Source of the DNA: Aurantiacibacter xanthus
GTDB taxonomy: Bacteria > Pseudomonadota > Alphaproteobacteria > Sphingomonadales > Sphingomonadaceae
Direction of reading: 5' to 3'
Assembly (NCBI RefSeq): GCF_003584015.1
Contig: NZ_QXFM01000010.1
Location: 1 to 64,000, forward strand
Length of the DNA: 64,000 nucleotides
Part shown: positions 1-64,000 of the stretch, piece by piece
How the letters are laid out: each line of letters opens with the position of its first letter
Numbering within the stretch: the first letter of the stretch is position 1
Translations under genes and position numbers: made by a program
The notes under the pieces: model-generated
Seen by the model: the letters and a program-made list of their open reading frames with translations, nothing else
Database searches by the model: none
Told to the model about the DNA's origin: nothing

Positions 1-532
1 CAAGCTGCTCGCCCCGCAGCTCGCGCCCGCGTGCGATCCGGTCGCGCAGCCCCTGCGTGCGTTCGCGCACCTGCGGCACGGCATCATGCATCAGCGCGCG
101 CAGATAGACGACATCCTTGACCGAGCCGGGCCGGAGCACCGCCAGCGCCACCGGACGACGCGAGAACTTCTGCAACGCCGCCGTGAGGCGAACGACGGGG
201 CGCTGCTGATGGCCGATCTCCTCGCGCAGATCGAGCCGCTCGCGGTCGATCATGGCGATGCGGGCATGGGCGGCGGCGATCCCCGCCTCGGCCTGCTGGA
301 TGCGCGCGGCGGTGGCAGCGGCCTCGGCGGCGTAGCGTTCGGCGGCATCCTCGGCCTCGCTGGCCTGCTGCTCGAACTGCGCGCTGCGTGCCTCGGCAGC
401 GCGGCGCTCGGCCAGCGCCTGGGCAAGTGCGGCGCGAGTATCGTCAGCATTGTCGAACATGACCGGGGCCTGCGCGAAGGCCGTGGCGGCGAACAGGCCG
501 GCGGCAATCAGCAGCAGGATGAGGCGGTCCAT
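1..532 (-). CDS. EnvC/LytM-type murein hydrolase activator, N-terminal part (truncated by window edge)
   Basis: The first 177 codons, read from an ATG at 532, begin with a hydrophobic signal peptide (MDRLILLLIAAG, cleavage likely after AFA-QA). A long Ala/Glu/Arg-rich coiled coil follows (residues about 30-100, with repeats such as LAQALAERRAAEARS). This matches the periplasmic coiled-coil half of EnvC-like proteins, which activate septal amidases through a C-terminal LytM (M23) domain. That domain would lie beyond position 1, so it is inferred from the family and from the rsfS-rlmH-envC gene order. The gene starts 4 bp downstream of the rlmH stop and is probably co-transcribed with it. Confidence 0.75.
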   Translation of the reverse strand, partial: MDRLILLLIAAGLFAATAFAQAPVMFDNADDTRAALAQALAERRAAEARSAQFEQQASEAEDAAERYAAEAAATAARIQQAEAGIAAAHARIAMIDRERLDLREEIGHQQRPVVRLTAALQKFSRRPVALAVLRPGSVKDVVYLRALMHDAVPQVRERTQGLRDRIARGRELRGEQL

Positions 533-536
533 CGCG

Positions 537-959
537 CTATCCTGCCCGATGATAGGGGTGCCCGGCAAGGATCGCGGTGGCGCGGAAAAGTTGCTCCATC
601 ACCATCGCGCGTACCAGCAGGTGCGGCCAGGTCGCCTTGCCGAACGAAATAAGCAGGTCCGCCGCCTCACGTTCCTCGGGCGCGTGGCCATCGGCGGCGC
701 CGATCACGAAGCGGCACTCGCGCATGCCGCCATCGCGCCATTGTTCGAGCTGACGGGCCAGCTCTTCGGACGAGAGGTTCTTGCCCTTCTCGTCGAGCAG
801 CACGGTGCGCATGGGCGTGAGCGGCTCGGGGATGCGACCGCCGGTTTCGGGCAGTTCGGTGAGTTTGAGCGGCCAGGTGATGCGCTTCTCATAGCGCGCG
901 ACCAGCTCGGCCTCGGGCGACCGGGCGATCTTTCCGCGCGCGATGACATGGAGCAGCAT
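537..959 (-). CDS. rlmH: 23S rRNA (pseudouridine1915-N3)-methyltransferase RlmH
   Basis: This 140-residue protein has the normal RlmH length. It starts MLLHVIARGKI and ends with the conserved QLFRA...GHPYHR tail that closes the SPOUT-knot SAM site; the central FVIGAADGH segment is the SAM-binding G-rich loop. RlmH methylates the pseudouridine at 1915 in helix 69 of 23S rRNA on assembled 70S ribosomes. It lies between rsfS and the EnvC-like gene on the same strand, the usual alphaproteobacterial order. The ATG start follows a GGCCTCCTTCC-type sequence on the + strand, i.e. a good purine-rich site on the coding strand. Confidence 0.95.
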   Translation of the reverse strand: MLLHVIARGKIARSPEAELVARYEKRITWPLKLTELPETGGRIPEPLTPMRTVLLDEKGKNLSSEELARQLEQWRDGGMRECRFVIGAADGHAPEEREAADLLISFGKATWPHLLVRAMVMEQLFRATAILAGHPYHRAG

Positions 960-976
960 GGGAAGGAGGCCTAAAT

Positions 977-1104
977 CGGTCGCTCTGCGACCGCAAGCAT
1001 GTCCTGAGCCTGCCGAAGGAGGCGACTGGCCGCCCGCAGGCGCCCCGCAGCCCTAAAAGGGCGAAGGGAATAGCGCCGAGGACGCTCGCCCGGATGGGCG
1101 AGCG
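977..1104. repeat. rsfS-rlmH spacer with two perfect hairpins and a repeat fragment
   Basis: The 154-bp gap contains a 7-bp hairpin (977-993, CGGTCGC-TCT-GCGACCG) and a 9-bp hairpin with a GGAT loop (1083-1104, CGCTCGCCC/GGGCGAGCG). Between them lies a fragment resembling the CCTGAGCCTG(T/C)CGAAGG repeat common between sphingomonad genes (about 1002-1020). Neither hairpin has a T-run on either strand, so these are more likely mRNA-processing or repeat elements than terminators. Confidence 0.5.
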
Positions 1105-1113
1105 CAAAGATAG

Positions 1114-1575
1114 CTACGCGCTTCCCACGGCCTCGCGCTTGCCTTCGTCGCCGAAGCCCCACATCCGTTCCAGGTTGTAGAAGCTGCGCACTTCGGGGCG
1201 GAACAGGTGGACCACCACGTCGCCCGCGTCGATCAGCACCCAGTCGGCGGCGGGCAGGCCCTCTATCCGCGGGCTCGGCTCGCCGGACTTCTTCAGCTCC
1301 TCGGCCAGCTTCTGCGCCATCGACGCGACCTGCCGGGTCGAACGGCCCGAGGCGATCACCATGTGATCGGCCACCGAGCTTTTGCCTTCGAGCGGGATCG
1401 AAACGATTTCCTGCGCCTGATCGTCGTCAAGCTGCTTGAGGATCATGGCGTGGAGCGATCCGGGGACCGCTTCGATTTCTGAAAGTTGGTCAGTCATTGC
1501 AAATATGGTTGCTGCTCTGGTGCTGGTGCCGATGTCGCTGCGGCGCGGGTGCGCTGGTGTGCTCGCTTCGGTCAT
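1114..1575 (-). CDS. rsfS: ribosome silencing factor RsfS
   Basis: This is a DUF143/Iojap family protein. It carries the conserved core DHMVIASGRSTRQVA and the C-terminal DWVLIDAGDVVVHLF...SFYNLERMW. RsfS binds L14 and blocks subunit joining when nutrients are scarce. The start is uncertain. A GTG (1578) and an ATG (1575) sit 11-14 nt after a GAGGAG, giving 153-154 residues; an internal ATG at 1497 (MTDQLSEIE) gives the more usual length of about 127 but has no visible ribosome site. It follows nadD on the same strand, the typical arrangement. Confidence 0.9.
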   Translation of the reverse strand: MTEASTPAHPRRSDIGTSTRAATIFAMTDQLSEIEAVPGSLHAMILKQLDDDQAQEIVSIPLEGKSSVADHMVIASGRSTRQVASMAQKLAEELKKSGEPSPRIEGLPAADWVLIDAGDVVVHLFRPEVRSFYNLERMWGFGDEGKREAVGSA

Positions 1576-1634
1576 CACGAAAGGTCAGGCTCCTCATAGG
1601 GAAATGCTCATGGGCAATAGCGAGGCCCGGCGGC

Positions 1635-2321
1635 TCACGCAGCCGGCTCCCTATGGGACACATGAATGAGAGAATGCGTCACTTCGTCGCGAGGCGGTGC
1701 GCCGGAATATCCGTCCGCCCAGTGCGGATCCTGTTCGCGCAGCATTGTCGCCGAGCGCGGATCGGGATCGAAACGCAATTCTATCAGAGCGGGTGCGCTC
1801 CATTCGCCCCGGTTGCGAAAGCGGGCTGCAGATAACCGGTAACGCCGCAGCCAGGCCATTGCAGGACTTGCAAGGGCATCGGCATCATAGCCGGGGCGGG
1901 CAATCACGGCAATGGGCATTTCCCGCGCGATGGCGCGCCAGCTTTTCCAGCGGTGAAACTGGGCGAGATTGTCCGATCCCATCAGCCACACGAACCGGCG
2001 GTGGGGGAACCTGCGCTTGAGCGCGCGCAGCGTGTCGACGGTGTAGCGGGTGCCAAGGTCGCGCTCGATTGCGGTGACCCTGATCGGAGCGCGGCGACTC
2101 TGCTGCCGGGCCGAGCGAACGCGCGCGCTGAGCGGAGCCATGCCCGCGCGCGGCTTCAGCGGGTTGCCGGGCGAAACCAGCCACCAGACCTCGTCGAGAT
2201 CGAGCGCGCCCAACGTGAACAGCGAGATGCGCCGATGCCCTGCATGAGCCGGGTTGAAGCTCCCGCCCAGCAGCCCGGTCAGCGGACCATCGCGGCCTCG
2301 TCGCTGGACGCGTGTCAGCAA
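1635..2321 (-). CDS. nadD: nicotinate-nucleotide adenylyltransferase NadD
   Basis: NadD makes deamido-NAD from nicotinate mononucleotide and ATP in NAD biosynthesis. The nucleotidyltransferase signature GGSFNPAHAGH (residues about 19-29, containing the HxGH motif) is clear, as are TRYTVDTL, GSDNLAQFHRW and a C-terminal RSATMLR corresponding to the (S/T)xxxR loop. Length (228) is normal. The only plausible start in frame is TTG at 2321, overlapping the end of the aldo/keto reductase gene by 7 bp, which suggests translational coupling. Confidence 0.93.
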   Translation of the reverse strand: MLTRVQRRGRDGPLTGLLGGSFNPAHAGHRRISLFTLGALDLDEVWWLVSPGNPLKPRAGMAPLSARVRSARQQSRRAPIRVTAIERDLGTRYTVDTLRALKRRFPHRRFVWLMGSDNLAQFHRWKSWRAIAREMPIAVIARPGYDADALASPAMAWLRRYRLSAARFRNRGEWSAPALIELRFDPDPRSATMLREQDPHWADGYSGAPPRDEVTHSLIHVSHREPAA

Positions 2322-3370
2322 GAGGTAGCCCGGCGCGGAGTGATGCGGAAACCGTGGCGATGGTTCTGCGCCTTGATCGCCCAGCCCGGATAGTCGTCAT
2401 CGGGCGTACCGATAGCCGCAAGCTGTTCCAGCTCGCCCGCGCTCAGCTCGATATCGGTCGCGGCGAGATTCTGCGCCAGCTGGTCGGCCTTGCGCGCGCC
2501 CATGATCACGCTCGACACCACCTCCTGATGCAGCAACCACGCCAGTGCCACCGCTGCCACAGACACATCACGCTCAGCCGCCATCGGGCGCATCGCATCG
2601 ACCGCCTGCGCAGCAAGACCGATGTCGGCGCGCGGGAAATCGAGCGTCATGCGTCGGCCCTCGCCCTTCACCGCACCATCCTTGCCAAAATCGTACTTGC
2701 CCGAGAGCAGGCCGCCGATCAGCGGGCTCCACACCAGCAGGCCCAACCCTTCCGAGCGCATCATCGGCACGATCTCGCGCTCCAGTTCGCGCCCGGAAAC
2801 AGCGTAATAGGCCTGATTCGAAACGAATTTGTCCCACCCGCGCCGCTCGGCAATGCCCAGCGCCCTGGCGATCTGCCAGGCCGCCCAGTTGGACACGCCG
2901 ACATAGCGCGCGCGGCCCGAACGCACGATGTCCTCCAGCGCGCGCAGGCCCTCCTCCATATTGGCGTTCGGATCCCAGCCGTGGATCTGGTAAAGATCGA
3001 CATGGTCGAGCCCGAGCCGCTCAAGGCTGGCGTCGATCTGGCCGAGCAGGTGATAGCGGCTGTAGCCGCCATCGTTCGGCCCCTCGCCCATCGGCCCCAT
3101 GCCCTTGGTCGCGATCACGATCTGGTCGCGGGCAATGCCGAGGTCGCGCAGGGCCTGCCCGGTGAACTGCTCGCTCTGCCCGAACGAATAGACATTGGCG
3201 GTGTCGATGAAGTTCACGCCCGCATCGAGCGCCTGCTTCACCAAGGCGGTCGAAGCCGCCTGATCGAGGTCGTGCTGGAAGAAGCCGCCCGGCTTGTTGC
3301 CGAAGGTCATCGCGCCAAGGCACAGTTCGGAGACGACCATCCCGGTCGTCCCCAGTCGGTTGTAGCGCAT
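2315..3370 (-). CDS. aldo/keto reductase
   Basis: A TIM-barrel NADPH-dependent oxidoreductase of the AKR superfamily (351 residues). It begins MRYNRLGTTGMVVSELCLG, then CLGAMTFG, the catalytic-Asp segment DTANVYSFGQSE, IATKGM with the catalytic Lys, YQIHGWD with the active-site His, and a C-terminal dinucleotide-binding region IMGARKADQLAQNL. The substrate cannot be told from sequence. It lies between proA and nadD in one tight minus-strand run (26 bp from proA), an insertion into an otherwise ordinary nadD-proA neighbourhood. Confidence 0.92.
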   Translation of the reverse strand: MRYNRLGTTGMVVSELCLGAMTFGNKPGGFFQHDLDQAASTALVKQALDAGVNFIDTANVYSFGQSEQFTGQALRDLGIARDQIVIATKGMGPMGEGPNDGGYSRYHLLGQIDASLERLGLDHVDLYQIHGWDPNANMEEGLRALEDIVRSGRARYVGVSNWAAWQIARALGIAERRGWDKFVSNQAYYAVSGRELEREIVPMMRSEGLGLLVWSPLIGGLLSGKYDFGKDGAVKGEGRRMTLDFPRADIGLAAQAVDAMRPMAAERDVSVAAVALAWLLHQEVVSSVIMGARKADQLAQNLAATDIELSAGELEQLAAIGTPDDDYPGWAIKAQNHRHGFRITPRRATSC

Positions 3371-3396
3371 TCGGCCTCTCCCCTATGCGGCGCGGC

Positions 3397-4698
3397 TCAG
3401 GGGCGTGCCTGCCCCGTGCCGTGGACCTGCCACTTGTAGGTGGTCAGCCCCTCGAGCGCCACTGGCCCGCGTGCGTGCAGGCGGCCCGTCGCAATGCCGA
3501 TCTCGGCACCGAGGCCGAATTCGCCGCCATCGGCGAACTGGCTCGAGGCGTTGTGCATCACGATGGCGCTGTCGACCTCGGCGAGGAAGCGCGCGGCAGC
3601 CGCTTGGTCGGCGGTGACGATGGCTTCGGTGTGGCCCGAGGAATGAAGCGCGATATGCTCGAGCGCGGCATCGAGACCGTCAACCACGGCCACCGAGAGC
3701 ACGGCGTCGAGATATTCGGTGTCCCAGTCCTCATCGGAAGCCGTGCCGATCCGTGAATCGAGCGCCCGTGCCCGCGCATCGCCGCGCAGTTCGCACCCGG
3801 CATCGAGCAGCGCGGCCACCACGTCCTGCGAGGCAGGGAAGTTGGCATCGAGCAGCAGCGTCTCCATCGCGCCGCAGATGCCCGTGCGGCGCATCTTCGC
3901 GTTCAGCGCCAGCTTCTTCGCCATCTCGGGATCGGCAGCGGCATGGATATAGGTGTGGCAAATGCCGTCGAGGTGCGCGAGCACCGGCACGCGGGCATCG
4001 TTCTGCACCCGCTCGACCAAACTTTTCCCACCGCGCGGCACGATCATGTCGACCAGCCCCGCAGCCTTGAGCATCGCGCCCACGGCGGCACGGTCCTGCG
4101 TCGGCATCAGCTGGATCGCCTCAGCGGGCACGCCCTTGCTGGCGACGCCCTCGGTGAAGGCAGCGTGCAGCGCACGGTTCGAATTGACCGCCTCGCTCCC
4201 GCCGCGCAGCAGCGCCGCATTGCCCGAGCGCAGGCACAACGCCGCCGCATCAGCGGTGACATTGGGGCGGCTCTCGTAAATGATCCCGATCAGGCCGATA
4301 GGAATGCGCCGGCGCACCAGTTCGAGCCCCGAGGGCACGGTGCTGCGATCGATCTCCTGACCGACAGGATCGGGCAGGCTCGCCACGTTCTCGATTGCAG
4401 AAGCAATGCCGTCGAGGCGCTGCTCGTCGAGCATCAGCCGGTCGAGCATCGCAGGCGCGAGGCCATTGGCCTTGCCCGCATCGAGGTCTTTCGTGTTGGC
4501 GGCGAGGATTTCCGGCGCAGCCTTGCGGATGGCGGCGGCGGCGGCGCGCAGGGCGTCTGCCTTGTCGGCATCGCTCATCAGCGCGAGCACGCGCTGCGCC
4601 TTGCGCCCGGCACGCGCCAGATCGTGTACGATCTGCTCGCAATCGGAGGGGGTGTTCTGGCCGGAATCGGCCGTGCGTGTCTTCAGTTCAATATCCAT
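3397..4698 (-). CDS. proA: glutamate-5-semialdehyde dehydrogenase ProA
   Basis: The NADPH-dependent second step of proline synthesis, reducing gamma-glutamyl phosphate. The 433-residue length is normal from the ATG at 4698 (MDIELKTRT); a longer reading to 4821 adds a non-conserved stretch and was rejected. Visible family features are IIYESRPNVTADAAALCLRSGN, the catalytic cysteine in RRTGICGAME (about C275), and FADGGEFGLGAEIGI near the C terminus. It is the first gene of the minus-strand run. proB is not in the window. Confidence 0.96.
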   Translation of the reverse strand: MDIELKTRTADSGQNTPSDCEQIVHDLARAGRKAQRVLALMSDADKADALRAAAAAIRKAAPEILAANTKDLDAGKANGLAPAMLDRLMLDEQRLDGIASAIENVASLPDPVGQEIDRSTVPSGLELVRRRIPIGLIGIIYESRPNVTADAAALCLRSGNAALLRGGSEAVNSNRALHAAFTEGVASKGVPAEAIQLMPTQDRAAVGAMLKAAGLVDMIVPRGGKSLVERVQNDARVPVLAHLDGICHTYIHAAADPEMAKKLALNAKMRRTGICGAMETLLLDANFPASQDVVAALLDAGCELRGDARARALDSRIGTASDEDWDTEYLDAVLSVAVVDGLDAALEHIALHSSGHTEAIVTADQAAAARFLAEVDSAIVMHNASSQFADGGEFGLGAEIGIATGRLHARGPVALEGLTTYKWQVHGTGQARP

Positions 4699-4922
4699 AA
4701 AGGCAAACCTACCATTGCTGCGACGGCTTGTCAGGGGGCGATTCGCGCACACTCGAGTCGTCAAAAAGTTCCCGCATCCCGCGAAAATATTTCGCAAATC
4801 CGCACGACTCATCCCGCGCAACCGTCAGTTCATCCCGTCTCAGCACCCCAAGCGGTCGACCTCACACACGCTTCCGCTATCGCCCCCCGCGGACAGGGGT
4901 AACGCGTCAAGCGGGGTCGACA
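4699..4922. promoter_or_regulatory. divergent promoter region, proA / M23 peptidase
   Basis: A gene-free stretch of about 220 bp between divergently read genes must carry both promoters. I see no clear -35/-10 pair or operator palindrome. Confidence 0.4.
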
Positions 4923-6110
4923 TTGGTTTTTCCTAAGGTTGCAAAGCGCCTTGCGCGCGTCCGCTCCTGGTTTCCCGAGCGTGAGTTCTTCATGCGCTCG
5001 CAAGGGCAGGTTCGCTTCATCAAGGTCAGCTCGCGCCTGCAGATGGGCGCTGCCGCCGTCGTGCTGACGGCTGGCCTGCTCTGGCTCGGCGCGCTCGGCA
5101 CCATGGCGGTCACCCAGTACCAGACCAGCAGCGAAATGGCCTCGCTGCTTGACCGCGAGGCGACCGTCGCCAGGTCGGAAGACCGGCTGGACGCCTATCG
5201 CGGCGATCTCGATGCCACCATGGCCGATCTTGCCAAGCGGCAGGATGTGCTCGACCAGCTCGCCGACGAACTGCCCGAAGACCTGCTGACCGACAGCGCC
5301 GACGACACCGTGAGCGATTCGAGCAAGGAGGCCACGCGCCTGATCAGCCTGGTGGGTGAGAGCTTTCCCGAGGCGGTTGGTCTGGCCCGGCTTGAGGCCC
5401 GCCAGCTCGCCTTCGTCGAGCGCATGACCCGCTTTGCCGACCGCCGTTCGCGCCGCGCCGAGGAGGCGCTGCGTTCGCTCGGGCTCGATCCGGCCTCGAT
5501 CCTCGCGCAGGACCGGGTCGCCACAGGTGGCCCACTCGAACTGCTGTCGACCGAGAGCGACGGTTCGCTCGATCCCCGCTTCGAACGGCTGGGCCTCAGC
5601 ATTGCCCGGATGAGCGCGCTCGAACGCGGGCTGGACGGGGTGCCGCAGGTGATGCCCGCCGATGCCGGGTCGATCAGTTCGGGCTTCGGTGTGCGCCACG
5701 ATCCGTTCAACGGCCACGCAGCGATGCACTCGGGCCTCGATTTCCGCGCGCCCTATGGCTCGCCGATCCACGCCGCCGCCGAGGGCGAGGTGACCTTCGT
5801 CGGGTTCAAGGGCGGCTATGGCCGCACGGTCGAGGTGAGCCACGGGTCGGGCATGATCACCCGTTATGCCCACATGTCGCGCTCATCGGCGAAGGTCGGC
5901 CAGAAGGTCGAGGCCGGCGCGGTGATCGGCGCCATCGGCAGCTCGGGCCGCTCGACCGGGCCGCATCTGCATTTCGAAGTTCGCATCAACGGGCGCGCGG
6001 TAAACCCGCGTCCGTTCCTGGAGACAGCCCCGCATGTTCTTGAAGAAGCAAGATCCAGCAGCCCTTCCCGCATCGCCGGGGAGCCAGGCGGAGCGACGGC
6101 GGGTGGCTAG
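4923..6110 (+). CDS. membrane-anchored M23 (LytM) family peptidase, DUF5930-type
   Basis: A cell-wall endopeptidase with an N-terminal transmembrane helix (about residues 40-62, MGAAAVVLTAGLLWLGALG), a periplasmic coiled-coil linker, and a C-terminal LytM domain with both zinc-ligand motifs, HSGLDFRAPYG and HLHFEVR (HxH). I chose a TTG start at 4923 because the segment WFPEREFFMRSQG, which resembles the conserved N-terminus of this family, would be lost from the ATG at 4992. Both starts are possible. Its last 77 bp overlap the bactofilin gene, so the two are translationally linked; peptidase-bactofilin pairs are known cell-shape modules. Confidence 0.85.
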   Translation: MVFPKVAKRLARVRSWFPEREFFMRSQGQVRFIKVSSRLQMGAAAVVLTAGLLWLGALGTMAVTQYQTSSEMASLLDREATVARSEDRLDAYRGDLDATMADLAKRQDVLDQLADELPEDLLTDSADDTVSDSSKEATRLISLVGESFPEAVGLARLEARQLAFVERMTRFADRRSRRAEEALRSLGLDPASILAQDRVATGGPLELLSTESDGSLDPRFERLGLSIARMSALERGLDGVPQVMPADAGSISSGFGVRHDPFNGHAAMHSGLDFRAPYGSPIHAAAEGEVTFVGFKGGYGRTVEVSHGSGMITRYAHMSRSSAKVGQKVEAGAVIGAIGSSGRSTGPHLHFEVRINGRAVNPRPFLETAPHVLEEARSSSPSRIAGEPGGATAGG

Positions 6111-6504
6111 TTCCGGCACCTTTTCGGTGTTCGGGCCGGATGTCACCATCCACGGCAATGTCGAGGCCTCGGTCGACCTGCATGTCGATGGCAGTGTGAT
6201 CGGCGACATTGCCTGCGCCTCGCTGGTGCAGGGCGAAGGCAGCCGGATCGAGGGTGAGGTCAAGGCGCAGAGCGCGCGGCTCGCGGGAACGGTGGAAGGC
6301 CGGATCGACGCGGTCGAGCTGGTGATCCTCAAGACCGCGCGCATCCTCGGCGATGTCAGCTACGAGACGCTCACCATCGAGCAGGGCGCGCAGGTCAATG
6401 GCCGGTTCGCGCCGCACGGGGCCAATCTGGCCGCAGGCAATGCGCAGGTCGACGTGGCTCCGCTGCCCGGCGCCGACAGCGACCAGATGCTGCTGCCGAA
6501 CTGA
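6034..6504 (+). CDS. bactofilin (DUF583)
   Basis: Bactofilins polymerise into membrane-associated filaments that position cell-wall enzymes. This 156-residue protein has a disordered N-terminus followed by the right-handed beta-helix repeat pattern of hydrophobic-x-G units (VTIHGNVEASVDLHVDGSV, IEGEVKAQSARLAGTVEGRI, ILGDVSYETLTIEQGAQVNG) across residues about 28-130, and a short tail ending MLLPN. The start is ATG 6034, preceded by GGAGA at a good distance, inside the end of the M23 gene in another frame. Confidence 0.95.
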   Translation: MFLKKQDPAALPASPGSQAERRRVASSGTFSVFGPDVTIHGNVEASVDLHVDGSVIGDIACASLVQGEGSRIEGEVKAQSARLAGTVEGRIDAVELVILKTARILGDVSYETLTIEQGAQVNGRFAPHGANLAAGNAQVDVAPLPGADSDQMLLPN

Positions 6505-6533
6505 TTTTCACGAATAGCCGGTTGGAGAGGAGA

Positions 6534-6562
6534 AAGGGGCGGACCGCAAGGCCGCCCCTTTT
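6534..6562. terminator. bidirectional rho-independent terminator
   Basis: A GGGGCGG/CCGCCCC stem with AAAGG before and CCTTTT after the loop lies between the convergent bactofilin and trcR genes. The symmetric A and T tracts make it usable from both strands. Confidence 0.8.
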
Positions 6563-6594
6563 GCAATTTCTCGTCCTGACGGGAAAGGCCCCGA

Positions 6595-7317
6595 TCAGCC
6601 CTGGCCGGGGGTGCTTTCGCCCGCTTCGGCAGCGCGCCTGGCTTCGAGCCATGCCTCGGCCTCGGCTTCCTGCGCGGCTTCGGAGGCGGCCTTGGCGGCT
6701 TCCTCGCGTTCGCGGCGCAGTTCCTCGATCAGCTTTTCCTTGTCGTCGCGCTGGTCGATCACCGGCACTTCGACTTCCTCGCCTTCGACGACCGGGATGT
6801 TCTTCGCCGCCTTGGCCACGGCCGCATCCAACTCGCGCTGCGAGCACAGGCCCAGCGTCACCGGGTCCTTCGGCTGGATGTTGGCGATGTTCCAGTGGCT
6901 GCGATCGCGAATCGCGTTGATGGTGTTGCGGGTGGTGCCGATCAGCTTGCCGATCTGCGCGTCCGAAATCTCGGGGTGGCTGCGGATGATCCAGGCGATG
7001 CCATCGGGCTTGTCCTGACGCTTCGACACCGGGGTATAGCGCGGGCCCTTGGTGCGGCTGACGTCGACCGGGGCTTTCTGCATCTTCAGCGAATAGTTGG
7101 CATCGGCCTGGCCACGCTCGATCTCGGCGTGAGTCAGCTCGCCCGAGTGCACGGGGTCGCGCCCGGTGTACTTCGAGCTGGCGAGGTCGTCGGCCATGGC
7201 CTGAACCTCGAGAATGTGCAGCCCGCAGAACTCTGCGATCTGGCTGAAGCTCAACGCGGTGTTGTCGACCAGCCAGCTGGCGGTCGCATGCGGCATCAGG
7301 GGAGTCGGCTGGGCCAC
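6595..7317 (-). CDS. trcR: cell-cycle transcriptional regulator TrcR family (DUF1013)
   Basis: A 240-residue DUF1013 protein. The N-terminal part (LPHATASWLVDNTALSF...FCGLHILEVQAMAD) and the central AWIIRSHPEISDAQIGKLIGTTRNTINAIRDR segment look like a helix-turn-helix. The C-terminus is a charged Glu/Ala/Arg coiled coil. Members are nearly universal in alphaproteobacteria and are annotated as cell-cycle transcription regulators; the exact targets here are unknown. The start is GTG 7317 (VAQPTPLMPHA), 8 nt after GGAG. Confidence 0.9.
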   Translation of the reverse strand: MAQPTPLMPHATASWLVDNTALSFSQIAEFCGLHILEVQAMADDLASSKYTGRDPVHSGELTHAEIERGQADANYSLKMQKAPVDVSRTKGPRYTPVSKRQDKPDGIAWIIRSHPEISDAQIGKLIGTTRNTINAIRDRSHWNIANIQPKDPVTLGLCSQRELDAAVAKAAKNIPVVEGEEVEVPVIDQRDDKEKLIEELRREREEAAKAASEAAQEAEAEAWLEARRAAEAGESTPGQG

Positions 7318-7469
7318 GGTGATTCTCCAAGTGCAGATCGGGCGGAAAATTCGGCCCGAAATAAAAGGGCCGCCCCTCGCGGGACGGCCGACCTTGAGCC
7401 TCCATGTAGGCCAATTGTCGAAAGACGGCAAGGATTTCGCGCAAGAGCGCCGCGCGAGGCCGCCCGTCG

Positions 7470-8513
7470 TCAGGCGGCAGCGGCGCGCAGGCCCGCCATC
7501 TGCACTTCGCGCGCGATCGGCGCAAGGCCCTCGCAAAACTGGTCGGCGCTGGCCTCCCAGCTATAGGTACGGCCCGCCGCAAGGCAGTCTTCGCGCGAGA
7601 AGGTCAGCGCCTCGGCGATGGCGTCTTCGAGCCGTTCGGCCATCGCGCCGCTGCCGGGTGCCAGCACGTCGAGCGGGCCGGGGACCGGATAGGCCGCCAC
7701 CGGCGTGCCGCAGGCGAGCGCCTCGATCATCACCAGCCCGAAGGTATCGGTACGGCTCGGGAACACGAACACATCGGCCCCGGCATAGCAGGCGGCCAGC
7801 GCCTCGCCCGAGCGGCGGCCGAGGAAGTGCGCCTCGGGATAGGCCTGTCGCAGCCGGTCGAGCGCGGGGCCATCGCCCACCACCACCCTGGAGCCGGGGT
7901 GGCTGTTGTCGAGAAAGGCCTCGATGTTCTTCTCCACCGCCACGCGCCCGACGTAGAGCTGGATCGGCCGTTGCAGCTCGAAGAACAGGTCGGGCGGCGG
8001 ATAGTCGGGCACGAAGGTGGCGAGATCGACACCCCGGCTCCAGTGATGAAGATGGGTCAGGCCATGGTCGCGCAACTGCTCGCGGATGGTCTCGGTGGCC
8101 ACCAGCACCCGCTCGGCGGGGGCATGGAACCGGCGGATCAGCGGCCAGATCGCGCTGGCGGGCAGGCCCGTGCGGCTGGCGACATAGTCGGGGAACTGCG
8201 TGTGATAGGCGGTGGTGAACGGATAGCCGAGCCTTAGGCAGTAACGCCGCGCCGCCCAGCCGAGCGGCCCCTCGGTCGCGATGTGAATCGCATCGGGGCA
8301 CAGGCTATCGAGCAGCGCCCCCACCTTGCGCAGGCCGGTCAGGGCCAGCCGGATCTCGGAGTAGGACGGGCACGGCACCGAGCGGAACAGGTCGGGCGAG
8401 ATGACGGCGACCTCGTGCCCACGGCTGCGCAGTTCGGCCACCACTGTGGTCAGCGTGCGCACCACCCCGTTCATCTGCGGGAGCCAGGCATCGGTTACGA
8501 GGGCGATCTTCAT
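7470..8513 (-). CDS. GT4 family glycosyltransferase
   Basis: A GT-B fold glycosyltransferase of 347 residues from MKIALVTDAWLPQ. It has the N-terminal MNGVVRTL motif, the phosphate/nucleotide-binding region YVGRVAVEKNIEAFL, and the GT4 donor-site motif FGLVMIEALACGTPVAAYPV. Relatives transfer sugars to lipids such as diacylglycerol or phosphatidylinositol. The direct neighbour upstream on the same strand is an LpxH-like phosphoesterase 18 bp away, a recurrent pairing that hints at glycolipid synthesis. The acceptor is not determinable. Confidence 0.9.
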   Translation of the reverse strand: MKIALVTDAWLPQMNGVVRTLTTVVAELRSRGHEVAVISPDLFRSVPCPSYSEIRLALTGLRKVGALLDSLCPDAIHIATEGPLGWAARRYCLRLGYPFTTAYHTQFPDYVASRTGLPASAIWPLIRRFHAPAERVLVATETIREQLRDHGLTHLHHWSRGVDLATFVPDYPPPDLFFELQRPIQLYVGRVAVEKNIEAFLDNSHPGSRVVVGDGPALDRLRQAYPEAHFLGRRSGEALAACYAGADVFVFPSRTDTFGLVMIEALACGTPVAAYPVPGPLDVLAPGSGAMAERLEDAIAEALTFSREDCLAAGRTYSWEASADQFCEGLAPIAREVQMAGLRAAAA

Positions 8514-8531
8514 CGGAAAACCCCGCGCCAA

Positions 8532-9449
8532 TCAGGCCGCGACGGCCACTGCGGTGGCGGCTTCCCGCTCCGCCGCCTCTGCCTCGCGGGCGGCGATTTC
8601 GTCGGGCCAGTGGAGGATTTCCATCGTACCGTCGGCATGTTCGACCAGCGCGTTGCAGCCTTCGACCCAGTCGCCGTCGTTCCAGTATTCGATCTCTTTG
8701 CCGGAATGGGTGAACATGCGGTGTTCGGCGGTGTGAATGTGGCCGCAGACCACCCCGTCGACCCCGCGCTCGGCTGCGGCGCGGGCCACCACTTCCTCAT
8801 ACTGGCCGATGAATTCGACCGCGTTCTTGACCTTGTGCTTGGCCATCTTCGACAGCGACCAGTAAGGCAGGCCAAGCTTGCGGCGCACCACGTTCACCCA
8901 GTGGCTGAGCCCCATCATGAAGGTGTAAAGCGCATCGCCCACGAAGGCGAGCCAGCGGTGCGACAGCATCACGGCATCGAACTCGTCGCCGTGCAGCACC
9001 ATCAGCCGGCGGCCATCGGCGGTATCATGGAAGGCGGCGCGGCGAATCTCGATCCCGCCGAAGTCGAGCCCCGTGAACTGGCGGAACATCTCGTCGTGGT
9101 TGCCGGGGATATAGACGACCCGCGTGCCGCGCTTGGCGCGCTTCATGATCCGCCACACGATGTCGTTGTGCGCGTCGGGCCAGTAGAACTTCTTTTTCAG
9201 CCGCCAGCCGTCGATGATGTCGCCCACGAGGTACATCGTTTCGCAGTCGACATTGTCGAGGAAATCGATCAGCAGCTCGGCGTTGCAGCCCTTGGTGCCG
9301 AGGTGGATGTCGGAGATCCACACGGTGCGATAGGTGCGGCGGCCCGTGTCCTCCGGCTCGGGAACGGAGGGCCTGGCCCTAGAAAAGTCGCTGATCGTGG
9401 CCATCGGCGTAGCGCCGCCGAAGACATCTTCCAGATGGTTGCCGAACAT
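8532..9449 (-). CDS. LpxH-like calcineurin-type metallophosphoesterase
   Basis: Metal-ligand motifs are complete and in order: SDIHLG, GDIIDGW, GNHDE, HGDEFD, and GHIHTAEHR. The layout and the WPDAHNDIVWR segment resemble UDP-2,3-diacylglucosamine pyrophosphatase (LpxH)-like proteins, but true lipid A function is not assured since many alphaproteobacteria use LpxI. The C-terminus is an Ala/Glu tail. Start taken as ATG 9449; a TTG at 9458 and an ATG at 9404 are alternatives. It is probably co-transcribed with the glycosyltransferase downstream. Confidence 0.85.
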   Translation of the reverse strand: MFGNHLEDVFGGATPMATISDFSRARPSVPEPEDTGRRTYRTVWISDIHLGTKGCNAELLIDFLDNVDCETMYLVGDIIDGWRLKKKFYWPDAHNDIVWRIMKRAKRGTRVVYIPGNHDEMFRQFTGLDFGGIEIRRAAFHDTADGRRLMVLHGDEFDAVMLSHRWLAFVGDALYTFMMGLSHWVNVVRRKLGLPYWSLSKMAKHKVKNAVEFIGQYEEVVARAAAERGVDGVVCGHIHTAEHRMFTHSGKEIEYWNDGDWVEGCNALVEHADGTMEILHWPDEIAAREAEAAEREAATAVAVAA

Positions 9450-9595
9450 GGTGCCCAAGCCCCGATTTGTTGTGCCTTGGGCTCAGGTTTATGGCGCACG
9501 AATGTGACAGCAGCCCCACATTTCGGGGTCAAATGGCTGACAATGTTACGTTTAGGCGGCACCGCCCGAAACATCGAGCGGTGCCGGATGGGTGC

Positions 9596-10498
9596 TTAGC
9601 GGACCACGTAGGGCTGCTTGCCGACCCATGGCGAGGTCATGTTGTAAGGCACGGTCACGAACACCGCCTCGACCTCGGCGATCTTGCCGTCGACGATCTT
9701 GAACAGTTCGAGCAGCACGAAGCTGTGCGGGAAGGTGAAGATCGACTTGTGGCGGCTGCCATCGGTCCATGTGATATCGGTGAGGCGGCCCGAGTGGTCG
9801 ATAAAGCCGGCGGCGACCACGATGCCCTTCTCCTCGTCGACCAGCGGGAAGCGGCGGTCGCGCAGGCGGTCATCGTAGATATACTGGCCGAGGCGGAACT
9901 GATCGGCGCAGCCCATCTTCGAGATCGGATAGCCCTCGATATCGACATTGGTGGTCTGCAACCCGTTTTCGATCCGGTCGCATGCATCGGTGAAATCGGT
10001 GAACAGCTCGCCGTCGTTGTTCTGAAGCGTGTCGAAATAGCCATCGGCAATCGCGATCAGGCGTTCGCGCGGGCGGCGCTGGGCTTCGGGCACGTCCTCG
10101 GCCAGAACGGCACGTGGGCGGCGGGCATCGTCGATCTGCGGGAACGGGCCGAGTTCGCTCGGCCGGCAGACCAGCGTTTCGACCTCGGTAATCTTGCCGG
10201 CCTGCATGGCGATGCGCATCGCCATCACCGCCGCATCGCCCGATTCCTCGACAATGCCGAACCAGCTCGCCTGACCCGTCTGCGGATCGGCTGCTTTCAC
10301 ATCATAGGTGTCGCGCACCTTGGTGATGGTGTTCCACAGGCCGTCACCGAGCATCAGCTGCACGTTGTTTTCGGTAAAAACTACGTCGTCCGCCCAAGCG
10401 ACACGCGACACGTCCTTCGCCGCGAGTGCGGCAAGGTAGGTGTCGATGGCAGAGTAAAGCTCCTCGCGCGTGGCGATCGGGGCCGGGTTCGAAGTCAT
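9596..10498 (-). CDS. NTF2-like (SnoaL-like) protein of unknown function
   Basis: A soluble 300-residue protein without signal peptide. The N-terminal half (IATREELYSAIDTYLAALAAKDVSRVAWADDVVFTENN) has the helix-plus-strand start of the NTF2/SnoaL fold. The second half (ERLIAIADGYFDTLQNNDGELFTDFTDACDRIENG) begins the same way, so it may be two NTF2-like modules in tandem. Fungal and bacterial proteins of this shape are poorly characterised. It follows the quinone oxidoreductase gene by 48 bp on the same strand. Confidence 0.7.
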   Translation of the reverse strand: MTSNPAPIATREELYSAIDTYLAALAAKDVSRVAWADDVVFTENNVQLMLGDGLWNTITKVRDTYDVKAADPQTGQASWFGIVEESGDAAVMAMRIAMQAGKITEVETLVCRPSELGPFPQIDDARRPRAVLAEDVPEAQRRPRERLIAIADGYFDTLQNNDGELFTDFTDACDRIENGLQTTNVDIEGYPISKMGCADQFRLGQYIYDDRLRDRRFPLVDEEKGIVVAAGFIDHSGRLTDITWTDGSRHKSIFTFPHSFVLLELFKIVDGKIAEVEAVFVTVPYNMTSPWVGKQPYVVR

Positions 10499-10546
10499 GG
10501 CATTGTATCTCCCGTTACAATGCCACTTGTGAACAAGTCTCGCCTG

Positions 10547-11563
10547 TCAGTCCACTGCCAAGACGATTTTTCCGATGTGATCGCCCGCCTCCATCCGGCG
10601 ATGCGCCTCGGCCGCCTCGGCGAGCGGAAAGACGCGGTCCATCTGCGGCCGCAGGTCGCCCTCTTCCACCAGCGGCCAGACCTCGCAGGCAATCTCGGCG
10701 GCGAGCAGCTGCTTGAAGGCGTCGGACCGGGCGCGCAGGGTCGATCCGGTCATGGTCTGGCGGCGCACCATCAGCCTGGCCATGTTGACCTCGGCCTTTG
10801 CTCCACCGAGCACGGCAATCGTCACCAGTCGCCCTTCTTCGCCAAGACAATCGAGATTGCGCTGGGTGTAAGAGCCCGCGACCATGTCGAGCACGATCTG
10901 GCAGCCCGCCTTGCCGGTGATCGCGCGGACCTCCTCGACGAAATCGGCGGTCTTGTAGTTGATCGCGTGGTCGGCCCCGAGCTCGCGCGCTGCCACACAC
11001 TTGTCGTCACTGCCGCAAGTCACGATCACGGTAAGGGCAAACAGCTTGGCCAGCTTGATCGCCATCGAGCCAATGCCCGAGGTGCCGCCGTGGACCAGCA
11101 GCGTCTCGCCATCGCGCGCCAGCCCGCGCTGGAACACATTGTGCCACACGGTAAACAGCGTCTCGGGCAGGGCCGCGGCTTGCTCCAGCGGCAAGGCGTC
11201 GGGCACCGGCAGGCAGGTGCCCAGCTTCGCCACACAGTATTGCGCATAGCCGCCCCCGCTCACCAGCGCACAGACCCGCCGTCCAAGCCAGTCCGCCGCC
11301 TCGGCGTCGCCCGCGCCCACGATGGTGCCCGAAATCTCCAGCCCCGGCAGCGCGCTGGCCCCCGGCGGCGGCGGGTAAAGCCCCGCGCGCTGGAGGCAAT
11401 CGGGCCGGTTGACACCGGCATAGGCAACCTTCACCAGCACCTCGCCCGGACCGGGCACCGGCACCGGCTGGTCTGCCAGCGCAAGCACCTCCGGCCCGCC
11501 CGGCTCGCTGATGGTTATCGCCGCCATGCGATCCGGCACCTGAAAATTCACCTTGTCCCCCAT
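10547..11563 (-). CDS. NAD(P)H quinone oxidoreductase, PIG3-like zinc-free MDR family
   Basis: A medium-chain dehydrogenase/reductase of 338 residues. The N-terminal GroES-like domain contains YAGVNRPDCLQRAGLYPPPPG, characteristic of the quinone-oxidoreductase/PIG3 branch, and lacks the zinc-ligand cysteine set. The Rossmann domain has LLVHGGTSGIGSMAIKLAKL for NADPH, then GADHAINYKTADF. The start is ATG 11563 with AAGG 6 nt upstream. It is divergent from the DUF1192 gene and heads a small minus-strand unit with the NTF2-like gene. Confidence 0.9.
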   Translation of the reverse strand: MGDKVNFQVPDRMAAITISEPGGPEVLALADQPVPVPGPGEVLVKVAYAGVNRPDCLQRAGLYPPPPGASALPGLEISGTIVGAGDAEAADWLGRRVCALVSGGGYAQYCVAKLGTCLPVPDALPLEQAAALPETLFTVWHNVFQRGLARDGETLLVHGGTSGIGSMAIKLAKLFALTVIVTCGSDDKCVAARELGADHAINYKTADFVEEVRAITGKAGCQIVLDMVAGSYTQRNLDCLGEEGRLVTIAVLGGAKAEVNMARLMVRRQTMTGSTLRARSDAFKQLLAAEIACEVWPLVEEGDLRPQMDRVFPLAEAAEAHRRMEAGDHIGKIVLAVD

Positions 11564-11653
11564 TGCCTTGCGTTCCCCCGTCTGGCTCTGGCTGCGCCCC
11601 CACTTAGCCGGAGCCATTGACAGCAAGCAATCCGATAGTGATGTTGCAGGGCA

Positions 11654-11872
11654 ATGGATGGCGACGATCTCCCGCGAGTCCGTAGCGATGCGGCGAGCCT
11701 CTTGGCGAAAGAGGATCTCGACCGCTATTCGCAGGACGAGCTGATGGAACGGATCGCGCTGCTCGAAGCCGAGATCGCGCGCATCAAGGTGCAGCATGCC
11801 AAGGCCGCCGCGCACCGCAGCCTCGCCGATCAGCTGTTCAAGCCGAGGCCCGGCAGCGGAGGGGGCGAGTGA
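11654..11872 (+). CDS. DUF1192 family protein
   Basis: A 72-residue protein with the DUF1192 pattern: acidic start, then DLDRYSQDELMERIALLEAEIARIK forming an amphipathic coiled coil, then a short basic tail LFKPRPG. The family is alphaproteobacterial, with no assigned role. It lies divergent from the quinone oxidoreductase and 188 bp before clpA. Confidence 0.85.
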   Translation: MDGDDLPRVRSDAASLLAKEDLDRYSQDELMERIALLEAEIARIKVQHAKAAAHRSLADQLFKPRPGSGGGE

Positions 11873-12060
11873 GAGGCCGCCCGGCCCCGCTTTCCCCTCG
11901 CAATTGCGCAGTGGCGCACCATATCGGTCATCACGAACAGACCCGCCCCGTGCAGGGCCGGTTTTCCCTCAAGCCGTCATTAGCCTTCCGTTCACTATGC
12001 CAGCCGCACACTGGTTCCCTTGCCGGCCCGCGGGCTGGCTGAGCCAACCGAAAGACTGCA

Positions 12061-14430
12061 ATGCCCAGTTTCGCGCAGAACCTCGAAAAGACCCTCCACA
12101 CCGCGATCCAGCACGCGATCGACCGCACGCATGAATATGCGACGCTCGAACACCTGCTGCTGGCGCTGGTCAACGATTCCGACGCGGCCGAAGTGATGAC
12201 CGCCTGCGGGGTCGACCTGGAAGAGCTGGCGAACGTGGTGCGGCAGTATCTCGATCAGGAATACCAGTCGCTGAAATCCTCCGACCAGGCCGATCCGCAG
12301 CCGACCGCCGGGTTCCAGCGGGTGATCCAGCGCGCGATCCTGCACGTGCAGACCTCGGGCAAGGACACCGTGACCGGCGCCAATGTGCTGGTCGCGCTGT
12401 TCTCCGAGCGCGACAGCTATGCGGTCTATTTCCTCCAGCAGCAGGATATGAGCCGATTGGACGCGGTGAGCTTCATCAGCCACGGCATCGGCAAGAACGG
12501 CCGCCAGATCGAGAACCGCAACCCGCAAGGCACCGAAGAGCCCGAGGCGGCCAAGGCCGAGGAAAAGCCCGACCCCAAGAACAAGAAGGATTCGGCGCTC
12601 GACCAGTTCTGCGTGAACCTCAACCAGAAGGCGCTGGACGGCAAGGTCGACCCGCTGATCGGGCGCGGTCCCGAGGTTGATCGCACGGTGCAGATCCTGT
12701 GCCGCCGCTCGAAGAACAACCCGCTCTACGTGGGCGACCCCGGCGTCGGCAAGACCGCCATCGCCGAAGGCCTCGCGCGCAAGATCGTCGAGGGCGACGT
12801 GCCCGAGGTGCTCGAAGAGGCGGTGATCTATTCGCTCGACATGGGCTCGCTGCTCGCTGGCACCCGCTATCGCGGTGACTTCGAGGAACGGCTGAAGCAG
12901 GTCGTCTCCGAACTGGAGAAAATGCCCGAGGCCGTCCTGTTCATCGACGAAATTCACACGGTGATCGGCGCCGGCGCCACCAGCGGCGGGGCGATGGACG
13001 CCTCGAACCTGCTCAAGCCCGCGCTGTCTTCGGGCGCGATCCGCTGCATCGGCTCGACCACCTACAAGGAGTTCCGCAACCACTTCGAGAAGGACCGCGC
13101 CCTGCTGCGCCGGTTTCAGAAGATCGACGTGAACGAGCCTTCGGTGGAGGATACGATCAAGATCCTGCGCGGGTTGCGCACGGCCTTCGAGGAACACCAC
13201 AAGGTCAAGTACACGCCCGATGCGATCAAGACCGCGGTGGAACTGAGCGCGCGCTACATCAATGACCGCAAGCTGCCCGACAAGGCCATCGACGTGATCG
13301 ACGAGGTCGGCGCGATGCAGATGCTGGTGCCGCCGAGCCGCCGCCGCAAGACGATCACCGCGAGGGAGATCGAGAAGGTCATCGCGACCATGGCACGCAT
13401 TCCTCCCAAGTCGGTCAGCAAGGACGACAAGGCGGCGCTCGCCAACCTTGAGAAAGACCTCAAGCGCGTGGTGTTCGGGCAGGATCAGGCGATCGATCGC
13501 CTCTCTACCGCCATGAAGCTTTCGCGCGCCGGTCTGCGTGACCCTGACAAGCCGATCGGCTCGTTCCTGTTTTCCGGCCCCACCGGCGTCGGCAAGACCG
13601 AGGTCGCGCGCCAGCTTGCCTCGATCATGGGGATCGAGCTGAAGCGCTTCGACATGTCCGAATATATGGAGCGCCACAGCGTCTCGCGCCTGATCGGTGC
13701 GCCTCCGGGCTATGTCGGCTACGATCAGGGTGGCCTGCTCACCGATGCCATCGACCAGCACCCGCACTGCGTGCTGCTGCTCGACGAGATCGAGAAGGCG
13801 CACCCCGACCTGTTCAACATCCTGCTGCAGGTGATGGATAACGGCCGCCTGACCGATCACCACGGCAAGACGGTCGATTTCCGCAACGTGGTGCTGATCA
13901 TGACCACCAATGCGGGCGCGTCGGATGCGGCCAAGCAGGGGATCGGCTTCGGCAGCGGCACCAAGGTCGAGGCGGCGGAAGAGGCGGTGAAGAAGATGTT
14001 CACCCCCGAATTCCGCAACCGCCTGGATGCCATCGTGCCGTTCGGCTATCTCGGCAAGGACACGATCAGCCGCGTGGTCGACAAGTTCATCCTCCAGCTC
14101 GAACTGCAGCTGGCCGACCAGAACGTGCACATCCAGTTCGACAGCGATGCGCGCGAATGGCTGGGCGAACGCGGCTACGACAAGCTGATGGGCGCGCGCC
14201 CGATGGGCCGCCTGATTCAGGAGAAGGTGAAGCAGCCGCTCGCCGAAGAGCTGCTGTTCGGCAAGCTCGCGCACGGCGGCGAGGTCCATGTCAACGTGAA
14301 GGAAGACAAGCTGACCTTCGAGCTGACCGCCGCTCCGCCCAAGGCCAAGCCGAAGAAGGCGCGCAAGAAGCCGGCCGCGAAGAAACAGCAAGGCGATGCC
14401 TCGGCCGAGGGCAGCACCTCGGAAGACTGA
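12061..14430 (+). CDS. clpA: ATP-dependent Clp protease ATP-binding subunit ClpA
   Basis: An AAA+ unfoldase feeding ClpP. The two-repeat Clp N-domain spans about residues 1-145. AAA module 1 has Walker A GDPGVGKT (about 224-231) and FIDEIHTVIGAG. AAA module 2 has Walker A GPTGVGKT (about 506-513), LLLDEIEKAHPD and MTTNAGA. The last ~30 residues are Lys/Ala-rich (KPKKARKKPAAKK), longer than the usual end. At 789 residues without a middle coiled-coil domain, it is ClpA and not ClpB. clpS, often directly upstream, is absent; the 188-bp leader (11873-12060) should hold its own promoter. Confidence 0.96.
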   Translation: MPSFAQNLEKTLHTAIQHAIDRTHEYATLEHLLLALVNDSDAAEVMTACGVDLEELANVVRQYLDQEYQSLKSSDQADPQPTAGFQRVIQRAILHVQTSGKDTVTGANVLVALFSERDSYAVYFLQQQDMSRLDAVSFISHGIGKNGRQIENRNPQGTEEPEAAKAEEKPDPKNKKDSALDQFCVNLNQKALDGKVDPLIGRGPEVDRTVQILCRRSKNNPLYVGDPGVGKTAIAEGLARKIVEGDVPEVLEEAVIYSLDMGSLLAGTRYRGDFEERLKQVVSELEKMPEAVLFIDEIHTVIGAGATSGGAMDASNLLKPALSSGAIRCIGSTTYKEFRNHFEKDRALLRRFQKIDVNEPSVEDTIKILRGLRTAFEEHHKVKYTPDAIKTAVELSARYINDRKLPDKAIDVIDEVGAMQMLVPPSRRRKTITAREIEKVIATMARIPPKSVSKDDKAALANLEKDLKRVVFGQDQAIDRLSTAMKLSRAGLRDPDKPIGSFLFSGPTGVGKTEVARQLASIMGIELKRFDMSEYMERHSVSRLIGAPPGYVGYDQGGLLTDAIDQHPHCVLLLDEIEKAHPDLFNILLQVMDNGRLTDHHGKTVDFRNVVLIMTTNAGASDAAKQGIGFGSGTKVEAAEEAVKKMFTPEFRNRLDAIVPFGYLGKDTISRVVDKFILQLELQLADQNVHIQFDSDAREWLGERGYDKLMGARPMGRLIQEKVKQPLAEELLFGKLAHGGEVHVNVKEDKLTFELTAAPPKAKPKKARKKPAAKKQQGDASAEGSTSED

Positions 14431-14458
14431 TCGTCCCCCCAATTACTGACTTACCGCA

Positions 14459-14490
14459 GGGCGGCGCTGGAACCCCAGTGCCGCCCTTTT
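14459..14490 (+). terminator. rho-independent terminator of clpA
   Basis: A strong GC stem (GGGCGGC with inner CTGG, pairing CCAG and GCCGCCC) is followed by TTTT, 29 bp after the clpA stop. Confidence 0.85.
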
Positions 14491-14534
14491 GCGTTATCCA
14501 CCAGAGTCTTGGGGGATAAACCCGAGGCGTCCTT

Positions 14535-14547
14535 GACCGAATCGGTC
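14535..14547. promoter_or_regulatory. GACCGA-A-TCGGTC palindrome
   Basis: A perfect 6-bp inverted repeat with one central base, about 135 bp upstream of the Shine-Dalgarno of the microprotein gene. It could be an operator or the foot of an RNA hairpin; no binding protein is suggested by sequence alone. Confidence 0.35.
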
Positions 14548-14558
14548 TCGCAGTACTG

Positions 14559-14826
14559 AAGTGAAATTGGTCGCGTGACCACTTTGTTTGATCTCAGAAC
14601 CTTGAGCCCCTTTTGAGCGCGAGAGGCGAGAGGCTTTTCGGAGACGTCGGGCTCTACCCGATCTTCAAACAAAGGAGGTGGCTATGAGAAGCGTATTTGT
14701 GCGTTCTTATATCCGCTGGCGCTTTGGCCGTTGGGAGAGTGTGTGTCAGCACACTCGACGTTGGCCTCGTCAGTACTCGTTTAACTTCTAAACGAGAGCA
14801 GTGAACTCGGTCACGCGGCCACTTTT
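14559..14826. repeat. pair of GTGAA..GGTC..CCACTTT hairpin elements flanking the microprotein gene
   Basis: Copy A (14559-14585) and copy B (14800-14826) share the frame AGTGAA-n3-GGTC-n4-CCACTTT, each able to fold by GGTC/GACC (or GGCC) and GTG/CAC pairing. Both are preceded by CAGTACT (14551-14557 and 14771-14777). The base changes between copies partly keep pairing. The copies bracket the 35-codon gene at 14684. Confidence 0.55.
14684..14791 (+). CDS. 35-residue Arg/aromatic-rich microprotein, unknown function
   Basis: A short gene (MRSVFVRSYIRWRFG...) with 8 Arg, 9 aromatic residues, one Cys and a single acidic residue, so strongly cationic. It is preceded by AAAGGAGGTG (14671-14680), ten bases complementary to the usual 16S rRNA 3' end and only 3 nt from ATG. 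That is exceptional in this window and the main reason to believe it is translated. The coding part also contains two perfect 7-bp hairpins (14737-14756, and 14776-14796 across the stop codon). No signal peptide is seen. It could be a leader peptide, an RNA- or membrane-binding microprotein, or a dual-function RNA. No homologue is claimed. Confidence 0.6.
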   Translation: MRSVFVRSYIRWRFGRWESVCQHTRRWPRQYSFNF

Positions 14827-14861
14827 CCCAACGACCCTGTATCCATACTGGACGCAGTTTG

Positions 14862-14934
14862 TTCGCACATTGCGAATCCCAGTTCAATATGTGCCCGAGC
14901 TATATTTTCGCCTGTCAACCGAGCTGACGACAGG
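14862..14934. repeat. hairpins upstream of the exonuclease gene
   Basis: TTCGCA-CAT-TGCGAA (14862-14876) and CCTGTC/GACAGG (14911-14916 with 14929-14934) are perfect inverted repeats in the lower-GC leader between the microprotein gene and the exonuclease start at 14967. They continue the hairpin-rich character of the 14.5-14.95 kb stretch. Confidence 0.4.
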
Positions 14935-14966
14935 AACTCCACAGCTTTCCGCACAGTTTATAGACT

Positions 14967-15977
14967 ATGAGCTCCGCCCCCCACTGGATCCAGCCGCACC
15001 CGCAGGGCATCTACGTCGCCCCGGCCGATTGCTGGGTCGATCCTTCGGTGGCGGTCGAAAGGGCGCTGGTCACGCATGGCCATGCCGACCACGCGCGCGG
15101 CGGCCACGGCGAAACGCTTGCAACCCCGGAAACGCTCGCGATCATGGACCTGCGCTACAACACGCGGGCGGGCGCGGTGCCCGTCGCCTATGGCGAAACC
15201 TTACGGCTCGCAGGCTCTGTCGATGCCACTTATCTGCCCGCCGGGCACGTGCTCGGCTCGGCGCAGATCCTGCTCGAACACGCGGGCGAGCGGGTGGTGA
15301 TCACCGGCGACTACAAGCGCCGCCCCGATCCGACCTGCGCCCCGTTCGAACTCGCGCCATGCGACATCTTCATCACCGAGGCGACCTTCGGTCTGCCGAT
15401 CTTCACCCACCCGCCGATTGCCGAGGAGATCGGCAAGCTGCTCGGCGCGCTGGCGGCCAACCCCGAGGCTTGCGTGCTGGTGGGCGCCTATGCACTGGGC
15501 AAGGCCCAGCGGGTGATCGCCGAACTGCGCGCGGCAGGCCATCACGATCCGATCTACCTCCACGGCGCGATGGAACGGATGTGCCGCCTCTATGAAGAGC
15601 TCGGCGTGCCGCTTGGCGAGCTGCGGCTGGTGGCCGATCACACCAAGGAAGATATGCGCGGCGCTATCGTCATCTGCCCGCCCTCGGCGCTGAACGACCG
15701 CTGGAGCCGCCGTTTGCCCGATCCGATCACCGCCATGGCGAGCGGCTGGATGCGCGTGCGCCAGCGCGCCCGCCAGCGCAATGTCGAGCTGCCGCTGGTG
15801 ATCTCCGACCATGCCGACTGGCACGAGCTGACGCGCACGGTCGAAGAGGTGAACCCGCGCGAGACCTGGATCACCCATGGCCGCGAGGAGGCGCTGCTGC
15901 GCTGGCACGAGCTGCACCAGCGCAAGGCCCGCGCGCTGGCGCTGGTGGGATATGAGGATGAGGATGAGGATGACTGA
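14967..15977 (+). CDS. ligase-associated DNA exonuclease (metallo-beta-lactamase/beta-CASP fold)
   Basis: A 336-residue MBL-fold nuclease with THGHADHARGG (HxHxDH at residues 37-42), GHVLGSAQI, ITGDYKRR and a C-terminal SDHADWHEL. These match the mRNA 3'-processing exonuclease-like family encoded beside ATP-dependent DNA ligases in bacteria and proposed to act in DNA repair. The ligase follows 124 bp downstream on the same strand. The C-terminus ends in alternating Glu/Asp (YEDEDEDD). Confidence 0.92.
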   Translation: MSSAPHWIQPHPQGIYVAPADCWVDPSVAVERALVTHGHADHARGGHGETLATPETLAIMDLRYNTRAGAVPVAYGETLRLAGSVDATYLPAGHVLGSAQILLEHAGERVVITGDYKRRPDPTCAPFELAPCDIFITEATFGLPIFTHPPIAEEIGKLLGALAANPEACVLVGAYALGKAQRVIAELRAAGHHDPIYLHGAMERMCRLYEELGVPLGELRLVADHTKEDMRGAIVICPPSALNDRWSRRLPDPITAMASGWMRVRQRARQRNVELPLVISDHADWHELTRTVEEVNPRETWITHGREEALLRWHELHQRKARALALVGYEDEDEDD

Positions 15978-15999
15978 GTTTCTTCCCCGAACCGTCGGT

Positions 16000-16064
16000 C
16001 CGTTCGTGTCGAGCGAAGTCGAGACACCTGTGCGGCGCGTCTCGACTTCGCTCGACACGAACGG
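16000..16064. repeat. 26-bp perfect inverted repeat (sphingomonad-type intergenic palindrome)
   Basis: The arms 16000-16025 and 16039-16064 (containing TTCGTGTCGAGCGAAGTCG and its complement) are identical over 26 bp, with a 13-nt loop. The sequence resembles the repetitive palindromes scattered between genes of sphingomonads. It lies between the exonuclease and ligase genes, where it would form a very stable mRNA hairpin within the likely operon. Confidence 0.8.
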
Positions 16065-16101
16065 TGTCCGGCTGAGTGTTTCGGGCAGAGAACCCTGACA
16101 G

Positions 16102-17700
16102 ATGGAACAATTCGCCGCCCTCGTCGATGCGCTGATCTACACGCGCAGCCGCAACGGCAAGCTCACGCTGATCGCGGACTATCTGCGAGTCACACCCGAT
16201 CCTGATCGCGGCTGGGCGCTCGCCGCGCTGACCGACGGGCTCGACTTTCCGGCAGTGAAAAGCTCCACCATCCGCAACCTGCTCAAGGATCGGGTCGACC
16301 CGGTACTGTGGAGCCTCAGCCGCGACTTCGTGGGCGACACCGCCGAAACCGCCAGCTTCCTCTGGCCCGAGCCGCTGCGCCCCGTCGACGCCCCGCCCCC
16401 CACGGTATCCGAAGCCGTCGCCAGCCTTGCCGCCATGACCCGCGCCAGCGTGATGGCTGACTTGCCACGGCTTCTTGACCGCCTCGACGCGAAGGGCCGC
16501 TATGCGCTGTTCAAGCTCGCCACCGGGGGCATGCGCGTGGGCGTGTCGGCGCGGCTGGCCAAGGTCGCCTTTGCGCAGGCCTTCGATGTCGAGGTCGATA
16601 AGGTCGAGGAATTGTGGCACGCGCTCGCCCCGCCCTATGCCGAACTGTTCGCCTGGGCCGCCGAGGGCGCCGCTCCGCCCGATACCGCGAACATGCCGCT
16701 GTTCCGCCCCTTCATGCTCGCCCACCCGCTGGAAAATACCGAGGTCGACCTCGCCGACTACGTGGCCGAGTGGAAGTGGGACGGCATCCGCGTGCAACTG
16801 GTCCATGTGGGTGGCGAAACGCGAGTATATTCACGCTCGGGCGACGACATTTCCGCGACCTTTCCCGAACTGATCGACGCGCTCGCCATCCCGGCGGTGC
16901 TCGATGGCGAACTGCTGGTGCGTGGCAGCCACCAAGGCGGCGAAACAGGCGGCGCGGCGAGTTTCAACGCCTTGCAGCAGCGGTTGGGCCGAAAGACCGT
17001 CAGCAGGAAAATGCTCGCCGAGGCCCCGGCTTTTGTGCGGCTATACGATGCGCTCGCCATCGGCGGCGATGATCTGCGTGCCCTGCCATGGAGCGACCGG
17101 CGCGCCCGGCTCGAAGCGCTGATGCCGCGCTTGCCCGACAGCCATTTCGACCTCTCGCAAATCGTCGAGGCCGAGAACTTCGCCCAGCTCGCGCAGATCC
17201 GCGAGGGCGCGCGCGACGAGGCCATCGAAGGCCTGATGCTCAAGCGCCGCGACAGCCCCTATGTCGCGGGCCGCAAGACCGGGCTGTGGTACAAGTGGAA
17301 GCGCGATCCGCTGCTGGTCGATTGCGTGCTGATGTATGCCCAGCGCGGCAGCGGCAAGCGCAGCAGCTTCTATTCGGACTACACCTTCGGCTGCTGGACC
17401 GCCGATCCCGACGAGGGCGGCGAGCTGCTCCCGGTCGGCAAGGCCTATTCGGGCTTCACCGACGAGGAACTGAAAAAACTCGACCGCCATGTGCGGCAGA
17501 ACACCGTCAACCGCTTCGGCCCTGTGCGCGAAACCGACAAGAGCCTCGTGTTCGAGGTCGCCTTCGATTCTGTCCACGCGAGCAAGCGCCACAAGTCCGG
17601 CCTCGCCATGCGCTTCCCGCGCATCCACCGCATCCGCTGGGACAAGCCCGCGCACGAGGCGGACCGCATCGAAGCTCTGCTTGCGCTGGTGCGCGACTAG
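16102..17700 (+). CDS. ATP-dependent DNA ligase (LigB/LigC-type, exonuclease-associated)
   Basis: A 532-residue ligase with a DNA-binding N-terminal domain (about 1-200), the adenylation motif I EWKWDGIR (nucleophile about K225), motif III VLDGELLVRG, motif IV EGLMLKRRDSPY, motif V LWYKWKRDPLLVDCVL, and a C-terminal OB fold. It is longer than LigC and resembles the bacterial branch called the cisplatin-damage-response ATP-dependent ligase. It pairs with the upstream MBL exonuclease. The Lhr-like helicase and PdeM phosphoesterase that often accompany the pair are not next to it here. Confidence 0.92.
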   Translation: MEQFAALVDALIYTRSRNGKLTLIADYLRVTPDPDRGWALAALTDGLDFPAVKSSTIRNLLKDRVDPVLWSLSRDFVGDTAETASFLWPEPLRPVDAPPPTVSEAVASLAAMTRASVMADLPRLLDRLDAKGRYALFKLATGGMRVGVSARLAKVAFAQAFDVEVDKVEELWHALAPPYAELFAWAAEGAAPPDTANMPLFRPFMLAHPLENTEVDLADYVAEWKWDGIRVQLVHVGGETRVYSRSGDDISATFPELIDALAIPAVLDGELLVRGSHQGGETGGAASFNALQQRLGRKTVSRKMLAEAPAFVRLYDALAIGGDDLRALPWSDRRARLEALMPRLPDSHFDLSQIVEAENFAQLAQIREGARDEAIEGLMLKRRDSPYVAGRKTGLWYKWKRDPLLVDCVLMYAQRGSGKRSSFYSDYTFGCWTADPDEGGELLPVGKAYSGFTDEELKKLDRHVRQNTVNRFGPVRETDKSLVFEVAFDSVHASKRHKSGLAMRFPRIHRIRWDKPAHEADRIEALLALVRD

Positions 17701-17778
17701 ACTTGCGGCAGATCAAGGAGCCGTGAACGTGCGCGCGGCACAGGGCATGCTCAACCCTTCTGCCCGAGAGACCTTGCC

Positions 17779-18186
17779 TTGACCGATCAGCCCAAAGCCA
17801 CGCCCTACGAACAGCTCGGCGGCCAGCCCGCTATCGCAGCCGTGGTCGAGCGTTTCTACGACCTGATGGACAGCGACCCGGCCTATGCCGAGCTGCGCGC
17901 CATCCACGCGGCCGATCTCACCCCGATGCGCGCCTCGCTGGCCGGGTTCCTCACCGGTTGGGCAGGCGGCCCGCGCGACTGGTTCGAGGCCAATCCGGGC
18001 AAATGCATGATGAGCATGCACTCGGGCTTCCCCATCACTGCCGAGACCGCCGGCCAATGGGTAGAGGCGATGGCGCATGCCTTTGCCGATTGCGACCTGG
18101 CCGATCACCCCGTGGGCAAGCTGATGAACGAACGCTTCGAGATGATGGCCAGCGGCCTGGCCCGCACCGCGGCAATGGCAGGCTGA
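17779..18186 (+). CDS. group II truncated haemoglobin-like globin
   Basis: A 135-residue 2-on-2 globin. It starts TTG (TDQPKATPYEQLGG), with the TrHb signature YEQLGGQPAI, VERFYDLMDSD, and the proximal haem His in CMMSMHSGFPI. Such proteins bind O2 or NO and help detoxify NO or supply oxygen. GAGAG precedes the TTG. It stands alone between the ligase and a DUF1275 gene, 78 bp after the ligase stop. Confidence 0.88.
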   Translation: MTDQPKATPYEQLGGQPAIAAVVERFYDLMDSDPAYAELRAIHAADLTPMRASLAGFLTGWAGGPRDWFEANPGKCMMSMHSGFPITAETAGQWVEAMAHAFADCDLADHPVGKLMNERFEMMASGLARTAAMAG

Positions 18187-18238
18187 GCGCCACCACAATC
18201 CAATTGCGCAGGACGCTCTCGTAGCGCAGGTAGGCGGC

Positions 18239-18898
18239 ATGTATCGCATGTCCCGCGCTGACCGCGTGCTCGCCTATTCCATCGCCGGTGCGGCCGGTTT
18301 TGTCGATGCCAGCGGCTTCCTCGCGGCGGACCGCTATTTCGTCTCGTTCATGTCGGGCAACACCACCCGGTTCGGCGTCGAACTCGCGCGCGGATCGAGC
18401 GCAGCCGCGATTGCGGGGATGTTGCTGGGGGGGTTCGTGGTCGGCGTGGCGCTCGGCGCGCTGGTCGCCGACCGGTTCGAGCCATGGCGCAAGACCTCGG
18501 TGCTGATCGCGGCCACCTTGCTGCTGTTCGCCGCCGCTGCGGCACAAGCCTTCGGATTCACGCTCGGCCTCTTGCTCGGCGCGGTGCTGGCGATGGGCGC
18601 GATCAACAATGTGTTCCGCAAGAGCGGCGAGGTTGCGCTCGGCGTGACCTATATGACCGGCGCGCTGGTGCGGGTGGGCGAAGGGCTGGCGGGGCTCATC
18701 AAGCGCAGCGCGCAGCGGCGGCGCGGGGCTTTCGAAAGCCTGCTGCTGTGGGCGAGCCTGTCGGGCGGCGGCTTTGTCGGCGCGCTGGTTTACCTCCATG
18801 CGCAACCTGTGGTGGGCTGGCTGGGCGCGCTGTGGGTGCTGGGGCTTACTCTGGCGGCCTGGCGGATCGAGGCGCGCGAGTCAGTCCAGACGAACTAG
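18239..18898 (+). CDS. DUF1275 (YoaK) family membrane protein
   Basis: A 219-residue integral membrane protein with about six hydrophobic segments. The hallmark of the family, GAAGFVDASGFLA...FVSFMSGNTTRFG, is at residues about 17-45. Function is unknown; transport is often presumed. The ATG at 18239 has AGG nearby, with a second ATG at 18248. Its 3' end overlaps the convergent DUF167 gene by 18 bp. Confidence 0.9.
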   Translation: MYRMSRADRVLAYSIAGAAGFVDASGFLAADRYFVSFMSGNTTRFGVELARGSSAAAIAGMLLGGFVVGVALGALVADRFEPWRKTSVLIAATLLLFAAAAAQAFGFTLGLLLGAVLAMGAINNVFRKSGEVALGVTYMTGALVRVGEGLAGLIKRSAQRRRGAFESLLLWASLSGGGFVGALVYLHAQPVVGWLGALWVLGLTLAAWRIEARESVQTN

Positions 18899-19159
18899 CT
18901 TGCTGCGCGAAGTTGCGCCGCGCAACAAGGTGAGCCGCGAGGGCGCAGAGCCGAGCGCCTTGGCCAGCAGGCCGATCACCGCATCGTTGGCGGCACCGTC
19001 CTGCGGCTTGGCACGCACCTTCACCTGCACCGCGCCATCGACAATCGCGACGCCCTCGCTGCGCGCGCCCGGCGTTACCCGCACGGCCAGCCGTCCCTCA
19101 CCGTCGGCCAGCGCGCGGATCGCCTCGGCGGGCGGGAGATCAGGCTTCGGTTTCGCCAC
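18881..19159 (-). CDS. DUF167 (YggU/UPF0235) family protein
   Basis: A 92-residue protein from GTG 19159 (VAKPKPDLPPAE). It has the family core LAVRVTPGARSEGV...VKVRAKPQDGAANDAVIGLLAKALG. No biochemical role is established. A longer in-frame reading upstream lies inside the carbonic anhydrase gene and was rejected. It overlaps that gene's end by 20 bp, implying coupled translation. Confidence 0.9.
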   Translation of the reverse strand: MAKPKPDLPPAEAIRALADGEGRLAVRVTPGARSEGVAIVDGAVQVKVRAKPQDGAANDAVIGLLAKALGSAPSRLTLLRGATSRSKLVRLD

Positions 19160-19715
19160 GCAAGGTCGCCAGATGCCGCTCGGCCAGCGCGCAATAGCGC
19201 TCGGCCTGAAAGCGGATTTTCTCCACCTGCGCCGCGTCCATCGTGCGCAAATACTTGGCCGGACGCCCGATCCAGATTTCGCGCGGTGGAATAGCCTTGC
19301 CGGGGCTAAGCAAGGCACCTGCGCCCAGCATCGCGCCTTCGCCCACATGGCACCCGTCCATCGCGATCGCGCCCATGCCGACGAAGGCCTTGTCCGCCAG
19401 AGTCGCCCCGTGGACCAGCGCCATATGGCCGATCACGCAGTCCTCGCCGATGATGGTGGGGCAACCATCGGTGTCGGGCCGCGGGCCTTCGACGTGGAAC
19501 ACCGAGCCATCCTGTACATTCGACCGCGCGCCGACCTCGATGCGGTGAATGTCGCCGCGCAGCACGCAATTGTACCAGATGCTTGCCTGCGGGCCGATGG
19601 TGACATCACCGATGATCCGCGCACCAGGCGCGACAAAGGCGGTCTCGTGAATCTGCGGCACCTTGTCCTCAAACGGGAGGATGGTGGCGCCGGGGAACCG
19701 CTCGGCGAAGGTCAT
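19140..19715 (-). CDS. gamma-class carbonic anhydrase family protein
   Basis: A left-handed beta-helix (hexapeptide repeat) protein of 191 residues. Turns such as VAPGARIIGDVTIG and VGEGAMLGAG are regular. The three metal-binding His positions of gamma carbonic anhydrases are visible in GDIHRIEVG and IGHMALVHG, and GRPAKYLR closes the fold. Relatives (YrdA, PaaY, CaiE) often lack strong hydratase activity, so catalysis is not certain. The start ATG 19715 overlaps the preceding GNAT stop as ATGA. Confidence 0.9.
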   Translation of the reverse strand: MTFAERFPGATILPFEDKVPQIHETAFVAPGARIIGDVTIGPQASIWYNCVLRGDIHRIEVGARSNVQDGSVFHVEGPRPDTDGCPTIIGEDCVIGHMALVHGATLADKAFVGMGAIAMDGCHVGEGAMLGAGALLSPGKAIPPREIWIGRPAKYLRTMDAAQVEKIRFQAERYCALAERHLATLRGETEA

Positions 19716-20293
19716 CGCTGCGCCAGCCACTGCGCGCGGGTGATGTGGTGGACGATGGTCGGGTTCAGCTCGGCGGGGAAGGTCGGGTCTTCATAGTCCC
19801 ACTCCTCGCGCCGCTGCATCCCCAGCCGCTGCATCAGGCCCCAGCTGTCGGTGTTTTCCGCCACGGTCAGCGCCACCACATCATCCTCGTCACGCTGGGC
19901 GAAGATATAGTCGAGGCAGCCGCTCGCGCCTTCCTTCGCATAGCCCTTGCCCCAGACATCCTCGCGTAGCCGCCAGCCGATTTCGAGCATGCCGTGAACC
20001 TTCGTGCCTTCGGTCGTCGCGCGCTTGAAGCCGACCATGCCAAGCACAGCGCCCGAAAGATGGCCGCCATCGTCCTTGCGGCGGCAACACCAGAAGGTGT
20101 GACCGAACTCCTCGACAAATCCTTCGAGACGCTTGCGGGTCTGGGCGGTGCCCGCCTCATCGCGCACTCCGTTGAGCCAGCGCATCACCGCCGGTGTGTT
20201 GGTGTAGCGGACGAAGTCTGCCCACGAAGCGTCGTCCCACATATGAATGCGCAGGCGTTCGGTTTCGAGGATGATGGCGGGCTGGTCGCTCAT
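19712..20293 (-). CDS. GNAT family N-acetyltransferase (RimJ/RimL-like)
   Basis: A 193-residue acetyltransferase starting MSDQPAIILETERLRIHMW, the typical RimL-type opening TERLxLR. It has the acetyl-CoA loop WGKGYAKEGASGCLDYIF and the late VAENTDSWGLMQRLGMQ motif. The substrate is unknown. The start ATG 20293 overlaps the upstream GNAT stop as ATGA, so the two acetyltransferases and the carbonic anhydrase form one coupled unit. Confidence 0.92.
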   Translation of the reverse strand: MSDQPAIILETERLRIHMWDDASWADFVRYTNTPAVMRWLNGVRDEAGTAQTRKRLEGFVEEFGHTFWCCRRKDDGGHLSGAVLGMVGFKRATTEGTKVHGMLEIGWRLREDVWGKGYAKEGASGCLDYIFAQRDEDDVVALTVAENTDSWGLMQRLGMQRREEWDYEDPTFPAELNPTIVHHITRAQWLAQR

Positions 20294-20850
20294 TGGGTAC
20301 TCCATTGGGCGCGGGTAAGGCCGTAGACCCGCGTGGGATTTTCTTGCCTCTCGTAGTCGGGGTCGTCGTAGTCGAAGTCAGGCACACGCAACAAGCCGAG
20401 CCGCGCCATCAGGCGGGTTGAGGGGCCGTTGTGGTCGCTGGCCTGCGCATAGACCGCCTCCGCGCCCATTGTTTCGAACGCATAGGCGAGCGCCGCGCGC
20501 GCCGCCTCGGTGGCATAGCCATAGCCTTCGTGCGCGCTGGCGAGGCTCCATCCGATCTCGCGCTGTCCGCGCAGGCCATCCGGGGCAGCAGCGCTGCGGA
20601 TAAAGAACAGCCCCGTCCGCCCCACCCGGCATTGGCTGTCGCGGTGCCAGATCGTCCAGCGAATGCAGCGGCCCTCGGCCATGGCGGCCAGATCGGCCGC
20701 GAGGTTTTCAGTCACGGCCTGCTCGCTGCGCGGGCCGCCGAGGTGGCGCATCACCTCGGGCGTATTCATCTCCGCCAGCAACCACGGCAGGTCCGCCTCG
20801 CTCACCGGGCGCAGGTCCAGCCGCTCGGTGGCGAGAATGAGATCAGCCAT
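20290..20850 (-). CDS. GNAT family N-acetyltransferase (RimJ/RimL-like), second copy
   Basis: A 186-residue paralogue of the neighbouring GNAT: ILATERLDLRPVSEADLPWL, then GYGYATEAARAALAYAFE for CoA binding and SDHNGPSTRLMARLGLL. Sequence similarity and tandem position suggest an old duplication with divergence. It overlaps the end of hemB by 8 bp, so it is downstream of and probably co-transcribed with hemB. Confidence 0.92.
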   Translation of the reverse strand: MADLILATERLDLRPVSEADLPWLLAEMNTPEVMRHLGGPRSEQAVTENLAADLAAMAEGRCIRWTIWHRDSQCRVGRTGLFFIRSAAAPDGLRGQREIGWSLASAHEGYGYATEAARAALAYAFETMGAEAVYAQASDHNGPSTRLMARLGLLRVPDFDYDDPDYERQENPTRVYGLTRAQWSTQ

Positions 20851-21838
20851 TCAGCAACCTGGCCGCGAACGGGGCGTGATAGGTCAGCACGCCCGAACAC
20901 CCTGCGCGCTTGAAGGCGATCAGTTTTTCCATCAGCAGCGCCTCGCGGTCGGCGATGCCTGCCGCCACACCCGCCTCGATCAGCGCATATTCGCCCGATA
21001 CCTGATAGGCGAACACGGGCACTTCAAAACGCTGCTTCGCCCGCCAGATCAGGTCGAGATAGGCAAGGCCCGGCTTCACCATCACGCTGTCCGCACCCTC
21101 GGCAATGTCGAGCGCGATTTCGGCCATGGCCTCTTCACCATTGCCCGGGTCCATCTGATAGGTGCGCTTGTCGCCCTTCAACAGCCCCCCCGAACCGACC
21201 GCATCGCGGAACGGGCCATAAAAGGCCGAGGCATATTTGGCGGCATAGGCCATGATCTGAACATTGTGGTGGCCGCCCATTTCGAGCGCCATGCGGATCG
21301 CCTTCACGCGGCCGTCCATCATGTCGGAGGGGGCAATGATATCGGCCCCGGCCTCGGCCTGGGTCAGCGCCTGATCGACCAGCACCGCCACCGTATCGTC
21401 ATTGGTGACATAGCCCGAGGCGTCGACCAGCCCGTCCTGCCCGTGGCTGGTATAGGGATCGAGCGCGACATCGGTGAGAATACCGATATCGTTGCCGCAG
21501 GCATCGCGGATCGCTTTAATCGCCTGGCACATCAGGTTGTCGGGATTGAAGGCCTCGGCGCCATCGTCGCTGCGCTTTTCGTGCGGCGTATTGGGGAACA
21601 GCGCGATGCACGGGATACCCAGCGCCACGGCCTCTTTCGCACGGCTAGCAATCAGATCGACCGACCAGCGCGATACACCGGGAAGTGCGCCGACCGGCTC
21701 CTCCACCCCCTTGCCCGAGGTGACGAACAGCGGCCAGATCAGGTCGGCCGGGGTAAGCACGGTTTCGCGGACCATGGCACGGCTCCAGCCGTGGGTGCGG
21801 GTGCGGCGAAGGCGGGTGGCGGGATAGGCTCTGGTCAT
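20843..21838 (-). CDS. hemB: delta-aminolevulinic acid dehydratase HemB
   Basis: It condenses two 5-aminolevulinate molecules to porphobilinogen. The 331-residue protein has the two active-site lysine segments MAYAAKYASAFYGPFRDA and SVMVKPGLAYLDL. The metal-binding loop reads DVALDPYTSHGQDG, without the cysteine triad of zinc-dependent enzymes; this is the Mg/K-type loop. The start is ATG 21838 (MTRAYPATRLRR). Two other heme genes, hemE and hemJ, lie 20 kb away beside the origin. Confidence 0.96.
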   Translation of the reverse strand: MTRAYPATRLRRTRTHGWSRAMVRETVLTPADLIWPLFVTSGKGVEEPVGALPGVSRWSVDLIASRAKEAVALGIPCIALFPNTPHEKRSDDGAEAFNPDNLMCQAIKAIRDACGNDIGILTDVALDPYTSHGQDGLVDASGYVTNDDTVAVLVDQALTQAEAGADIIAPSDMMDGRVKAIRMALEMGGHHNVQIMAYAAKYASAFYGPFRDAVGSGGLLKGDKRTYQMDPGNGEEAMAEIALDIAEGADSVMVKPGLAYLDLIWRAKQRFEVPVFAYQVSGEYALIEAGVAAGIADREALLMEKLIAFKRAGCSGVLTYHAPFAARLLNG

Positions 21839-21885
21839 GCCAGCGCTCCTGCCGAAAATCGGCCGCGCAGGCAATGGTAACGCGC

Positions 21886-23511
21886 TCAGTTGACGCGCTG
21901 GCGGTTCTCCAGCCGGTCGATTTCGCGCACCGGTTCCTCGCTGGCGCTGGCGGCAGGCGCGAGGTCGGCCAGAGCTGCCCCCGGCTCGACCGTCTGCCAG
22001 CGGGCGAGGCTGGCGCGGAAATTGGCCAGTTCACGGCCCTCAAGCTGCGCGCGGGTGACGAACTTGACGCTCGCCGGATTGATCGCACGCCCGCTCCGGT
22101 ACATTTCATAGTGCAGGTGCGGCCCGGTCGAGAGCCCGGTCGAGCCAACATAGCCGATCACCTGCCCGCGCTTGACCGACTGGCCCGAGCGGACGGCCAT
22201 CCGGCTCATGTGGCAATAGCGCGTCTCCAGCCCGCCGCCGTGCGACAGCTTCACCGTATTGCCGCAGCCCCCGGCGCGCCCGGCGGACGCCACACGGCCA
22301 TCGCTCACCGCGACAATCGGCGTGCCGCTGCGGGCGCGGAAGTCCATGCCCGAGTGCATCCGGCGATAACCGAGGATCGGGTGCCGCCGCATCCCGAAGC
22401 CCGAAGAGATCGGACCGGGGACGGGCGCGACCATGCCCTGCCGTTGCTCACCAACGCCGCCGGCATCGTAGAACAGACCCTCGCGGCCCCAGCGCATCAT
22501 CTGCTTGCGCGGTTTGCCGTCGCGCAGGATCGCCGCATATTGCAGCTTGCCGACCTCGATATCGCCGGTGGCGGCGCGCTTGTAGTCGAGGATGAAGTCG
22601 AACTCGTCGGTGGCCGAGATGTCGCGGTCGAGGTTCAGCTCCTGACCGATGGTGCGCAGGAACTGCTGCACCGCGCTCGGCGGAGCACCGGCAGCGCGGG
22701 CCGAACGGTAAATCCCCTCGCCCACCGTGCCGCGAATGCGCAAGGGGGTGGCATCGACCGCAATCGGGCGCGGCACCAGCGCCAGCGCGCCACTCTCGCG
22801 CCGTTCGACCGCCAGTTGCAGATCGAACCGCGCACGGAATGACAGCGCATCGACCGGACGCGGCGCATCGGGCGCGGCGCGGCGGCCAAGCGTGATGTCA
22901 ACCTGCGTACCCGGCGCGATCTCGCGCAGCGGCATGGCCCCTGCCACCATCGACGCGATCTGCTCCGCCTCACCCGAGCCGACTCCGGCCCGGCGCAGCA
23001 TCCGTTCGAACCCGTCGCCCTGTGTCAGCGTGGCAACCAGATCGATGCGTGGACGTTCGGGTGCGCTGGCCAGTTCTTCCACCTTGAAGGTCGCGCCCAT
23101 TCGGCGGCCGCTGTCGGCACCGAGCGCGAGCGGCATGATCATCTGGCTGCGGAATTCATCGCGCACCCGGTCGTCGATGCGCATGGCAGGCGCGGCTTCG
23201 ACCGGCGAAAATCCGGGCCAGGCCGCGATGGCCACGGCAGACAGGCCGAGCATCGTGGCGGTGCCGCGCAGCCAGCGGGCCGAGCCGATATCCTGCGCAA
23301 GGTCGGTCGCCAGTTCGTTGCGCTGGAACAGCAGGGCAATGCGGCGGCGCCACTGGTCGAGCCGCTCGCCCTTGCCGGAAAAGCGCGCAATGCGGCGCTT
23401 GCCCTCGCCGGTGGGCGCGGCTGCGGGGAGACTTTCGGTGGTGGGTTGGGCAGGCGGTCGCGGTGCGTTGTCCTCGCTCCACACGATCGCCCTGCGCTTG
23501 TTGGCCAACAC
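21886..23511 (-). CDS. M23 family (LytM) metallopeptidase with long N-terminal region
   Basis: A 541-residue envelope peptidase. It has a cytoplasmic basic N-terminus, one transmembrane helix near residues 85-105 (TATMLGLSAVAIAAWPGF), a periplasmic region with an OapA/LysM-like part (VATLTQGDGFERMLRRAGV), and a complete LytM domain (MHSGMDFRARSG, RYCHMSRM, STGPHLHYEM). Both zinc-site motifs are intact, so it should be an active endopeptidase of the MepM/YebA type. It is divergent from the helicase gene across a 201-bp gap. Confidence 0.92.
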   Translation of the reverse strand: MLANKRRAIVWSEDNAPRPPAQPTTESLPAAAPTGEGKRRIARFSGKGERLDQWRRRIALLFQRNELATDLAQDIGSARWLRGTATMLGLSAVAIAAWPGFSPVEAAPAMRIDDRVRDEFRSQMIMPLALGADSGRRMGATFKVEELASAPERPRIDLVATLTQGDGFERMLRRAGVGSGEAEQIASMVAGAMPLREIAPGTQVDITLGRRAAPDAPRPVDALSFRARFDLQLAVERRESGALALVPRPIAVDATPLRIRGTVGEGIYRSARAAGAPPSAVQQFLRTIGQELNLDRDISATDEFDFILDYKRAATGDIEVGKLQYAAILRDGKPRKQMMRWGREGLFYDAGGVGEQRQGMVAPVPGPISSGFGMRRHPILGYRRMHSGMDFRARSGTPIVAVSDGRVASAGRAGGCGNTVKLSHGGGLETRYCHMSRMAVRSGQSVKRGQVIGYVGSTGLSTGPHLHYEMYRSGRAINPASVKFVTRAQLEGRELANFRASLARWQTVEPGAALADLAPAASASEEPVREIDRLENRQRVN

Positions 23512-23524
23512 TCTGCTCCTTGCA

Positions 23525-23560
23525 GCCCGGCGCGCACCTGCGCACGAAGGCGTGCCGGGC
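23525..23560. repeat. GCCCGGC/GCCGGGC inverted repeat in the M23-helicase divergent region
   Basis: A 7-bp perfect inverted repeat lies just upstream of the M23 peptidase start, in the 201-bp divergent promoter region (23512-23712). It could form a 5' leader hairpin. No further operator is evident. Confidence 0.35.
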
Positions 23561-23712
23561 CATTCTGCGATACTGCGCGTTTTCCTAGCTAAACGCCTGC
23601 CGCAATAAAGTTAATTCCCGTCTAATGGCGACGAACCGATTCGGACGAGCGCCCAGCCGATCGCCCATGCCACCTTGCGCTAAGCCGAACGGCCCGCCAT
23701 GATTGGGTCATT

Positions 23713-26343
23713 GTGCCCCGCTCTGACGCCAATGCGACCATTCGCGCCGTGCTCGGCCCCACCAACACGGGCAAGACGCATCTCGCGATAGAGCGCATGT
23801 GCGCCCATTCGAGCGGCGCGATGGGCTTTCCGCTCCGCCTGCTGGCGCGCGAGGTCTATGACCGGGTGCGCGCGATCAAGGGCGACAAACAGGTCGCGCT
23901 GATCACCGGCGAGGAGCGGATCGAACCGCCGCAGGCGCGCTATTACCTGTGCACCGCCGAGGCCATGCCCAGAAACGGTTTGGGCGACGGTGGCGGCAAG
24001 GCCTTCGTCGCGCTCGACGAGGCGCAGCTCGGCGCGGACCGGGATCGCGGCCACATCTTCACCGACCGGCTGTTGCATGCGCGCGGGCGCGAGGAGACGA
24101 TGATCCTCGGCGCGGGCACGCTGGAGCCATTGGTGCGCGCGCTGGTGCCGCAAGCGCGGATCGAGGAGCGGCCGCGCTTTTCCACGCTGCACCACTCCGG
24201 CCCGGTCAAGCTGTCGCGGCTGCCCAAGCGCTCGGCGGTGGTCGCCTTCTCGATCGAGCAGGTCTATCAGACCGCCGAGCTGCTGCGCCGGTTTCGCGGC
24301 GGCGCGGCGGTGGTGATGGGGGCATTGAGCCCGCAGACGCGCAACCGCCAGGTCGAGCTGTTCCAGTCGGGCGAGGTCGACTACATCGTCGCCACCGACG
24401 CCATCGGCATGGGCCTCAACCTCGATGTGCACCATGTCGCCTTTGCGGGCCTGGAAAAGTTCGACGGGGTGCGCCAGCGCCGCCTCACCCCCGCCGAAAT
24501 GGCACAGATCGCCGGGCGCGCGGGCCGTCATCACACCGATGGCAGCTTCGGTACGCTCTCGGGCAATCGCGGACACGCACCGCTCGAATTCAGCGACGAC
24601 GAAGTCTACGCCATCGAGCAGCACCGTTTCGCCCCGCTGACCAAGCTTTACTGGCGCAACCCCGAGCCGCGCTTCGATTCAATCGACCGCCTGATCGCCG
24701 ACCTCGAAATGCGCCCCGACCATCCGGCCATGGCCGCCGCGCCCGAAGCGATCGACCTCGCCGTGCTGCGCCGCCTCGCCGAAGACAGCGAGATTCGCGA
24801 GGCCGCGCGCGGCCATGCGCAGGTGCGGCGGTTCTGGGAGGTCTGCCAGCTCCCCGATTTCCGCCATCAGGGCAGCGACGCCCACGCACGCTTTGTCGCC
24901 CGCCTGTGGCGCGACCTACGCGATGGCCATATCGGCGCCGACTTCGTCGCCAATCGGATTGGCGAGCTTGACCGGCCCGAAGGGGATATCGACACGCTGC
25001 AAGGACGGCTATCGGCGATCCGCTCTTGGGCCTATATCTGTCAGCGGCCCGACTGGGTGCTGGCGCGCGACGAGATGGCCGCGCGCGCCCGTGCGGTGGA
25101 GGCGCGGCTGTCCGATGCTCTTCACCAAAGGCTAACCGAACGTTTCGTAAATCGCCGGACCTCGGTACTGATGCGGGGAATGGGAAAGGATGCAGGACTT
25201 TTGCGGGTAAAATTGGAAGACGACGGGCGAGTCATGGTGGAAGACCATGCCATCGGCCACCTTGAGGGCTTTCGCTTCGTGGTCGACCAGACCGCCGGGC
25301 AGGAAGACCGCAAGCTGATGCTCGCCGCCGCCGAAAAGCACATGCCCGCGCTGCTCGCGCAAAAGGCGCAGAAGCTGATCAGCTCCGAACTGGGCGATGT
25401 CGCGATTACGAACGGCGGCCTGTGGCGCGGCGATCAGCAGGTGGCGACGCTCGAACGCGGCAAGAGCGCAAGCCGTCCCCGGCTCGTCATGGCCAAGGAG
25501 CTGGGCAACCTCGATCCGGCGCACCGCGCGCAGCTTTCCGAAGCGCTCGACCATTGGTTGGAGGGCGCGCTGGCCCCGCTCGCCCCGCTGCGCGCGATCG
25601 AGGATGCGACCAGCGACCCCGAAGCGGGCAGCGAAGTGCGCGCCCTGTTGCTCACCCTCGCCGAACGCGGCGGCAGTGTCCCGCGCGAAGAGGCGGGCCT
25701 TGCGAACCTGCCCAAGGAGCGCCGTCCGCTGCTGCGCAAGCTTGGCGTCTCCATCGGCGCGCTTGACGTGTTCGTGCCTGCCCTGCTCCGCCCCGCCGCG
25801 CGAAAACTGCTGCACGAGCTGGGGCTTGACCGGCGCCCGGTGTCGGAGACGATGGCCCCGGTAATCGCCGGCGGCAGGCAGCTTCCCGCCGGTTATCGCC
25901 GCGCGGGCGAGCAGGCGGTCCGGCTCGACATGGCCGAAAAACTGTTCCGCGCTGCGCACGAGCAGCGGCTCAAGATCGCCGACACCAAGGATGTGCGCGG
26001 CTTCGCCATCGACACTGCGCTCGCTACCAGCATGGGCCTCGCGCCCGAGAGCTTCCGTGCCTTGATGAAGGACGCCGGATTCCGCCAGGGCGAACCCGTG
26101 GCCATGGCCGAGGGCGCCTATGGCCCGCCCCGGCCCGTGCCGTGGACCTGGCGCCCGCCGCGCAAGGACTTCCGCCCAGCGCGCCACCCGCAGCAGGGCA
26201 AGGATCGTGGCAAAGGATGGGGCAAACCCGACGCGAAAGCGAAGGGCAGGCCCCAGCGCGAATCCCGCCCGGCAGGAGACCACCGTCCGGCCACCGGCAA
26301 CGCCTTTGCCGGGCTCGCCGACCTCCTGGGGAGCAACAACTAG
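23713..26343 (+). CDS. Suv3-like DExH RNA helicase
   Basis: An 876-residue SF2 helicase related to mitochondrial Suv3. The P-loop GPTNTGKT is near the N-terminus, the DExH-type box reads ALDEAQ, then ATDAIGMGLNLD and QIAGRAGR in the second RecA lobe. A helical C-terminal region follows, and a Lys/Arg/Pro-rich tail (RPARHPQQGKDRGKG). Suv3 works with polynucleotide phosphorylase in mitochondrial RNA decay; a similar partner is plausible here but not shown. The start is GTG 23713. The next gene encodes an S4 RNA-binding protein 3 bp downstream. Confidence 0.9.
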   Translation: MPRSDANATIRAVLGPTNTGKTHLAIERMCAHSSGAMGFPLRLLAREVYDRVRAIKGDKQVALITGEERIEPPQARYYLCTAEAMPRNGLGDGGGKAFVALDEAQLGADRDRGHIFTDRLLHARGREETMILGAGTLEPLVRALVPQARIEERPRFSTLHHSGPVKLSRLPKRSAVVAFSIEQVYQTAELLRRFRGGAAVVMGALSPQTRNRQVELFQSGEVDYIVATDAIGMGLNLDVHHVAFAGLEKFDGVRQRRLTPAEMAQIAGRAGRHHTDGSFGTLSGNRGHAPLEFSDDEVYAIEQHRFAPLTKLYWRNPEPRFDSIDRLIADLEMRPDHPAMAAAPEAIDLAVLRRLAEDSEIREAARGHAQVRRFWEVCQLPDFRHQGSDAHARFVARLWRDLRDGHIGADFVANRIGELDRPEGDIDTLQGRLSAIRSWAYICQRPDWVLARDEMAARARAVEARLSDALHQRLTERFVNRRTSVLMRGMGKDAGLLRVKLEDDGRVMVEDHAIGHLEGFRFVVDQTAGQEDRKLMLAAAEKHMPALLAQKAQKLISSELGDVAITNGGLWRGDQQVATLERGKSASRPRLVMAKELGNLDPAHRAQLSEALDHWLEGALAPLAPLRAIEDATSDPEAGSEVRALLLTLAERGGSVPREEAGLANLPKERRPLLRKLGVSIGALDVFVPALLRPAARKLLHELGLDRRPVSETMAPVIAGGRQLPAGYRRAGEQAVRLDMAEKLFRAAHEQRLKIADTKDVRGFAIDTALATSMGLAPESFRALMKDAGFRQGEPVAMAEGAYGPPRPVPWTWRPPRKDFRPARHPQQGKDRGKGWGKPDAKAKGRPQRESRPAGDHRPATGNAFAGLADLLGSNN

Positions 26344-26346
26344 CAC

Positions 26347-26700
26347 ATGGCGACAGGAGGCGGCCTTCGGCTCGATCTCCTGCTCGTCAGGCTGCGGTTT
26401 GTCCGCACCCGCTCAGCGGCCCGCCAGTGGGTCGAGCAGGGGCACATCCGGCGCAATCGCCAGCGGATCACCAAACCGGGGGCGCTGATCGCCACCGGCG
26501 ACGTGCTCATCCTGCCCATGCCCGATCATGTGCGCCTGATAGAAATCCTTGCTTTGCCCGACCGGCGCGGACCGGCTAGCGAAGCACAGCAACACTATCG
26601 CGCGCTTGACGACAGGCCCGCAATCGCCATAGCAGACCGCGATTCCCGGCCCGCTTCCGGTGCGGTCGGCCCATTGATCGAAGGACACAGTGCACCATGA
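26347..26700 (+). CDS. S4-domain RNA-binding protein (Hsp15-like)
   Basis: A 117-residue protein whose first 65 residues are an S4 domain ([43 protein letters not shown]). Hsp15 recycles stalled 50S subunits with peptidyl-tRNA; this member may do likewise. It is 3 bp after the helicase and overlaps fdxA as ATGA, so the three are translationally linked. Confidence 0.9.
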
Positions 26701-27035
26701 CCTACGTCGTCACCGACGCATGCATCAAATGCAAGTACACCGACTGCGTTGAAGTCTGTCCGGTCGACTGTTTCTATGAGGGCGAGAACATGCTCGTCAT
26801 CAACCCTTCGGAATGCATCGACTGCGGCGTGTGCGAGCCCGAGTGCCCCGCCGAAGCGATTCTGCCCGACACCGAGGGCGGGCTTGAGACCTGGCTCGAG
26901 CTGAACACCAAGTATTCGGCGGAATGGCCCAACATCACCGAGAAGAAAGACCCGCCCGCCGATGCCGACGAGCACAAGGGCGAAGAGGGCAAGTTCGACA
27001 AGTACTTCTCGGCCGAGCCCGGCGAAGGCGACTGA
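26697..27035 (+). CDS. fdxA: 7Fe ferredoxin FdxA
   Basis: A 112-residue ferredoxin with the two cluster motifs: [21 protein letters not shown] (3Fe/4Fe site with spaced Cys) and [17 protein letters not shown]. The acidic C-terminal half is typical of FdxA. It is a soluble electron carrier. ATG 26697 overlaps the S4 gene's stop. Confidence 0.95.
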
Positions 27036-27325
27036 TTCGCCTCTCCTTTTGCGGCAGGGCGGGCCGCCATGGCCCCCTGCCCACATAGGCACAATCCCTG
27101 ATAGCGGGGCCGCTCATCCCTTTCTGGCGCGAGGGGGTGGCAATTATGTTACGAATCTGTTATATACTTGTTCAACTGTCGCGGTTTCCGTGCGGCAGGC
27201 GGATTAGGAAGGCAGGCTCCCCGCTCTCACCCAGAACAAGCACGCAATAAGGTCGCCGATGGGTCGCGCGGCCTCGCAGTGTTTGACTGCTGGGTCAGTT
27301 GGTCCTGTCGATGAAAGGAAAATCC
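27036..27325 (+). promoter_or_regulatory. carD upstream region
   Basis: A 290-bp gene-free stretch. It contains an AT-rich core around 27140-27175 (GTTATATAC) that is the best -10-like sequence here, and a purine-rich AAAGGA 5 nt before the carD ATG. No clear palindrome. It likely holds the carD promoter and a leader of about 150 nt. Confidence 0.4.
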
Positions 27326-27859
27326 ATGGCAACCAGTGCGCCCGCCTTCGAAGTCGGCGATTATGTTGTTTATCCCAAGCACGGTGTGGGCCGTGTGACC
27401 GAGCTCCAGAGCGAAGAAATCGCCGGTATGAAGCTCGAGCTTTACGTTCTCCGCTTCGAAAAGGAACGCATGACTCTGCGCGTTCCTGTGAACAAGGTCG
27501 AAGCGATCGGCATGCGCAAGCTGTCTTCCGACAAGACCCTGAAAGAAGCGATGGAAACGCTCAAGGGCAAGCCCAAGGTCAAGCGCACCATGTGGAGCCG
27601 CCGGGCGCAGGAATACGAAGCGAAGATCAACTCGGGCGACCTGGTGTCGATTGCCGAGGTTACGCGTGACCTGTTCCGCCCCGACGATCAGCCCGAGCAG
27701 TCCTATTCCGAGCGTCAGATCTTCGAGGCCGCTTCGAGCCGCCTCGCCCGCGAACTGGCGGCGATGGAGAAGACCGACGAGCCGGCTGCGCTCACCAAGA
27801 TCCTGCAGGTGCTGAACGAGCACGCTCCGCAGTACTACGAGAACACCGAAGACGCCTGA
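27326..27859 (+). CDS. carD: CarD/CdnL family transcriptional regulator
   Basis: A 177-residue CdnL-type protein. The N-terminal RNA polymerase-interacting domain begins FEVGDYVVYPKHGVGRVTELQSEEIAGMKLELYVLRFEKERMTLRVPV, and an all-helical DNA-binding domain follows. It stabilises open complexes at rRNA and other promoters. The start is ATG 27326 after AAAGGA; an upstream start at 27299 adds nine unconserved residues. Confidence 0.95.
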   Translation: MATSAPAFEVGDYVVYPKHGVGRVTELQSEEIAGMKLELYVLRFEKERMTLRVPVNKVEAIGMRKLSSDKTLKEAMETLKGKPKVKRTMWSRRAQEYEAKINSGDLVSIAEVTRDLFRPDDQPEQSYSERQIFEAASSRLARELAAMEKTDEPAALTKILQVLNEHAPQYYENTEDA

Positions 27860-27881
27860 TCTTTCGGTTTTCGTCTGAAGA

Positions 27882-27917
27882 AAAGGGCCGCCCGCCTCAT
27901 CGCGCGCGGCCCTTTTT
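27882..27917 (+). terminator. rho-independent terminator of carD
   Basis: AAAGGGCCGC pairs with GCGGCCCTTT and a T5 run follows, 23 bp after the carD stop. Confidence 0.85.
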
Positions 27918-27978
27918 CGTGTTCACCGCGCTTTCACAGGTGCTGCCTAAGCTGGCGGAAACGAAGGAGAAGCAGCCC

Positions 27979-28296
27979 GTGCGTGGAAATCTGGCGATAG
28001 CAGTTCTGGGGCTGGCCCCGCTCACCGGCGGGTGCCTCGCAAAAACCGCGCTCGATGTGGCCACGGCCCCGGTGCGGGTGGTGTCGCAGGGGGCCGACTG
28101 GGCAACCACCAGCCAGGAGGAATCCGACCGCAACCGCGGGCGTGAAATGCGCCGCCGTGAGGCGCGGGTGGGCGATCTCCAGCGCGATTACGAGAAACAG
28201 GCCGAACGCTGTGAGCGCGGACGCCAGGATGCCTGCCGCGAGGCCATCGCGATCCGCCGCGAAATCGACGCCGAACTGAACGAACCGCTGCGCTAG
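27979..28296 (+). CDS. small secreted or lipoprotein-like protein, unknown function
   Basis: A 105-residue protein from GTG 27979, with AAGGAGA at a good distance. A short hydrophobic N-terminus ends at a cysteine (GLAPLTGGCLAKT), a weak lipobox. The mature part is highly charged (RNRGREMRRREARVGDLQRDYEKQAERCERGRQDACREAI), a likely amphipathic helix with two more cysteines. No family recognised. It overlaps the convergent tsaC stop by 4 bp. Confidence 0.7.
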   Translation: MRGNLAIAVLGLAPLTGGCLAKTALDVATAPVRVVSQGADWATTSQEESDRNRGREMRRREARVGDLQRDYEKQAERCERGRQDACREAIAIRREIDAELNEPLR

Positions 28297-29234
28297 GCAG
28301 CGGCGCGGCGCAGGCGGTCGGCGATTGCCTCGCCCATTCCCGCGCGCGGAATCGGAGCAACTGCGATTTTTGGCTGCGAAGCGGCAGCGGCCTCGTGCAG
28401 GCACTGATACAGCCGTGCCGCTGCCTCGGCGAGGTCGCCATTCGGGGATAGATTCGCGTTCCCGGCGATGGTGCCGAATCCGATCAGGAACTCGTCCGCC
28501 CCTGCTTCAGTAGCATTGAGCCGCACCGGCTTGCCCGGCGAATAGTGCTTGCGCATCTGCCCCGGAGCCTCGATTTTCGCCCCCATAGAGGCGCTTTGCG
28601 GCCCTACAATCGATTCAATCGCCGCTGTCTCGACCGGACCGGGTCGCAGCAGGTTCCACCCGCCATCATCGCGCAGGGCAACGATGGTCGATTCAAGACC
28701 CATCGCGCAGGGACCGCCATCGAGAATCGGCGGGCAGTCGTCTCCCAGCGACTCGCGCACATGCTCGGGCCGGGTCGGGCTGACACCAAGGCTGCGATTG
28801 GCCGAAGGCGCGGCCAGCGGCAGACCGACTGCCTCCAGCAACTGCGCCATCACCGGGTGGCCCGGACAGCGCAGCGCCAGCGTCGGCAGACCCGCGCTTA
28901 CCGCCGGAGCGATCGGACTATCGGCGCGCGCGGGCAGCACCATGGTCAGCGGACCCGGCCAGAACGCCTCGGCCAGCCGGTGCGCGCGCTCGTCGAACAG
29001 GGCCAGTGTCTCGGCCTGCTCCAGTGAGGAAACATGCACGATCAGCGGGTTAAAGTCGGGCCGCCCCTTGGCGCGATAGATCTTCGCCACCGCCTCGGCG
29101 CTGTCGGCACGGGCGGCGAGGCCATAGACCGTCTCGGTCGGCACGGCGACCAGCTCGCCAGCGCGCAGCAGTTTGGACGCATGAGCAATGCCCGCCGCAT
29201 CGGGCGCAATCAGCCTGTCTGCCTCACCAACCAT
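28293..29234 (-). CDS. tsaC: L-threonylcarbamoyladenylate synthase (Sua5/TsaC2 type)
   Basis: The first step of t6A37 tRNA modification. The N-terminal YrdC domain (about 1-205) has the entry motif AVPTETVYGLAARA, IYRAKGRP and PSANRSLGVSPT. A C-terminal Sua5 extension (KHYSPGKPVRL) makes it the long form (313 residues). The start ATG 29234 gives MVGEADRLIAPDA. The gene is divergent from the DUF815 ATPase across about 80 bp. Confidence 0.95.
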   Translation of the reverse strand: MVGEADRLIAPDAAGIAHASKLLRAGELVAVPTETVYGLAARADSAEAVAKIYRAKGRPDFNPLIVHVSSLEQAETLALFDERAHRLAEAFWPGPLTMVLPARADSPIAPAVSAGLPTLALRCPGHPVMAQLLEAVGLPLAAPSANRSLGVSPTRPEHVRESLGDDCPPILDGGPCAMGLESTIVALRDDGGWNLLRPGPVETAAIESIVGPQSASMGAKIEAPGQMRKHYSPGKPVRLNATEAGADEFLIGFGTIAGNANLSPNGDLAEAAARLYQCLHEAAAASQPKIAVAPIPRAGMGEAIADRLRRAAA

Positions 29235-29313
29235 GCCTCGCGCTAGCCCGCGCCAAGCGATTGGCCAAGTCCCAAGCTTGACGCGCGCGCCGCAAACGGC
29301 TGTTTCCTCCGCT

Positions 29314-30135
29314 ATGACCACCGACAACGACCTGTTGCGCCGCCTCGCCGCGGCCCTCGCCCAAGCCAATCCCCATCCCGCCACCGACTGGACCGCCAGC
29401 CCGGCCTACGTGTGGGACAGCGAGGGCGGCCGCCCGGTCGCGCGGATCGTGGCGCAAAAGCTCAGCCTGCTGCGCGGGATGGACCGGCAGAAAGAGGCCG
29501 TCGTCGCCAATGTCGAGCGGCTCGCAGCGGGCCATGCCGCGCATGACATGCTGCTGTGGGGCTCGCGCGGCACGGGCAAGTCGGCGCTGGTGAAGGGTTC
29601 GATTGCCGCAACGCAGGCCGCAGGCGGCAATATCGCTCTGGTGCAAGTCGCCCCCGATGCCGTCTCCACCCTTCCCGCGCTGTTCGCGCAGCTTGGCACG
29701 GTGCCGCGCAACTTCCTCGTGTTCATCGACGATCTGGGCTTTGCCGAGGGCGACAGCGTCACCCCGCGCCACCTGCGCAGCTGGCTCGACGGCGGAGTCG
29801 AGGCGCGGCCCGCCAACGTGCGGCTCGCGGTCACCTCGAACCGGCGCGCGATTCTCGCCCGTGATGCCAGCGAACAGAACGATCCGCTCAATCCGCGCGA
29901 CGTGGTCGACGACCAGCTTGCCCTCGCCGACCGTTTCGGGCTGTCGCTCGGCTTCCACGCGATGAATCAGGACGACTATCTCGCCGTCCTGCGCGGCTAT
30001 GCCGAGGAATTCGGCCTCCCGCTCGACGAGGAAGAGGCGCTGGGCTGGTCGAAGCGGCGCGGCGCACGCTCGGGCCGGATCGCCTGGCACTTCATCACCG
30101 AACTGGCCGGCCGCGCGGGCAAGACGCTCGACTAG
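29314..30135 (+). CDS. DUF815 family AAA+ ATPase
   Basis: A 273-residue P-loop protein with Walker A GSRGTGKS, Walker B LVFIDDLGF and sensor VTSNRR. The Arg-rich RDVVDDQLALADRFGLSL and the C-terminal ARSGRIAWHFITELAGR are typical of DUF815. Family members are single-domain AAA+ proteins of unknown substrate. The start ATG 29314 follows the Sua5 divergence. Confidence 0.9.
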   Translation: MTTDNDLLRRLAAALAQANPHPATDWTASPAYVWDSEGGRPVARIVAQKLSLLRGMDRQKEAVVANVERLAAGHAAHDMLLWGSRGTGKSALVKGSIAATQAAGGNIALVQVAPDAVSTLPALFAQLGTVPRNFLVFIDDLGFAEGDSVTPRHLRSWLDGGVEARPANVRLAVTSNRRAILARDASEQNDPLNPRDVVDDQLALADRFGLSLGFHAMNQDDYLAVLRGYAEEFGLPLDEEEALGWSKRRGARSGRIAWHFITELAGRAGKTLD

Positions 30136-30167
30136 CGCGGGGTGGCATTCCCCTGACCAACCTTGCT

Positions 30168-30255
30168 CCCCTCCCCTTGGGGAGGGGCTGGGGGTGGGGG
30201 CTCAACGCTGGTTGGCGCAGGCCCCCCATCCCAACCCTTCCCCACAGGGGAAGGG
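30168..30255. repeat. REP-like doublet: two perfect 9-bp palindromes in inverted arrangement
   Basis: CCCCTCCCC-TT-GGGGAGGGG (30168-30187) and CCCTTCCCC-ACA-GGGGAAGGG (30235-30255) bracket inverted G-rich and C-rich tracts (GGGGCTGGGGGTGGGG and CCCCCATCCCAACCC). The element fills the gap between convergent genes and may also end transcription. It resembles intergenic repeats of sphingomonads. Confidence 0.75.
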
Positions 30256-30284
30256 CCTTGCGTGTCATCCTAGTCTAGCGCCGC

Positions 30285-31745
30285 TCACATCCCCGGCATC
30301 GAAATCCCCGGCGGCGGATTCTCGAACGCCCGGCGCGGATCGCCGTTCAGCTGAATCTGCGGGGGCAGACGCTCGCCCTTGATGCGCTCGATCGCGGGGC
30401 TGCCCGCCGCGCCGGGGGCCATCACGCGCCAGATGATCCCGGCGGTATCGTCGCTCACCAGCAGCGCGCCGGTCTTGTCCCAGCCGAGCCAGGTCGGGCG
30501 GCCGTGAGTCTCGCCCTTGCCGGTGAGGAAGCTGTCGAGCACCTGCTTCGGCTTGCCCGTCGGATTGCCGCGCTCGTCGAATTCGACATAGACCACATCA
30601 TACCCGGCAGCAGGCTTGCGGTTCCACGAGCCGTGGCGGGCGATAAAGGCCCCGTTCGAGAACCCCTCGCCCATGCGCGAGCCTTCGCGGCTGAACACCA
30701 GCCCGAGCGCCGCAACGTGAGCGCCAAGAGCATAGCGCGGCGTGCGCACATAGTCAGGGTTGATGCCGTAAGCGCCCTTCACGCGATCATCCACCACGTT
30801 GCCATAGTAGAACCACGGCCAGCCGTAGTGCGCGCCGATGGGCACATCGGTCAGATAGTCGGGCACGAGGTCCGAGCCGAGCATGTCGCGCTCGTTGACC
30901 GTGGTCCACAGGTCGCCCGACCACGGGTTCCACGCAAGGCCATTGGGATTGCGCAGGCCCGCGCTGAACAGGCGCGCAAAGCCCGAATCCAGTTCAAGTT
31001 CGTGAATAGCGGCGCGGCCTTCCTCAGCCTCCATCCCGCCCTCGGCAATGTTCGAGGCCGAGCCGACCGCGATGTAGAGCGACTTGCCGTCTTCGCTCAG
31101 CAGCACGTTGCGCATCCAGTGATTGCCCGCCGCCGGCAGGTCGGCAAGCTTCTCGGGCTTGCCGGGCAGCGCGGTGGCACCTTCTTCATAGTCGAAGCGC
31201 AACAGGGCATCGTGGTTGGCGACGTAAAGCTTGCCATCGGCCCAGGCGAGGCCCGAGGGCGAGGCGAGATCGTCGCGCAGCACATGGCGTTCCTCGGCCA
31301 CGCCATCGCCATCGCCATCGCGCAGCAGCACCAGCTGATCGGGCGAAGGCTCGCCCGCACCGGCCTCTGCAAACAGGATGCCCGCCACCAGATTGGTGAG
31401 CCAGCCGCCCGCCACCACGCGCTCGGGCGCGTTGGTCAGCGTCACCAGCACGTCGCCGTTGGGCATGGTGTAGATCACGCGCGGGTGATCAAGCCCCTCG
31501 GCAAACCGGTTGACCGCCAGCCCCTCGGCCGCGACCGGTGCGCCATCGTCACCCCAGCCAATCGGCTTGGCGACCTCGACCGTAGGGATGGTCTGTTCGT
31601 CAGGCGTGGCGAGCACCGGATCGGTCCCGGTGGTTTCCTCCAGCGAGAGCATGGCCGGATCGCCGCGCAGCAGCCACCAGCCAAGCGCGGCGAGCAGCAC
31701 CAGAATGACGACGAGGGCGATCAGGATCTTCTTCAGGCGAGACAT
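30285..31745 (-). CDS. membrane-anchored PQQ-dependent sugar/sorbosone dehydrogenase-like protein
   Basis: A 486-residue protein with one N-terminal transmembrane helix (ILIALVVILVLLAALGWWLL) and a periplasmic six-bladed beta-propeller of the soluble glucose dehydrogenase/sorbosone dehydrogenase type. Blade segments GNHWMRNVLLSEDG, SAGLRNPNGLAWNPWSGDLWTTVNERD and FIARHGSWNR are the PQQ and Ca-binding region of this family. The real substrate and PQQ dependence are unverified. It stands alone between convergent DUF815 and divergent msrC. Confidence 0.85.
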   Translation of the reverse strand: MSRLKKILIALVVILVLLAALGWWLLRGDPAMLSLEETTGTDPVLATPDEQTIPTVEVAKPIGWGDDGAPVAAEGLAVNRFAEGLDHPRVIYTMPNGDVLVTLTNAPERVVAGGWLTNLVAGILFAEAGAGEPSPDQLVLLRDGDGDGVAEERHVLRDDLASPSGLAWADGKLYVANHDALLRFDYEEGATALPGKPEKLADLPAAGNHWMRNVLLSEDGKSLYIAVGSASNIAEGGMEAEEGRAAIHELELDSGFARLFSAGLRNPNGLAWNPWSGDLWTTVNERDMLGSDLVPDYLTDVPIGAHYGWPWFYYGNVVDDRVKGAYGINPDYVRTPRYALGAHVAALGLVFSREGSRMGEGFSNGAFIARHGSWNRKPAAGYDVVYVEFDERGNPTGKPKQVLDSFLTGKGETHGRPTWLGWDKTGALLVSDDTAGIIWRVMAPGAAGSPAIERIKGERLPPQIQLNGDPRRAFENPPPGISMPGM

Positions 31746-31819
31746 GCCTCACCGATAGGCCCGCCGCGCCAAGGCGGCAAATACTTTGCCACGCGCCCAC
31801 ACCCGGCTAGAGCGCAGAC

Positions 31820-32302
31820 ATGTTCGACTTTGCCCCCGCGCCCGACGCCGCCAAGCCCGCCATCTATGCCCAGCTGTGCGAGGCCGCCGAGGCGATCACC
31901 GCCGGCGAGAGCGACGCGGTCGCCAACATGGCCAATGTCGCCGCGCTGCTCGGTGAGTTCGTGACCGACTGCAACTGGGCCGGGTTTTACCGCATGGTGG
32001 ACGGCGGACTGGTGCTCGGGCCGTTCTGCGGGCGGCCTGCCTGCATCCGAATCCCGGTCGGGCGCGGGGTCTGCGGCGCGGCAGTGGCCGAGGCGCGCAG
32101 CCAGCTGGTGGAGGACGTTCACGCCTTCCCCGGCCACATCGCCTGCGACGCGCGCAGCCGCTCGGAACTGGTGGTGCCGGTGTTGCGCGATGGCGCGGTG
32201 GTGGCCGTGATCGACCTCGACAGCCCGACCCCGGCCCGTTTCGACGCGGAGGATCAGGCCGGGATCGAGGCGCTGGCCGCACTGCTGTCCGACCGTATCT
32301 GA
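31820..32302 (+). CDS. msrC: free methionine-(R)-sulfoxide reductase (GAF domain)
   Basis: A 160-residue GAF protein of the fRMsr family. WAGFYRM, then the cysteine motif FCGRPACIRIPVGRGVCG and HIACDARSRSELVVPV carry the three family cysteines. It reduces free Met-R-sulfoxide through a disulphide cycle. Divergent from the dehydrogenase. Confidence 0.93.
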   Translation: MFDFAPAPDAAKPAIYAQLCEAAEAITAGESDAVANMANVAALLGEFVTDCNWAGFYRMVDGGLVLGPFCGRPACIRIPVGRGVCGAAVAEARSQLVEDVHAFPGHIACDARSRSELVVPVLRDGAVVAVIDLDSPTPARFDAEDQAGIEALAALLSDRI

Positions 32303-32443
32303 CAGGCCCTCGCGCGCCCCGTTTCGAGACATCCGGCGCAGATTGCATGGATTTGCGCGGTCTATCATCCTAAACAGCAGGTTAATGGTGGCCATGCGAT
32401 GCGTTTACGCGCCGCTCGGCCATACACTGCGAGGATGTCCAGC

Positions 32444-32971
32444 ATGTCGACCACCACCGCCCTCCTGTCCGCTTCGCTCGCCGCACTGGCACTTGCGATT
32501 CCGGCCCAGGCACAGGACGAGCGCGCCGCCGCCACGCCCGCGACGGTGACCTACGAGAGCTACGAGGTGGTGCAGCCCACCGGCGACGAACCGGCTTACG
32601 AGGATCTCACCGAGGAGGTCTACGCCGAAGAAACCTATGTCGACCCCGCACCCGATCATCGCGCCTGGCGCGCCCTGCCCGCTCGGCAGACCGGCTATCC
32701 GACGATCATGCCCGATACCGTGGTCACCAGCGGCGGACAGCCGCTCGGCTATTCGCCCGAACAGCGCGCCAACTGGCTGACCGATTGCCGCAAGGTCTAT
32801 CTCGGCGATCAGGGTAGCGATTACTGCGAGGCCTATCTCACACGCTACGAACATGGCGGCATGAGCGGCTATCCGGTCGGCGCCTATCCGGTGATGATGG
32901 TGCCGATGCAAACCACCCGCCGCGTGCCGCCGCGCGAGATCGTGCACGAGGAATGGGTCGACGCGGAGTAA
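32444..32971 (+). CDS. secreted protein of unknown function
   Basis: A 175-residue protein with a clear signal peptide (TTALLSASLAALALAIPAQA-QDE). A Glu/Tyr-rich acidic segment follows (TYESYEVVQPTGDEP...EEVYAEETY), then a short Cys-containing domain (NWLTDCRKVYLGDQGSDYCEAYLTRYE) and a Met/Pro tail. The DCR...YC pair suggests a disulphide. No function is claimed. Start taken at ATG 32444 (GAGG upstream); ATG 32435 is an alternative. Confidence 0.75.
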   Translation: MSTTTALLSASLAALALAIPAQAQDERAAATPATVTYESYEVVQPTGDEPAYEDLTEEVYAEETYVDPAPDHRAWRALPARQTGYPTIMPDTVVTSGGQPLGYSPEQRANWLTDCRKVYLGDQGSDYCEAYLTRYEHGGMSGYPVGAYPVMMVPMQTTRRVPPREIVHEEWVDAE

Positions 32972-33009
32972 GCCCAGCGCCCGACCGGATGCGCCGCGCC
33001 TGAGTCGCG

Positions 33010-33990
33010 CTAGATGCCGCCGCCGGTGAGGCGCTGGCAGATCATGTCGAGCTGATCGAGGCTGCGGAACTTCACCGTCAGCGAGCCCGTGCTCGGGTCT
33101 GCCTCGGTGGCAATATGCACCGGCAGGCCGAGCATTTCCTCAAGATGGTTCTGCACCGCGACGATGTCGGCGTCCTGCGCGCTGTCGCGCGGCGGACGGG
33201 CCTGACGACGCTGCGCCCGGCCATCGCCTTCGCGCCCCTTGCGCGCCAGCTTCTCCACCTCGCGCACGCTCAGGCCCTTGCGCACGGCTTCGTCCGCCAG
33301 CTCCGCCGCATTGTCGAGACCGATCAGGGCGCGGCCATGCCCCATGTCGAGGCGGCCCTGCTCAAGATGATCGAGCACACCTTCGGGCAATGCCAGCAAC
33401 CGCTGGAGGTTCGCGACATGGCTGCGCGACTTGTCGACCAGCGAGGCGATTTCGGCCTGGGTCATGTCCTCATATTCGGCCAGACGCTGATAGGCGCGCG
33501 CCTCCTCGACCGGATTGAGGTCTTCGCGCTGGATATTCTCGATCAGCGCCAGCGCCATCACATCGCGGTCGTCCAGATCGCGAATAAGTGCAGGAATCTC
33601 ATGCACTTGTGCCTTCTGCGCGGCCCGCCAGCGGCGCTCACCGGCAACCAATTGATACCGGCCCGAGGCCAGACGACGAACGATGACCGGCTGAATGACG
33701 CCGCGCGTGGCAATCGAGGCCGCCAGTTCTGCCAGTGCCTCTTCATCGAAGTGGCGGCGCGGCTGTTCGGGGTGCGGCTCGATCGCCGATACGGCGAGCA
33801 TGGCGAGGCCTTCTTGCGCGCCCGCAGCATCACCATCGCTGGCAACACCCGTTGCAGGCGCTGCCCGTCGCGGAGCCACGAGCGATTCTTCCCGCCGGGT
33901 CTCGCCCAGCAGAGCGCCCAGCCCCTTCCCCAGCTTACGGCGTGGAGGAACATTCATCTTCAGCTTCGTCTCGGCATTCTCGTCGCTCAT
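33010..33990 (-). CDS. parB: chromosome-partitioning protein ParB
   Basis: A CTP-dependent parS-binding clamp of 326 residues. The N-terminal RRKLGKGLGALLG opener is typical of chromosomal ParB. It has EQPRRHFDEEALAELAASI, the CTPase/arginine patch VAGERRWRAAQ, LIENIQREDLNPVEEARAY, and the HTH TQAEIASLVDKSRSHVANLQRLL. A C-terminal dimerisation domain follows. It overlaps parA's stop as ATGA and is the last gene of the origin-proximal minus run. Confidence 0.97.
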   Translation of the reverse strand: MSDENAETKLKMNVPPRRKLGKGLGALLGETRREESLVAPRRAAPATGVASDGDAAGAQEGLAMLAVSAIEPHPEQPRRHFDEEALAELAASIATRGVIQPVIVRRLASGRYQLVAGERRWRAAQKAQVHEIPALIRDLDDRDVMALALIENIQREDLNPVEEARAYQRLAEYEDMTQAEIASLVDKSRSHVANLQRLLALPEGVLDHLEQGRLDMGHGRALIGLDNAAELADEAVRKGLSVREVEKLARKGREGDGRAQRRQARPPRDSAQDADIVAVQNHLEEMLGLPVHIATEADPSTGSLTVKFRSLDQLDMICQRLTGGGI

Positions 33991-34763
33991 GCGGCTTTCC
34001 TCCGTTCGGGCAGACGACCGATCAACTCGCGCGCCAACGCCATATAGGCGCGGCTGCCAGCACAAGCGTGGTCGTAAATCAGCGCCGGCAAGCCATGGCT
34101 CGGCGCTTCGGACAGGCGCACATTGCGCGGGATGACCGCTTCGAACACCAGATCGCCAAGGCATTCACGCACGTCATCGGAGACCTGATCGGTGAGCCGG
34201 TTGCGCCGGTCGAACATGGTGAGGACCACGCCGACGATATCGAGATCGGGATTGAGGCGCTGCTGCACCTGCTCAACGGTCTGCAACAGCTGGCTCAACC
34301 CTTCCAGCGCGAAGAACTCACACTGCAAGGGCACCATCAGCGTATCGGCTGCGCACAGGGCATTCAGCGTCAACAGGCCGAGCGACGGCGGGCAGTCGAT
34401 AAAACAAATATCGTGCCCGCTGTGCTGCGCCAGGGCATCGCGCAGCCTTTGCGCCCGGTCTTCGACATCGACCAGCTCGACCTCGGCACCGCTCAGATCG
34501 ACCGTGGCCGGGACCAGATCGAGCCCCGGAATTGCCGAACTCACGATACATTCGGGAAGAGAAGCCTCGCCGATCAGCAGGTCGTAGCTCGACAGCTCGC
34601 GCTCCGACGCGCGCAGGCCAACCCCGGTGGAGGCATTGCCCTGCGGATCGAGATCGATCAGCAGGGTGCGCCAGCCGGTGGCAGCCATGGCGGTGGCGAT
34701 GTTGATGGCGGTGGTGGTCTTGCCCACTCCGCCCTTCTGGTTGGCTATCGCGATGCAGATCAT
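33987..34763 (-). CDS. parA: chromosome-partitioning ATPase ParA
   Basis: A deviant-Walker ATPase of 258 residues. The P-loop is KGGVGKTTT at residues 10-18, with LLIDLDPQGNAS and FIDCPPSLGLLT following. It moves ParB-parS complexes away from the new pole. The start overlaps rsmG as ATGA. The rsmG-parA-parB string is one transcription unit. Confidence 0.97.
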   Translation of the reverse strand: MICIAIANQKGGVGKTTTAINIATAMAATGWRTLLIDLDPQGNASTGVGLRASERELSSYDLLIGEASLPECIVSSAIPGLDLVPATVDLSGAEVELVDVEDRAQRLRDALAQHSGHDICFIDCPPSLGLLTLNALCAADTLMVPLQCEFFALEGLSQLLQTVEQVQQRLNPDLDIVGVVLTMFDRRNRLTDQVSDDVRECLGDLVFEAVIPRNVRLSEAPSHGLPALIYDHACAGSRAYMALARELIGRLPERRKAA

Positions 34764-35380
34764 GACTCTGGCGGCCTTCCGTGTCCGATGATGATCGCCG
34801 CCTCAGGATCGGTTGCCGATTGTTCCACGTGGAACATCGCTTGAATCGCCTGCGACTGCTCCTGTAGTTCTTGCGCTGCCGAACGCCCTTTGGGCAACAG
34901 CCAAGTGGTCGTCGGTGTGGAAAAGCGGGCGGATAACCGCAGCAACTTCGCCAGAGGCGCAAATGCTCGCGCACTGATCACGCCCGCGGGGAAGGATTCG
35001 ATAGTTTCGAGACGAGAGCCAACCACCCGGCATTTCGAAAGGCTGAAGCGCGCGCAGACCTCCTCAAGCCATTCAACCCGGCGCTTGCGCGACTCTACCA
35101 GCACCACCTCGAGCTCAGGCCGCGCCAGCGCAATGACGAGGCCGGGGAAGCCAGCCCCCGTTCCCATGTCGAGCCAGGGCGATGTTTCACGTGAAACATG
35201 GTCGAGGAGCTGGAGGCTATCGGCAATATGCCGGGTCCAGGCGTCAGCCAGACTGGCAGAGGAGACGAGATTCTGGCGCTCGTTCTCGCTCGCCAACATG
35301 TCCACAAACTCAGCGAAGCGCGAGATAGTTTCGGCGTCGCACCGATCTGCGCAGAAGCTGCGCGCTTGCTCGGGGCTCAT
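34760..35380 (-). CDS. rsmG: 16S rRNA (guanine527-N7)-methyltransferase RsmG
   Basis: A 206-residue Rossmann methyltransferase. [39 protein letters not shown] is the SAM-binding core, and [14 protein letters not shown] follows. It sits between mnmG and parA, with ATGA overlaps on both sides. Two parS-like sites lie inside its coding sequence. Confidence 0.96.
34821..34836. other. parS-like site 1 (inside rsmG)
   Basis: TGTTCCACGTGGAACA is a perfect 16-bp palindrome of the ParB site consensus TGTTTCACGTGAAACA with one symmetric change on each side. It lies 58 bp upstream of parA's start, inside rsmG. Confidence 0.85.
35183..35198. other. parS site 2 (inside rsmG)
   Basis: TGTTTCACGTGAAACA matches the bacterial parS consensus exactly and lies in the middle of the rsmG coding sequence. 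Confidence 0.93.
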
Positions 35381-37236
35381 ACCGAGCCCTCCACCGCCTT
35401 GCGCCGGGCATGGACAAGCAGCGCCGCGAGCGCGGCCGGAGTGATCCCCCGCACCCGCCCCGCGTCAGCCAGCGTGGCAGGCGCAGCTGCGCTCAGCCGC
35501 TCAACCATTTCATTCGATAGTCCGGGCACGGCGGCCCAGTCAAAATTCCGTCCCAACACCAACTCCTGCGATGCGCGCAAATCGCGCAGCTCTGCTTCCT
35601 GACGCTGCAAATAGGGGGCATAGGCGGCGTCCTCCGCCACCTCCTGCGCCAATGGCGTGGCAGGATCGAAGCCCTCGGGCAAGTAGGCGGCCAGCGCGGT
35701 CAGCGGAATATCCGCATGGGTGAGCCAGTCGGCCAGCGATTTGCGCGTGCCATCGCTGCGGACATTCAGCCCCTGCTCCGCGAGCGTGCTCGCCGTTACG
35801 TCCTTTTCCAGTGCAACCTTCCAGCTGGCGCGACCGGCGCAATGACGCGCAAACCATTCGCTTCGCTCAGAACCAAGGCAGCCGAGGTCCTGCGCAATGG
35901 GCGTGAGGCGCGTACTGGCATTGTTGGCCCGCAGACGCAGGCGATACTCGGCTCGCGCAGTGAGCATACGATATGGCTCGCTCACACCGTGTAAGGTCAG
36001 ATCGTCCACCATCACTGCCAGATAGGAATTGCCCCGATCCAGCGCCGGCGCCTTCCTCGCCCGCAATGTGCAGGCCGCATGCAGGCCAGCGATCAGGCCT
36101 TGTGCAGCCGCCTCTTCATAGCCGGTGGTGCCGTTGATCTGACCGGCGCAATAGAGGCCGGGAATGGCAGCGAGCTGCAAATCGCGCCCCAGCGCACGCG
36201 GGTCGATATGATCGTATTCCACCGCGTAGCCCGGCACGACCATCTCCACCTGCTCAAGCCCGGCCATCGTCCGCAGCATCGCCAGTTGCACATCCTCGGG
36301 TAGCGAAGTGCTGATGCCGTTGGGATAGACAAGATGTGTGTCCAGCCCCTCGGGTTCGAGAAAGACCTGGTGGCCATCCCGGTCTGCGAAGCGATGGATC
36401 TTGTCTTCGATGCTCGGGCAGTAGCGGGGGCCTGCCGCACCGATCGCGCCGGTGAACAGAGGTGAGCGGTCAAGATTATCGGCGATGATCGCATGGCTGC
36501 GCGGGTTCGTCCGCGTGATCGCGCAGAACACCTGCGGGTTGACCCGCTTCTGCGTGAGCGGCGACATCGTCCAGAAGTCGCTGTCGGAAGGTTGTTCCTC
36601 CAGCACCGCCCAATCGATTGTGCGACCATCAAGCCGTGGTGGAGTGCCAGTCTTGAGGCGCGCCATCGGCAGCTGGGCCTCACGCAATTGCTCGGCGAGG
36701 ACGGAAGCAGCGTTCTCGCCGATGCGTCCGCCGGTGCTGCGCTTCTCGCCGCAGAACAGCACCCCGCCGAGGAAGGTGCCGGTGCACAGAATCGTTGCCC
36801 CAGCCCGCAGACTATCGCCATTGGCCAGCGTCACGCCGACCGCGCACCCACCCTCGATAATCAGCGAGGCAACCTCGCCGCCGATCACCGTGAGCATGTC
36901 CTGCCGCGCCAGCATGCCCTGCACTGCCGCTTTGAACAGCTTGCGGTCAGCCTGAATACGCGGCCCGTGTACGGCGCTCCCCTTCGAGCGATTCAGCATG
37001 CGGTAGTGAATGGCGGCGGCATCGGCGGCACGACCGATCAGCCCGTCGAAGGCATCGACCTCGCGCACGAGGTGGCCCTTGCCCAGTCCGCCAATCGCCG
37101 GGTTGCAGCTCATCGCGCCGAGGGTCGCGGGATCGAAAGTGACGAGTGCGGTGGCCATGCCCATACGCGCGGCGGCAGCGGCGGCTTCCACCCCGGCATG
37201 GCCGCCGCCCACGACGATGATGTCGAATGTGCTCAT
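35377..37236 (-). CDS. mnmG: tRNA uridine-5-carboxymethylaminomethyl modification enzyme MnmG (GidA)
   Basis: A FAD protein that with MnmE makes the cmnm5 group at U34 of certain tRNAs. The 619-residue protein has the Rossmann motif [19 protein letters not shown] at the N-terminus, then [29 protein letters not shown] and [21 protein letters not shown]. It is next to mnmE and overlaps rsmG as ATGA. Confidence 0.97.
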
Positions 37237-37294
37237 GATCGCGCTGACTTAGGCGCAGTGCGCGTGGCTCACAACGGGCATTTCGCGGCGGCGA

Positions 37295-37310
37295 TGTTCC
37301 ACGTGAAACA
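37295..37310. other. parS-like site 3 (mnmG-mnmE gap)
   Basis: TGTTCCACGTGAAACA is one base from the parS consensus and lies in the 80-bp gap between mnmG and mnmE. All three sites fall within 2.5 kb, 4.6-7.4 kb from the predicted origin. Confidence 0.9.
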
Positions 37311-37316
37311 CTCGGA

Positions 37317-38594
37317 TCACTTGCCGAGACAGAAGCGTCCGAACACCGCATCCAGCACATCTTCGGTCGAAGTCTTCCCGAGCAGCGCATCGAAGGAAAG
37401 CCGCGCACGACGCAGGCATTCGCCGACGAGCAGAGGATCGCGATGAGTCGCTGCATCGACCAGCGCATCGCGAGCCGAAGCGATGAGAGTGCGCTGGCGG
37501 CGATTAAGCGCGGCCTGTCCCGGTGCCGGCATCGACGCCCGCGCCCGTTCGACCAGCGCGCGGCGCAGATGCTCCATCCCCTCGCCGCTCCGGGCCGAAA
37601 GGACGAAGTCGGGCGCGCTCTTGGCTGCGTGCTCGGCGCGGTCGCATTGGGCCTCGATGTCCCAACTGTCTTCAGGCCCCTTCCCTTCCGGGCCGAGCCA
37701 CAGCACCACGTCGGCCTTGGCGATTTCCGCCTCGGCGCGTTCGATACCGATCGCCTCGATCCGGTCATCGGTCGCCGAGCGCAGGCCAGCCATATCGACG
37801 AAGCTGAAGGCGATGCCCTCGATGGCGACCGCCTGCACCAGCACATCGCGCGTCGTTCCGGCGATCTCGGCGGTGATGGCGGCCTCGCTTTCGACCAGCG
37901 CGTTGAACAGCGTCGACTTGCCCGCGTTGGGAGGCCCGGCCAGCGCCACGCGAAACCCCTCCTTCAGCATTTCGGCATGGGGCGCAGCGAGGGCCTTGCC
38001 GAGGTCCGCGACGAAGGTCGTAAGTTCGGCGGCGAAGGTGTCACCCAGAGTTTCGACCTCGTCCTCCTCGGCGAAGTCGAGCGAGGCCTCGACCTCAGCC
38101 GACAGCGCGAGCAGACGTTCCCGCCACTGGGCCACTGCGCCCGAGAACACCCCGCCCGTCATGGCCATGGCGGCGCGGCGCTGGATCTCGGTTTCGGCGG
38201 ACAGGAGGTCGCCCAGCCCCTCGGCCTCGGCCAGGTCGATGCGGCCATTGGCGAAGGCGCGGCGGGTGAACTCGCCCGGTTCGGCGCGGCGACAACCGGG
38301 TATCTGCGCCAGAGCCTCCTCCAGCGCCGCGACCACCGCGCGGCCGCCGTGGCAATGCAGTTCGCCCACATCCTCGCCGGTTACCGAATGGGGTGCGGGA
38401 AAATAGAGCACGATGCCGTCGTCGATCTGCTCGCCCGCGCTGTCGCGGAAGGCAGCTCGCACGGCGCGGCGCGGTTCGGGAACCCTGCCGCACACCGCCG
38501 CAAGAGCATCAGGCACTTGCGGCCCGGTCAGGCGGACGATGCCAATGCCGGCGGGCGGCGCACCGGAGGAGAGCGCGAAAATCGTATCCATCAA
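37317..38594 (-). CDS. mnmE: tRNA modification GTPase MnmE (TrmE)
   Basis: A 425-residue partner of MnmG. The N-terminal tetrahydrofolate-binding domain contains ALSSGAPPAGIGIVRLTGP and RRAFANGRIDLAEAEGL. The G domain has GPPNAGKSTLFNAL, and the conserved C-terminal C-x-G-K end reads FCLGK. It is divided from mnmG by a gap holding a parS-like site. Confidence 0.97.
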   Translation of the reverse strand: MMDTIFALSSGAPPAGIGIVRLTGPQVPDALAAVCGRVPEPRRAVRAAFRDSAGEQIDDGIVLYFPAPHSVTGEDVGELHCHGGRAVVAALEEALAQIPGCRRAEPGEFTRRAFANGRIDLAEAEGLGDLLSAETEIQRRAAMAMTGGVFSGAVAQWRERLLALSAEVEASLDFAEEDEVETLGDTFAAELTTFVADLGKALAAPHAEMLKEGFRVALAGPPNAGKSTLFNALVESEAAITAEIAGTTRDVLVQAVAIEGIAFSFVDMAGLRSATDDRIEAIGIERAEAEIAKADVVLWLGPEGKGPEDSWDIEAQCDRAEHAAKSAPDFVLSARSGEGMEHLRRALVERARASMPAPGQAALNRRQRTLIASARDALVDAATHRDPLLVGECLRRARLSFDALLGKTSTEDVLDAVFGRFCLGK

Positions 38595-38615
38595 GCTGCC
38601 TTATGCGGTTGCGGC

Positions 38616-38879
38616 CTAGCCCTTGTCGGAACTCTTGGGCGAGCTGCCGCCCGCCGACTTCTGCGCGCCTTCGACGAAGCTCTGAAACATCTTCAGCCCC
38701 ATCTGCCCCATCGGCGCGAGTTGCCTGGCATATTGCTCAAGCTGCTCGACGCTGGCCGCGCCCTTCATCGCCGCGGCGAGATTGTCGACATAGATCGCGT
38801 TCGCCTGCTCGACATCGGGCAGCCCCATGAACTGGCGCGCCTCTTCCGGGCTGCAATCGACTTCGATGGTGATCTTCAT
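38616..38879 (-). CDS. DUF6489 family protein
   Basis: An 87-residue protein beginning MKITIEVDCSPEEARQFMGLPDVE. It resembles the small alphaproteobacterial DUF6489 family, of unknown role and often near mnmE/rho. The C-terminus is Ser/Gly/Lys-rich. It lies 22 bp upstream of mnmE and is likely co-transcribed. Confidence 0.85.
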   Translation of the reverse strand: MKITIEVDCSPEEARQFMGLPDVEQANAIYVDNLAAAMKGAASVEQLEQYARQLAPMGQMGLKMFQSFVEGAQKSAGGSSPKSSDKG

Positions 38880-38983
38880 GGCGCAGGCCTCTCAAAATAG
38901 CTGGGCTCCGGCTCTCTCAACGAAAGCCGGAGCCCACCAATATGCGCCGATTGCCGGAAATTTCCAGCAGCGGGTGAAAACCC

Positions 38984-40240
<1,257 letters not shown>

Positions 40241-40417
40241 TTTGTCTGTATTTCCAAAGAGTTACATTGGGATGCCGGCAAGGCCACGGGGCTTGGGGAA
40301 AGCAGACCTTGATCGCTTCTGACGAGCAATCTGGTGCCGGTTGGTAGGCGCTAAATATGGCTTCGCGCGCCGCCGGTCAATCGGAGACGCGCGACAGCCC
40401 TGCAATCCAGCCGAAAA

Positions 40418-40861
40418 TCAGAACGGCTTGATGACCACCAGGATCACGATCAGCACCGCAGCCACGCCCGGCACCTCGTTCACGACCCGCAGCGTCTTCT
40501 CGCTCAGCGGTCGCTCGCCGCGCGCCATCTTCTTCGCATTGGCGACCATCCAGCCGTGATAACCGCTCAGCAAGATCACCAGCAGCAGCTTGGCGTGGAA
40601 CCACCCCTGCGCGAACGCGCCGCTGCTGTAAGCGAGCAGCAGGCCAAAGACCCAGACCGCGATCATGCTCGGCGTCAGAATCACCTTGCGCAGCAGCCCG
40701 CTGCGCTTGGCCCAGAGCGCCTCTTCCGCCGAACCGGGCGCGCTGTCATGCATGTAGACCATCTGGCGCGGGAGCATGAACAGCCCCGCCATCCAGAAGA
40801 TCACGAAGATCAGATGTCCGGCCTTGAGCCAGTAGTAGATCATCAAGAGGAAGTCCTGCAT
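40418..40861 (-). CDS. hemJ: HemJ, protoporphyrinogen IX oxidase
   Basis: A 147-residue membrane protein with four hydrophobic segments. It starts YYWLKAGHLIFVIFWMAGLFMLPR with the conserved His, and has later GWFHAKLLLVILLSGYHGWM. HemJ performs the penultimate heme step in organisms lacking HemY/HemG. It lies between rho and hemE, so it shares a heme context. Confidence 0.93.
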   Translation of the reverse strand: MQDFLLMIYYWLKAGHLIFVIFWMAGLFMLPRQMVYMHDSAPGSAEEALWAKRSGLLRKVILTPSMIAVWVFGLLLAYSSGAFAQGWFHAKLLLVILLSGYHGWMVANAKKMARGERPLSEKTLRVVNEVPGVAAVLIVILVVIKPF

Positions 40862-40901
40862 GGCGGCCTAGATAGGCGCGTCGAGGCCGCCCGTCATCCT
40901 C

Positions 40902-41918
40902 TTATCGACGAAGCACCGACAGCGCCTGCTCGACATGGGCGATGGGGGTTTCCTTGTCGATCCCGTGCCCGAGGTTGAACACATGCGGACGGCCTTCAAA
41001 AGCCGCGCAGATGCTCTCTACAGCGCGATCGAGCCCCTCCCCGCCCGCCAGCAGCAGCATCGGGTCGAGATTGCCCTGTACGGGCATTCCAGCGGGCAAT
41101 TCGCGGTTGATCCAGACCGGGTCGACCGTCTCGTCGACCCCCACGGCATCGACTCCGGTTTCGCGGGCATAGGCGGGCAGCTTGCCGCCCGCGCCTTTCG
41201 GAAAGCCGATCACCGGCACACCGGGGCGCGCTTCGTGGAGACGGGCGGCAAGGCGGGCATTGGGCGCGATCACCCATTGCTCGAACTGCGCCGGGCTGAG
41301 GCTGCCTGCCCAGCTATCGAACAGTTGCACGGCCTCGGCCCCGGCGTCGATCTGGCCAACGAGGTAGGTAAAGCTCGCTTCTTCAATTGCCCCGATCAGC
41401 GAGCCGAACGCCTCGGGATCACGATAGGCGAGCTGGCGCGCGGCATGATGATCCTTCGAGCCCTGCCCCGCCACCATATAGGTCGCCACGGTCCACGGAG
41501 AGCCTGCAAAGCCCAGCATGGTCACTTCAGGCGTCAGCATGGCGCGGCACCGGCGAACCGTCTCGTAAACCGCCTCAAATCGCTCGGGTGCGGCTTCCAG
41601 CCTCTGCCACGCCGCATCGACCAGCGGCGGCGCCAGTCGCGGCCCCTCGCCCGCCTCGAACCACAGATCCTGCCCCAGTGCATAGGGCACGATCAGGATG
41701 TCGGAAAACAGGATCGCCCCGTCGAAGCCGAACCGGCGCAGCGGTTGCAGCGTGATCTCGGCTGCCGCTTCGCTGTCGTAAACCAGTTCGAGAAAGCCGC
41801 CCTTCTCTGCTCGCAAAGCACGGTATTCCGGGAGATAGCGGCCCGCCTGACGCATGAACCACACCGGAGGCCGGTCCTGGCGCTGACCGTTCAAGGTATC
41901 GAGCAAAGGTCCGGGCAT
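40902..41918 (-). CDS. hemE: uroporphyrinogen decarboxylase HemE
   Basis: It converts uroporphyrinogen III to coproporphyrinogen III. The 338-residue protein has the signatures RPPVWFMRQAGRYLPEYR and GFAGSPWTVATYM. The start ATG 41918 (MPGPLLDTL) is preferred; a longer reading runs into the AT-rich gap and is not conserved. In Caulobacter and many other alphaproteobacteria hemE directly borders the chromosomal origin. Confidence 0.97.
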   Translation of the reverse strand: MPGPLLDTLNGQRQDRPPVWFMRQAGRYLPEYRALRAEKGGFLELVYDSEAAAEITLQPLRRFGFDGAILFSDILIVPYALGQDLWFEAGEGPRLAPPLVDAAWQRLEAAPERFEAVYETVRRCRAMLTPEVTMLGFAGSPWTVATYMVAGQGSKDHHAARQLAYRDPEAFGSLIGAIEEASFTYLVGQIDAGAEAVQLFDSWAGSLSPAQFEQWVIAPNARLAARLHEARPGVPVIGFPKGAGGKLPAYARETGVDAVGVDETVDPVWINRELPAGMPVQGNLDPMLLLAGGEGLDRAVESICAAFEGRPHVFNLGHGIDKETPIAHVEQALSVLRR

Positions 41919-42217
41919 CGCGAGAGTCCAATCAATATAATAATATTTATAAATAGGATTTGGGTGTTTGTAGGCCCTGTGGATAGCGGGGAAAGCGCAG
42001 TTGTCGCGGATTTGTCCCGCCGCCTTCAGGCCTGCCCGGCTGATCGACTCATGACTCTGCGCTGTCAATCATTGCTTGTCCCCGCAATCCCCAGCCTGTC
42101 GACAAGGCGTTGCATCCGGGGATCACTGGCGGGAGGAAATGGCTGCCAGCGGGGATGAGATTCCATCCCAAGCTTGTCCGCAGCTGCCTCCCGTGGTTTA
42201 TGCCGGGACTTATCCAC
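41919..42217. other. predicted chromosomal replication origin (oriC)
   Basis: A 299-bp divergent gap between hemE (minus) and the dikinase regulator (plus). It has an AT-only-like tract (about 41929-41957) suitable as an unwinding element, CTATCCACA on the minus strand (41978-41986), TTATCCACA (42210-42218), and a weaker TTGTCCGCA (42174-42182). Gene orientation switches here: every gene from 33 to 42 kb is minus and from 42.2 to 48.7 kb plus. The hemE/maf neighbourhood is where Caulobacter keeps Cori. It also holds both promoters. Confidence 0.8.
41978..41986 (-). promoter_or_regulatory. DnaA box (CTATCCACA, minus strand)
   Basis: It differs from the TTATCCACA consensus at the first base only and lies about 20 bp from the AT-rich tract. 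Confidence 0.7.
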
Positions 42218-42218
42218 A
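42210..42218 (+). promoter_or_regulatory. DnaA box (perfect TTATCCACA)
   Basis: A perfect consensus box whose last base is the A of the downstream gene's ATG, so DnaA binding would cover its translation start region. Confidence 0.8.
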
Positions 42219-43063
42219 TGACCCGTTTGCACCTCCATTTGCTGTCGGATTCCACCGGCGAAACGCTCGAAATGCTGGCGAAGGCTTCGCTGGCGCAGTT
42301 CGACGATACCGATGTCGTGCGCCATTTCTGGCCGATGGTGCGCTCGCTTCAGCATCTGGAGCGGATCGTCGATGACCTGAAGGCCAATCCCGGCCTCGTG
42401 CTTTATACGCTGGTCAATTCGGAAATCCGCTCGAATCTCGAGATGCGTTGCCGCCAGCTCGGCCTGCCGCATGTGGCCGTGCTCGATGCGGTGACGGCGG
42501 CGCTGGAGGAGCGGCTCGGCCAGCAGGCGCGCGGACGGCCGGGCAAGCAGCACCAGATGGACGAGGCCTATTTCAAGCGCGTCGATGCGATTCAATACAC
42601 GATTGCGCAGGACGACGGGGTCGGGTTCGACAACTGGGAAGAAGCCGATATCGTGCTGGCGGGCGTGTCGCGCACCTCGAAGACGCCGACCTCGATCTAT
42701 CTCGCCAATCGCGGCTTCAAGGTGGCGAATATCCCGCTGGTGGTGGAAAGCCCGCCCCCGCCTGCCTTGTTCAAGCTGCGCCGGCCCATGGTGGTGGGCC
42801 TCACCACCGCACCCAAGCGGTTGATCGAGATCCGCCGCAACCGCCTCTTGTCCCTCAACGAGAGCACCACCACCGCCTATGTCGACGAGGAACGGGTGGA
42901 AAAGGAAGTCGCCTTCGCGCGGCGCATGTTTGCTGACAACGGCTGGCCGGTGATCGACGTCACCCGCCGCTCGATCGAGGAAACCGCCGCCGCGATCATC
43001 AAATTGCACAGCGAGCGCGCCAATCGTGCCCGCCAACCCCAGGTCGGACCCAAACCGATATGA
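42218..43063 (+). CDS. pyruvate, water/phosphate dikinase regulatory protein (DUF299)
   Basis: A bifunctional Ser/Thr kinase/phosphorylase that toggles PEP synthase or pyruvate phosphate dikinase. The 281-residue protein starts MTRLHLHLLSDSTGETLEMLAKA, has the P-loop-like GVSRTSKTPTSIYLA and a basic KLRRPMVVGLTTAPKRL segment. The start at 42218 fits the family; ATG 42200 is a possible alternative. First plus-strand gene at the origin; it overlaps maf as ATGA. Confidence 0.95.
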   Translation: MTRLHLHLLSDSTGETLEMLAKASLAQFDDTDVVRHFWPMVRSLQHLERIVDDLKANPGLVLYTLVNSEIRSNLEMRCRQLGLPHVAVLDAVTAALEERLGQQARGRPGKQHQMDEAYFKRVDAIQYTIAQDDGVGFDNWEEADIVLAGVSRTSKTPTSIYLANRGFKVANIPLVVESPPPPALFKLRRPMVVGLTTAPKRLIEIRRNRLLSLNESTTTAYVDEERVEKEVAFARRMFADNGWPVIDVTRRSIEETAAAIIKLHSERANRARQPQVGPKPI

Positions 43064-43638
43064 TTATCCTTGCCTCCAAGAGCGCCTCGCGCCGGGCCAT
43101 GCTCGGCGATGCCGGGGTCGAATTCGACGTGATGCCTGCCGCCGTTGACGAGCGTGCGCTCGAAGCGGCGCTGGGCGCGGTGCCTCCGTCGCAGGTCGCG
43201 CTCGAACTGGCCAAGGCCAAGGCCGTCTCCATCGACGGCGGCGAAGTGCCGGTGCTGGGCAGCGATTCGGTGCTGTCGGTGGCGGGCGAGCGGTTCGACA
43301 AGCCGACCAGCCGCGCGCAGGCAGCCGAGCATCTGCGCTATTTCTCCGGCAAGGAAATGGTGCTGGATTCGGCGGCGGCGATTGCGCTCGGCGGCTATGT
43401 CCGGTGGGAGCACAGCGATCAGGCGCGGCTGACCGTGCGCGATCTGACCGAGGACTTTATCGAGCGCTACCTGCGCGCCGAGTGGCCCGAGGTCGCCCAG
43501 TGCGTCGGCGTGTTCCGGATCGAGGCGATGGGCGTGCAACTGTTCGAGAAGATCGAGGGCGACTATTTCACCGTGCTCGGAATGCCGTTGCTGCCCGTGC
43601 TCCGCGCGCTGCGCGAGCTGGAGGAGCTGCCCGCGTGA
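43060..43638 (+). CDS. maf: Maf family nucleotide pyrophosphatase
   Basis: A 192-residue septum-formation-inhibitor-like protein beginning MIILASKSASRRAML, with the Maf signature. VLGSDSVLSV is the metal/acidic site; typical Maf proteins have GADTVV here. It hydrolyses non-canonical or pyrimidine nucleoside triphosphates. It is linked to its neighbours by ATGA and GTGA overlaps. Confidence 0.95.
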   Translation: MIILASKSASRRAMLGDAGVEFDVMPAAVDERALEAALGAVPPSQVALELAKAKAVSIDGGEVPVLGSDSVLSVAGERFDKPTSRAQAAEHLRYFSGKEMVLDSAAAIALGGYVRWEHSDQARLTVRDLTEDFIERYLRAEWPEVAQCVGVFRIEAMGVQLFEKIEGDYFTVLGMPLLPVLRALRELEELPA

Positions 43639-44495
43639 GCCGTCCTTACGCCGAGGTGATCGGCGATCCGATTGCCCATTCGAAGTCGCCGCTCATTCAT
43701 GGCCACTGGCTCGGCCGGGCCGGCATCGCCGCCGACTATCGCCATTGCCGCGTGGCGGTGGACGACGTGGCGACCTATCTGGCCGAACGGCGGGCCGATC
43801 CCGACTGGCGCGGCACCAACGTCACCATGCCGCACAAGCTGGCGGTGATGGAGCATCTCGACGTGATCGAGGAGCCGGCGCGGTCGATTGGCGCGGTGAA
43901 CACGATCTATCGCGCCGAGGATGGCACCCTGCACGGCACCAACACCGATGCGCCGGGTTTTCTCGAACCGCTGCGTTCGCTGCTGGACGAAAGCCACCTG
44001 TTCCGCATGGCGCGCATTCTCGGCACCGGTGGGGCGGCGCGGGCCATCGTGAAGGCGCTGGCGGGCGAAGGCTTTACGCTGGTGCTGGCCGGGCGCGACC
44101 CGGAGAAGGCCCGCCGCCTGCTCGACGAACTTGCCCCCGAGGGCGAGCATCACGCCGTCGATCTCGCGCACTTTGCCGATCCCACCGATTTCGCCTTTGA
44201 CGACCGTGAGGGCCTGCTCGATCTGGTGGTCAATGCCAGCCCGCTCGGCATGACCGGCCAGCCGCCGCTGCACTTCGATTTCAGCCATGCCCCGCCGGGC
44301 GCCCTCGCCTACGATATCGTGACCAGCCCGCTCGACACGCCGTTCCTGCAAGAGGCGCGCGCGGGAGGCCTGCCGACGGTCGATGGCTATGCGATGCTGA
44401 TCGGGCAGGCTGCCGCCGCGTTCGAACATTTCTTCGGCCAGAAGCCTCCGCGCGAGCAAGGCGATGCCGAATTGCGCGCCCTGCTCACGGCATGA
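43635..44495 (+). CDS. aroE: shikimate 5-dehydrogenase AroE
   Basis: It reduces 3-dehydroshikimate. The GTG start at 43635 overlaps maf as GTGA. The 286-residue protein has DPIAHSKSPLIHGHW with the shikimate-binding Ser, GTNVTMPHKLAV with the catalytic Lys, and the Rossmann turn ILGTGGAARAIVKAL. An in-frame upstream extension lies wholly inside maf and was rejected. Confidence 0.96.
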   Translation: MSRPYAEVIGDPIAHSKSPLIHGHWLGRAGIAADYRHCRVAVDDVATYLAERRADPDWRGTNVTMPHKLAVMEHLDVIEEPARSIGAVNTIYRAEDGTLHGTNTDAPGFLEPLRSLLDESHLFRMARILGTGGAARAIVKALAGEGFTLVLAGRDPEKARRLLDELAPEGEHHAVDLAHFADPTDFAFDDREGLLDLVVNASPLGMTGQPPLHFDFSHAPPGALAYDIVTSPLDTPFLQEARAGGLPTVDGYAMLIGQAAAAFEHFFGQKPPREQGDAELRALLTA

Positions 44496-45085
44496 GTGCT
44501 GACGGCCCGATCCTGCTCGGGCTCACCGGCTCGATTGGTATGGGCAAGAGCACGGTGGCACAGATGTTCGCCGATCTCGGCGTGCCGGTGTTCGATGCCG
44601 ATGCCGAGGTGCGCGCGATGCAAGGCCCCGGTGGCAGCTTGCTTGGCGCAATAGAGGCCGCGTTTCCCGGCTCCACCGATGAGAACGGCGTGCGCCGCGA
44701 GGCGCTGGGCGCGCAGGTGTTCCACGATCCGGCGGCGCGTGCGCGGCTGGAGGGGATCGTCCACCCGGCCGTGGCAGAACGGCGGCGCCTCTTTCTGCTG
44801 CGCCATATCGATGCGCCGGTGCTGCTGTTCGACATCCCGCTGCTGTTCGAGACGGGCGCGGACTATGTCGAGCGGACCGTGGTGGTCTCCGCCCCGCCCG
44901 AGGTGCAGCGCGCGCGGGTGCTCGCCCGCCCCGGCATGAGCGAGGAGAAATTCGCCGCGATTCTCGCCGCGCAGATGCCCGATGCGAAAAAGCGCGAGCG
45001 TGCCGACTATGTCATCGACACCGGCCTTCCGCCCGAGGAAACGCGCGCGCAGGTCGCCGAATTGCTGGCCAGCCTGATTGCCTAG
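44492..45085 (+). CDS. coaE: dephospho-CoA kinase CoaE
   Basis: The last step of CoA synthesis. The P-loop LTGSIGMGKSTVA is near the N-terminus; VFDADAEVRAM and DIPLLFETG follow. 197 residues is the normal length. ATGA overlap with aroE. Confidence 0.96.
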   Translation: MSADGPILLGLTGSIGMGKSTVAQMFADLGVPVFDADAEVRAMQGPGGSLLGAIEAAFPGSTDENGVRREALGAQVFHDPAARARLEGIVHPAVAERRRLFLLRHIDAPVLLFDIPLLFETGADYVERTVVVSAPPEVQRARVLARPGMSEEKFAAILAAQMPDAKKRERADYVIDTGLPPEETRAQVAELLASLIA

Positions 45086-45121
45086 TTGCAAGGTCTGCCG
45101 CGAAGGCAGATAACGAGTCCC

Positions 45122-45808
45122 ATGCGCGAGATCGTGTTCGACACCGAAACCACCGGCCTTGACCCGCAAACCGGCGACCGGCTGGTCGAAATCGGCTGCA
45201 TCGAGATCGTCAACCGCATCCCCACCGGCGCGAACTTCCACGCCTATTTCAACCCCCAGCGCGACATGCCGATGGAGGCCGAACGGGTCCACGGCCTCTC
45301 CGCCGCCTTCCTCGCCGACAAGCCGCTGTTTGCCGAGCGCACGGCCGAACTGCTCGATTTTCTCGGCGATGCACCGCTGGTGGCGCACAATGCGCAGTTC
45401 GACTTCGGCTTCCTCAACTTCGAGTTGCAGGCCTGCGATCTTGCCCCGATCAGCCTCGAACGGATGATCGACACGCTGGCCATCGCGCGCAAACGGCATC
45501 CCGGCGCGAAGCACACGCTCGATGCGCTCTGTTCGCGCTACGGGGTCGACCGCAGCCACCGCGTGCTGCACGGCGCATTGCTCGATGCCGAACTGCTGGC
45601 GCAGGTCTATGTCGAGCTGATGGGAGGTCGGCAGATCGGGCTTGGCCTTGCGGTCGAGCACGAGACGACCACCGAGCGGATCGCCACCTCCTTTGCCCCC
45701 AAGCTGGGGCAGCATCGGCCAGCCCGCCCCCATTCTGCGACGGATGACGAAATTACGCGGCACCAGGAGTTTCTGAAAACATTAAGTTCCCCTCTCTGGA
45801 CGCAATGA
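45122..45808 (+). CDS. dnaQ: DNA polymerase III epsilon subunit DnaQ
   Basis: A 3'-5' proofreading exonuclease of 228 residues. Exo I FDTETTGLD, Exo II VAHNAQFDFGFL and Exo III HRVLHGALLDAELLAQVY are intact. The C-terminal tail contains the alpha-binding region. The start ATG 45122 begins MREIVFDTET. Directly after coaE, as in Caulobacter. Confidence 0.96.
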   Translation: MREIVFDTETTGLDPQTGDRLVEIGCIEIVNRIPTGANFHAYFNPQRDMPMEAERVHGLSAAFLADKPLFAERTAELLDFLGDAPLVAHNAQFDFGFLNFELQACDLAPISLERMIDTLAIARKRHPGAKHTLDALCSRYGVDRSHRVLHGALLDAELLAQVYVELMGGRQIGLGLAVEHETTTERIATSFAPKLGQHRPARPHSATDDEITRHQEFLKTLSSPLWTQ

Positions 45809-45859
45809 GGCGTCGTACCCATATCGGGTATGGTACAAGTGAGAAGCAGGAGAAGTCTT

Positions 45860-46441
45860 ATGGATATTCGTGTGTCGGGCCACCAGGTGGATACCGGTTC
45901 AGCGCTGCAGGAGCATGCCTCCGATCGCCTCACCACGATTGTCGACAAGCACTTCAGTCGAGCGCTGTCCTCGACCGTCACCTTTGGCAAGGCACCCGCA
46001 AACGCCTTTGCTGCTGACATCATCCTGCACGTCAACCACGGGCTGATCCTCAAGAGCCGTGGGCAGGCGCACGATGCGCACCAGGCCTTCGACCAGGCGG
46101 CGGAGAAGATCGAGAAGCAGCTGCGCCGCTACAAGCGTCGCCTCAAGGGCCACCACGAACAGGCAGTCCATGCCGTGCGTGAGGAAGAGGCCGCCTACAC
46201 CGTCTTCGCGCCGTTCCCGTTTGAAGATAACGATAACGTCGAGGAAGAAGTGGGCGAAGATGCGCCCGCTATCATCGCTGAAACCAGCATTGATGTGCCC
46301 GAAGTGAGCGTGGCCGATGCAGTGATGTTGCTTGACCTGCGTCACACAAATGCCTTGTTTTTCAAAAACGCTGGCACCGGACGTCATAATATGGTCTATC
46401 GCCGGGATGACGGGGCCATCGGCTGGGTCGAACCCGCCTGA
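45860..46441 (+). CDS. hpf: ribosome hibernation promoting factor HPF (long form)
   Basis: A 193-residue S30AE protein. The N-terminal domain (MDIRVSGHQVDTGSALQEHASDRLTTIVDKHF) binds the 30S decoding site. The C-terminal extension (SVADAVMLLDLRHTNALFFKNAGTGRHNMVYRRDDGAIGWVEP) is the dimerising domain that joins 70S into 100S. AGGAGA precedes the ATG. Upstream of ptsN, the order commonly seen near rpoN clusters, although rpoN is absent here. Confidence 0.95.
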   Translation: MDIRVSGHQVDTGSALQEHASDRLTTIVDKHFSRALSSTVTFGKAPANAFAADIILHVNHGLILKSRGQAHDAHQAFDQAAEKIEKQLRRYKRRLKGHHEQAVHAVREEEAAYTVFAPFPFEDNDNVEEEVGEDAPAIIAETSIDVPEVSVADAVMLLDLRHTNALFFKNAGTGRHNMVYRRDDGAIGWVEPA

Positions 46442-46501
46442 TGATCGGACCGGGCCTTGCATCGATGGTGTAAGGCTCCTGTTATAGCGAAGTGACTATA
46501 G

Positions 46502-46528
46502 GGCCCGCATCCCCGTGATGCGGGCCTT
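46502..46528 (+). terminator. GC hairpin after hpf (weak terminator or attenuator)
   Basis: GGCCCGCATC and GATGCGGGCC form a perfect 10-bp stem with a 5-nt loop, 60 bp after the hpf stop. Only TT follows, so termination may be partial, which would set the hpf:ptsN ratio. Confidence 0.55.
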
Positions 46529-46575
46529 AAGCCGAGGTGGAAACAGCCCCGGCGCGAAAGAACGAACCACAGACC

Positions 46576-47037
46576 ATGCACGCCACCTTTGCCATGAACC
46601 CGCAGTCGGTCGACATCGTCGATGCGGCGACCAAGGATGACATCCTTGAGCAGCTCAGCGCGCTGTTTGCGCGCGCCTATGAGCTGGATGCCGAGCAGGT
46701 GCTGGAGGCTCTGGTCGAGCGCGAGAGCCTTGGCAGCACCGGTTTCGGCCGCGGGGTGGCTATTCCGCACGCGCGCATTGCGCGCATCAAGCGTCCGATT
46801 GCCGCGCTGATGCGGCTGAAGCGGCCCGCCGATTTCGCCGCTGCCGATGGCATGCCGGTCGATCTCGTGTTCGGCCTGCTCTCGCCCGAAGGCAGCGGGG
46901 CGATGCACCTGCATGCCCTGGCCGAGATTTCGCGCCTGATGCGCGATGAAGAGGTCCACGAGGCACTGAGCGAAGCGCCCGATGGCGAGGCGCTTTACGG
47001 TCTGCTCACCAATGCGTCGGATCGTGACGCCGCCTGA
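46576..47037 (+). CDS. ptsN: PTS IIA-like nitrogen-regulatory protein PtsN
   Basis: A 153-residue EIIA-Ntr protein. The phosphorylated His is in GVAIPHARI, preceded by ERESLGSTGFGRG. It takes phosphate from the nitrogen PTS and regulates K+ transport and stress responses. Start uncertain between ATG 46576 and 46594, with neither having a strong ribosome site. Its 3' end overlaps the next gene by 26 bp. Confidence 0.93.
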   Translation: MHATFAMNPQSVDIVDAATKDDILEQLSALFARAYELDAEQVLEALVERESLGSTGFGRGVAIPHARIARIKRPIAALMRLKRPADFAAADGMPVDLVFGLLSPEGSGAMHLHALAEISRLMRDEEVHEALSEAPDGEALYGLLTNASDRDAA

Positions 47038-47512
47038 GCGGGCGGGCGCGGACCCCGCATCGGCGAGCGGGGCGCAGGCGCACTATCGCGCGCTCGAGCA
47101 TCTCTATGCCTCGGCCCCGATCAACGACCTGTTCGCCTCGCGGCTTGAAATCACCGAACCCGGCATGGCGCGGATCACCTTCACGGTGGACGAGCGGGTC
47201 TATCACGCTGCCGGTGCAGCCCATGGCACGATCTATTTCAAGATGCTCGACGATGCGGCCTTTTATGCCGCCAATTCGCTGGTGTCTGACCGGTTTTTGC
47301 TGACCACGGGGTTCAATCTCCATTTCACCAAGCCGGTCCGTGGCGGCAAGGTGGTGGCTGAGGGGCGCTGGATCAGCGGCAAGCGCCGGGTGTTCATCGC
47401 CGAAGCCCATCTTACCGACGAAGAGGGCGACGAAGTCGGCCGTGGCACGGGCACCTTCATGCGCTCGCGCATCGCGCTGTCGGGCCTCGACGGCTATCGT
47501 CTGCCGGGCTGA
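47012..47512 (+). CDS. PaaI-like hotdog-fold thioesterase
   Basis: A 166-residue thioesterase with YHAAGAAHGTIYFKMLDDAAFYAANSLV, the helix carrying the active-site Asp, and strands FNLHFTKPVRGGKVVAEGRWI. Such enzymes hydrolyse acyl- or aryl-CoA. The start ATG 47012 is inside the end of ptsN; a later start is possible but the 26-bp overlap suits coupling. Confidence 0.88.
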   Translation: MRRIVTPPERAGADPASASGAQAHYRALEHLYASAPINDLFASRLEITEPGMARITFTVDERVYHAAGAAHGTIYFKMLDDAAFYAANSLVSDRFLLTTGFNLHFTKPVRGGKVVAEGRWISGKRRVFIAEAHLTDEEGDEVGRGTGTFMRSRIALSGLDGYRLPG

Positions 47513-47525
47513 GACGAGGCACAGC

Positions 47526-47852
47526 TTGGATACCGCGCGCATTCCCGCTCACCTCGAAGTGGCCGGTCTGCTGCGTGCGGTGGAGGCCCAAGGGGGTTTC
47601 GGCACCGTTCTGGCTAAGGGGGAACACGAGGCCGGGACATTGCTGGTCATCTGTTGCGATCGGGGCACAAACGGTTGCCTGTTTGAACGGATGCCGCAGC
47701 TCGACGGCACCCGGAAATGGACCCTTTCCAAGCAGGAAAGCCATGAAAATCCATTGGAAATCACCGAATACTGGCAGCGCCGCAAGCGTCAGGATCACGA
47801 TCTGTGGGTGATCGAACTAGACCATCCCGAAGCGACCCGATTCCTGACCTAG
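47526..47852 (+). CDS. DUF1491 family protein
   Basis: A 108-residue alphaproteobacterial protein. RIPAHLEVAGLLRAVEAQGGFGTVLAKGE matches the DUF1491 pattern, with a C-terminal DHDLWVIELDHPEATRFL. No ATG or GTG is suitably placed; TTG 47526 (LDTARIPAHLE) with GAGG 8 nt upstream is the likely start. Function unknown. Follows the thioesterase by 13 bp. Confidence 0.88.
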   Translation: MDTARIPAHLEVAGLLRAVEAQGGFGTVLAKGEHEAGTLLVICCDRGTNGCLFERMPQLDGTRKWTLSKQESHENPLEITEYWQRRKRQDHDLWVIELDHPEATRFLT

Positions 47853-48066
47853 TGGTCTCACTCCGGTTGACTTTGGATATCCGAGGGCTATTTGGCCCGC
47901 GCCTTTCCTGAAGAAGCGTAAACCATGCTTTCCGACATTTCGGTCGGTTGTCGTGGTGCGCAGACGGGGAGACGCCGCCGGGCCACCGCACGATACTGTG
48001 GCCTTGCCGAGCGCCTGTTGATCGCGCTGGCAAGCCTTTGGCCCGGACTGGCTTCTCACCGCCCTG
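47853..48066. other. gene-free gap before the SleB-like hydrolase
   Basis: A 214-bp stretch without supportable gene. Contains GGTCACCGCC-type sequences near the hydrolase start but no clear promoter or palindrome. Confidence 0.3.
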
Positions 48067-48744
48067 GTGACGGAATACATGATTGCAGGATTTGTCCGTG
48101 TCGGGGTGATTGCCTCGGCCGTAACTCTGTTTGGCGCGACTCTCGGCACCATTGCCGAAGGCGCCAGAGCCCAGGATCAGGGCGTGGCCGAAGAGGCCCG
48201 GACGATCGATCAGATTTCTTCCGGGAACACCGCGGCCAACGAAGTGCGCTTCGTGGCGAGCCCGGTGGTCCAGGACACCGACACCGCCGAAGATGGGCCA
48301 GCCATCGTGCTGCCGCCGGTCGATGTCAGCAACCTGCGCGAACTGGTGGCGCAGACCGAAACCGGCGACGCGCTGACCGGCGATCTCAAGTGCCTTGCCC
48401 AGGCCGTCTACTTCGAATCGCGCGGCGAACCGCTGGCAGGCCAGCTGGCCGTGGCCCGTGTCATCATCAACCGCGCGGAGAGCGCATCGTTCCCCGACAG
48501 CTATTGCGGTGTGGTGCGGCAGCGGGCGCAGTTCTCGTTCGTGCGCGGCGGGCGCATACCCGAGCCCAATCGCAATTCCGTCGCCTGGCAGCGCGCCAAG
48601 GCTATCGCGCAGATCGCCGAACGCGACATGTGGGACAGCGATGCCGAAGATGCGCTCTATTTCCACGCCACGCACGTGCGCCCGCGCTGGGCCCGCTCCA
48701 AGGTGGCGCGGGCGACCATCGACAGCCACATCTTCTATCGCTGA
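48067..48744 (+). CDS. SleB-like cell-wall hydrolase (Hydrolase_2)
   Basis: A 225-residue exported protein. It has an N-terminal hydrophobic signal (MIAGFVRVGVIASAVTLFGATLG), a linker, and the SleB/CwlJ-type domain with the catalytic Glu segment CLAQAVYFESRGEPLAGQLAVARVIINR, ending in HATHVRPRWA. It likely cleaves peptidoglycan glycan strands. GTG 48067 and ATG 48079 are both possible starts; the second puts the signal peptide at residue 1. Confidence 0.9.
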   Translation: MTEYMIAGFVRVGVIASAVTLFGATLGTIAEGARAQDQGVAEEARTIDQISSGNTAANEVRFVASPVVQDTDTAEDGPAIVLPPVDVSNLRELVAQTETGDALTGDLKCLAQAVYFESRGEPLAGQLAVARVIINRAESASFPDSYCGVVRQRAQFSFVRGGRIPEPNRNSVAWQRAKAIAQIAERDMWDSDAEDALYFHATHVRPRWARSKVARATIDSHIFYR

Positions 48745-48759
48745 GACAGCGGGTATTGA

Positions 48760-48865
48760 CCGTTCGTGCTGAGGAGGGTGACGCCGTTGGCTGAACCCGT
48801 CCTGTAGCGCGAGGCTCAATCCTTCGAGACGCTCAGACTGCGTCTTCACTCCTCAGGACGAACGG
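48760..48865. repeat. imperfect 17-bp inverted repeat between convergent genes
   Basis: The arms 48760-48776 and 48849-48865 match at 16 of 17 positions (CCGTTCGT-n-CTGAGGAG type) around 72 bp containing CCTTCGAGACGCTCAGACTGC. It resembles another sphingomonad intergenic repeat class, at the convergent junction of the SleB and exonuclease III genes. Confidence 0.65.
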
Positions 48866-48881
48866 GTGAGCGGGTTGGTGT

Positions 48882-49652
48882 TCAGCCAAGCTCCACCCAC
48901 ACCGGGGCGTGGTCGCTGGCCTTTTCGCGCCCGCGGTATTCCTTATCGACGCCGGCGGCGTTCATGCGGTCGGCGCATTCGGGCGACAGCAGCAGGTGAT
49001 CGATGCGGAAGCCGTGGTCGCGCTGCCAGGCGCCGGCCTGATAGTCCCAGAAGGTCCAGACGCCGCCGCGCGGGTTCAGCACGTTCAGCGCATCGGTCCA
49101 GCCCAGCCCGAGCAGGCGGGCATAGGCGTCGCGCGATTCGGGCTGCATCAGCGCGTCGCTGGCCATCGCCTTCACCGAATAGACGTCCTTGTCCTCGGGA
49201 ATGACATTGAAGTCGCCCAGCACCACGCAGGGCTTTTCGCTCGCCAGCAGACCTTCGAGGTGAAGGCGGAGCCGCTCCATCCACGCCAGCTTGTAGTCGA
49301 ACTTGGGGCCGGGCTGGGGGTTGCCGTTGGGCAGGTAGAGGTTGGCGACGTGGACGCCGTTGAAGTCCGCCTCGATGAAACGCGCCTGTTCGTCGTCAGG
49401 ATCGCCCGGAAGCCCGCGTGAGACGTTTTCCGCCGGACCGCCATCGGTGAGGATGGCGACGCCGTTGAAGCCCTTCTGGCCGTGGGTCTCGACATGGTAG
49501 CCGATCGCCTCGAACTCTTTCCTCGGAAAGCCCTCGTCCTGGCTCTTGATCTCCTGCAGGCAGGCGATGGCGGGGCGTGTCTCCTCCAGCCATTCGATCA
49601 GGCGCGGCAGGCGTGCTTTCACGCCGTTGATGTTGAAGCTGGCGATGCGCAC
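48882..49652 (-). CDS. xth: exodeoxyribonuclease III (AP endonuclease)
   Basis: A 256-residue Xth-type enzyme of base-excision repair. Motifs MRIASFNINGVKARL, CLQEIKSQDE, LYLPNGN, VLGDFNVIPEDKD and DYQAGAW...DHLLLS...SDHAPVW are all present. The start is GTG 49652, one base after the upstream gene's stop. Downstream of and coupled to erpA. Confidence 0.95.
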   Translation of the reverse strand: MRIASFNINGVKARLPRLIEWLEETRPAIACLQEIKSQDEGFPRKEFEAIGYHVETHGQKGFNGVAILTDGGPAENVSRGLPGDPDDEQARFIEADFNGVHVANLYLPNGNPQPGPKFDYKLAWMERLRLHLEGLLASEKPCVVLGDFNVIPEDKDVYSVKAMASDALMQPESRDAYARLLGLGWTDALNVLNPRGGVWTFWDYQAGAWQRDHGFRIDHLLLSPECADRMNAAGVDKEYRGREKASDHAPVWVELG

Positions 49653-49653
49653 G

Positions 49654-49983
49654 TCAGATGCCGAAGCTCGAACCGCAGCCGCAGCCCGAGGCGGCGTTCG
49701 GGTTCTCGACCCGGAAGGCCGCCCCGCCCAGCGATTCGACATAGTCGACCGTCGCCCCGCCGACGAGATCGAGGCTGACCGGATCGACCACCAGCCGCAC
49801 GCCCGCCGTCTCGCTCACCGCATCGTCGTCCTCGGCCGTCTCGGCGAGGTCGAACTTGTACTGGAAGCCAGAGCACCCTCCCCCTTCCACCGACAGGCGC
49901 AGGATGGCGGGCTTGTGCTGGCGCTCGGCAATCGCATTGATGCGTGCGGCGGCGGCTTCGGTGAGGGTCAGGGGGCTGGTCAT
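49654..49983 (-). CDS. erpA: iron-sulphur cluster insertion protein ErpA (A-type carrier)
   Basis: A 109-residue HesB/IscA protein. The three conserved cysteines are in EGGGCSGF and the C-terminal SGCGCGSSF. It delivers Fe-S clusters to apo-proteins. First gene of the pair with xth; no isc/suf cluster is in the window, but an Fe-S ferredoxin gene lies 1 kb away. Confidence 0.93.
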   Translation of the reverse strand: MTSPLTLTEAAAARINAIAERQHKPAILRLSVEGGGCSGFQYKFDLAETAEDDDAVSETAGVRLVVDPVSLDLVGGATVDYVESLGGAAFRVENPNAASGCGCGSSFGI

Positions 49984-50014
49984 GCCCCTGATCTAGGCCT
50001 TGGCAGGCGCAGGC

Positions 50015-50443
50015 TCAAGCCGAGGTGATATATTCGCGCATCTGATCGGCCTCGGATTCGATCTGATCCATGCGGAACTTGATCAGATCGCCGATGGAAA
50101 CGAAGCCGACCATGCGCTGCCCGTCCATCACCGGCAGATGGCGGATGCGGCGCCGGGTCATCAGCGACAGCGCCCTGAGCACGCTGGTGTCGACTGCGAT
50201 GGTGATCGGCGGGCTGGTCATCACCTCGCCCACCGTGCGGCTGAGCGCGCGTTCGCCTTCGCGCGCAATCGAATAGAGCAGATCGCGCTCGGAGAAGATG
50301 CCCGCGATCTCGTCGCCCGCGAGCACCGGCAGCGCACCGATGCGCCGTTCCGCCAGCAATCCGGCGGCGGTCTGGACGCTTTCGCTGGCGGTGCAGGAAA
50401 TCACCTGCGACTCACGGCTTTCGAGTATCATCGCAATCGTCAT
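50015..50443 (-). CDS. tandem CBS-domain protein
   Basis: A 142-residue protein made of two CBS motifs (about 8-60, IGALPVLAGDEIAGIFSERDLL, and 73-125, IRHLPVMDGQRMVGFVSIGDLIKF). CBS pairs bind adenosyl nucleotides. The start ATG 50443 gives the compact form; upstream sequence lies in the divergent gap. Partner unknown. Confidence 0.92.
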   Translation of the reverse strand: MTIAMILESRESQVISCTASESVQTAAGLLAERRIGALPVLAGDEIAGIFSERDLLYSIAREGERALSRTVGEVMTSPPITIAVDTSVLRALSLMTRRRIRHLPVMDGQRMVGFVSIGDLIKFRMDQIESEADQMREYITSA

Positions 50444-50570
50444 GGCTGTGCCCTCCCGTGCCTGGCCGTGATGCGGCCTTGTCCGTATAGTGCCACGCTT
50501 TGGCCGGTCTGCGCAAATCGAAGCGATGGTTTGCCTTGCGGAAAGGTGCGCGAACGGGCATTGCGAGCCC

Positions 50571-50906
50571 ATGATTGGCTCCTCCCCCCTCGACGACCCC
50601 AAGAAGGCCACTCACGCCTGGGCGCGCTTTCGCCGTTTGATGTGGTTCATGCTCTCCATTACCGTGGTAACGGTGGTGGTGGCGCTTGCGGTGATCTACA
50701 GTCAGGTCGAGGACGTTTCGCCGCACTTCTTCATCGCCACGGCACTGGGGATCGGCCTTTCGATGCTGCTGATGAGCGCGCTGATGGGGCTGGTGTTTCT
50801 CTCCAGCGGGTCCGGGCACGATGAGTCGGTAGAAGACTCGCGCGATAAGCCCGATTCGCCGGCAAGGCCGCCGCTCGATCGCCGCAAGGCACGCTGGAAA
50901 GACTAG
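50571..50906 (+). CDS. two-helix inner membrane protein, unknown function
   Basis: A 111-residue protein. Two hydrophobic segments ([20 protein letters not shown] and [20 protein letters not shown]) are joined by a short loop, with a charged soluble tail ([22 protein letters not shown]). It is divergent from the CBS gene; its last 4 bp overlap the convergent ferredoxin gene. No family recognised with confidence. Confidence 0.75.
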
Positions 50907-51256
50907 CTGGCCGGATAGAGCCGGTATTGCTCGACGGGTTTCCCGCCGATCAGATGCTGCTGGATGATCTGTTCCAGCACTTCTTCATCGCATGAGTGAT
51001 ACCAGACGCCATCGGGCCAGACGACCGCGATCGGCCCGGCGTCGCAGATCTGCAGGCAATCGGCCTTGGTGCGCTGCACCGGGCCGATCAGCCCCAGCTC
51101 CTTCAACCGCTTCTTGAGATATTTCCAGGCACGCTCGCCATCGTCGCGGCGGCAGCACTTCTGCTTCTCGGAAACGGCACAAAGGAAGATCTGGCGTGTG
51201 ATCGCGTCGCCGCCGATCTTGGCCAGCGCGCGCTGCGCCTTGACGAGATCGCTCAG
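50903..51256 (-). CDS. thioredoxin-like [2Fe-2S] ferredoxin
   Basis: A 117-residue protein with the thioredoxin-like ferredoxin cysteine pattern [13 protein letters not shown] ... [12 protein letters not shown]. Relatives lie near DUF2497 genes. No ATG, GTG or TTG lies in frame upstream near the conserved start or within the first ~30 codons. The best start is CTG (51256) forming CTGA with the popZ stop, reading [16 protein letters not shown]. Electron partner unknown. Confidence 0.85.
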
Positions 51257-51771
51257 CGCGACTTCCCCGCGATGCGGTCGATCTCTTCGCGCACCAGCTG
51301 TTCGACGATGGCGGGCAGGTTGGTATCGAGCCATTCGGCCAGCATCGGGCGCAGCATCTCGCGCACCATGCCTTCGAGCGGGCTTCCGCCGGGGGCATCG
51401 GCATGGCCCGCATCGCCGCTGGCAAGCATCGCCAGCGCGGCAAAGCTGTCGTTCACGCTCTGCCGGGCGGCGTTGCTGGTGAGCGGTTCGGGCTCGACCA
51501 CCGGTTCGGCCTCCGCACTGTCGGCGGCTTCGGGAGGGCGCTCGCCATCGATCATGACCTCGGCCTCGCCGAGATCGAGCACTTCGTCCGAAGCCTCGGG
51601 CGTAACCGGACTGTCGTCGCTTTCGGCGGGGGCTGGCGCGTGCAGGCTCGTGGTGAAGCTCATCGACCGGCGCTTGCGCTTTTCGTCGGCAGCGACTTCC
51701 CGGTTTTCGCGTTCGATCACCCGCTTGATGATGCCGAGGATTTCCGCGGTCGAGGCTTCCGAGTGCTGCAT
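51253..51771 (-). CDS. popZ: polar organising protein PopZ-like (DUF2497)
   Basis: A 172-residue DUF2497 protein. The N-terminal helix ([16 protein letters not shown]) that binds client proteins is followed by a Pro/Glu/Asp-rich disordered linker. The C-terminal self-assembly helices ([35 protein letters not shown]) complete the family pattern. In Caulobacter PopZ tethers ParB-parS at the pole; parB lies 18 kb away across the origin. It starts 3 bp after tolC's stop and its own stop overlaps the ferredoxin's CTG. Confidence 0.9.
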
Positions 51772-51773
51772 GA

Positions 51774-53225
51774 CTATTGCTCCAGCCCAGTGGTGCGTGG
51801 AATTTCCGCATCTTGCGCCGGTATGTCAACCGTACGGGCGCTCTGGGTCACGGGGTCTTCGTCCTGGCTCCAGTCCCACACATTGCCGCGCACGCGGTCG
51901 TAGTTCACGGCCGGATCGTAGAGCGGGCCATAGTCGGCAAGGCCAAGATCGCGGGCTTCGGCGCGGCCCATGGCGGCCAGCAGCGTGAAGCCCGCGACAT
52001 AGGCGTTGCGCCGCGCGGTCACCAGTTCGACCTGCGCGTTGAGCAGTTCCTGCTGGGCGTTGAGGATATCGAGGATGGTGCGGTTGCCCACGGTGTTTTC
52101 CGCTCGCACGCCCTCAAGGCTGAGCGATGCGGCATCGACCGCGCTTTGCGACGAGAGCACGATGGCGCTGGCGGCGCGCCAGGTCGAATAGGCGCCGCGC
52201 ACTTGTGCGATGATCGCGCGTTCGGTCGCCACGACCTGCTCAAGCGCGGCCTGCGAATTGGCCTGGGCCTGCCGCTCGCGCGCCGAGACGCGGCCACCCT
52301 GGAACAGCGGGAGCCTGAGCCTCAGTCCCGCCTGCGCGGTGGTCGAGGCCTCGGGTGTCGTTGGCGAGCTGAGCGTGCCGAGAAAGTTCTGGTAGCCGCC
52401 GGTCGAGAATGCCTCCACCGTGGGCATGCGCCCTGCCCCGGCCACGTTGATATCGTAGCGCGAAGCCTGCGCGCGTTCGAGCGCGGCGATCAGGTCGGGG
52501 TTGTTCTCGAGCGCGATCTGCACCGCCGTATCGACATCGGTGGGCAGCCCCGGCAGCGGTGGCGGCGGGGCCAGCTCGCCCGGTGCCTTGCCGATCAGCT
52601 CGACATAGCGTTCGCGCGCGGTGATGAGGTTCGCCTCGGCCGATTGCAGGTTGCCGCGCGCCACCGAGAGCCGCGCTTCGGACTGGGCCACGTCGGTGCG
52701 GGTGAGATCGCCGATCTCGAACCGGTCGCTGGTGGCCTGGAAATTGACCTCCAGCACCTGCACGTTGTTGGCCGACAGGCCGACGATCGCCTCGTTGCGG
52801 ATCACGTCCATATAGGCGGCGACGACCTGGCTGAAGATCATGCTCTCGGTCCCGCGCAGGTCGGCCCGGCCGGCCTCCACGCGTGTTTCTGCCGCGCGCA
52901 CGCCGTTGCGCACCGCGCCGCCCTGATAGAGCGGAACCGTCAGATCGACACTCGCGCTGAGCGAGCGGTCGGGCGCGATGAAGCTGGCCGAGTTCTGCTT
53001 GAGGAATTCCGTGTAGGTGCCCGAGGTGCTGGCGCTGGGCAGGCCACTGGCGCGCTGAATCACCACGTTCTCGTCGGTCGCGCGCAGCTGGGCGCGTGCG
53101 GCTTCGAGCGTGGGGTTCTCGGTGTAGGCCGAGGCGAGCGCATCCTTCAGCGTATCCGCACGAACCGGGCCGGCAAGCAGGCAGGCAGAGGCAAGCAGCG
53201 CAACAATGGCCGAGCGGCGTGGCAT
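51774..53225 (-). CDS. tolC: TolC family outer membrane efflux protein
   Basis: A 483-residue trimeric exit duct. It has a signal peptide (1-23, [21 protein letters not shown]) and two OEP repeats with typical helices ([22 protein letters not shown] and [23 protein letters not shown]). It ends in an acidic, Asp-rich tail. It works with type I secretion or RND/MFP pumps, none of which is in the window. Confidence 0.94.
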
Positions 53226-53227
53226 GG

Positions 53228-53824
53228 TCAGAAGGTCCAGCCCTTCGGCGCGTCGAACGCGGCGATGCGCGGAATGCCCATGTCCTGCACCGGGAACAGC
53301 GCGGCCTTGCCATCGGTCAGGCGGCCGATGGCAAGGCGGGTGACGCCGCCCTCGACCGTGCCGGTGACGATGCGGGCATCGTCCGCCAGCCGGGCGAGCA
53401 GCGCCTCGGGCAGCTGTTCGGCTGCGCCATCGACCAGCAGCAGGTCGGCAGGCTTGCCACCGGTGCCGGCGGCGAGAGCTTCGGCGGGCGTCAGTTCGAT
53501 CACCTCGGCGACCATCGGGCGCAGCAGTTCGGCAAGGTAGCCGCTGCCGTTGTTGACGACGATGGCGACCTCGCTGCCCCTGGGGGCGGCTTCCTGCAGG
53601 ATCGCACCCTGCACCAGCGGCGCGGGCAATGCGCCGCCATTGTCGAGCTTGATCGCACGGTCCATATAGGCGGTGGCGCGGGCGCTTTCGGGCACGAAGT
53701 CCTCGCGCGGCACTTTGTTCATGCGGGCGAGCACCTCGGGAGCGTTCACCCCGCTGGTGCGCAGCTGGCTATCGATCATCGCGCGGCGCGCAGGGTTGGT
53801 CGGGCTAAGGGTGGTTTCGAGCAT
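53228..53824 (-). CDS. protein-L-isoaspartate O-methyltransferase-like protein
   Basis: A 198-residue protein of the PCMT family, 2 bp before tolC, a position conserved in alphaproteobacteria. N-terminal ARRAMIDSQLRTSGVN and VPREDFVPE are standard. SAM motif I reads VAIVVNNGSGYLAELL where the first glycine of the usual VLEIGTGSGYQ is Asn, so SAM binding may be altered. Start ATG 53824. Confidence 0.88.
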   Translation of the reverse strand: MLETTLSPTNPARRAMIDSQLRTSGVNAPEVLARMNKVPREDFVPESARATAYMDRAIKLDNGGALPAPLVQGAILQEAAPRGSEVAIVVNNGSGYLAELLRPMVAEVIELTPAEALAAGTGGKPADLLLVDGAAEQLPEALLARLADDARIVTGTVEGGVTRLAIGRLTDGKAALFPVQDMGIPRIAAFDAPKGWTF

Positions 53825-53968
53825 AGTCTCTTCAGCAAACTCTTGTCGGATGCGGCACAAAGTGCCTTAAGCGCAACCAAAGCCGAGGCCAAGGCCTTTG
53901 ACCGTCGCAAACTGTCGCACAGCGAGCGCATCGGTTAGGGGCCATCGACCAACAGGAGTTACGAGACG

Positions 53969-55495
53969 ATGAGCGACATGGTGACGATCCGCGAGGACGA
54001 CCTGATCGAGACGGTGGCCGACGCGCTGCAATATATCTCCTACTATCACCCGATGGACTACATCACCGCGCTGGGCGAGGCCTACAAGGTCGAGCAGGGC
54101 CCCGCGGCGAAGGATGCCATCGCGCAGATCCTCACCAACAGCCGCATGTGCGCCGAGGGCCACCGCCCGATCTGCCAGGACACCGGCATCGTCAACGTGT
54201 TCATCAAGTGGGGGCAGGAATGTCGCCTCGAATCGAAGCAGAGCCTGCAGGAGGTCGTCGACGAGGGCGTGCGCCGGGCTTACAACAATCCCGACAACAA
54301 GCTGCGCGCCTCGATCCTCGCCGACCCGGCCTTCACCCGCCGCAACACCCGCGATAACACGCCCTGTGTGCTGTCGGTCGAGATGGTGCCGGGTCGCACG
54401 GTCAGCATCGATGTCGCGGCCAAGGGCGGCGGCAGCGAAAACAAGAGCAAGTTCAAGATGATGAACCCCAGCGACAATATCGTCGACTGGGTGATCGAGC
54501 AGATCCCCTCGATGGGCGCAGGCTGGTGTCCGCCGGGGATGCTCGGTATTGGTATCGGCGGCACGGCGGAGCATTGCATGAAGCTCGCCAAGCTGTCGCT
54601 GATGGAACAGATCGACATGGCCCAGCTCAAGCAGCGCGGTGCCCAGACCGATCTCGAACAGCTGCGGATCGACATCTTCGACGCGGTCAACGCGCAGGGC
54701 GTGGGTGCGCAGGGCCTTGGCGGGCTGTCCACCGTGCTCGACGTGAAGATTCTCGATGCGCCGTGCCACGCCGCGGGCAAGCCGGTGGCGATGATCCCCA
54801 ACTGCGCCGCCACGCGCCATGCGCACATCACCATCGACGGTTCCGGCCCGGCCTATCTGCCGCAGCCCGATCTCGACGCCTGGCCCGATGTCCACTGGGA
54901 GCCCGATGCCGAGGCGATTCGCGTCGATCTCGACAATCTCACCCCCGAAGTGGTGGGCAGCTGGAAGATGGGCGACCGTCTGCTCCTCAACGGCAAGATG
55001 CTGACCGGGCGCGACGCCGCGCACAAGCGCATTCAGGATATGCTGGCCAAGGGCGAAGAACTGCCCGTCAACTTCAAGGGCCGTGCGATCTACTATGTCG
55101 GTCCGGTCGACCCGGTGATGGGCGAAGTGGTCGGCCCGGCTGGCCCCACCACCGCCACCCGGATGGACAAGTTCACCGAGATGATGCTCGATCAGGGCCT
55201 GCTGGCGATGATCGGCAAGGCCGAGCGCGGCGCCGATGCGGTGGACGTGATCAGCCGCTTCAAGGTCGCCTACCTGATGGCGACCGGCGGCGCGGCCTAT
55301 CTTGTCGCCCGCGCGATCAAGGAGGCGAAGGTGGTCGGCTTCGAGGATCTCGGGATGGAGGCGATCTACGAGTTTACCGTGAAGGACATGCCGGTGACGG
55401 TCGCGGTCGATGCCGAGGGCAACAATGTCCACAAGCTGGCCCCGCTGCACTGGCAGGAGAAGATTCGCGAGGAAGGCCTGCTGCCGACCGGGTGA
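53969..55495 (+). CDS. class I fumarate hydratase
   Basis: A 508-residue oxygen-sensitive Fe-S fumarase of the FumA/FumB type. The cluster cysteines are in ICQDTGIVNVF, MGAGWCPPGMLGIGIGGTAEH and IPNCAATRHAHI. The C-terminal beta domain has the substrate region GPAGPTTATRMDKF. Good match over the entire length. Divergent from the PCMT gene. Confidence 0.96.
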   Translation: MSDMVTIREDDLIETVADALQYISYYHPMDYITALGEAYKVEQGPAAKDAIAQILTNSRMCAEGHRPICQDTGIVNVFIKWGQECRLESKQSLQEVVDEGVRRAYNNPDNKLRASILADPAFTRRNTRDNTPCVLSVEMVPGRTVSIDVAAKGGGSENKSKFKMMNPSDNIVDWVIEQIPSMGAGWCPPGMLGIGIGGTAEHCMKLAKLSLMEQIDMAQLKQRGAQTDLEQLRIDIFDAVNAQGVGAQGLGGLSTVLDVKILDAPCHAAGKPVAMIPNCAATRHAHITIDGSGPAYLPQPDLDAWPDVHWEPDAEAIRVDLDNLTPEVVGSWKMGDRLLLNGKMLTGRDAAHKRIQDMLAKGEELPVNFKGRAIYYVGPVDPVMGEVVGPAGPTTATRMDKFTEMMLDQGLLAMIGKAERGADAVDVISRFKVAYLMATGGAAYLVARAIKEAKVVGFEDLGMEAIYEFTVKDMPVTVAVDAEGNNVHKLAPLHWQEKIREEGLLPTG

Positions 55496-55597
55496 GCGCG
55501 GCCCAGTTCAATGCCTTTCGACCAAATGGCGATTCGGATCGACCAACTGGCCCTGCCCCGCTGGCAGGGCCAGAGGTGCACAGGCTAGAGGGTGGAG

Positions 55598-56758
55598 ATG
55601 AAACCCTCCCGCACGCCCCCGCCTGCCGCGCGCGTCCCGTTCTGGACCGTGTTTGCCTCGATCGTGGGGCTGTGGGCGACCTACTTCGCGCTCATCACGG
55701 TGCGGGCCGAACTGCTTGGCCTGCCCTTCCTCGATGAAATGCTGTGGCTGCGGCTGCTGACCACCTTTTGCGGCATTCTCATCACGCTTGGGCTGTGGTT
55801 GGTGTTGCGGGTGTTCGATGCGCAGCCGATGTGGCTGAAGATCGGCGCGGCGCTGCTGCTGGCAATGCCGGCCGCCTTGCTGACCGCGCAGGCCAACGCG
55901 CTGATCTTCGGCGAATTGCAGGCCGCCGTCGACGGGATGAAACTCGCCCAGCAGGGCTTTGGCGACGACACCCTGATGGTCGACCAGCAGGATGTGGCGC
56001 TGGCGACCGAGCGCGAGCGGCTGATCGACTTTGCTACCAGCCGCTATTTCCTGCTGCTGGCCTGGTGCGCGCTCTATCTCGCGCTGCTCACCGGCGAGCG
56101 GGCGCGGGCGGCGGAACGGCGCGAGCAGGAGTTCCGCACCGCGGCCAAGGCGGCGGAGCTGCGCAGCTTGCGCTATCAGGTCAATCCGCATTTCCTGTTC
56201 AACACGCTCAATTCGCTTTCGGCCATGGTGCTGACCGGCAAGACCGAGGCGGCCGAGCGGATGATCCAGACCATCTCCACCTTCTATCGCCGCAGCCTCG
56301 CCGACGATCCCACCTCCGATGTGCCGCTGCGCAACGAGATCGCCTTGCAGCAGCTCTATCTCGAAATCGAGGCGGTGCGCTTTCCTGCCCGCCTGCGCAC
56401 GATCTACGAGATTCCGCCCGCGCTGGAGAATGCGCTGGTGCCGGGCATGATCCTGCAACCGCTGGTGGAGAATTCGGTCAAGCACGCGGTGTCGCCCAGC
56501 GGCGGCGAGATTACCATCACGCTGGCCGCGCGCGAGGAATACGGGCGGCTGGTGATTACCGTTTCCGACAACGGCACCGGAGGCGGCACAGGCGGCGGCG
56601 CGGCCAATCACGCACCCGGCCACGGCATCGGCCTGGCCAATGTGCGCGAGCGGTTGCAGGCGCGCTTCGGTGAGGAAGCGAGCGTGGTCTCGGGCCTCGT
56701 TCCGGGCGGCTATGCCACGCACCTGCGCGTGCCGATCCTTACCCGAGGCAGGACATGA
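55598..56758 (+). CDS. LytS/AlgZ-type sensor histidine kinase
   Basis: A 386-residue membrane kinase. Four hydrophobic segments span residues about 14-165, then the His-kinase family segment LRYQVNPHFLFNTLNSLSAMV with the phosphorylated His. A HATPase region with LQPLVENSVKHAV, VSDNGTGGG and GHGIGLANVRERL follows; all ATP-site motifs are present. The stop overlaps the response-regulator gene as ATGA. ATG 55598 is chosen; GTG 55592 adds two residues. Confidence 0.92.
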   Translation: MKPSRTPPPAARVPFWTVFASIVGLWATYFALITVRAELLGLPFLDEMLWLRLLTTFCGILITLGLWLVLRVFDAQPMWLKIGAALLLAMPAALLTAQANALIFGELQAAVDGMKLAQQGFGDDTLMVDQQDVALATERERLIDFATSRYFLLLAWCALYLALLTGERARAAERREQEFRTAAKAAELRSLRYQVNPHFLFNTLNSLSAMVLTGKTEAAERMIQTISTFYRRSLADDPTSDVPLRNEIALQQLYLEIEAVRFPARLRTIYEIPPALENALVPGMILQPLVENSVKHAVSPSGGEITITLAAREEYGRLVITVSDNGTGGGTGGGAANHAPGHGIGLANVRERLQARFGEEASVVSGLVPGGYATHLRVPILTRGRT

Positions 56759-57498
56759 GCGAGACCCCGCTGCGCACGCTGATCGTCGATGACGAGCCGC
56801 TTGCGATCGAACGCATGCAGGTGCTTTGCGCCGAGCTGCCCGGCATTGCCGTGGTCGGCACCGCCGCCGATGGCGAGGCCGCGCTGCGGCTGGCGGAGAA
56901 GCTCAAGCCCGATCTGCTGCTGCTCGACATGACCATGCCGGGGATGGACGGGCTGGCTGTCGCCAAGACGGCCAGTTCCGGGGACACGCCGCCGGCGGTG
57001 ATCTTCGTCACCGCGCACGACAACTTTGCGGTCGAGGCCTTCGATCTCGATGCGGTCGACTATGTGCTGAAGCCGGTCGGGAAGGATCGGCTCGCCCGCG
57101 CGATAGAGCGCGCGCTGGCGCGGCGCAGCGACCCGGCGGAGCCCGGCGCGCCAACTTGGCTGGAAGAGCTATGGGTGCCCGATCGCTCGGAACTGCTGCG
57201 GGTCGAGGCCGCCTCGGTGCACCGCATCGATGCCGAGCGCGACTATGTCCGCCTGCACACCGACCCGGTGGGCGAAGGGCGCAGCTATCTGCTGTTGCAG
57301 ACCATCGCCGGGCTGGAAGAGCGGCTCGACCCCGAACGGTTTATCCGCATCCACCGTTCGACCATCCTGCGCCGCGATGTCATCAAGGGCCTGCGGCACG
57401 AGGGGCTCGGCGTGTGGTGCGTCGAGCTGGCCGATGGCGAGGTCTTGCGCATCGGGCGGACCTATCTGCGCAAGGTCAAGGCGATGGCCGGGCGCTAA
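56755..57498 (+). CDS. LytTR-family response regulator
   Basis: A 247-residue receiver (TLIVDDEPLAIERM, phosphorylation site LLLDMTMPGMDG, YVLKPV) followed by a LytTR DNA-binding domain (HRIDAERDYVRLHT ... RFIRIHRSTILRRD). It is the output partner of the overlapping kinase. The pair resembles AlgZ/AlgR. Its target genes are unknown. Confidence 0.95.
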   Translation: MSETPLRTLIVDDEPLAIERMQVLCAELPGIAVVGTAADGEAALRLAEKLKPDLLLLDMTMPGMDGLAVAKTASSGDTPPAVIFVTAHDNFAVEAFDLDAVDYVLKPVGKDRLARAIERALARRSDPAEPGAPTWLEELWVPDRSELLRVEAASVHRIDAERDYVRLHTDPVGEGRSYLLLQTIAGLEERLDPERFIRIHRSTILRRDVIKGLRHEGLGVWCVELADGEVLRIGRTYLRKVKAMAGR

Positions 57499-57525
57499 GG
57501 CCCGCCGCATACCGGGCCCCTTATG

Positions 57526-57555
57526 CAAAAAAAGAGCCGCCCCGGTGAGGGCGGC
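57526..57555 (-). terminator. rho-independent terminator of the UrcA gene (minus strand)
   Basis: GCCGCCC/GGGCGGC (57536-57555) is preceded on the plus strand by A7 (57527-57533), which is a U-run on the minus-strand transcript. Confidence 0.8.
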
Positions 57556-57624
57556 TGTCAGGTTGCGCGGGGCCCTTGCTGAGGGGTGGGTGCAAGGGCC
57601 CGGCGACTGGTCAGGCGGGCGGGA

Positions 57625-57942
57625 TCAGCCGCCCAGATTGGTGTCGCGCTTGATCTGCGCGAAGTGGCGGTCAAGCTGGCTCTTGGCGGTTTCGTAGCAT
57701 TCACGGGCACCACGCGAACGGATGCGGGTGCCGGTCGTCACGCCGTCAACCGCGCAGATTTCGCGGGCGGCGCTGTCGATGCGGCGGTCCAGCTCGGCCA
57801 CGCCCTCGGGGGTCGCAAGATCGAGGTCGACGTAGCTGACGCGGGCCGAGCGCTGCTCGCCCGTGCCCTCGGCGGCGGAAACGGTGGGAGCAAGCGCCAG
57901 TGCGCTGGCGGCAAGGGCGAGTTTGATGGTGATGGCCTGCAT
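57625..57942 (-). CDS. UrcA family protein
   Basis: A 105-residue exported protein with a signal peptide (ITIKLALAASALALAPTVSA-AEG). The UrcA motif is VSYVDLDLATPEGVAELDRRIDSAAREICAVDG, with two conserved cysteines (EIC, REC). The family is common in sphingomonads and Caulobacter and has no known role. A terminator follows. Confidence 0.9.
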   Translation of the reverse strand: MQAITIKLALAASALALAPTVSAAEGTGEQRSARVSYVDLDLATPEGVAELDRRIDSAAREICAVDGVTTGTRIRSRGARECYETAKSQLDRHFAQIKRDTNLGG

Positions 57943-58184
57943 GATGTCTCTCCTGTCTGAACCCTGGTCTGGGGTGAAATTCCTGTTTGGTTGCGCCGCA
58001 ACCGGTGGGACTGCTTTCGGCTGCGGCGCTGACAAAGACCTAGGGCATTCCATGCGCCCGGTCCGCTCCCGCTCGACCTGATCACGCGTCTGATCGACCG
58101 ACGGCGGGCGCTGCCGACGAACGGTATACTGCGCTCCACGAGCGGTGATTTGCCTCGCTGGCGGACAGGCGGCAGAAGGGTCAG
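57943..58184. promoter_or_regulatory. divergent promoter region, urcA-family gene / small membrane protein
   Basis: A 242-bp gap between divergent genes. No clear promoter or palindrome could be identified. Confidence 0.3.
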
Positions 58185-58451
58185 GTGATCGCAATTGCCT
58201 TTGCCTTCGTGCTCGGATTCGCCAACTTCTTCGCCCAGACCATGGTGCTGGACAGCGGACATCCGTTGCTGACCAGCCTTGCGCCCGGGCGCTTTCGTAT
58301 CGCCCGCGCGGTCAGCCTCGGGCTGGAATTTGCGGTGCTGGTCGCGGTCATGCTGGCGGTCAGCGAAGGCTCGGGCACCTGGCTGGCCTTCTATGCGCTC
58401 TACACGCTCGGCAACGGCGGGGCGGCATGGATGATCTGGCGCAGCATGTGA
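58185..58451 (+). CDS. small membrane protein of unknown function
   Basis: An 88-residue protein (GTG start) with three hydrophobic segments (IAIAFAFVLGFANFFAQ, LGLEFAVLVAVMLAVS, WLAFYALYTLGNGGAAWMIW). It lies 36 bp upstream of a lipid-kinase gene on the same strand. No family recognised. Confidence 0.65.
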   Translation: MIAIAFAFVLGFANFFAQTMVLDSGHPLLTSLAPGRFRIARAVSLGLEFAVLVAVMLAVSEGSGTWLAFYALYTLGNGGAAWMIWRSM

Positions 58452-58487
58452 CGGGAACCGCCCCATCCGCCCGGCATTCTGAAAGGC

Positions 58488-59345
58488 ATGGCGCGCAAGC
58501 AAGGCATCTGGCTCATTCACAACCACGCGAGCGGCAGCAACGATGCCGCCGGGCTCGCGGCCTTGCGCGAGCACTGCGGCGCGCGGGGCATGCCGGTCGA
58601 GCATGTGACCTGCTTCCCGCGCGATGACCTGCCCACACCGCAGGCGCTCGATGCGGCGGGGATCGGCATTGCCGCGCTGTTCGCGGGCGATGGCACGATC
58701 AACGCCGCGCTCGATGCGCTGGCGGGCTGGGGCGGCAAGGTGTTGGTGCTGCCGGGCGGGACGATGAACCTGCTCTATCACCGGCTGTTCGGCGATTGCG
58801 ACATGGTCGAGGCGATCGATGCCGTGGCCAGCGGCAAGGCCGCCACCTGCCGGGCCGAAATGATCGAGAGCGCGGCGGGCAATGGCTATGCCGGTGTGCT
58901 GGCCGGCCCCGGCACGAGCTGGAACACGGTGCGCGAGGCGATGCGCGAGCGCGATCTGGCGGGCATGGCGCGCGAAGCCAGTGAGGCGCTCGAACATACG
59001 CTCGACGGTCCCCCGGTCGCCTGTATCGAACCGGCGCTGGGCCGGGACGAGGGCTATCCGCTTATTCAGCTCACTCCCACCCGTGACGGGATCGAGATCA
59101 CCGCTTTCCATGCCGAGACGACCGGCGAATATGTGAAGCAAACGCTGGCCCTGTTGCAGCACGATTTCCGCTCCGGGCCGCACGATGTGTTGGGCAAGGC
59201 CGACAGGGTAAAACTGCGCATCATCGGCGCTGGGACTCTCGGCCTCCTGCTCGACGGCGAGCCTGCGGAGGCCAGCGGCGCGAGCACATTTGCCCTCGGA
59301 CATGCCGGGGTCGATATGCTAACGACCCGGCCCGATGGCCGATAG
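58488..59345 (+). CDS. diacylglycerol kinase-family protein
   Basis: A 285-residue lipid/sphingosine kinase-like protein. IWLIHNHASGSND opens the fold and AALFAGDGTINAALDAL carries the ATP-binding GGDGTxN-type motif, here AGDGTIN. VLPGGTMNLLYH follows. The substrate could be diacylglycerol or a sphingoid base; sphingomonads have sphingolipids. It overlaps the next gene by 11 bp. Confidence 0.88.
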   Translation: MARKQGIWLIHNHASGSNDAAGLAALREHCGARGMPVEHVTCFPRDDLPTPQALDAAGIGIAALFAGDGTINAALDALAGWGGKVLVLPGGTMNLLYHRLFGDCDMVEAIDAVASGKAATCRAEMIESAAGNGYAGVLAGPGTSWNTVREAMRERDLAGMAREASEALEHTLDGPPVACIEPALGRDEGYPLIQLTPTRDGIEITAFHAETTGEYVKQTLALLQHDFRSGPHDVLGKADRVKLRIIGAGTLGLLLDGEPAEASGASTFALGHAGVDMLTTRPDGR

Positions 59346-60192
59346 CAAGCTTCTGTTCCACCTTTCCGATATTCACTTCGGCCTTGTCGATGAGCGCGCG
59401 ATCGCCTGGGTCGAACGCGAGATTCGCGAGCGCCGCCCGGACATGGTGGCGATCACCGGCGATCTGACCATGCGCGCCCGCCAGCGGGAGTTCGATGCTG
59501 CGACCGAGTGGATCACGCGGCTCGAAGCGCCGGTCACGGTCGATGTCGGCAACCACGATCTGCCCTATTTCAACCTGATCGAGCGGTTCTTCGACCCCTA
59601 TCGCCGTTTTCACGGGATGAAGGATCTGGTCGAGCGCGAGATCGTGCTCCCCGGTCTGGCGCTGGTGCCGCTCAACACCACCGCGCGCGCGCAGCCCCGG
59701 TTCAACTGGTCGAAGGGCTGGGTCAGCAAGGGTGCGCTGCACCGCTGTCTTGCGGCAATCGATGCCCTGCCCACTGGCACGCGCGCGCTGGTGACGGTGC
59801 ACCACCCCTTGCGCGAAGTGGGCACCAAAGGCACCGCGCTGACCCATGGCGGCGGGCATGCGCTCGACGAGCTGGCGAAGCGCGGGGCGCTGGCGGTGCT
59901 GAGCGGGCATGTCCACGATGCCTTCGACATCATGGAGCAGACGCCGCATGGCCCGGTGCGCATGATCGGTGCGGGCACCTTGTCGCAGCGCATCCGCTCG
60001 ACCCCGCCGAGCTTCAACGAGCTGCACTGGGATGGCGAACAGCTCGACGTGCGGGTGCGCAACCTCGAACATGTCGATACGCGCGCGATGCAGATCGACG
60101 ATGTGCCCGAGGACGCCTTGCCCCCGCGCGAGCCGGGCGAGCCGGTGGCGCCGGTCGGGCGCGTTCCGCCCAGCGATCCGCCGGTTTATTGA
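59335..60192 (+). CDS. calcineurin-like metallophosphoesterase
   Basis: A 285-residue phosphoesterase with LSDIHFG, ITGDLTMRAR, DVGNHD, VHHPLR and SGHVHDA. The ligand set is complete. Its overlap with the lipid-kinase gene suggests joint work on a lipid or nucleotide phosphate. The C-terminal tail is Pro/acidic-rich. Confidence 0.9.
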   Translation: MADSKLLFHLSDIHFGLVDERAIAWVEREIRERRPDMVAITGDLTMRARQREFDAATEWITRLEAPVTVDVGNHDLPYFNLIERFFDPYRRFHGMKDLVEREIVLPGLALVPLNTTARAQPRFNWSKGWVSKGALHRCLAAIDALPTGTRALVTVHHPLREVGTKGTALTHGGGHALDELAKRGALAVLSGHVHDAFDIMEQTPHGPVRMIGAGTLSQRIRSTPPSFNELHWDGEQLDVRVRNLEHVDTRAMQIDDVPEDALPPREPGEPVAPVGRVPPSDPPVY

Positions 60193-60264
60193 CTTGACCT
60201 GAGACAATGCCGAGCCTGCGTCGGGATGGCAGCACAGCTGCGTCCGGACAAAGGAAACAGGCTC

Positions 60265-60465
60265 ATGTTGAAGATCGCGCTCATCCTCCACGCCGTTATC
60301 GCGACCAGCCTTATGGGCATGGCGGTCATTGCCGTGCTGGCTGTCGATATGCATGCCGGGTGGCGTGAAATCGCGCTCGCGGCGGTGGCAGGGTTTGTCC
60401 TGGCGATTCCGGTCAGCTGGTTTGTCGCCGGGCGGATTCGCAAGCTGCAGGGCGGCGACAGCTAG
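60265..60465 (+). CDS. small two-helix membrane protein, unknown function
   Basis: A 66-residue protein from ATG 60265 with AAAGGA upstream. Helices ILHAVIATSLMGMAVIAVLAV and IALAAVAGFVLAIPVSWFVAG; basic tail RIRKLQGGDS. Conserved-looking but unassigned. Convergent with the FixJ-like gene. Confidence 0.7.
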   Translation: MLKIALILHAVIATSLMGMAVIAVLAVDMHAGWREIALAAVAGFVLAIPVSWFVAGRIRKLQGGDS

Positions 60466-60497
60466 GCCGCACGCTGAAGGCGTCTTTCGGCAGGGCG

Positions 60498-61091
60498 TTA
60501 TTTCGCATCGGCAAACAAGGCTACCAAGTCCGCAACGCCGCTGGCACCGGTCTTGGCCATGACGGTAGCACGGTGATCTTCCACGGTTCTCGTGCTCAGG
60601 TTCAGGCTGGCGGCGACCTGCTTGTTGCTCATGCCTGCTGCGAGCAGTTCGAGAACCTCCCGTTCCCGCGCCGTCAGCGGCTCAATCCGTCTCAGCGCCG
60701 CGCCGCGTCTTCTGCTCCAGGCGGAGCCTTCGGCGATGGCCGCGAGCAGGCGCGCTTCATCGATTGGCTTTTCCAGATAGTCGAGCCCGCCATACCGGCG
60801 CACCGCGTCCACCGCATTGGCGGTGGTGGGCCAGGCGGTCATGAAGATGATGGCGACCGCCGGGTTCTGTATGCGCAGGGCCTCGGCCAGGGCAAAGCCG
60901 TCCACCTCGCCCATCATGACGTCGGTGACCACACACTGACATTCCTGACGGGCGTTGGCGTCGAGCATCGTCTCCGGGCTCAGGAAGGATTGCGCCTGAT
61001 ACCCGTTGCGGATCAGCAGGCGGACGATCGCCGCGCCTAGATCCGCATCATCGTCCACCACATGAACGAGAGCGGGCAACTCTTCACGCAT
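60498..61091 (-). CDS. FixJ-type (receiver + LuxR HTH) response regulator
   Basis: A 197-residue regulator. Receiver VHVVDDDADLG, phospho-Asp VVTDVMMGEVDG, switch MTAWP, and LEKP with the conserved Lys; then the LuxR-type HTH LTAREREVLELLAAGMSNKQVAASLNLSTRTVEDHRATVMAK. All receiver residues are intact. ATG 61091 is preferred and overlaps the kinase stop by 8 bp. Confidence 0.93.
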   Translation of the reverse strand: MREELPALVHVVDDDADLGAAIVRLLIRNGYQAQSFLSPETMLDANARQECQCVVTDVMMGEVDGFALAEALRIQNPAVAIIFMTAWPTTANAVDAVRRYGGLDYLEKPIDEARLLAAIAEGSAWSRRRGAALRRIEPLTAREREVLELLAAGMSNKQVAASLNLSTRTVEDHRATVMAKTGASGVADLVALFADAK

Positions 61092-62649
61092 GGGGAGCCT
61101 CGATGGTCGGCAGACAGGTTTCATGGCGGATCACGCCATCTTCCCCGTCCTTGCGGATGAGGGTGCCGCCATGGGCCATCATGATGGCCCCCGCGATCAG
61201 ATTGCCCACGCCAAAGCCGCCCGAATCCGCCACGATGCCGGCAACAGGATTGGCGACTGCGACCTGCGCCCTTTGCGCATCGGCCGTCAGCATGACCGTG
61301 ATCTGATCCGCAGGTGACGCGCTCAGTGCGTTACGCACGAGATTGAGAAAGGCTTGAGTCAGTTCAATTTCCTGTCCCATGACAAAAACATCCGTTGTGG
61401 GCAGGACCAGTTTCACCCGGTCCGCCCTCTGGCCGGTTTCCCCGATGGCAAGCTGCACCACTTCGCTCAGCAGCAAGCCCAGCGACAGAGGCGACGGCTC
61501 ATCCACCGCGCGTCCGCCGAAGCGGCGCAGGCGGCGTATCATCGTGGACAGTGTTTCGACCTTGCGGGCGATCAATGCGGCGCTTTCGGCAATTTCGGCA
61601 TCGTCGCGGCTGATGGCGGCAAGATGGCGGCTTTCGATAGCGAGCGTGGACAGCGGCTGGCTGATTTCATGGATCACCGCGACCGACATGGCGCGTACAG
61701 TTTTCAGCCGCTCGGCCTGAAACAGCAGGCGATCGCGCCGGGCGATGGACTCCCGCGCGGATTGCTGGGCATCGGAATAGCTGCCCGCCAGATAGGCCGA
61801 CACGGCCGCGACGGCCAACCCGATGTGAAGCGCCAGCCGCGTGGACACGTCCGATACCGAGGCCGACCACAACAGTGTCACTACGCTGGACAGGATGATG
61901 GCGACCCAGGCCAATTTGCTGCCATGGCGCAGGCCGATCCATGTCATCATCAGCAAGACCGGCATCAGCCTGAGATCCGGCAGCAGCATGGCGAGCAACC
62001 ACCCCAGCACGAAGATGAGGATGGCTTGTCTCAAGGCGGGCCATGGCAGGCGCAGGGCAGCTTGCCTGTCTTTCCCTTCGCCCAGCCACAGCAGGAACGG
62101 CGCCACGATCAGAATGCCCAGCATATCCCCCAGGAGGAATATCGAGGTCGGGAAGTCAGGTGCCGGAGCCCCTTGAACTGTTTCCATCCATTCCCAGCCA
62201 CCCCTCACCAGGGCGGTGAATGTGGGCACCAGGATCGTGGCCAGCGCGAGCGGCAGCGGCGCGGTTGCCGATGCAGAGCTGTTGCGCCGCTCTTCGCGCC
62301 TTATCACGGCGATGACGGAGCCGGTGGCAAGGGAAGGCAGGATGATGTCGACCGCCATTTTGAACGACAGGTCATGATGGGCGATGAGCGACCATAACAG
62401 GCTCTGCGCCAGCAATTCGGCCGCAGCAACGGGCAAGGTCCACCTGGCGCCATAGTGCCAGAGAAAGGCGAACCGGAGGCCCGCGGCGGGATACCACAAG
62501 CTGAAGAAAGAGATTCCGGCCCATATTTGCGCAATTTGGTGGCCGATGCTGAAGGCCACCAGATAGGCCGCCCACAGTCCGATGGTCCGCCATGACGGCA
62601 CTCGGGGTAGACCGTGGCCGGGCATCGGGATGCGACTGTCTTTCATCAA
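61084..62649 (-). CDS. MASE1-domain sensor histidine kinase with degenerate ATP site
   Basis: A 521-residue kinase. The N-terminal ~290 residues are a MASE1-like integral membrane sensor with about eight helices (YLVAFSIGHQIAQIWAGISFF...LWYPAAGLRFAFLW). The dimerisation helix has VIHEISQPLSTLAIE with the phosphorylatable His, and the N-box is FLNLVRNALSASP. The expected DxGxGI motif reads NPVAGI, the F-box is deleted, and the second glycine loop is GFGVGN. Kinase activity may thus be weak or lost. Coupled to the FixJ-type regulator. Confidence 0.88.
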   Translation of the reverse strand: MMKDSRIPMPGHGLPRVPSWRTIGLWAAYLVAFSIGHQIAQIWAGISFFSLWYPAAGLRFAFLWHYGARWTLPVAAAELLAQSLLWSLIAHHDLSFKMAVDIILPSLATGSVIAVIRREERRNSSASATAPLPLALATILVPTFTALVRGGWEWMETVQGAPAPDFPTSIFLLGDMLGILIVAPFLLWLGEGKDRQAALRLPWPALRQAILIFVLGWLLAMLLPDLRLMPVLLMMTWIGLRHGSKLAWVAIILSSVVTLLWSASVSDVSTRLALHIGLAVAAVSAYLAGSYSDAQQSARESIARRDRLLFQAERLKTVRAMSVAVIHEISQPLSTLAIESRHLAAISRDDAEIAESAALIARKVETLSTMIRRLRRFGGRAVDEPSPLSLGLLLSEVVQLAIGETGQRADRVKLVLPTTDVFVMGQEIELTQAFLNLVRNALSASPADQITVMLTADAQRAQVAVANPVAGIVADSGGFGVGNLIAGAIMMAHGGTLIRKDGEDGVIRHETCLPTIEAPHA

Positions 62650-62681
62650 ATCGATAAACCCGATGGACGTTCTTGTTTTCG

Positions 62682-62757
62682 ATCCGGGAAATATCCGGAT
62701 GTTGGGCTGTAAAAAAGTGGGGCGGGGATATTTTCTTCAGTCCGGGTTTTTCCCGGA
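62682..62757. promoter_or_regulatory. two TCCGG/CCGGA palindromes upstream of the MASE1 kinase gene
   Basis: ATCCGG-n7-CCGGAT (62682-62700) and TCCGGG-n5-CCCGGA (62741-62757) lie 33-108 bp upstream of the kinase start at 62649. A related CCGGA-TCT-TCCGG is at 63075. They look like operator sites for a dimeric regulator, though RNA hairpins are also possible. Confidence 0.5.
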
Positions 62758-62821
62758 TGGAAACCAGCTCCCGAATTTCTCAAAAATCCTCGCGCAAAAT
62801 TCAACGGCGAGCTGATACGCG

Positions 62822-63073
62822 GTGAAATTCAACCCAGACCTAACTTCCTCCGTTACTCCTATCGGATACGATTTTGGCGCAGGCCGTCAGCTAGAGGACT
62901 TCACTGGCGAAGTAGTCCAGGAGCAGGATGAGACCTGTCCTTATCGCGCGTCTATCAAGTGTGGATCGGTTGTTGTGATATCACAGAATGCAACAACACA
63001 GACAGAGGCCGAACATATCCTTGAGAGGCACCTCAAGATCCTGAGAATGCTCAAGGATGGTGTGTTCGATTAA
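62822..63073 (+). CDS. 83-residue protein of unknown function, atypical composition
   Basis: A small acidic protein (GTG start) reading KFNPDLTSSVTPIGYDFGAG ... DETCPYRASIKCGS ... TQTEAEHILERHLKILRML. It has two cysteines, no signal, lower G+C and codon use unlike neighbours, which suggests recent acquisition. No Shine-Dalgarno is clear, so expression is uncertain. It lies between palindromes of the TCCGG/CCGGA type. Confidence 0.5.
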   Translation: MKFNPDLTSSVTPIGYDFGAGRQLEDFTGEVVQEQDETCPYRASIKCGSVVVISQNATTQTEAEHILERHLKILRMLKDGVFD

Positions 63074-63074
63074 G

Positions 63075-63087
63075 CCGGATCTTCCGG
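63075..63087. repeat. CCGGA-TCT-TCCGG palindrome
   Basis: A perfect 5-bp inverted repeat one base after the stop codon of the 83-residue ORF; related to the two motifs upstream of the MASE1 kinase gene, and followed by GGATATCGGAT. Confidence 0.45.
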
Positions 63088-63187
63088 GATATCGGATTGG
63101 CGGATCACTTCAGAAGAGGGCTCAAAAGATCTCCTTGAGGAGCATCCTGCGACGAACAGTACCGCCTCTCTGCAGCAGCAGGCAAAG

Positions 63188-63214
63188 AAAAAGGGGCCAT
63201 TTCTGACCCCTTTT
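63188..63214 (-). terminator. rho-independent terminator of rplM-rpsI
   Basis: On the minus strand GGGGTCA-GAAA-TGGCCCC is followed by a T5 run, 35 bp after rpsI. The tetraloop is GNRA type. Confidence 0.85.
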
Positions 63215-63248
63215 CCTTGATTTCCAACTGGTAAGCCCAGCTTCGCGA

Positions 63249-63803
63249 TTAGCGCTTCGAGAACTGGAAGCTGCGACGGGCTTTCGCGCGGCCATACTTC
63301 TTGCGCTCGACCACGCGGCTGTCGCGGGTGAGGAAGCCAGCGGCCTTGACGATGCCGCGCAGGGCGGGCTCGTACTTGGTCAGCGCCTGGCTGATGCCGT
63401 GCTTCACCGCGCCGGCCTGGCCCGACAGACCGCCGCCCGAAACGGTGGCAACCACGTCGTACTGGCCTTCACGGTCCGAGATCGCGAACGGCTGGTTGAT
63501 CACCAGACGCAGCGTCGGACGGGCGAAGTACACTTCCTGGTCGCGGCCGTTGACGGTGACCTTGCCGGTGCCCGGCTTGATCCACACGCGGGCCACGGCG
63601 TCCTTGCGGCGGCCGGTGGCATAGGCACGGCCCTGCGCGTCAAGTTCCTGCTCGCGCAGCGGAGCGTTGGAGACGACCGGAGCCGGTGCGCCTGCTTCGG
63701 CACCCGCATCGGTGTTCGTCTCGGCGACAGCGCCGGTCACGGCCTTCAGATCGGCCAGATCGTTCACCGAGTTGGTCTCGCCGCTTTTGTTTTCGTCGGT
63801 CAT
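63249..63803 (-). CDS. rpsI: 30S ribosomal protein S9
   Basis: A 184-residue S9. An acidic 50-residue N-terminal extension ([24 protein letters not shown]...) precedes the normal domain: [20 protein letters not shown], then [19 protein letters not shown], ending in the invariant [11 protein letters not shown]. The tail contacts P-site tRNA. The start overlaps the rplM stop by one base. Confidence 0.97.
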
Positions 63804-64000
63804 CAGGCGGATACCTTGTTCTTGCGGTTCATGGCAGCAACGTCGAGCACTTCGGGCTTCTGCCCGGCGTGGGGGTGCTCGGTGCCGGCGTAAAGGTGCA
63901 GGTTGCTCATCTGCACGCGGCCAAGCGGGCCGCGCGGGACCATGCGCTCAACCGCCTTTTCCAGCACGCGCTCGGGGAAACGACCGGCCAGAACCTTGTC
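63803..64000 (-). CDS. rplM: 50S ribosomal protein L13, C-terminal part (truncated by window edge)
   Basis: The last 65 codons of L13, including [26 protein letters not shown]. The stop at 63803-63805 overlaps rpsI's ATG by one base (TGATG). L13 and S9 are nearly always adjacent. Confidence 0.96.

Follow-up and report, generated by a model that had tools for sequence, protein, structure and literature searches.

In Aurantiacibacter xanthus, a 35-codon open reading frame lying between clpA and an exonuclease-like gene is, close to certainly, a real gene of a conserved microprotein family, and it is about as certain that, in the type-A branch of this family, the gene is enclosed by an RNA with base-paired ends. 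The locus belongs to a 64,000-nucleotide stretch of the forward strand of contig NZ_QXFM01000010.1, the whole of which is called the window below. Half of the family is without the C-terminal tail or the sealed RNA that we describe here. We tentatively favour, at somewhat less than an even chance, the view that the unit is an accessory gene comparable to phage morons, the microprotein being made from a self-sealed messenger and docking on the sliding clamp, DnaN. The helix joining the ends, a second helix reaching the Shine-Dalgarno sequence and the C-terminal motif come in addition to what a first-pass annotation had noticed at this place. The features are the following, in window coordinates.

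about 14494-14966, no strand: low-G+C stretch that separates the clpA terminator from the exonuclease-like gene and is without counterpart in a related genome (G020), from comparison with the corresponding locus (L095)
14533-14538, + strand: -35-like box TTGACC, with a predicted transcription start at about 14569 and no clear -10 box in the window
14569-14580, + strand: 5' arm of P1, the helix joining the transcript ends, GGTCGCGTGACC (covariation, 16 loci)
14582-14591, + strand: 5' strand of P2, CTTTGTTTGA, a perfect 10-bp inverted repeat with 14665-14674 (pair probabilities 0.86-1.00)
14592-14644, + strand: inner stems P3 (14592-14598/14638-14644), P3b (14600-14602/14631-14633) and P4 (14609-14614/14621-14626), from the RNAalifold consensus of 16 loci
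14646-14661, + strand: hairpin P5 (14646-14650/14657-14661), reached by 1 of 1000 shuffles
14665-14674, + strand: 3' strand of P2, TCAAACAAAG, overlapping the AAAG of the Shine-Dalgarno sequence
14671-14680, + strand: extended Shine-Dalgarno sequence AAAGGAGGTG, separated by GCT from ATG 14684, partly paired in the predicted fold
14684-14791, + strand: 35-codon microprotein gene, MRSVFVRSYIRWRFGRWESVCQHTRRWPRQYSFNF (conserved family, pN<pS, AF2 model)
14726-14759, + strand: conserved hairpin within the reading frame (11 bp in the consensus, 146/176 standard cells, 0/1000 block shuffles)
14771-14788, + strand: codons for the C-terminal QYSFNF, a clamp-binding-like tail (motif count and residue-shuffle test)
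14809-14820, + strand: 3' arm of P1, GGTCACGCGGCC, then ACTTTT (covariation, 16 loci)
14901-14943, + strand: distal boxes TATATTTTC ... TCCACA (recurrence in type-A loci)

The microprotein family

Selection acts at the level of the protein. Over 16 sphingomonad type-A copies pS averages 0.69 and pN 0.21, and not one of the 120 pairs departs from pN<pS, which rules out a chance reading frame. The first-pass annotation had counted 8 Arg and 9 aromatics, figures that our recount returns unchanged (8 Arg and 9 F/W/Y among 35 residues), and it had correctly placed a ten-base Shine-Dalgarno sequence before the start codon; that ten-mer occurs twice in the window, both strands being counted and its own copy included. 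It had also proposed that conservation be sought in relatives. The frame is kept there, and over 37 aligned sequences eight residues are invariant (Y9, R11, R13, G15, E18, V20, H23 and R25, that is Y.R.R.G..E.V..H.R), all of them present in the window peptide; in L092 a Tyr replaces the invariant His, so that invariance holds for the 37-sequence set and not for every later member. The AF2 model places four strands in residues 3-26 (mean pLDDT 80.8, pTM 0.39) and gives residues 32-35 a pLDDT below 50, consistent with a free tail.

Strong matches (E<=1e-16) are found in 3 of 61 genomes, 37 of these 61 being of the same genus, window included, and one of the three carriers has a second copy at 5.8e-9. 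At E<=5e-13 a four-row profile matches 14 of 397 genomes of the bacterial family; with 37 rows and E<=0.001, 13 of 398 genomes of the phylum match. The window genome is included both times. Looser counts (45/61 and 101/397 genomes) are mostly noise, with type-B members among the weaker matches. Phage relatives came from tblastn (Oslo, phi-8 and ENT4, E 0.01 to 3), and the ENT4 protein, used as a query, retrieved 134 plasmid records at E<=10, the best at 2e-5, of which 117 have at least 80% query coverage; beyond four phage loci, 16 records were examined as phage or plasmid loci. When a type-A query was used, tblastn of plasmids gave no match, and tblastn of phages one partial match, to a Gordonia phage methyltransferase (E 5). 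Contigs of IMG/VR decode as members in 30/30 and 15/18 cases in two DNA-pattern scans that ignored the tail, and 17/33 contigs did so in a genome scan with a pattern that demanded the tail's Gln codon, members being called by a regular expression built around the core. The carriers are sphingomonad chromosomes, proteobacterial plasmids and P2-like and lambdoid phages, and copies also have IS1595 transposases or phage-type terminase genes as neighbours. Each reading frame was begun at the ATG nearest upstream of the core, and some N-termini may therefore be short. Among the 40 plasmid records listed, of 134, 38 show no annotated feature under the match, in a gene table that is incomplete.

The core also appears in other arrangements. 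It is tandemly duplicated in L039 and L117, giving a 53-residue double-core protein. One of the phylum matches, L091 (G725:C166:1392-1475, minus strand), lies within a 365-aa open frame, where a core-like motif follows a stretch that, by eye, resembles a peptidoglycan-binding domain; the core may thus also be a domain of larger proteins.

The first-pass annotation held that nothing in the sequence names the function of the gene. As regards curated families this stands: at E up to 10, no Pfam or NCBIfam family matches the window protein and two relatives, and no PADLOC model the window protein and four relatives; the 37-row profile reaches a best E of only 0.35 against PDB sequences, and Foldseek returns nothing from the PDB at E<=0.001. 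The single family match is phrog_21154 (window protein E 7.6e-7, one type-B member 9.3e-9), a PHROG with function unassigned that groups small proteins of vB_SosS_Oslo and probably VT2-Sa and is, by profile, the same family. Its 47 positions make it N-terminally longer than the window protein, and the match stops at residue 28, so that the tail is not in the profile; no RNA element is described for it in the literature searched. The 40-aa protein of VT2-Sa is also Foldseek's best viral match to the window model, with a probability of 0.99 but an E of 0.55. No title or abstract describing this microprotein family was found in a search with most subscription papers outside its scope.

The tail is where the claim of the first-pass annotation loses some ground, since it resembles the motif by which proteins bind the sliding clamp. 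Among 90 distinct proteins, 38 of the 40 with at least 9 residues past the core end in Q[LMYI]x[LF], then F or xF/xL, as against none of the 50 that are short-tailed; with residues shuffled within the tails, the motif turns up in 0.3 of 40 on average and in 4 of 40 at most. Set aside before counting were weak genome-search loci judged non-members, L045 (in which no core was found), repeats of identical proteins and two viral members whose frames exceed 150 aa; type-A tails, being of shared ancestry, are not independent. Exact QLSLF was met in two phage members, and QMDLF, QMSLF and QLTLF in others, by scans blind to the tail. The window's own QYSFNF, whose positions 4 and 6 are F, is a relaxed form and departs from the strict QLxLF; in the same genome, the Y-family polymerase ends in QLSLL. 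In PMC9690074 and PMC3716654 the bacterial clamp motif is given as QL(S/D)LF, mostly C-terminal, and PMC4549789 reports that looser forms bind too and that transposases employ the same motif. Missing from 52 of the 90 distinct proteins, the clamp motif is not the family's core function.

An RNA with paired ends

A folding energy of -115.2 kcal/mol is computed for the predicted transcript (14567-14826), with a z of -6.20, and none of 200 dinucleotide shuffles is as stable, which bears out the earlier description of the locus as hairpin-rich. Its ends meet in P1, all 12 positions of which are standard pairs in 16/16 loci, with two to five pair types each (the register of L032 being set by hand); aligned automatically, the loci still pair in 186 of 192 cells, a figure that 1000 block shuffles, with a mean of 138.7 and a maximum of 168, never reach. 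In the 16 type-A copies the 5' arm starts 109-124 nt before the ATG and the 3' arm lies within 22-38 nt past the stop. TTGAC stands 35-38 nt before the 5' arm in 12/16 type-A loci, and no other copy occurs in any of the 16 upstream regions of 400 nt; this spacing, together with the covariation of P1, makes an RNA that starts at the 5' arm and has paired ends the most likely arrangement; we infer a transcription start near 14569.

Covariation, which the first-pass annotation had suggested modelling, extends inwards: over the 16 loci, P1, P3b and the hairpin within the reading frame beat 1000 of 1000 shuffles, while P3 is reached by 15 and P4 by 1 of 1000. Three more small helices in the reading frame are without support (135, 1000 and 421 of 1000 shuffles reach the observed value). 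A P2-like helix of 8-18 pairs is found, locus by locus, in 16/16 (p<=0.05 against shuffles in 10/16), its 3' strand ending 3-10 nt before the ATG in every case. In the consensus, P2 is 14581-14590/14670-14679, with 122/160 cells pairing and 0/1000 shuffles as good; this register differs from the window's own, and 122/160 is hence a rough figure. Both of the 7-bp hairpins reported earlier inside the gene are present (14737-14756, and within 14775-14795 over the stop codon), but the second, which forms in the window's own fold, is missing from the 16-locus consensus and broken in L027. The palindromes noted on either side (14535-14547, 14862-14876 and 14911-14934) are likewise there, yet all fall outside the conserved RNA, 14569-14820. 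We dropped them as a functional core. In L002, the nearest relative, the first is already imperfect, and in the window it shares bases with the -35 box; the conservation of the other two was judged by eye. Rfam 15 has no match in the window above the gathering score, and in 14 related loci it gave two weak matches, below the gathering score and away from the element.

What this folding does to translation is a matter of prediction. Averaged over 16 loci, the unpaired probability of the Shine-Dalgarno sequence is 0.30 with the RNA complete, falls to 0.19 when the 3' part is removed and rises to 0.42 when the first 22 nt are. With slice and truncation varied, it is 0.29-0.31 in the presence of the 3' arm vs 0.19-0.25, the former being higher at 11 to 14 of the 16 loci; a sign test on 13/16 gives p 0.02. 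In the window alone the effect of P1 is small and its sign depends on slice and truncation. The folds suggest that P2 masks the Shine-Dalgarno sequence and that P1, on average, slightly unmasks it, so that P1 would not be a simple lock. Predicted folding thus fits a better reading of finished, end-paired messages, or a protection of the ends, more readily than a lock of the hok kind. The first-pass annotation had thought of a dual-function RNA and microprotein: a structured RNA that encodes a real microprotein is strongly supported, by pN<pS and by the covariation of P1, and the RNA may also do more than carry and control the reading frame.

The sealed RNA is less widespread than the protein. 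Of 88 distinct elements, each compared with 200 dinucleotide shuffles, 46 show end-pairing at p<=0.05, about 4 of 88 being expected by chance at this level with p-values left uncorrected. By class, as labelled with regular expressions, it is found in 25/28 elements of type A, 7/7 of P2 phages, 5/5 of enterobacterial plasmids, 7/14 of type C, 1/11 of type B and 1/23 of the others; loci with too little flank were left out. The same test detected none in all seven phage members tested that have Qx-x-LF tails. The protein therefore appears as the universal part, the sealed RNA being confined to some branches. The dinucleotide-shuffle test replaced two others, run on a 54-locus set from which six near-identical or repeated phage or plasmid loci and L091 were left out: RNAduplex, which sums long interior loops, was uninformative (native best in column 4/54, in row 1/54), and a local-helix test with foreign-arm controls was unsuitable, homologous stems confounding it (5/54 and 9/54, respectively).

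Sites and neighbours

At 52.0% G+C (14494-14966) vs 65.8% for the 64-kb window, the site is lower in G+C than its surroundings, as had been stated at the outset. It is chromosomal, and bordered by clpA (12061-14430, a name taken from the first-pass annotation) and by 14967-15977, the product of which we take to be exonuclease-like. Neither a defence gene nor a convergent effector adjoins the window copy, and its stretch of about 470 bp is without a transposase. Four other loci have the same order, with clpA 86-97% identical to that of the window, and the site holds the element in 6 distinct elements. In G020, which among 18 genomes is the closest by its exonuclease-like protein, clpA adjoins the exonuclease-like gene over a short spacer, with no element between, and this empty junction is equally compatible with a loss there or an insertion in the window. 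Besides G020, clpA lies within 1.5 kb of the exonuclease in 3 of 16 relatives with an exonuclease locus examined (L101, L109 and L110); in eleven of the 16 it does not, and the genomes of these eleven have no match. Past the stop codon, a TATATTTTC-like box occurs in 7/16 and TCCACA in 9/16 type-A loci (within 200 nt), recurring at 93-109 and 123-149 nt, respectively, in several of them; the boxes are also present in L003, a different site without clpA or exonuclease neighbours.

A survey of neighbours covered 114 loci, with 95 distinct element sequences; these were pooled from a number of searches and are not representative. Each class of neighbour was defined by blast similarity to a single query, with Pfam or PADLOC run on representatives only. 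A convergent AAA_13-type gene is found in 25/114 loci (17/95 distinct elements), and 17 of these 25 loci also have a P2-like gpA gene directly upstream. The three AAA_13 neighbours scanned all match PADLOC PDC-S06. By alignment, the convergent gene begins 17-70 nt past the stop in 25/25 AAA_13 loci, 35 nt past it for an AbiD gene and 29 nt for a DUF3800 gene (PDC-M04A), these last two being carried by two Acinetobacter plasmids; NYN and RES genes are also among the defence-type neighbours. An IS1595-type transposase lies downstream, in convergent orientation, in 11/114 loci, made up of six among the 11 type-B loci of sphingomonads and five other loci (Pfam run on one). Among IS1595-linked copies, L083, L092 and L116 have a clamp-like tail, and the six of type B are without it. 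A phage-type terminase is present in 9 loci (6 distinct elements), with a portal gene on the opposite side in 8, and clpA in 9 loci (6 distinct elements). The terminase-linked loci may be gene transfer agent clusters or prophages.

Several local arrangements were noted along the way. In L025, L033, L035, L039, L121 and L141 the element is reversed relative to the adjoining phage-type terminase, with the portal mostly on the other side. The 26-aa copies of type B (L040, L041, L043, L046, L048, L049, L052 and L057) share a conserved gene on their left, with a product of about 240-350 aa; one representative of it was scanned, and neither Pfam nor PADLOC matches it. Around one G001 copy (L024), 52-nt direct repeats that are 87% identical lie 531 nt apart (4712-4763 and 5243-5294); an integron-type origin was dropped, there being only two copies in the surrounding 10 kb. 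On Salmonella plasmids, a small open reading frame convergent with the phage-type copy (L072 3411-3581, L081 3129-3323) is annotated fumD, which looks doubtful.

What the element may do

We can picture the element as a compact unit with its own predicted promoter, transcribed from the 5' arm if the TTGAC box is taken as a guide. The ends of the transcript would pair as P1 and the 5' leader would branch, P2 reaching the Shine-Dalgarno sequence, in helices read from covariation; protection of the ends and control of translation may be their role. Translation would give a basic peptide, kept by selection on the protein and predicted to be four-stranded, the flexible tail of which, to judge from its motif, may dock in the binding cleft of DnaN, while the basic core may touch nucleic acid or a partner in the replisome. 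The likely effect would be to interfere with replication or to modulate it, be it that of an invading phage or that of the host in an abortive response, as many relatives reside in accessory regions of phages and plasmids beside defence-type genes. That 6 distinct elements are retained between clpA and the exonuclease-like gene speaks against a strong toxin.

Known systems offer partial likenesses. SocB, of SocAB, is reported to bind the clamp through a clamp motif, and it and RipA are described as clamp-targeting toxins that act on the hydrophobic pocket of the clamp; the microprotein would work alike, although, unlike theirs, its reading frame is embedded in an RNA, and no protein antitoxin is seen beside it in the window. 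The TTGAC box (a predicted promoter), the several unrelated sites and the absence at one orthologous site would be in keeping with a phage moron, the window site itself being chromosomal. The gpA-portal region of P2 is an anti-phage hotspot according to PMC9122126, and the 17 loci in which the element follows gpA and has a convergent AAA_13 gene are placed like the hotspot genes there (old, tin and their replacements); unlike these, the microprotein has no PADLOC match (5 members) and the window copy is chromosomal.

The RNA has a likeness to the type I toxin mRNAs hok and AapA3, and this opens the way to another reading, which we think improbable: a type I toxin-like gene, the end-paired mRNA silencing a toxic peptide until processing or the loss of an antisense RNA, and so stabilizing plasmids and prophages. 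A small reading frame with a strong Shine-Dalgarno sequence, a helix at that sequence, an end-paired structured mRNA and a plasmid or prophage setting are what it would predict, and hok and AapA mRNAs fold comparably, with long-distance and Shine-Dalgarno-sequestering structures, according to PMC6733600. The peptide, however, with 8 Arg in 35 residues, is basic and aromatic where those toxins are small and hydrophobic; moreover, P1 competes with the masking of the Shine-Dalgarno sequence in the folds instead of raising it, and the gene is stably retained at the clpA-exonuclease site. It is rather more doubtful still that the RNA is the main product, for instance as an antitoxin or regulator of a convergent effector (AAA_13, AbiD or DUF3800), the peptide being secondary. 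The short distances at which these effectors begin are in its favour, as is a C. difficile RNA that, according to PMC12373285, neutralizes a toxin of the Abi_2/AbiD/F family. It is the protein, however, and not the end-paired RNA that all branches share; Rfam gives no match above the gathering score, and no effector is adjacent in the window.

The tail admits a milder reading, with an equally small likelihood, in which the microprotein is a harmless adaptor tying a nucleic-acid-binding core to replicating DNA through the clamp, and so aiding replication, repair, transposition or transfer of the element that carries it. IS1595-family transposons carry passenger genes. The clamp-like tail, the 11 loci with an IS1595-type transposase, of which three copies are tailed, the terminase setting in 6 distinct elements and retention at the clpA-exonuclease site point in this direction, as does the use of the same motif by transposases (PMC4549789). 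Yet the six IS1595-linked type-B copies have no such tail, and on plasmids and in the P2 hotspot other members have defence-type neighbours. Finally, a leader peptide or attenuator of the exonuclease-like gene might be imagined, as the reading frame is on the same strand, 176 nt upstream, and kept in 6 distinct elements; this we regard as very improbable. Relatives adjoin unrelated and often convergent genes (exonuclease, terminase, AAA_13, AbiD, DUF3800, IS1595 transposase), and G020 has the exonuclease-like gene without the element. The translated regulatory leader offered in the first-pass annotation fails likewise: there is no constant gene to lead.

We come back, therefore, to an accessory microprotein made from a self-sealed mRNA and docking on DnaN. 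A broader proposal, which we consider unlikely but worth stating, is that of a new class of RNA-enclosed microproteins, basic beta-sheet peptides of 25-55 residues acting as a shared weapon or shield, with an end-sealed RNA in several branches, one branch aimed at the clamp by its C-terminal motif and another serving convergent AAA_13 (PDC-S06) ATPases as a partner, RNA or peptide, that has gone unrecognised; such a class would span proteobacterial phages, plasmids, transposons and phage-type gene clusters. Genes so small escape annotation. This family is spread over phages, conjugative plasmids, transposons and chromosomes, its signature is invariant and several branches add a shell of covarying RNA, so that it offers a target ready for experiments. 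If the tail binds DnaN, this would be a very small natural protein targeting the clamp, and a lead on the control of replication; if the microprotein partners the AAA_13 genes convergent with it, a gene listed as a defence candidate has so far lacked one of its components.
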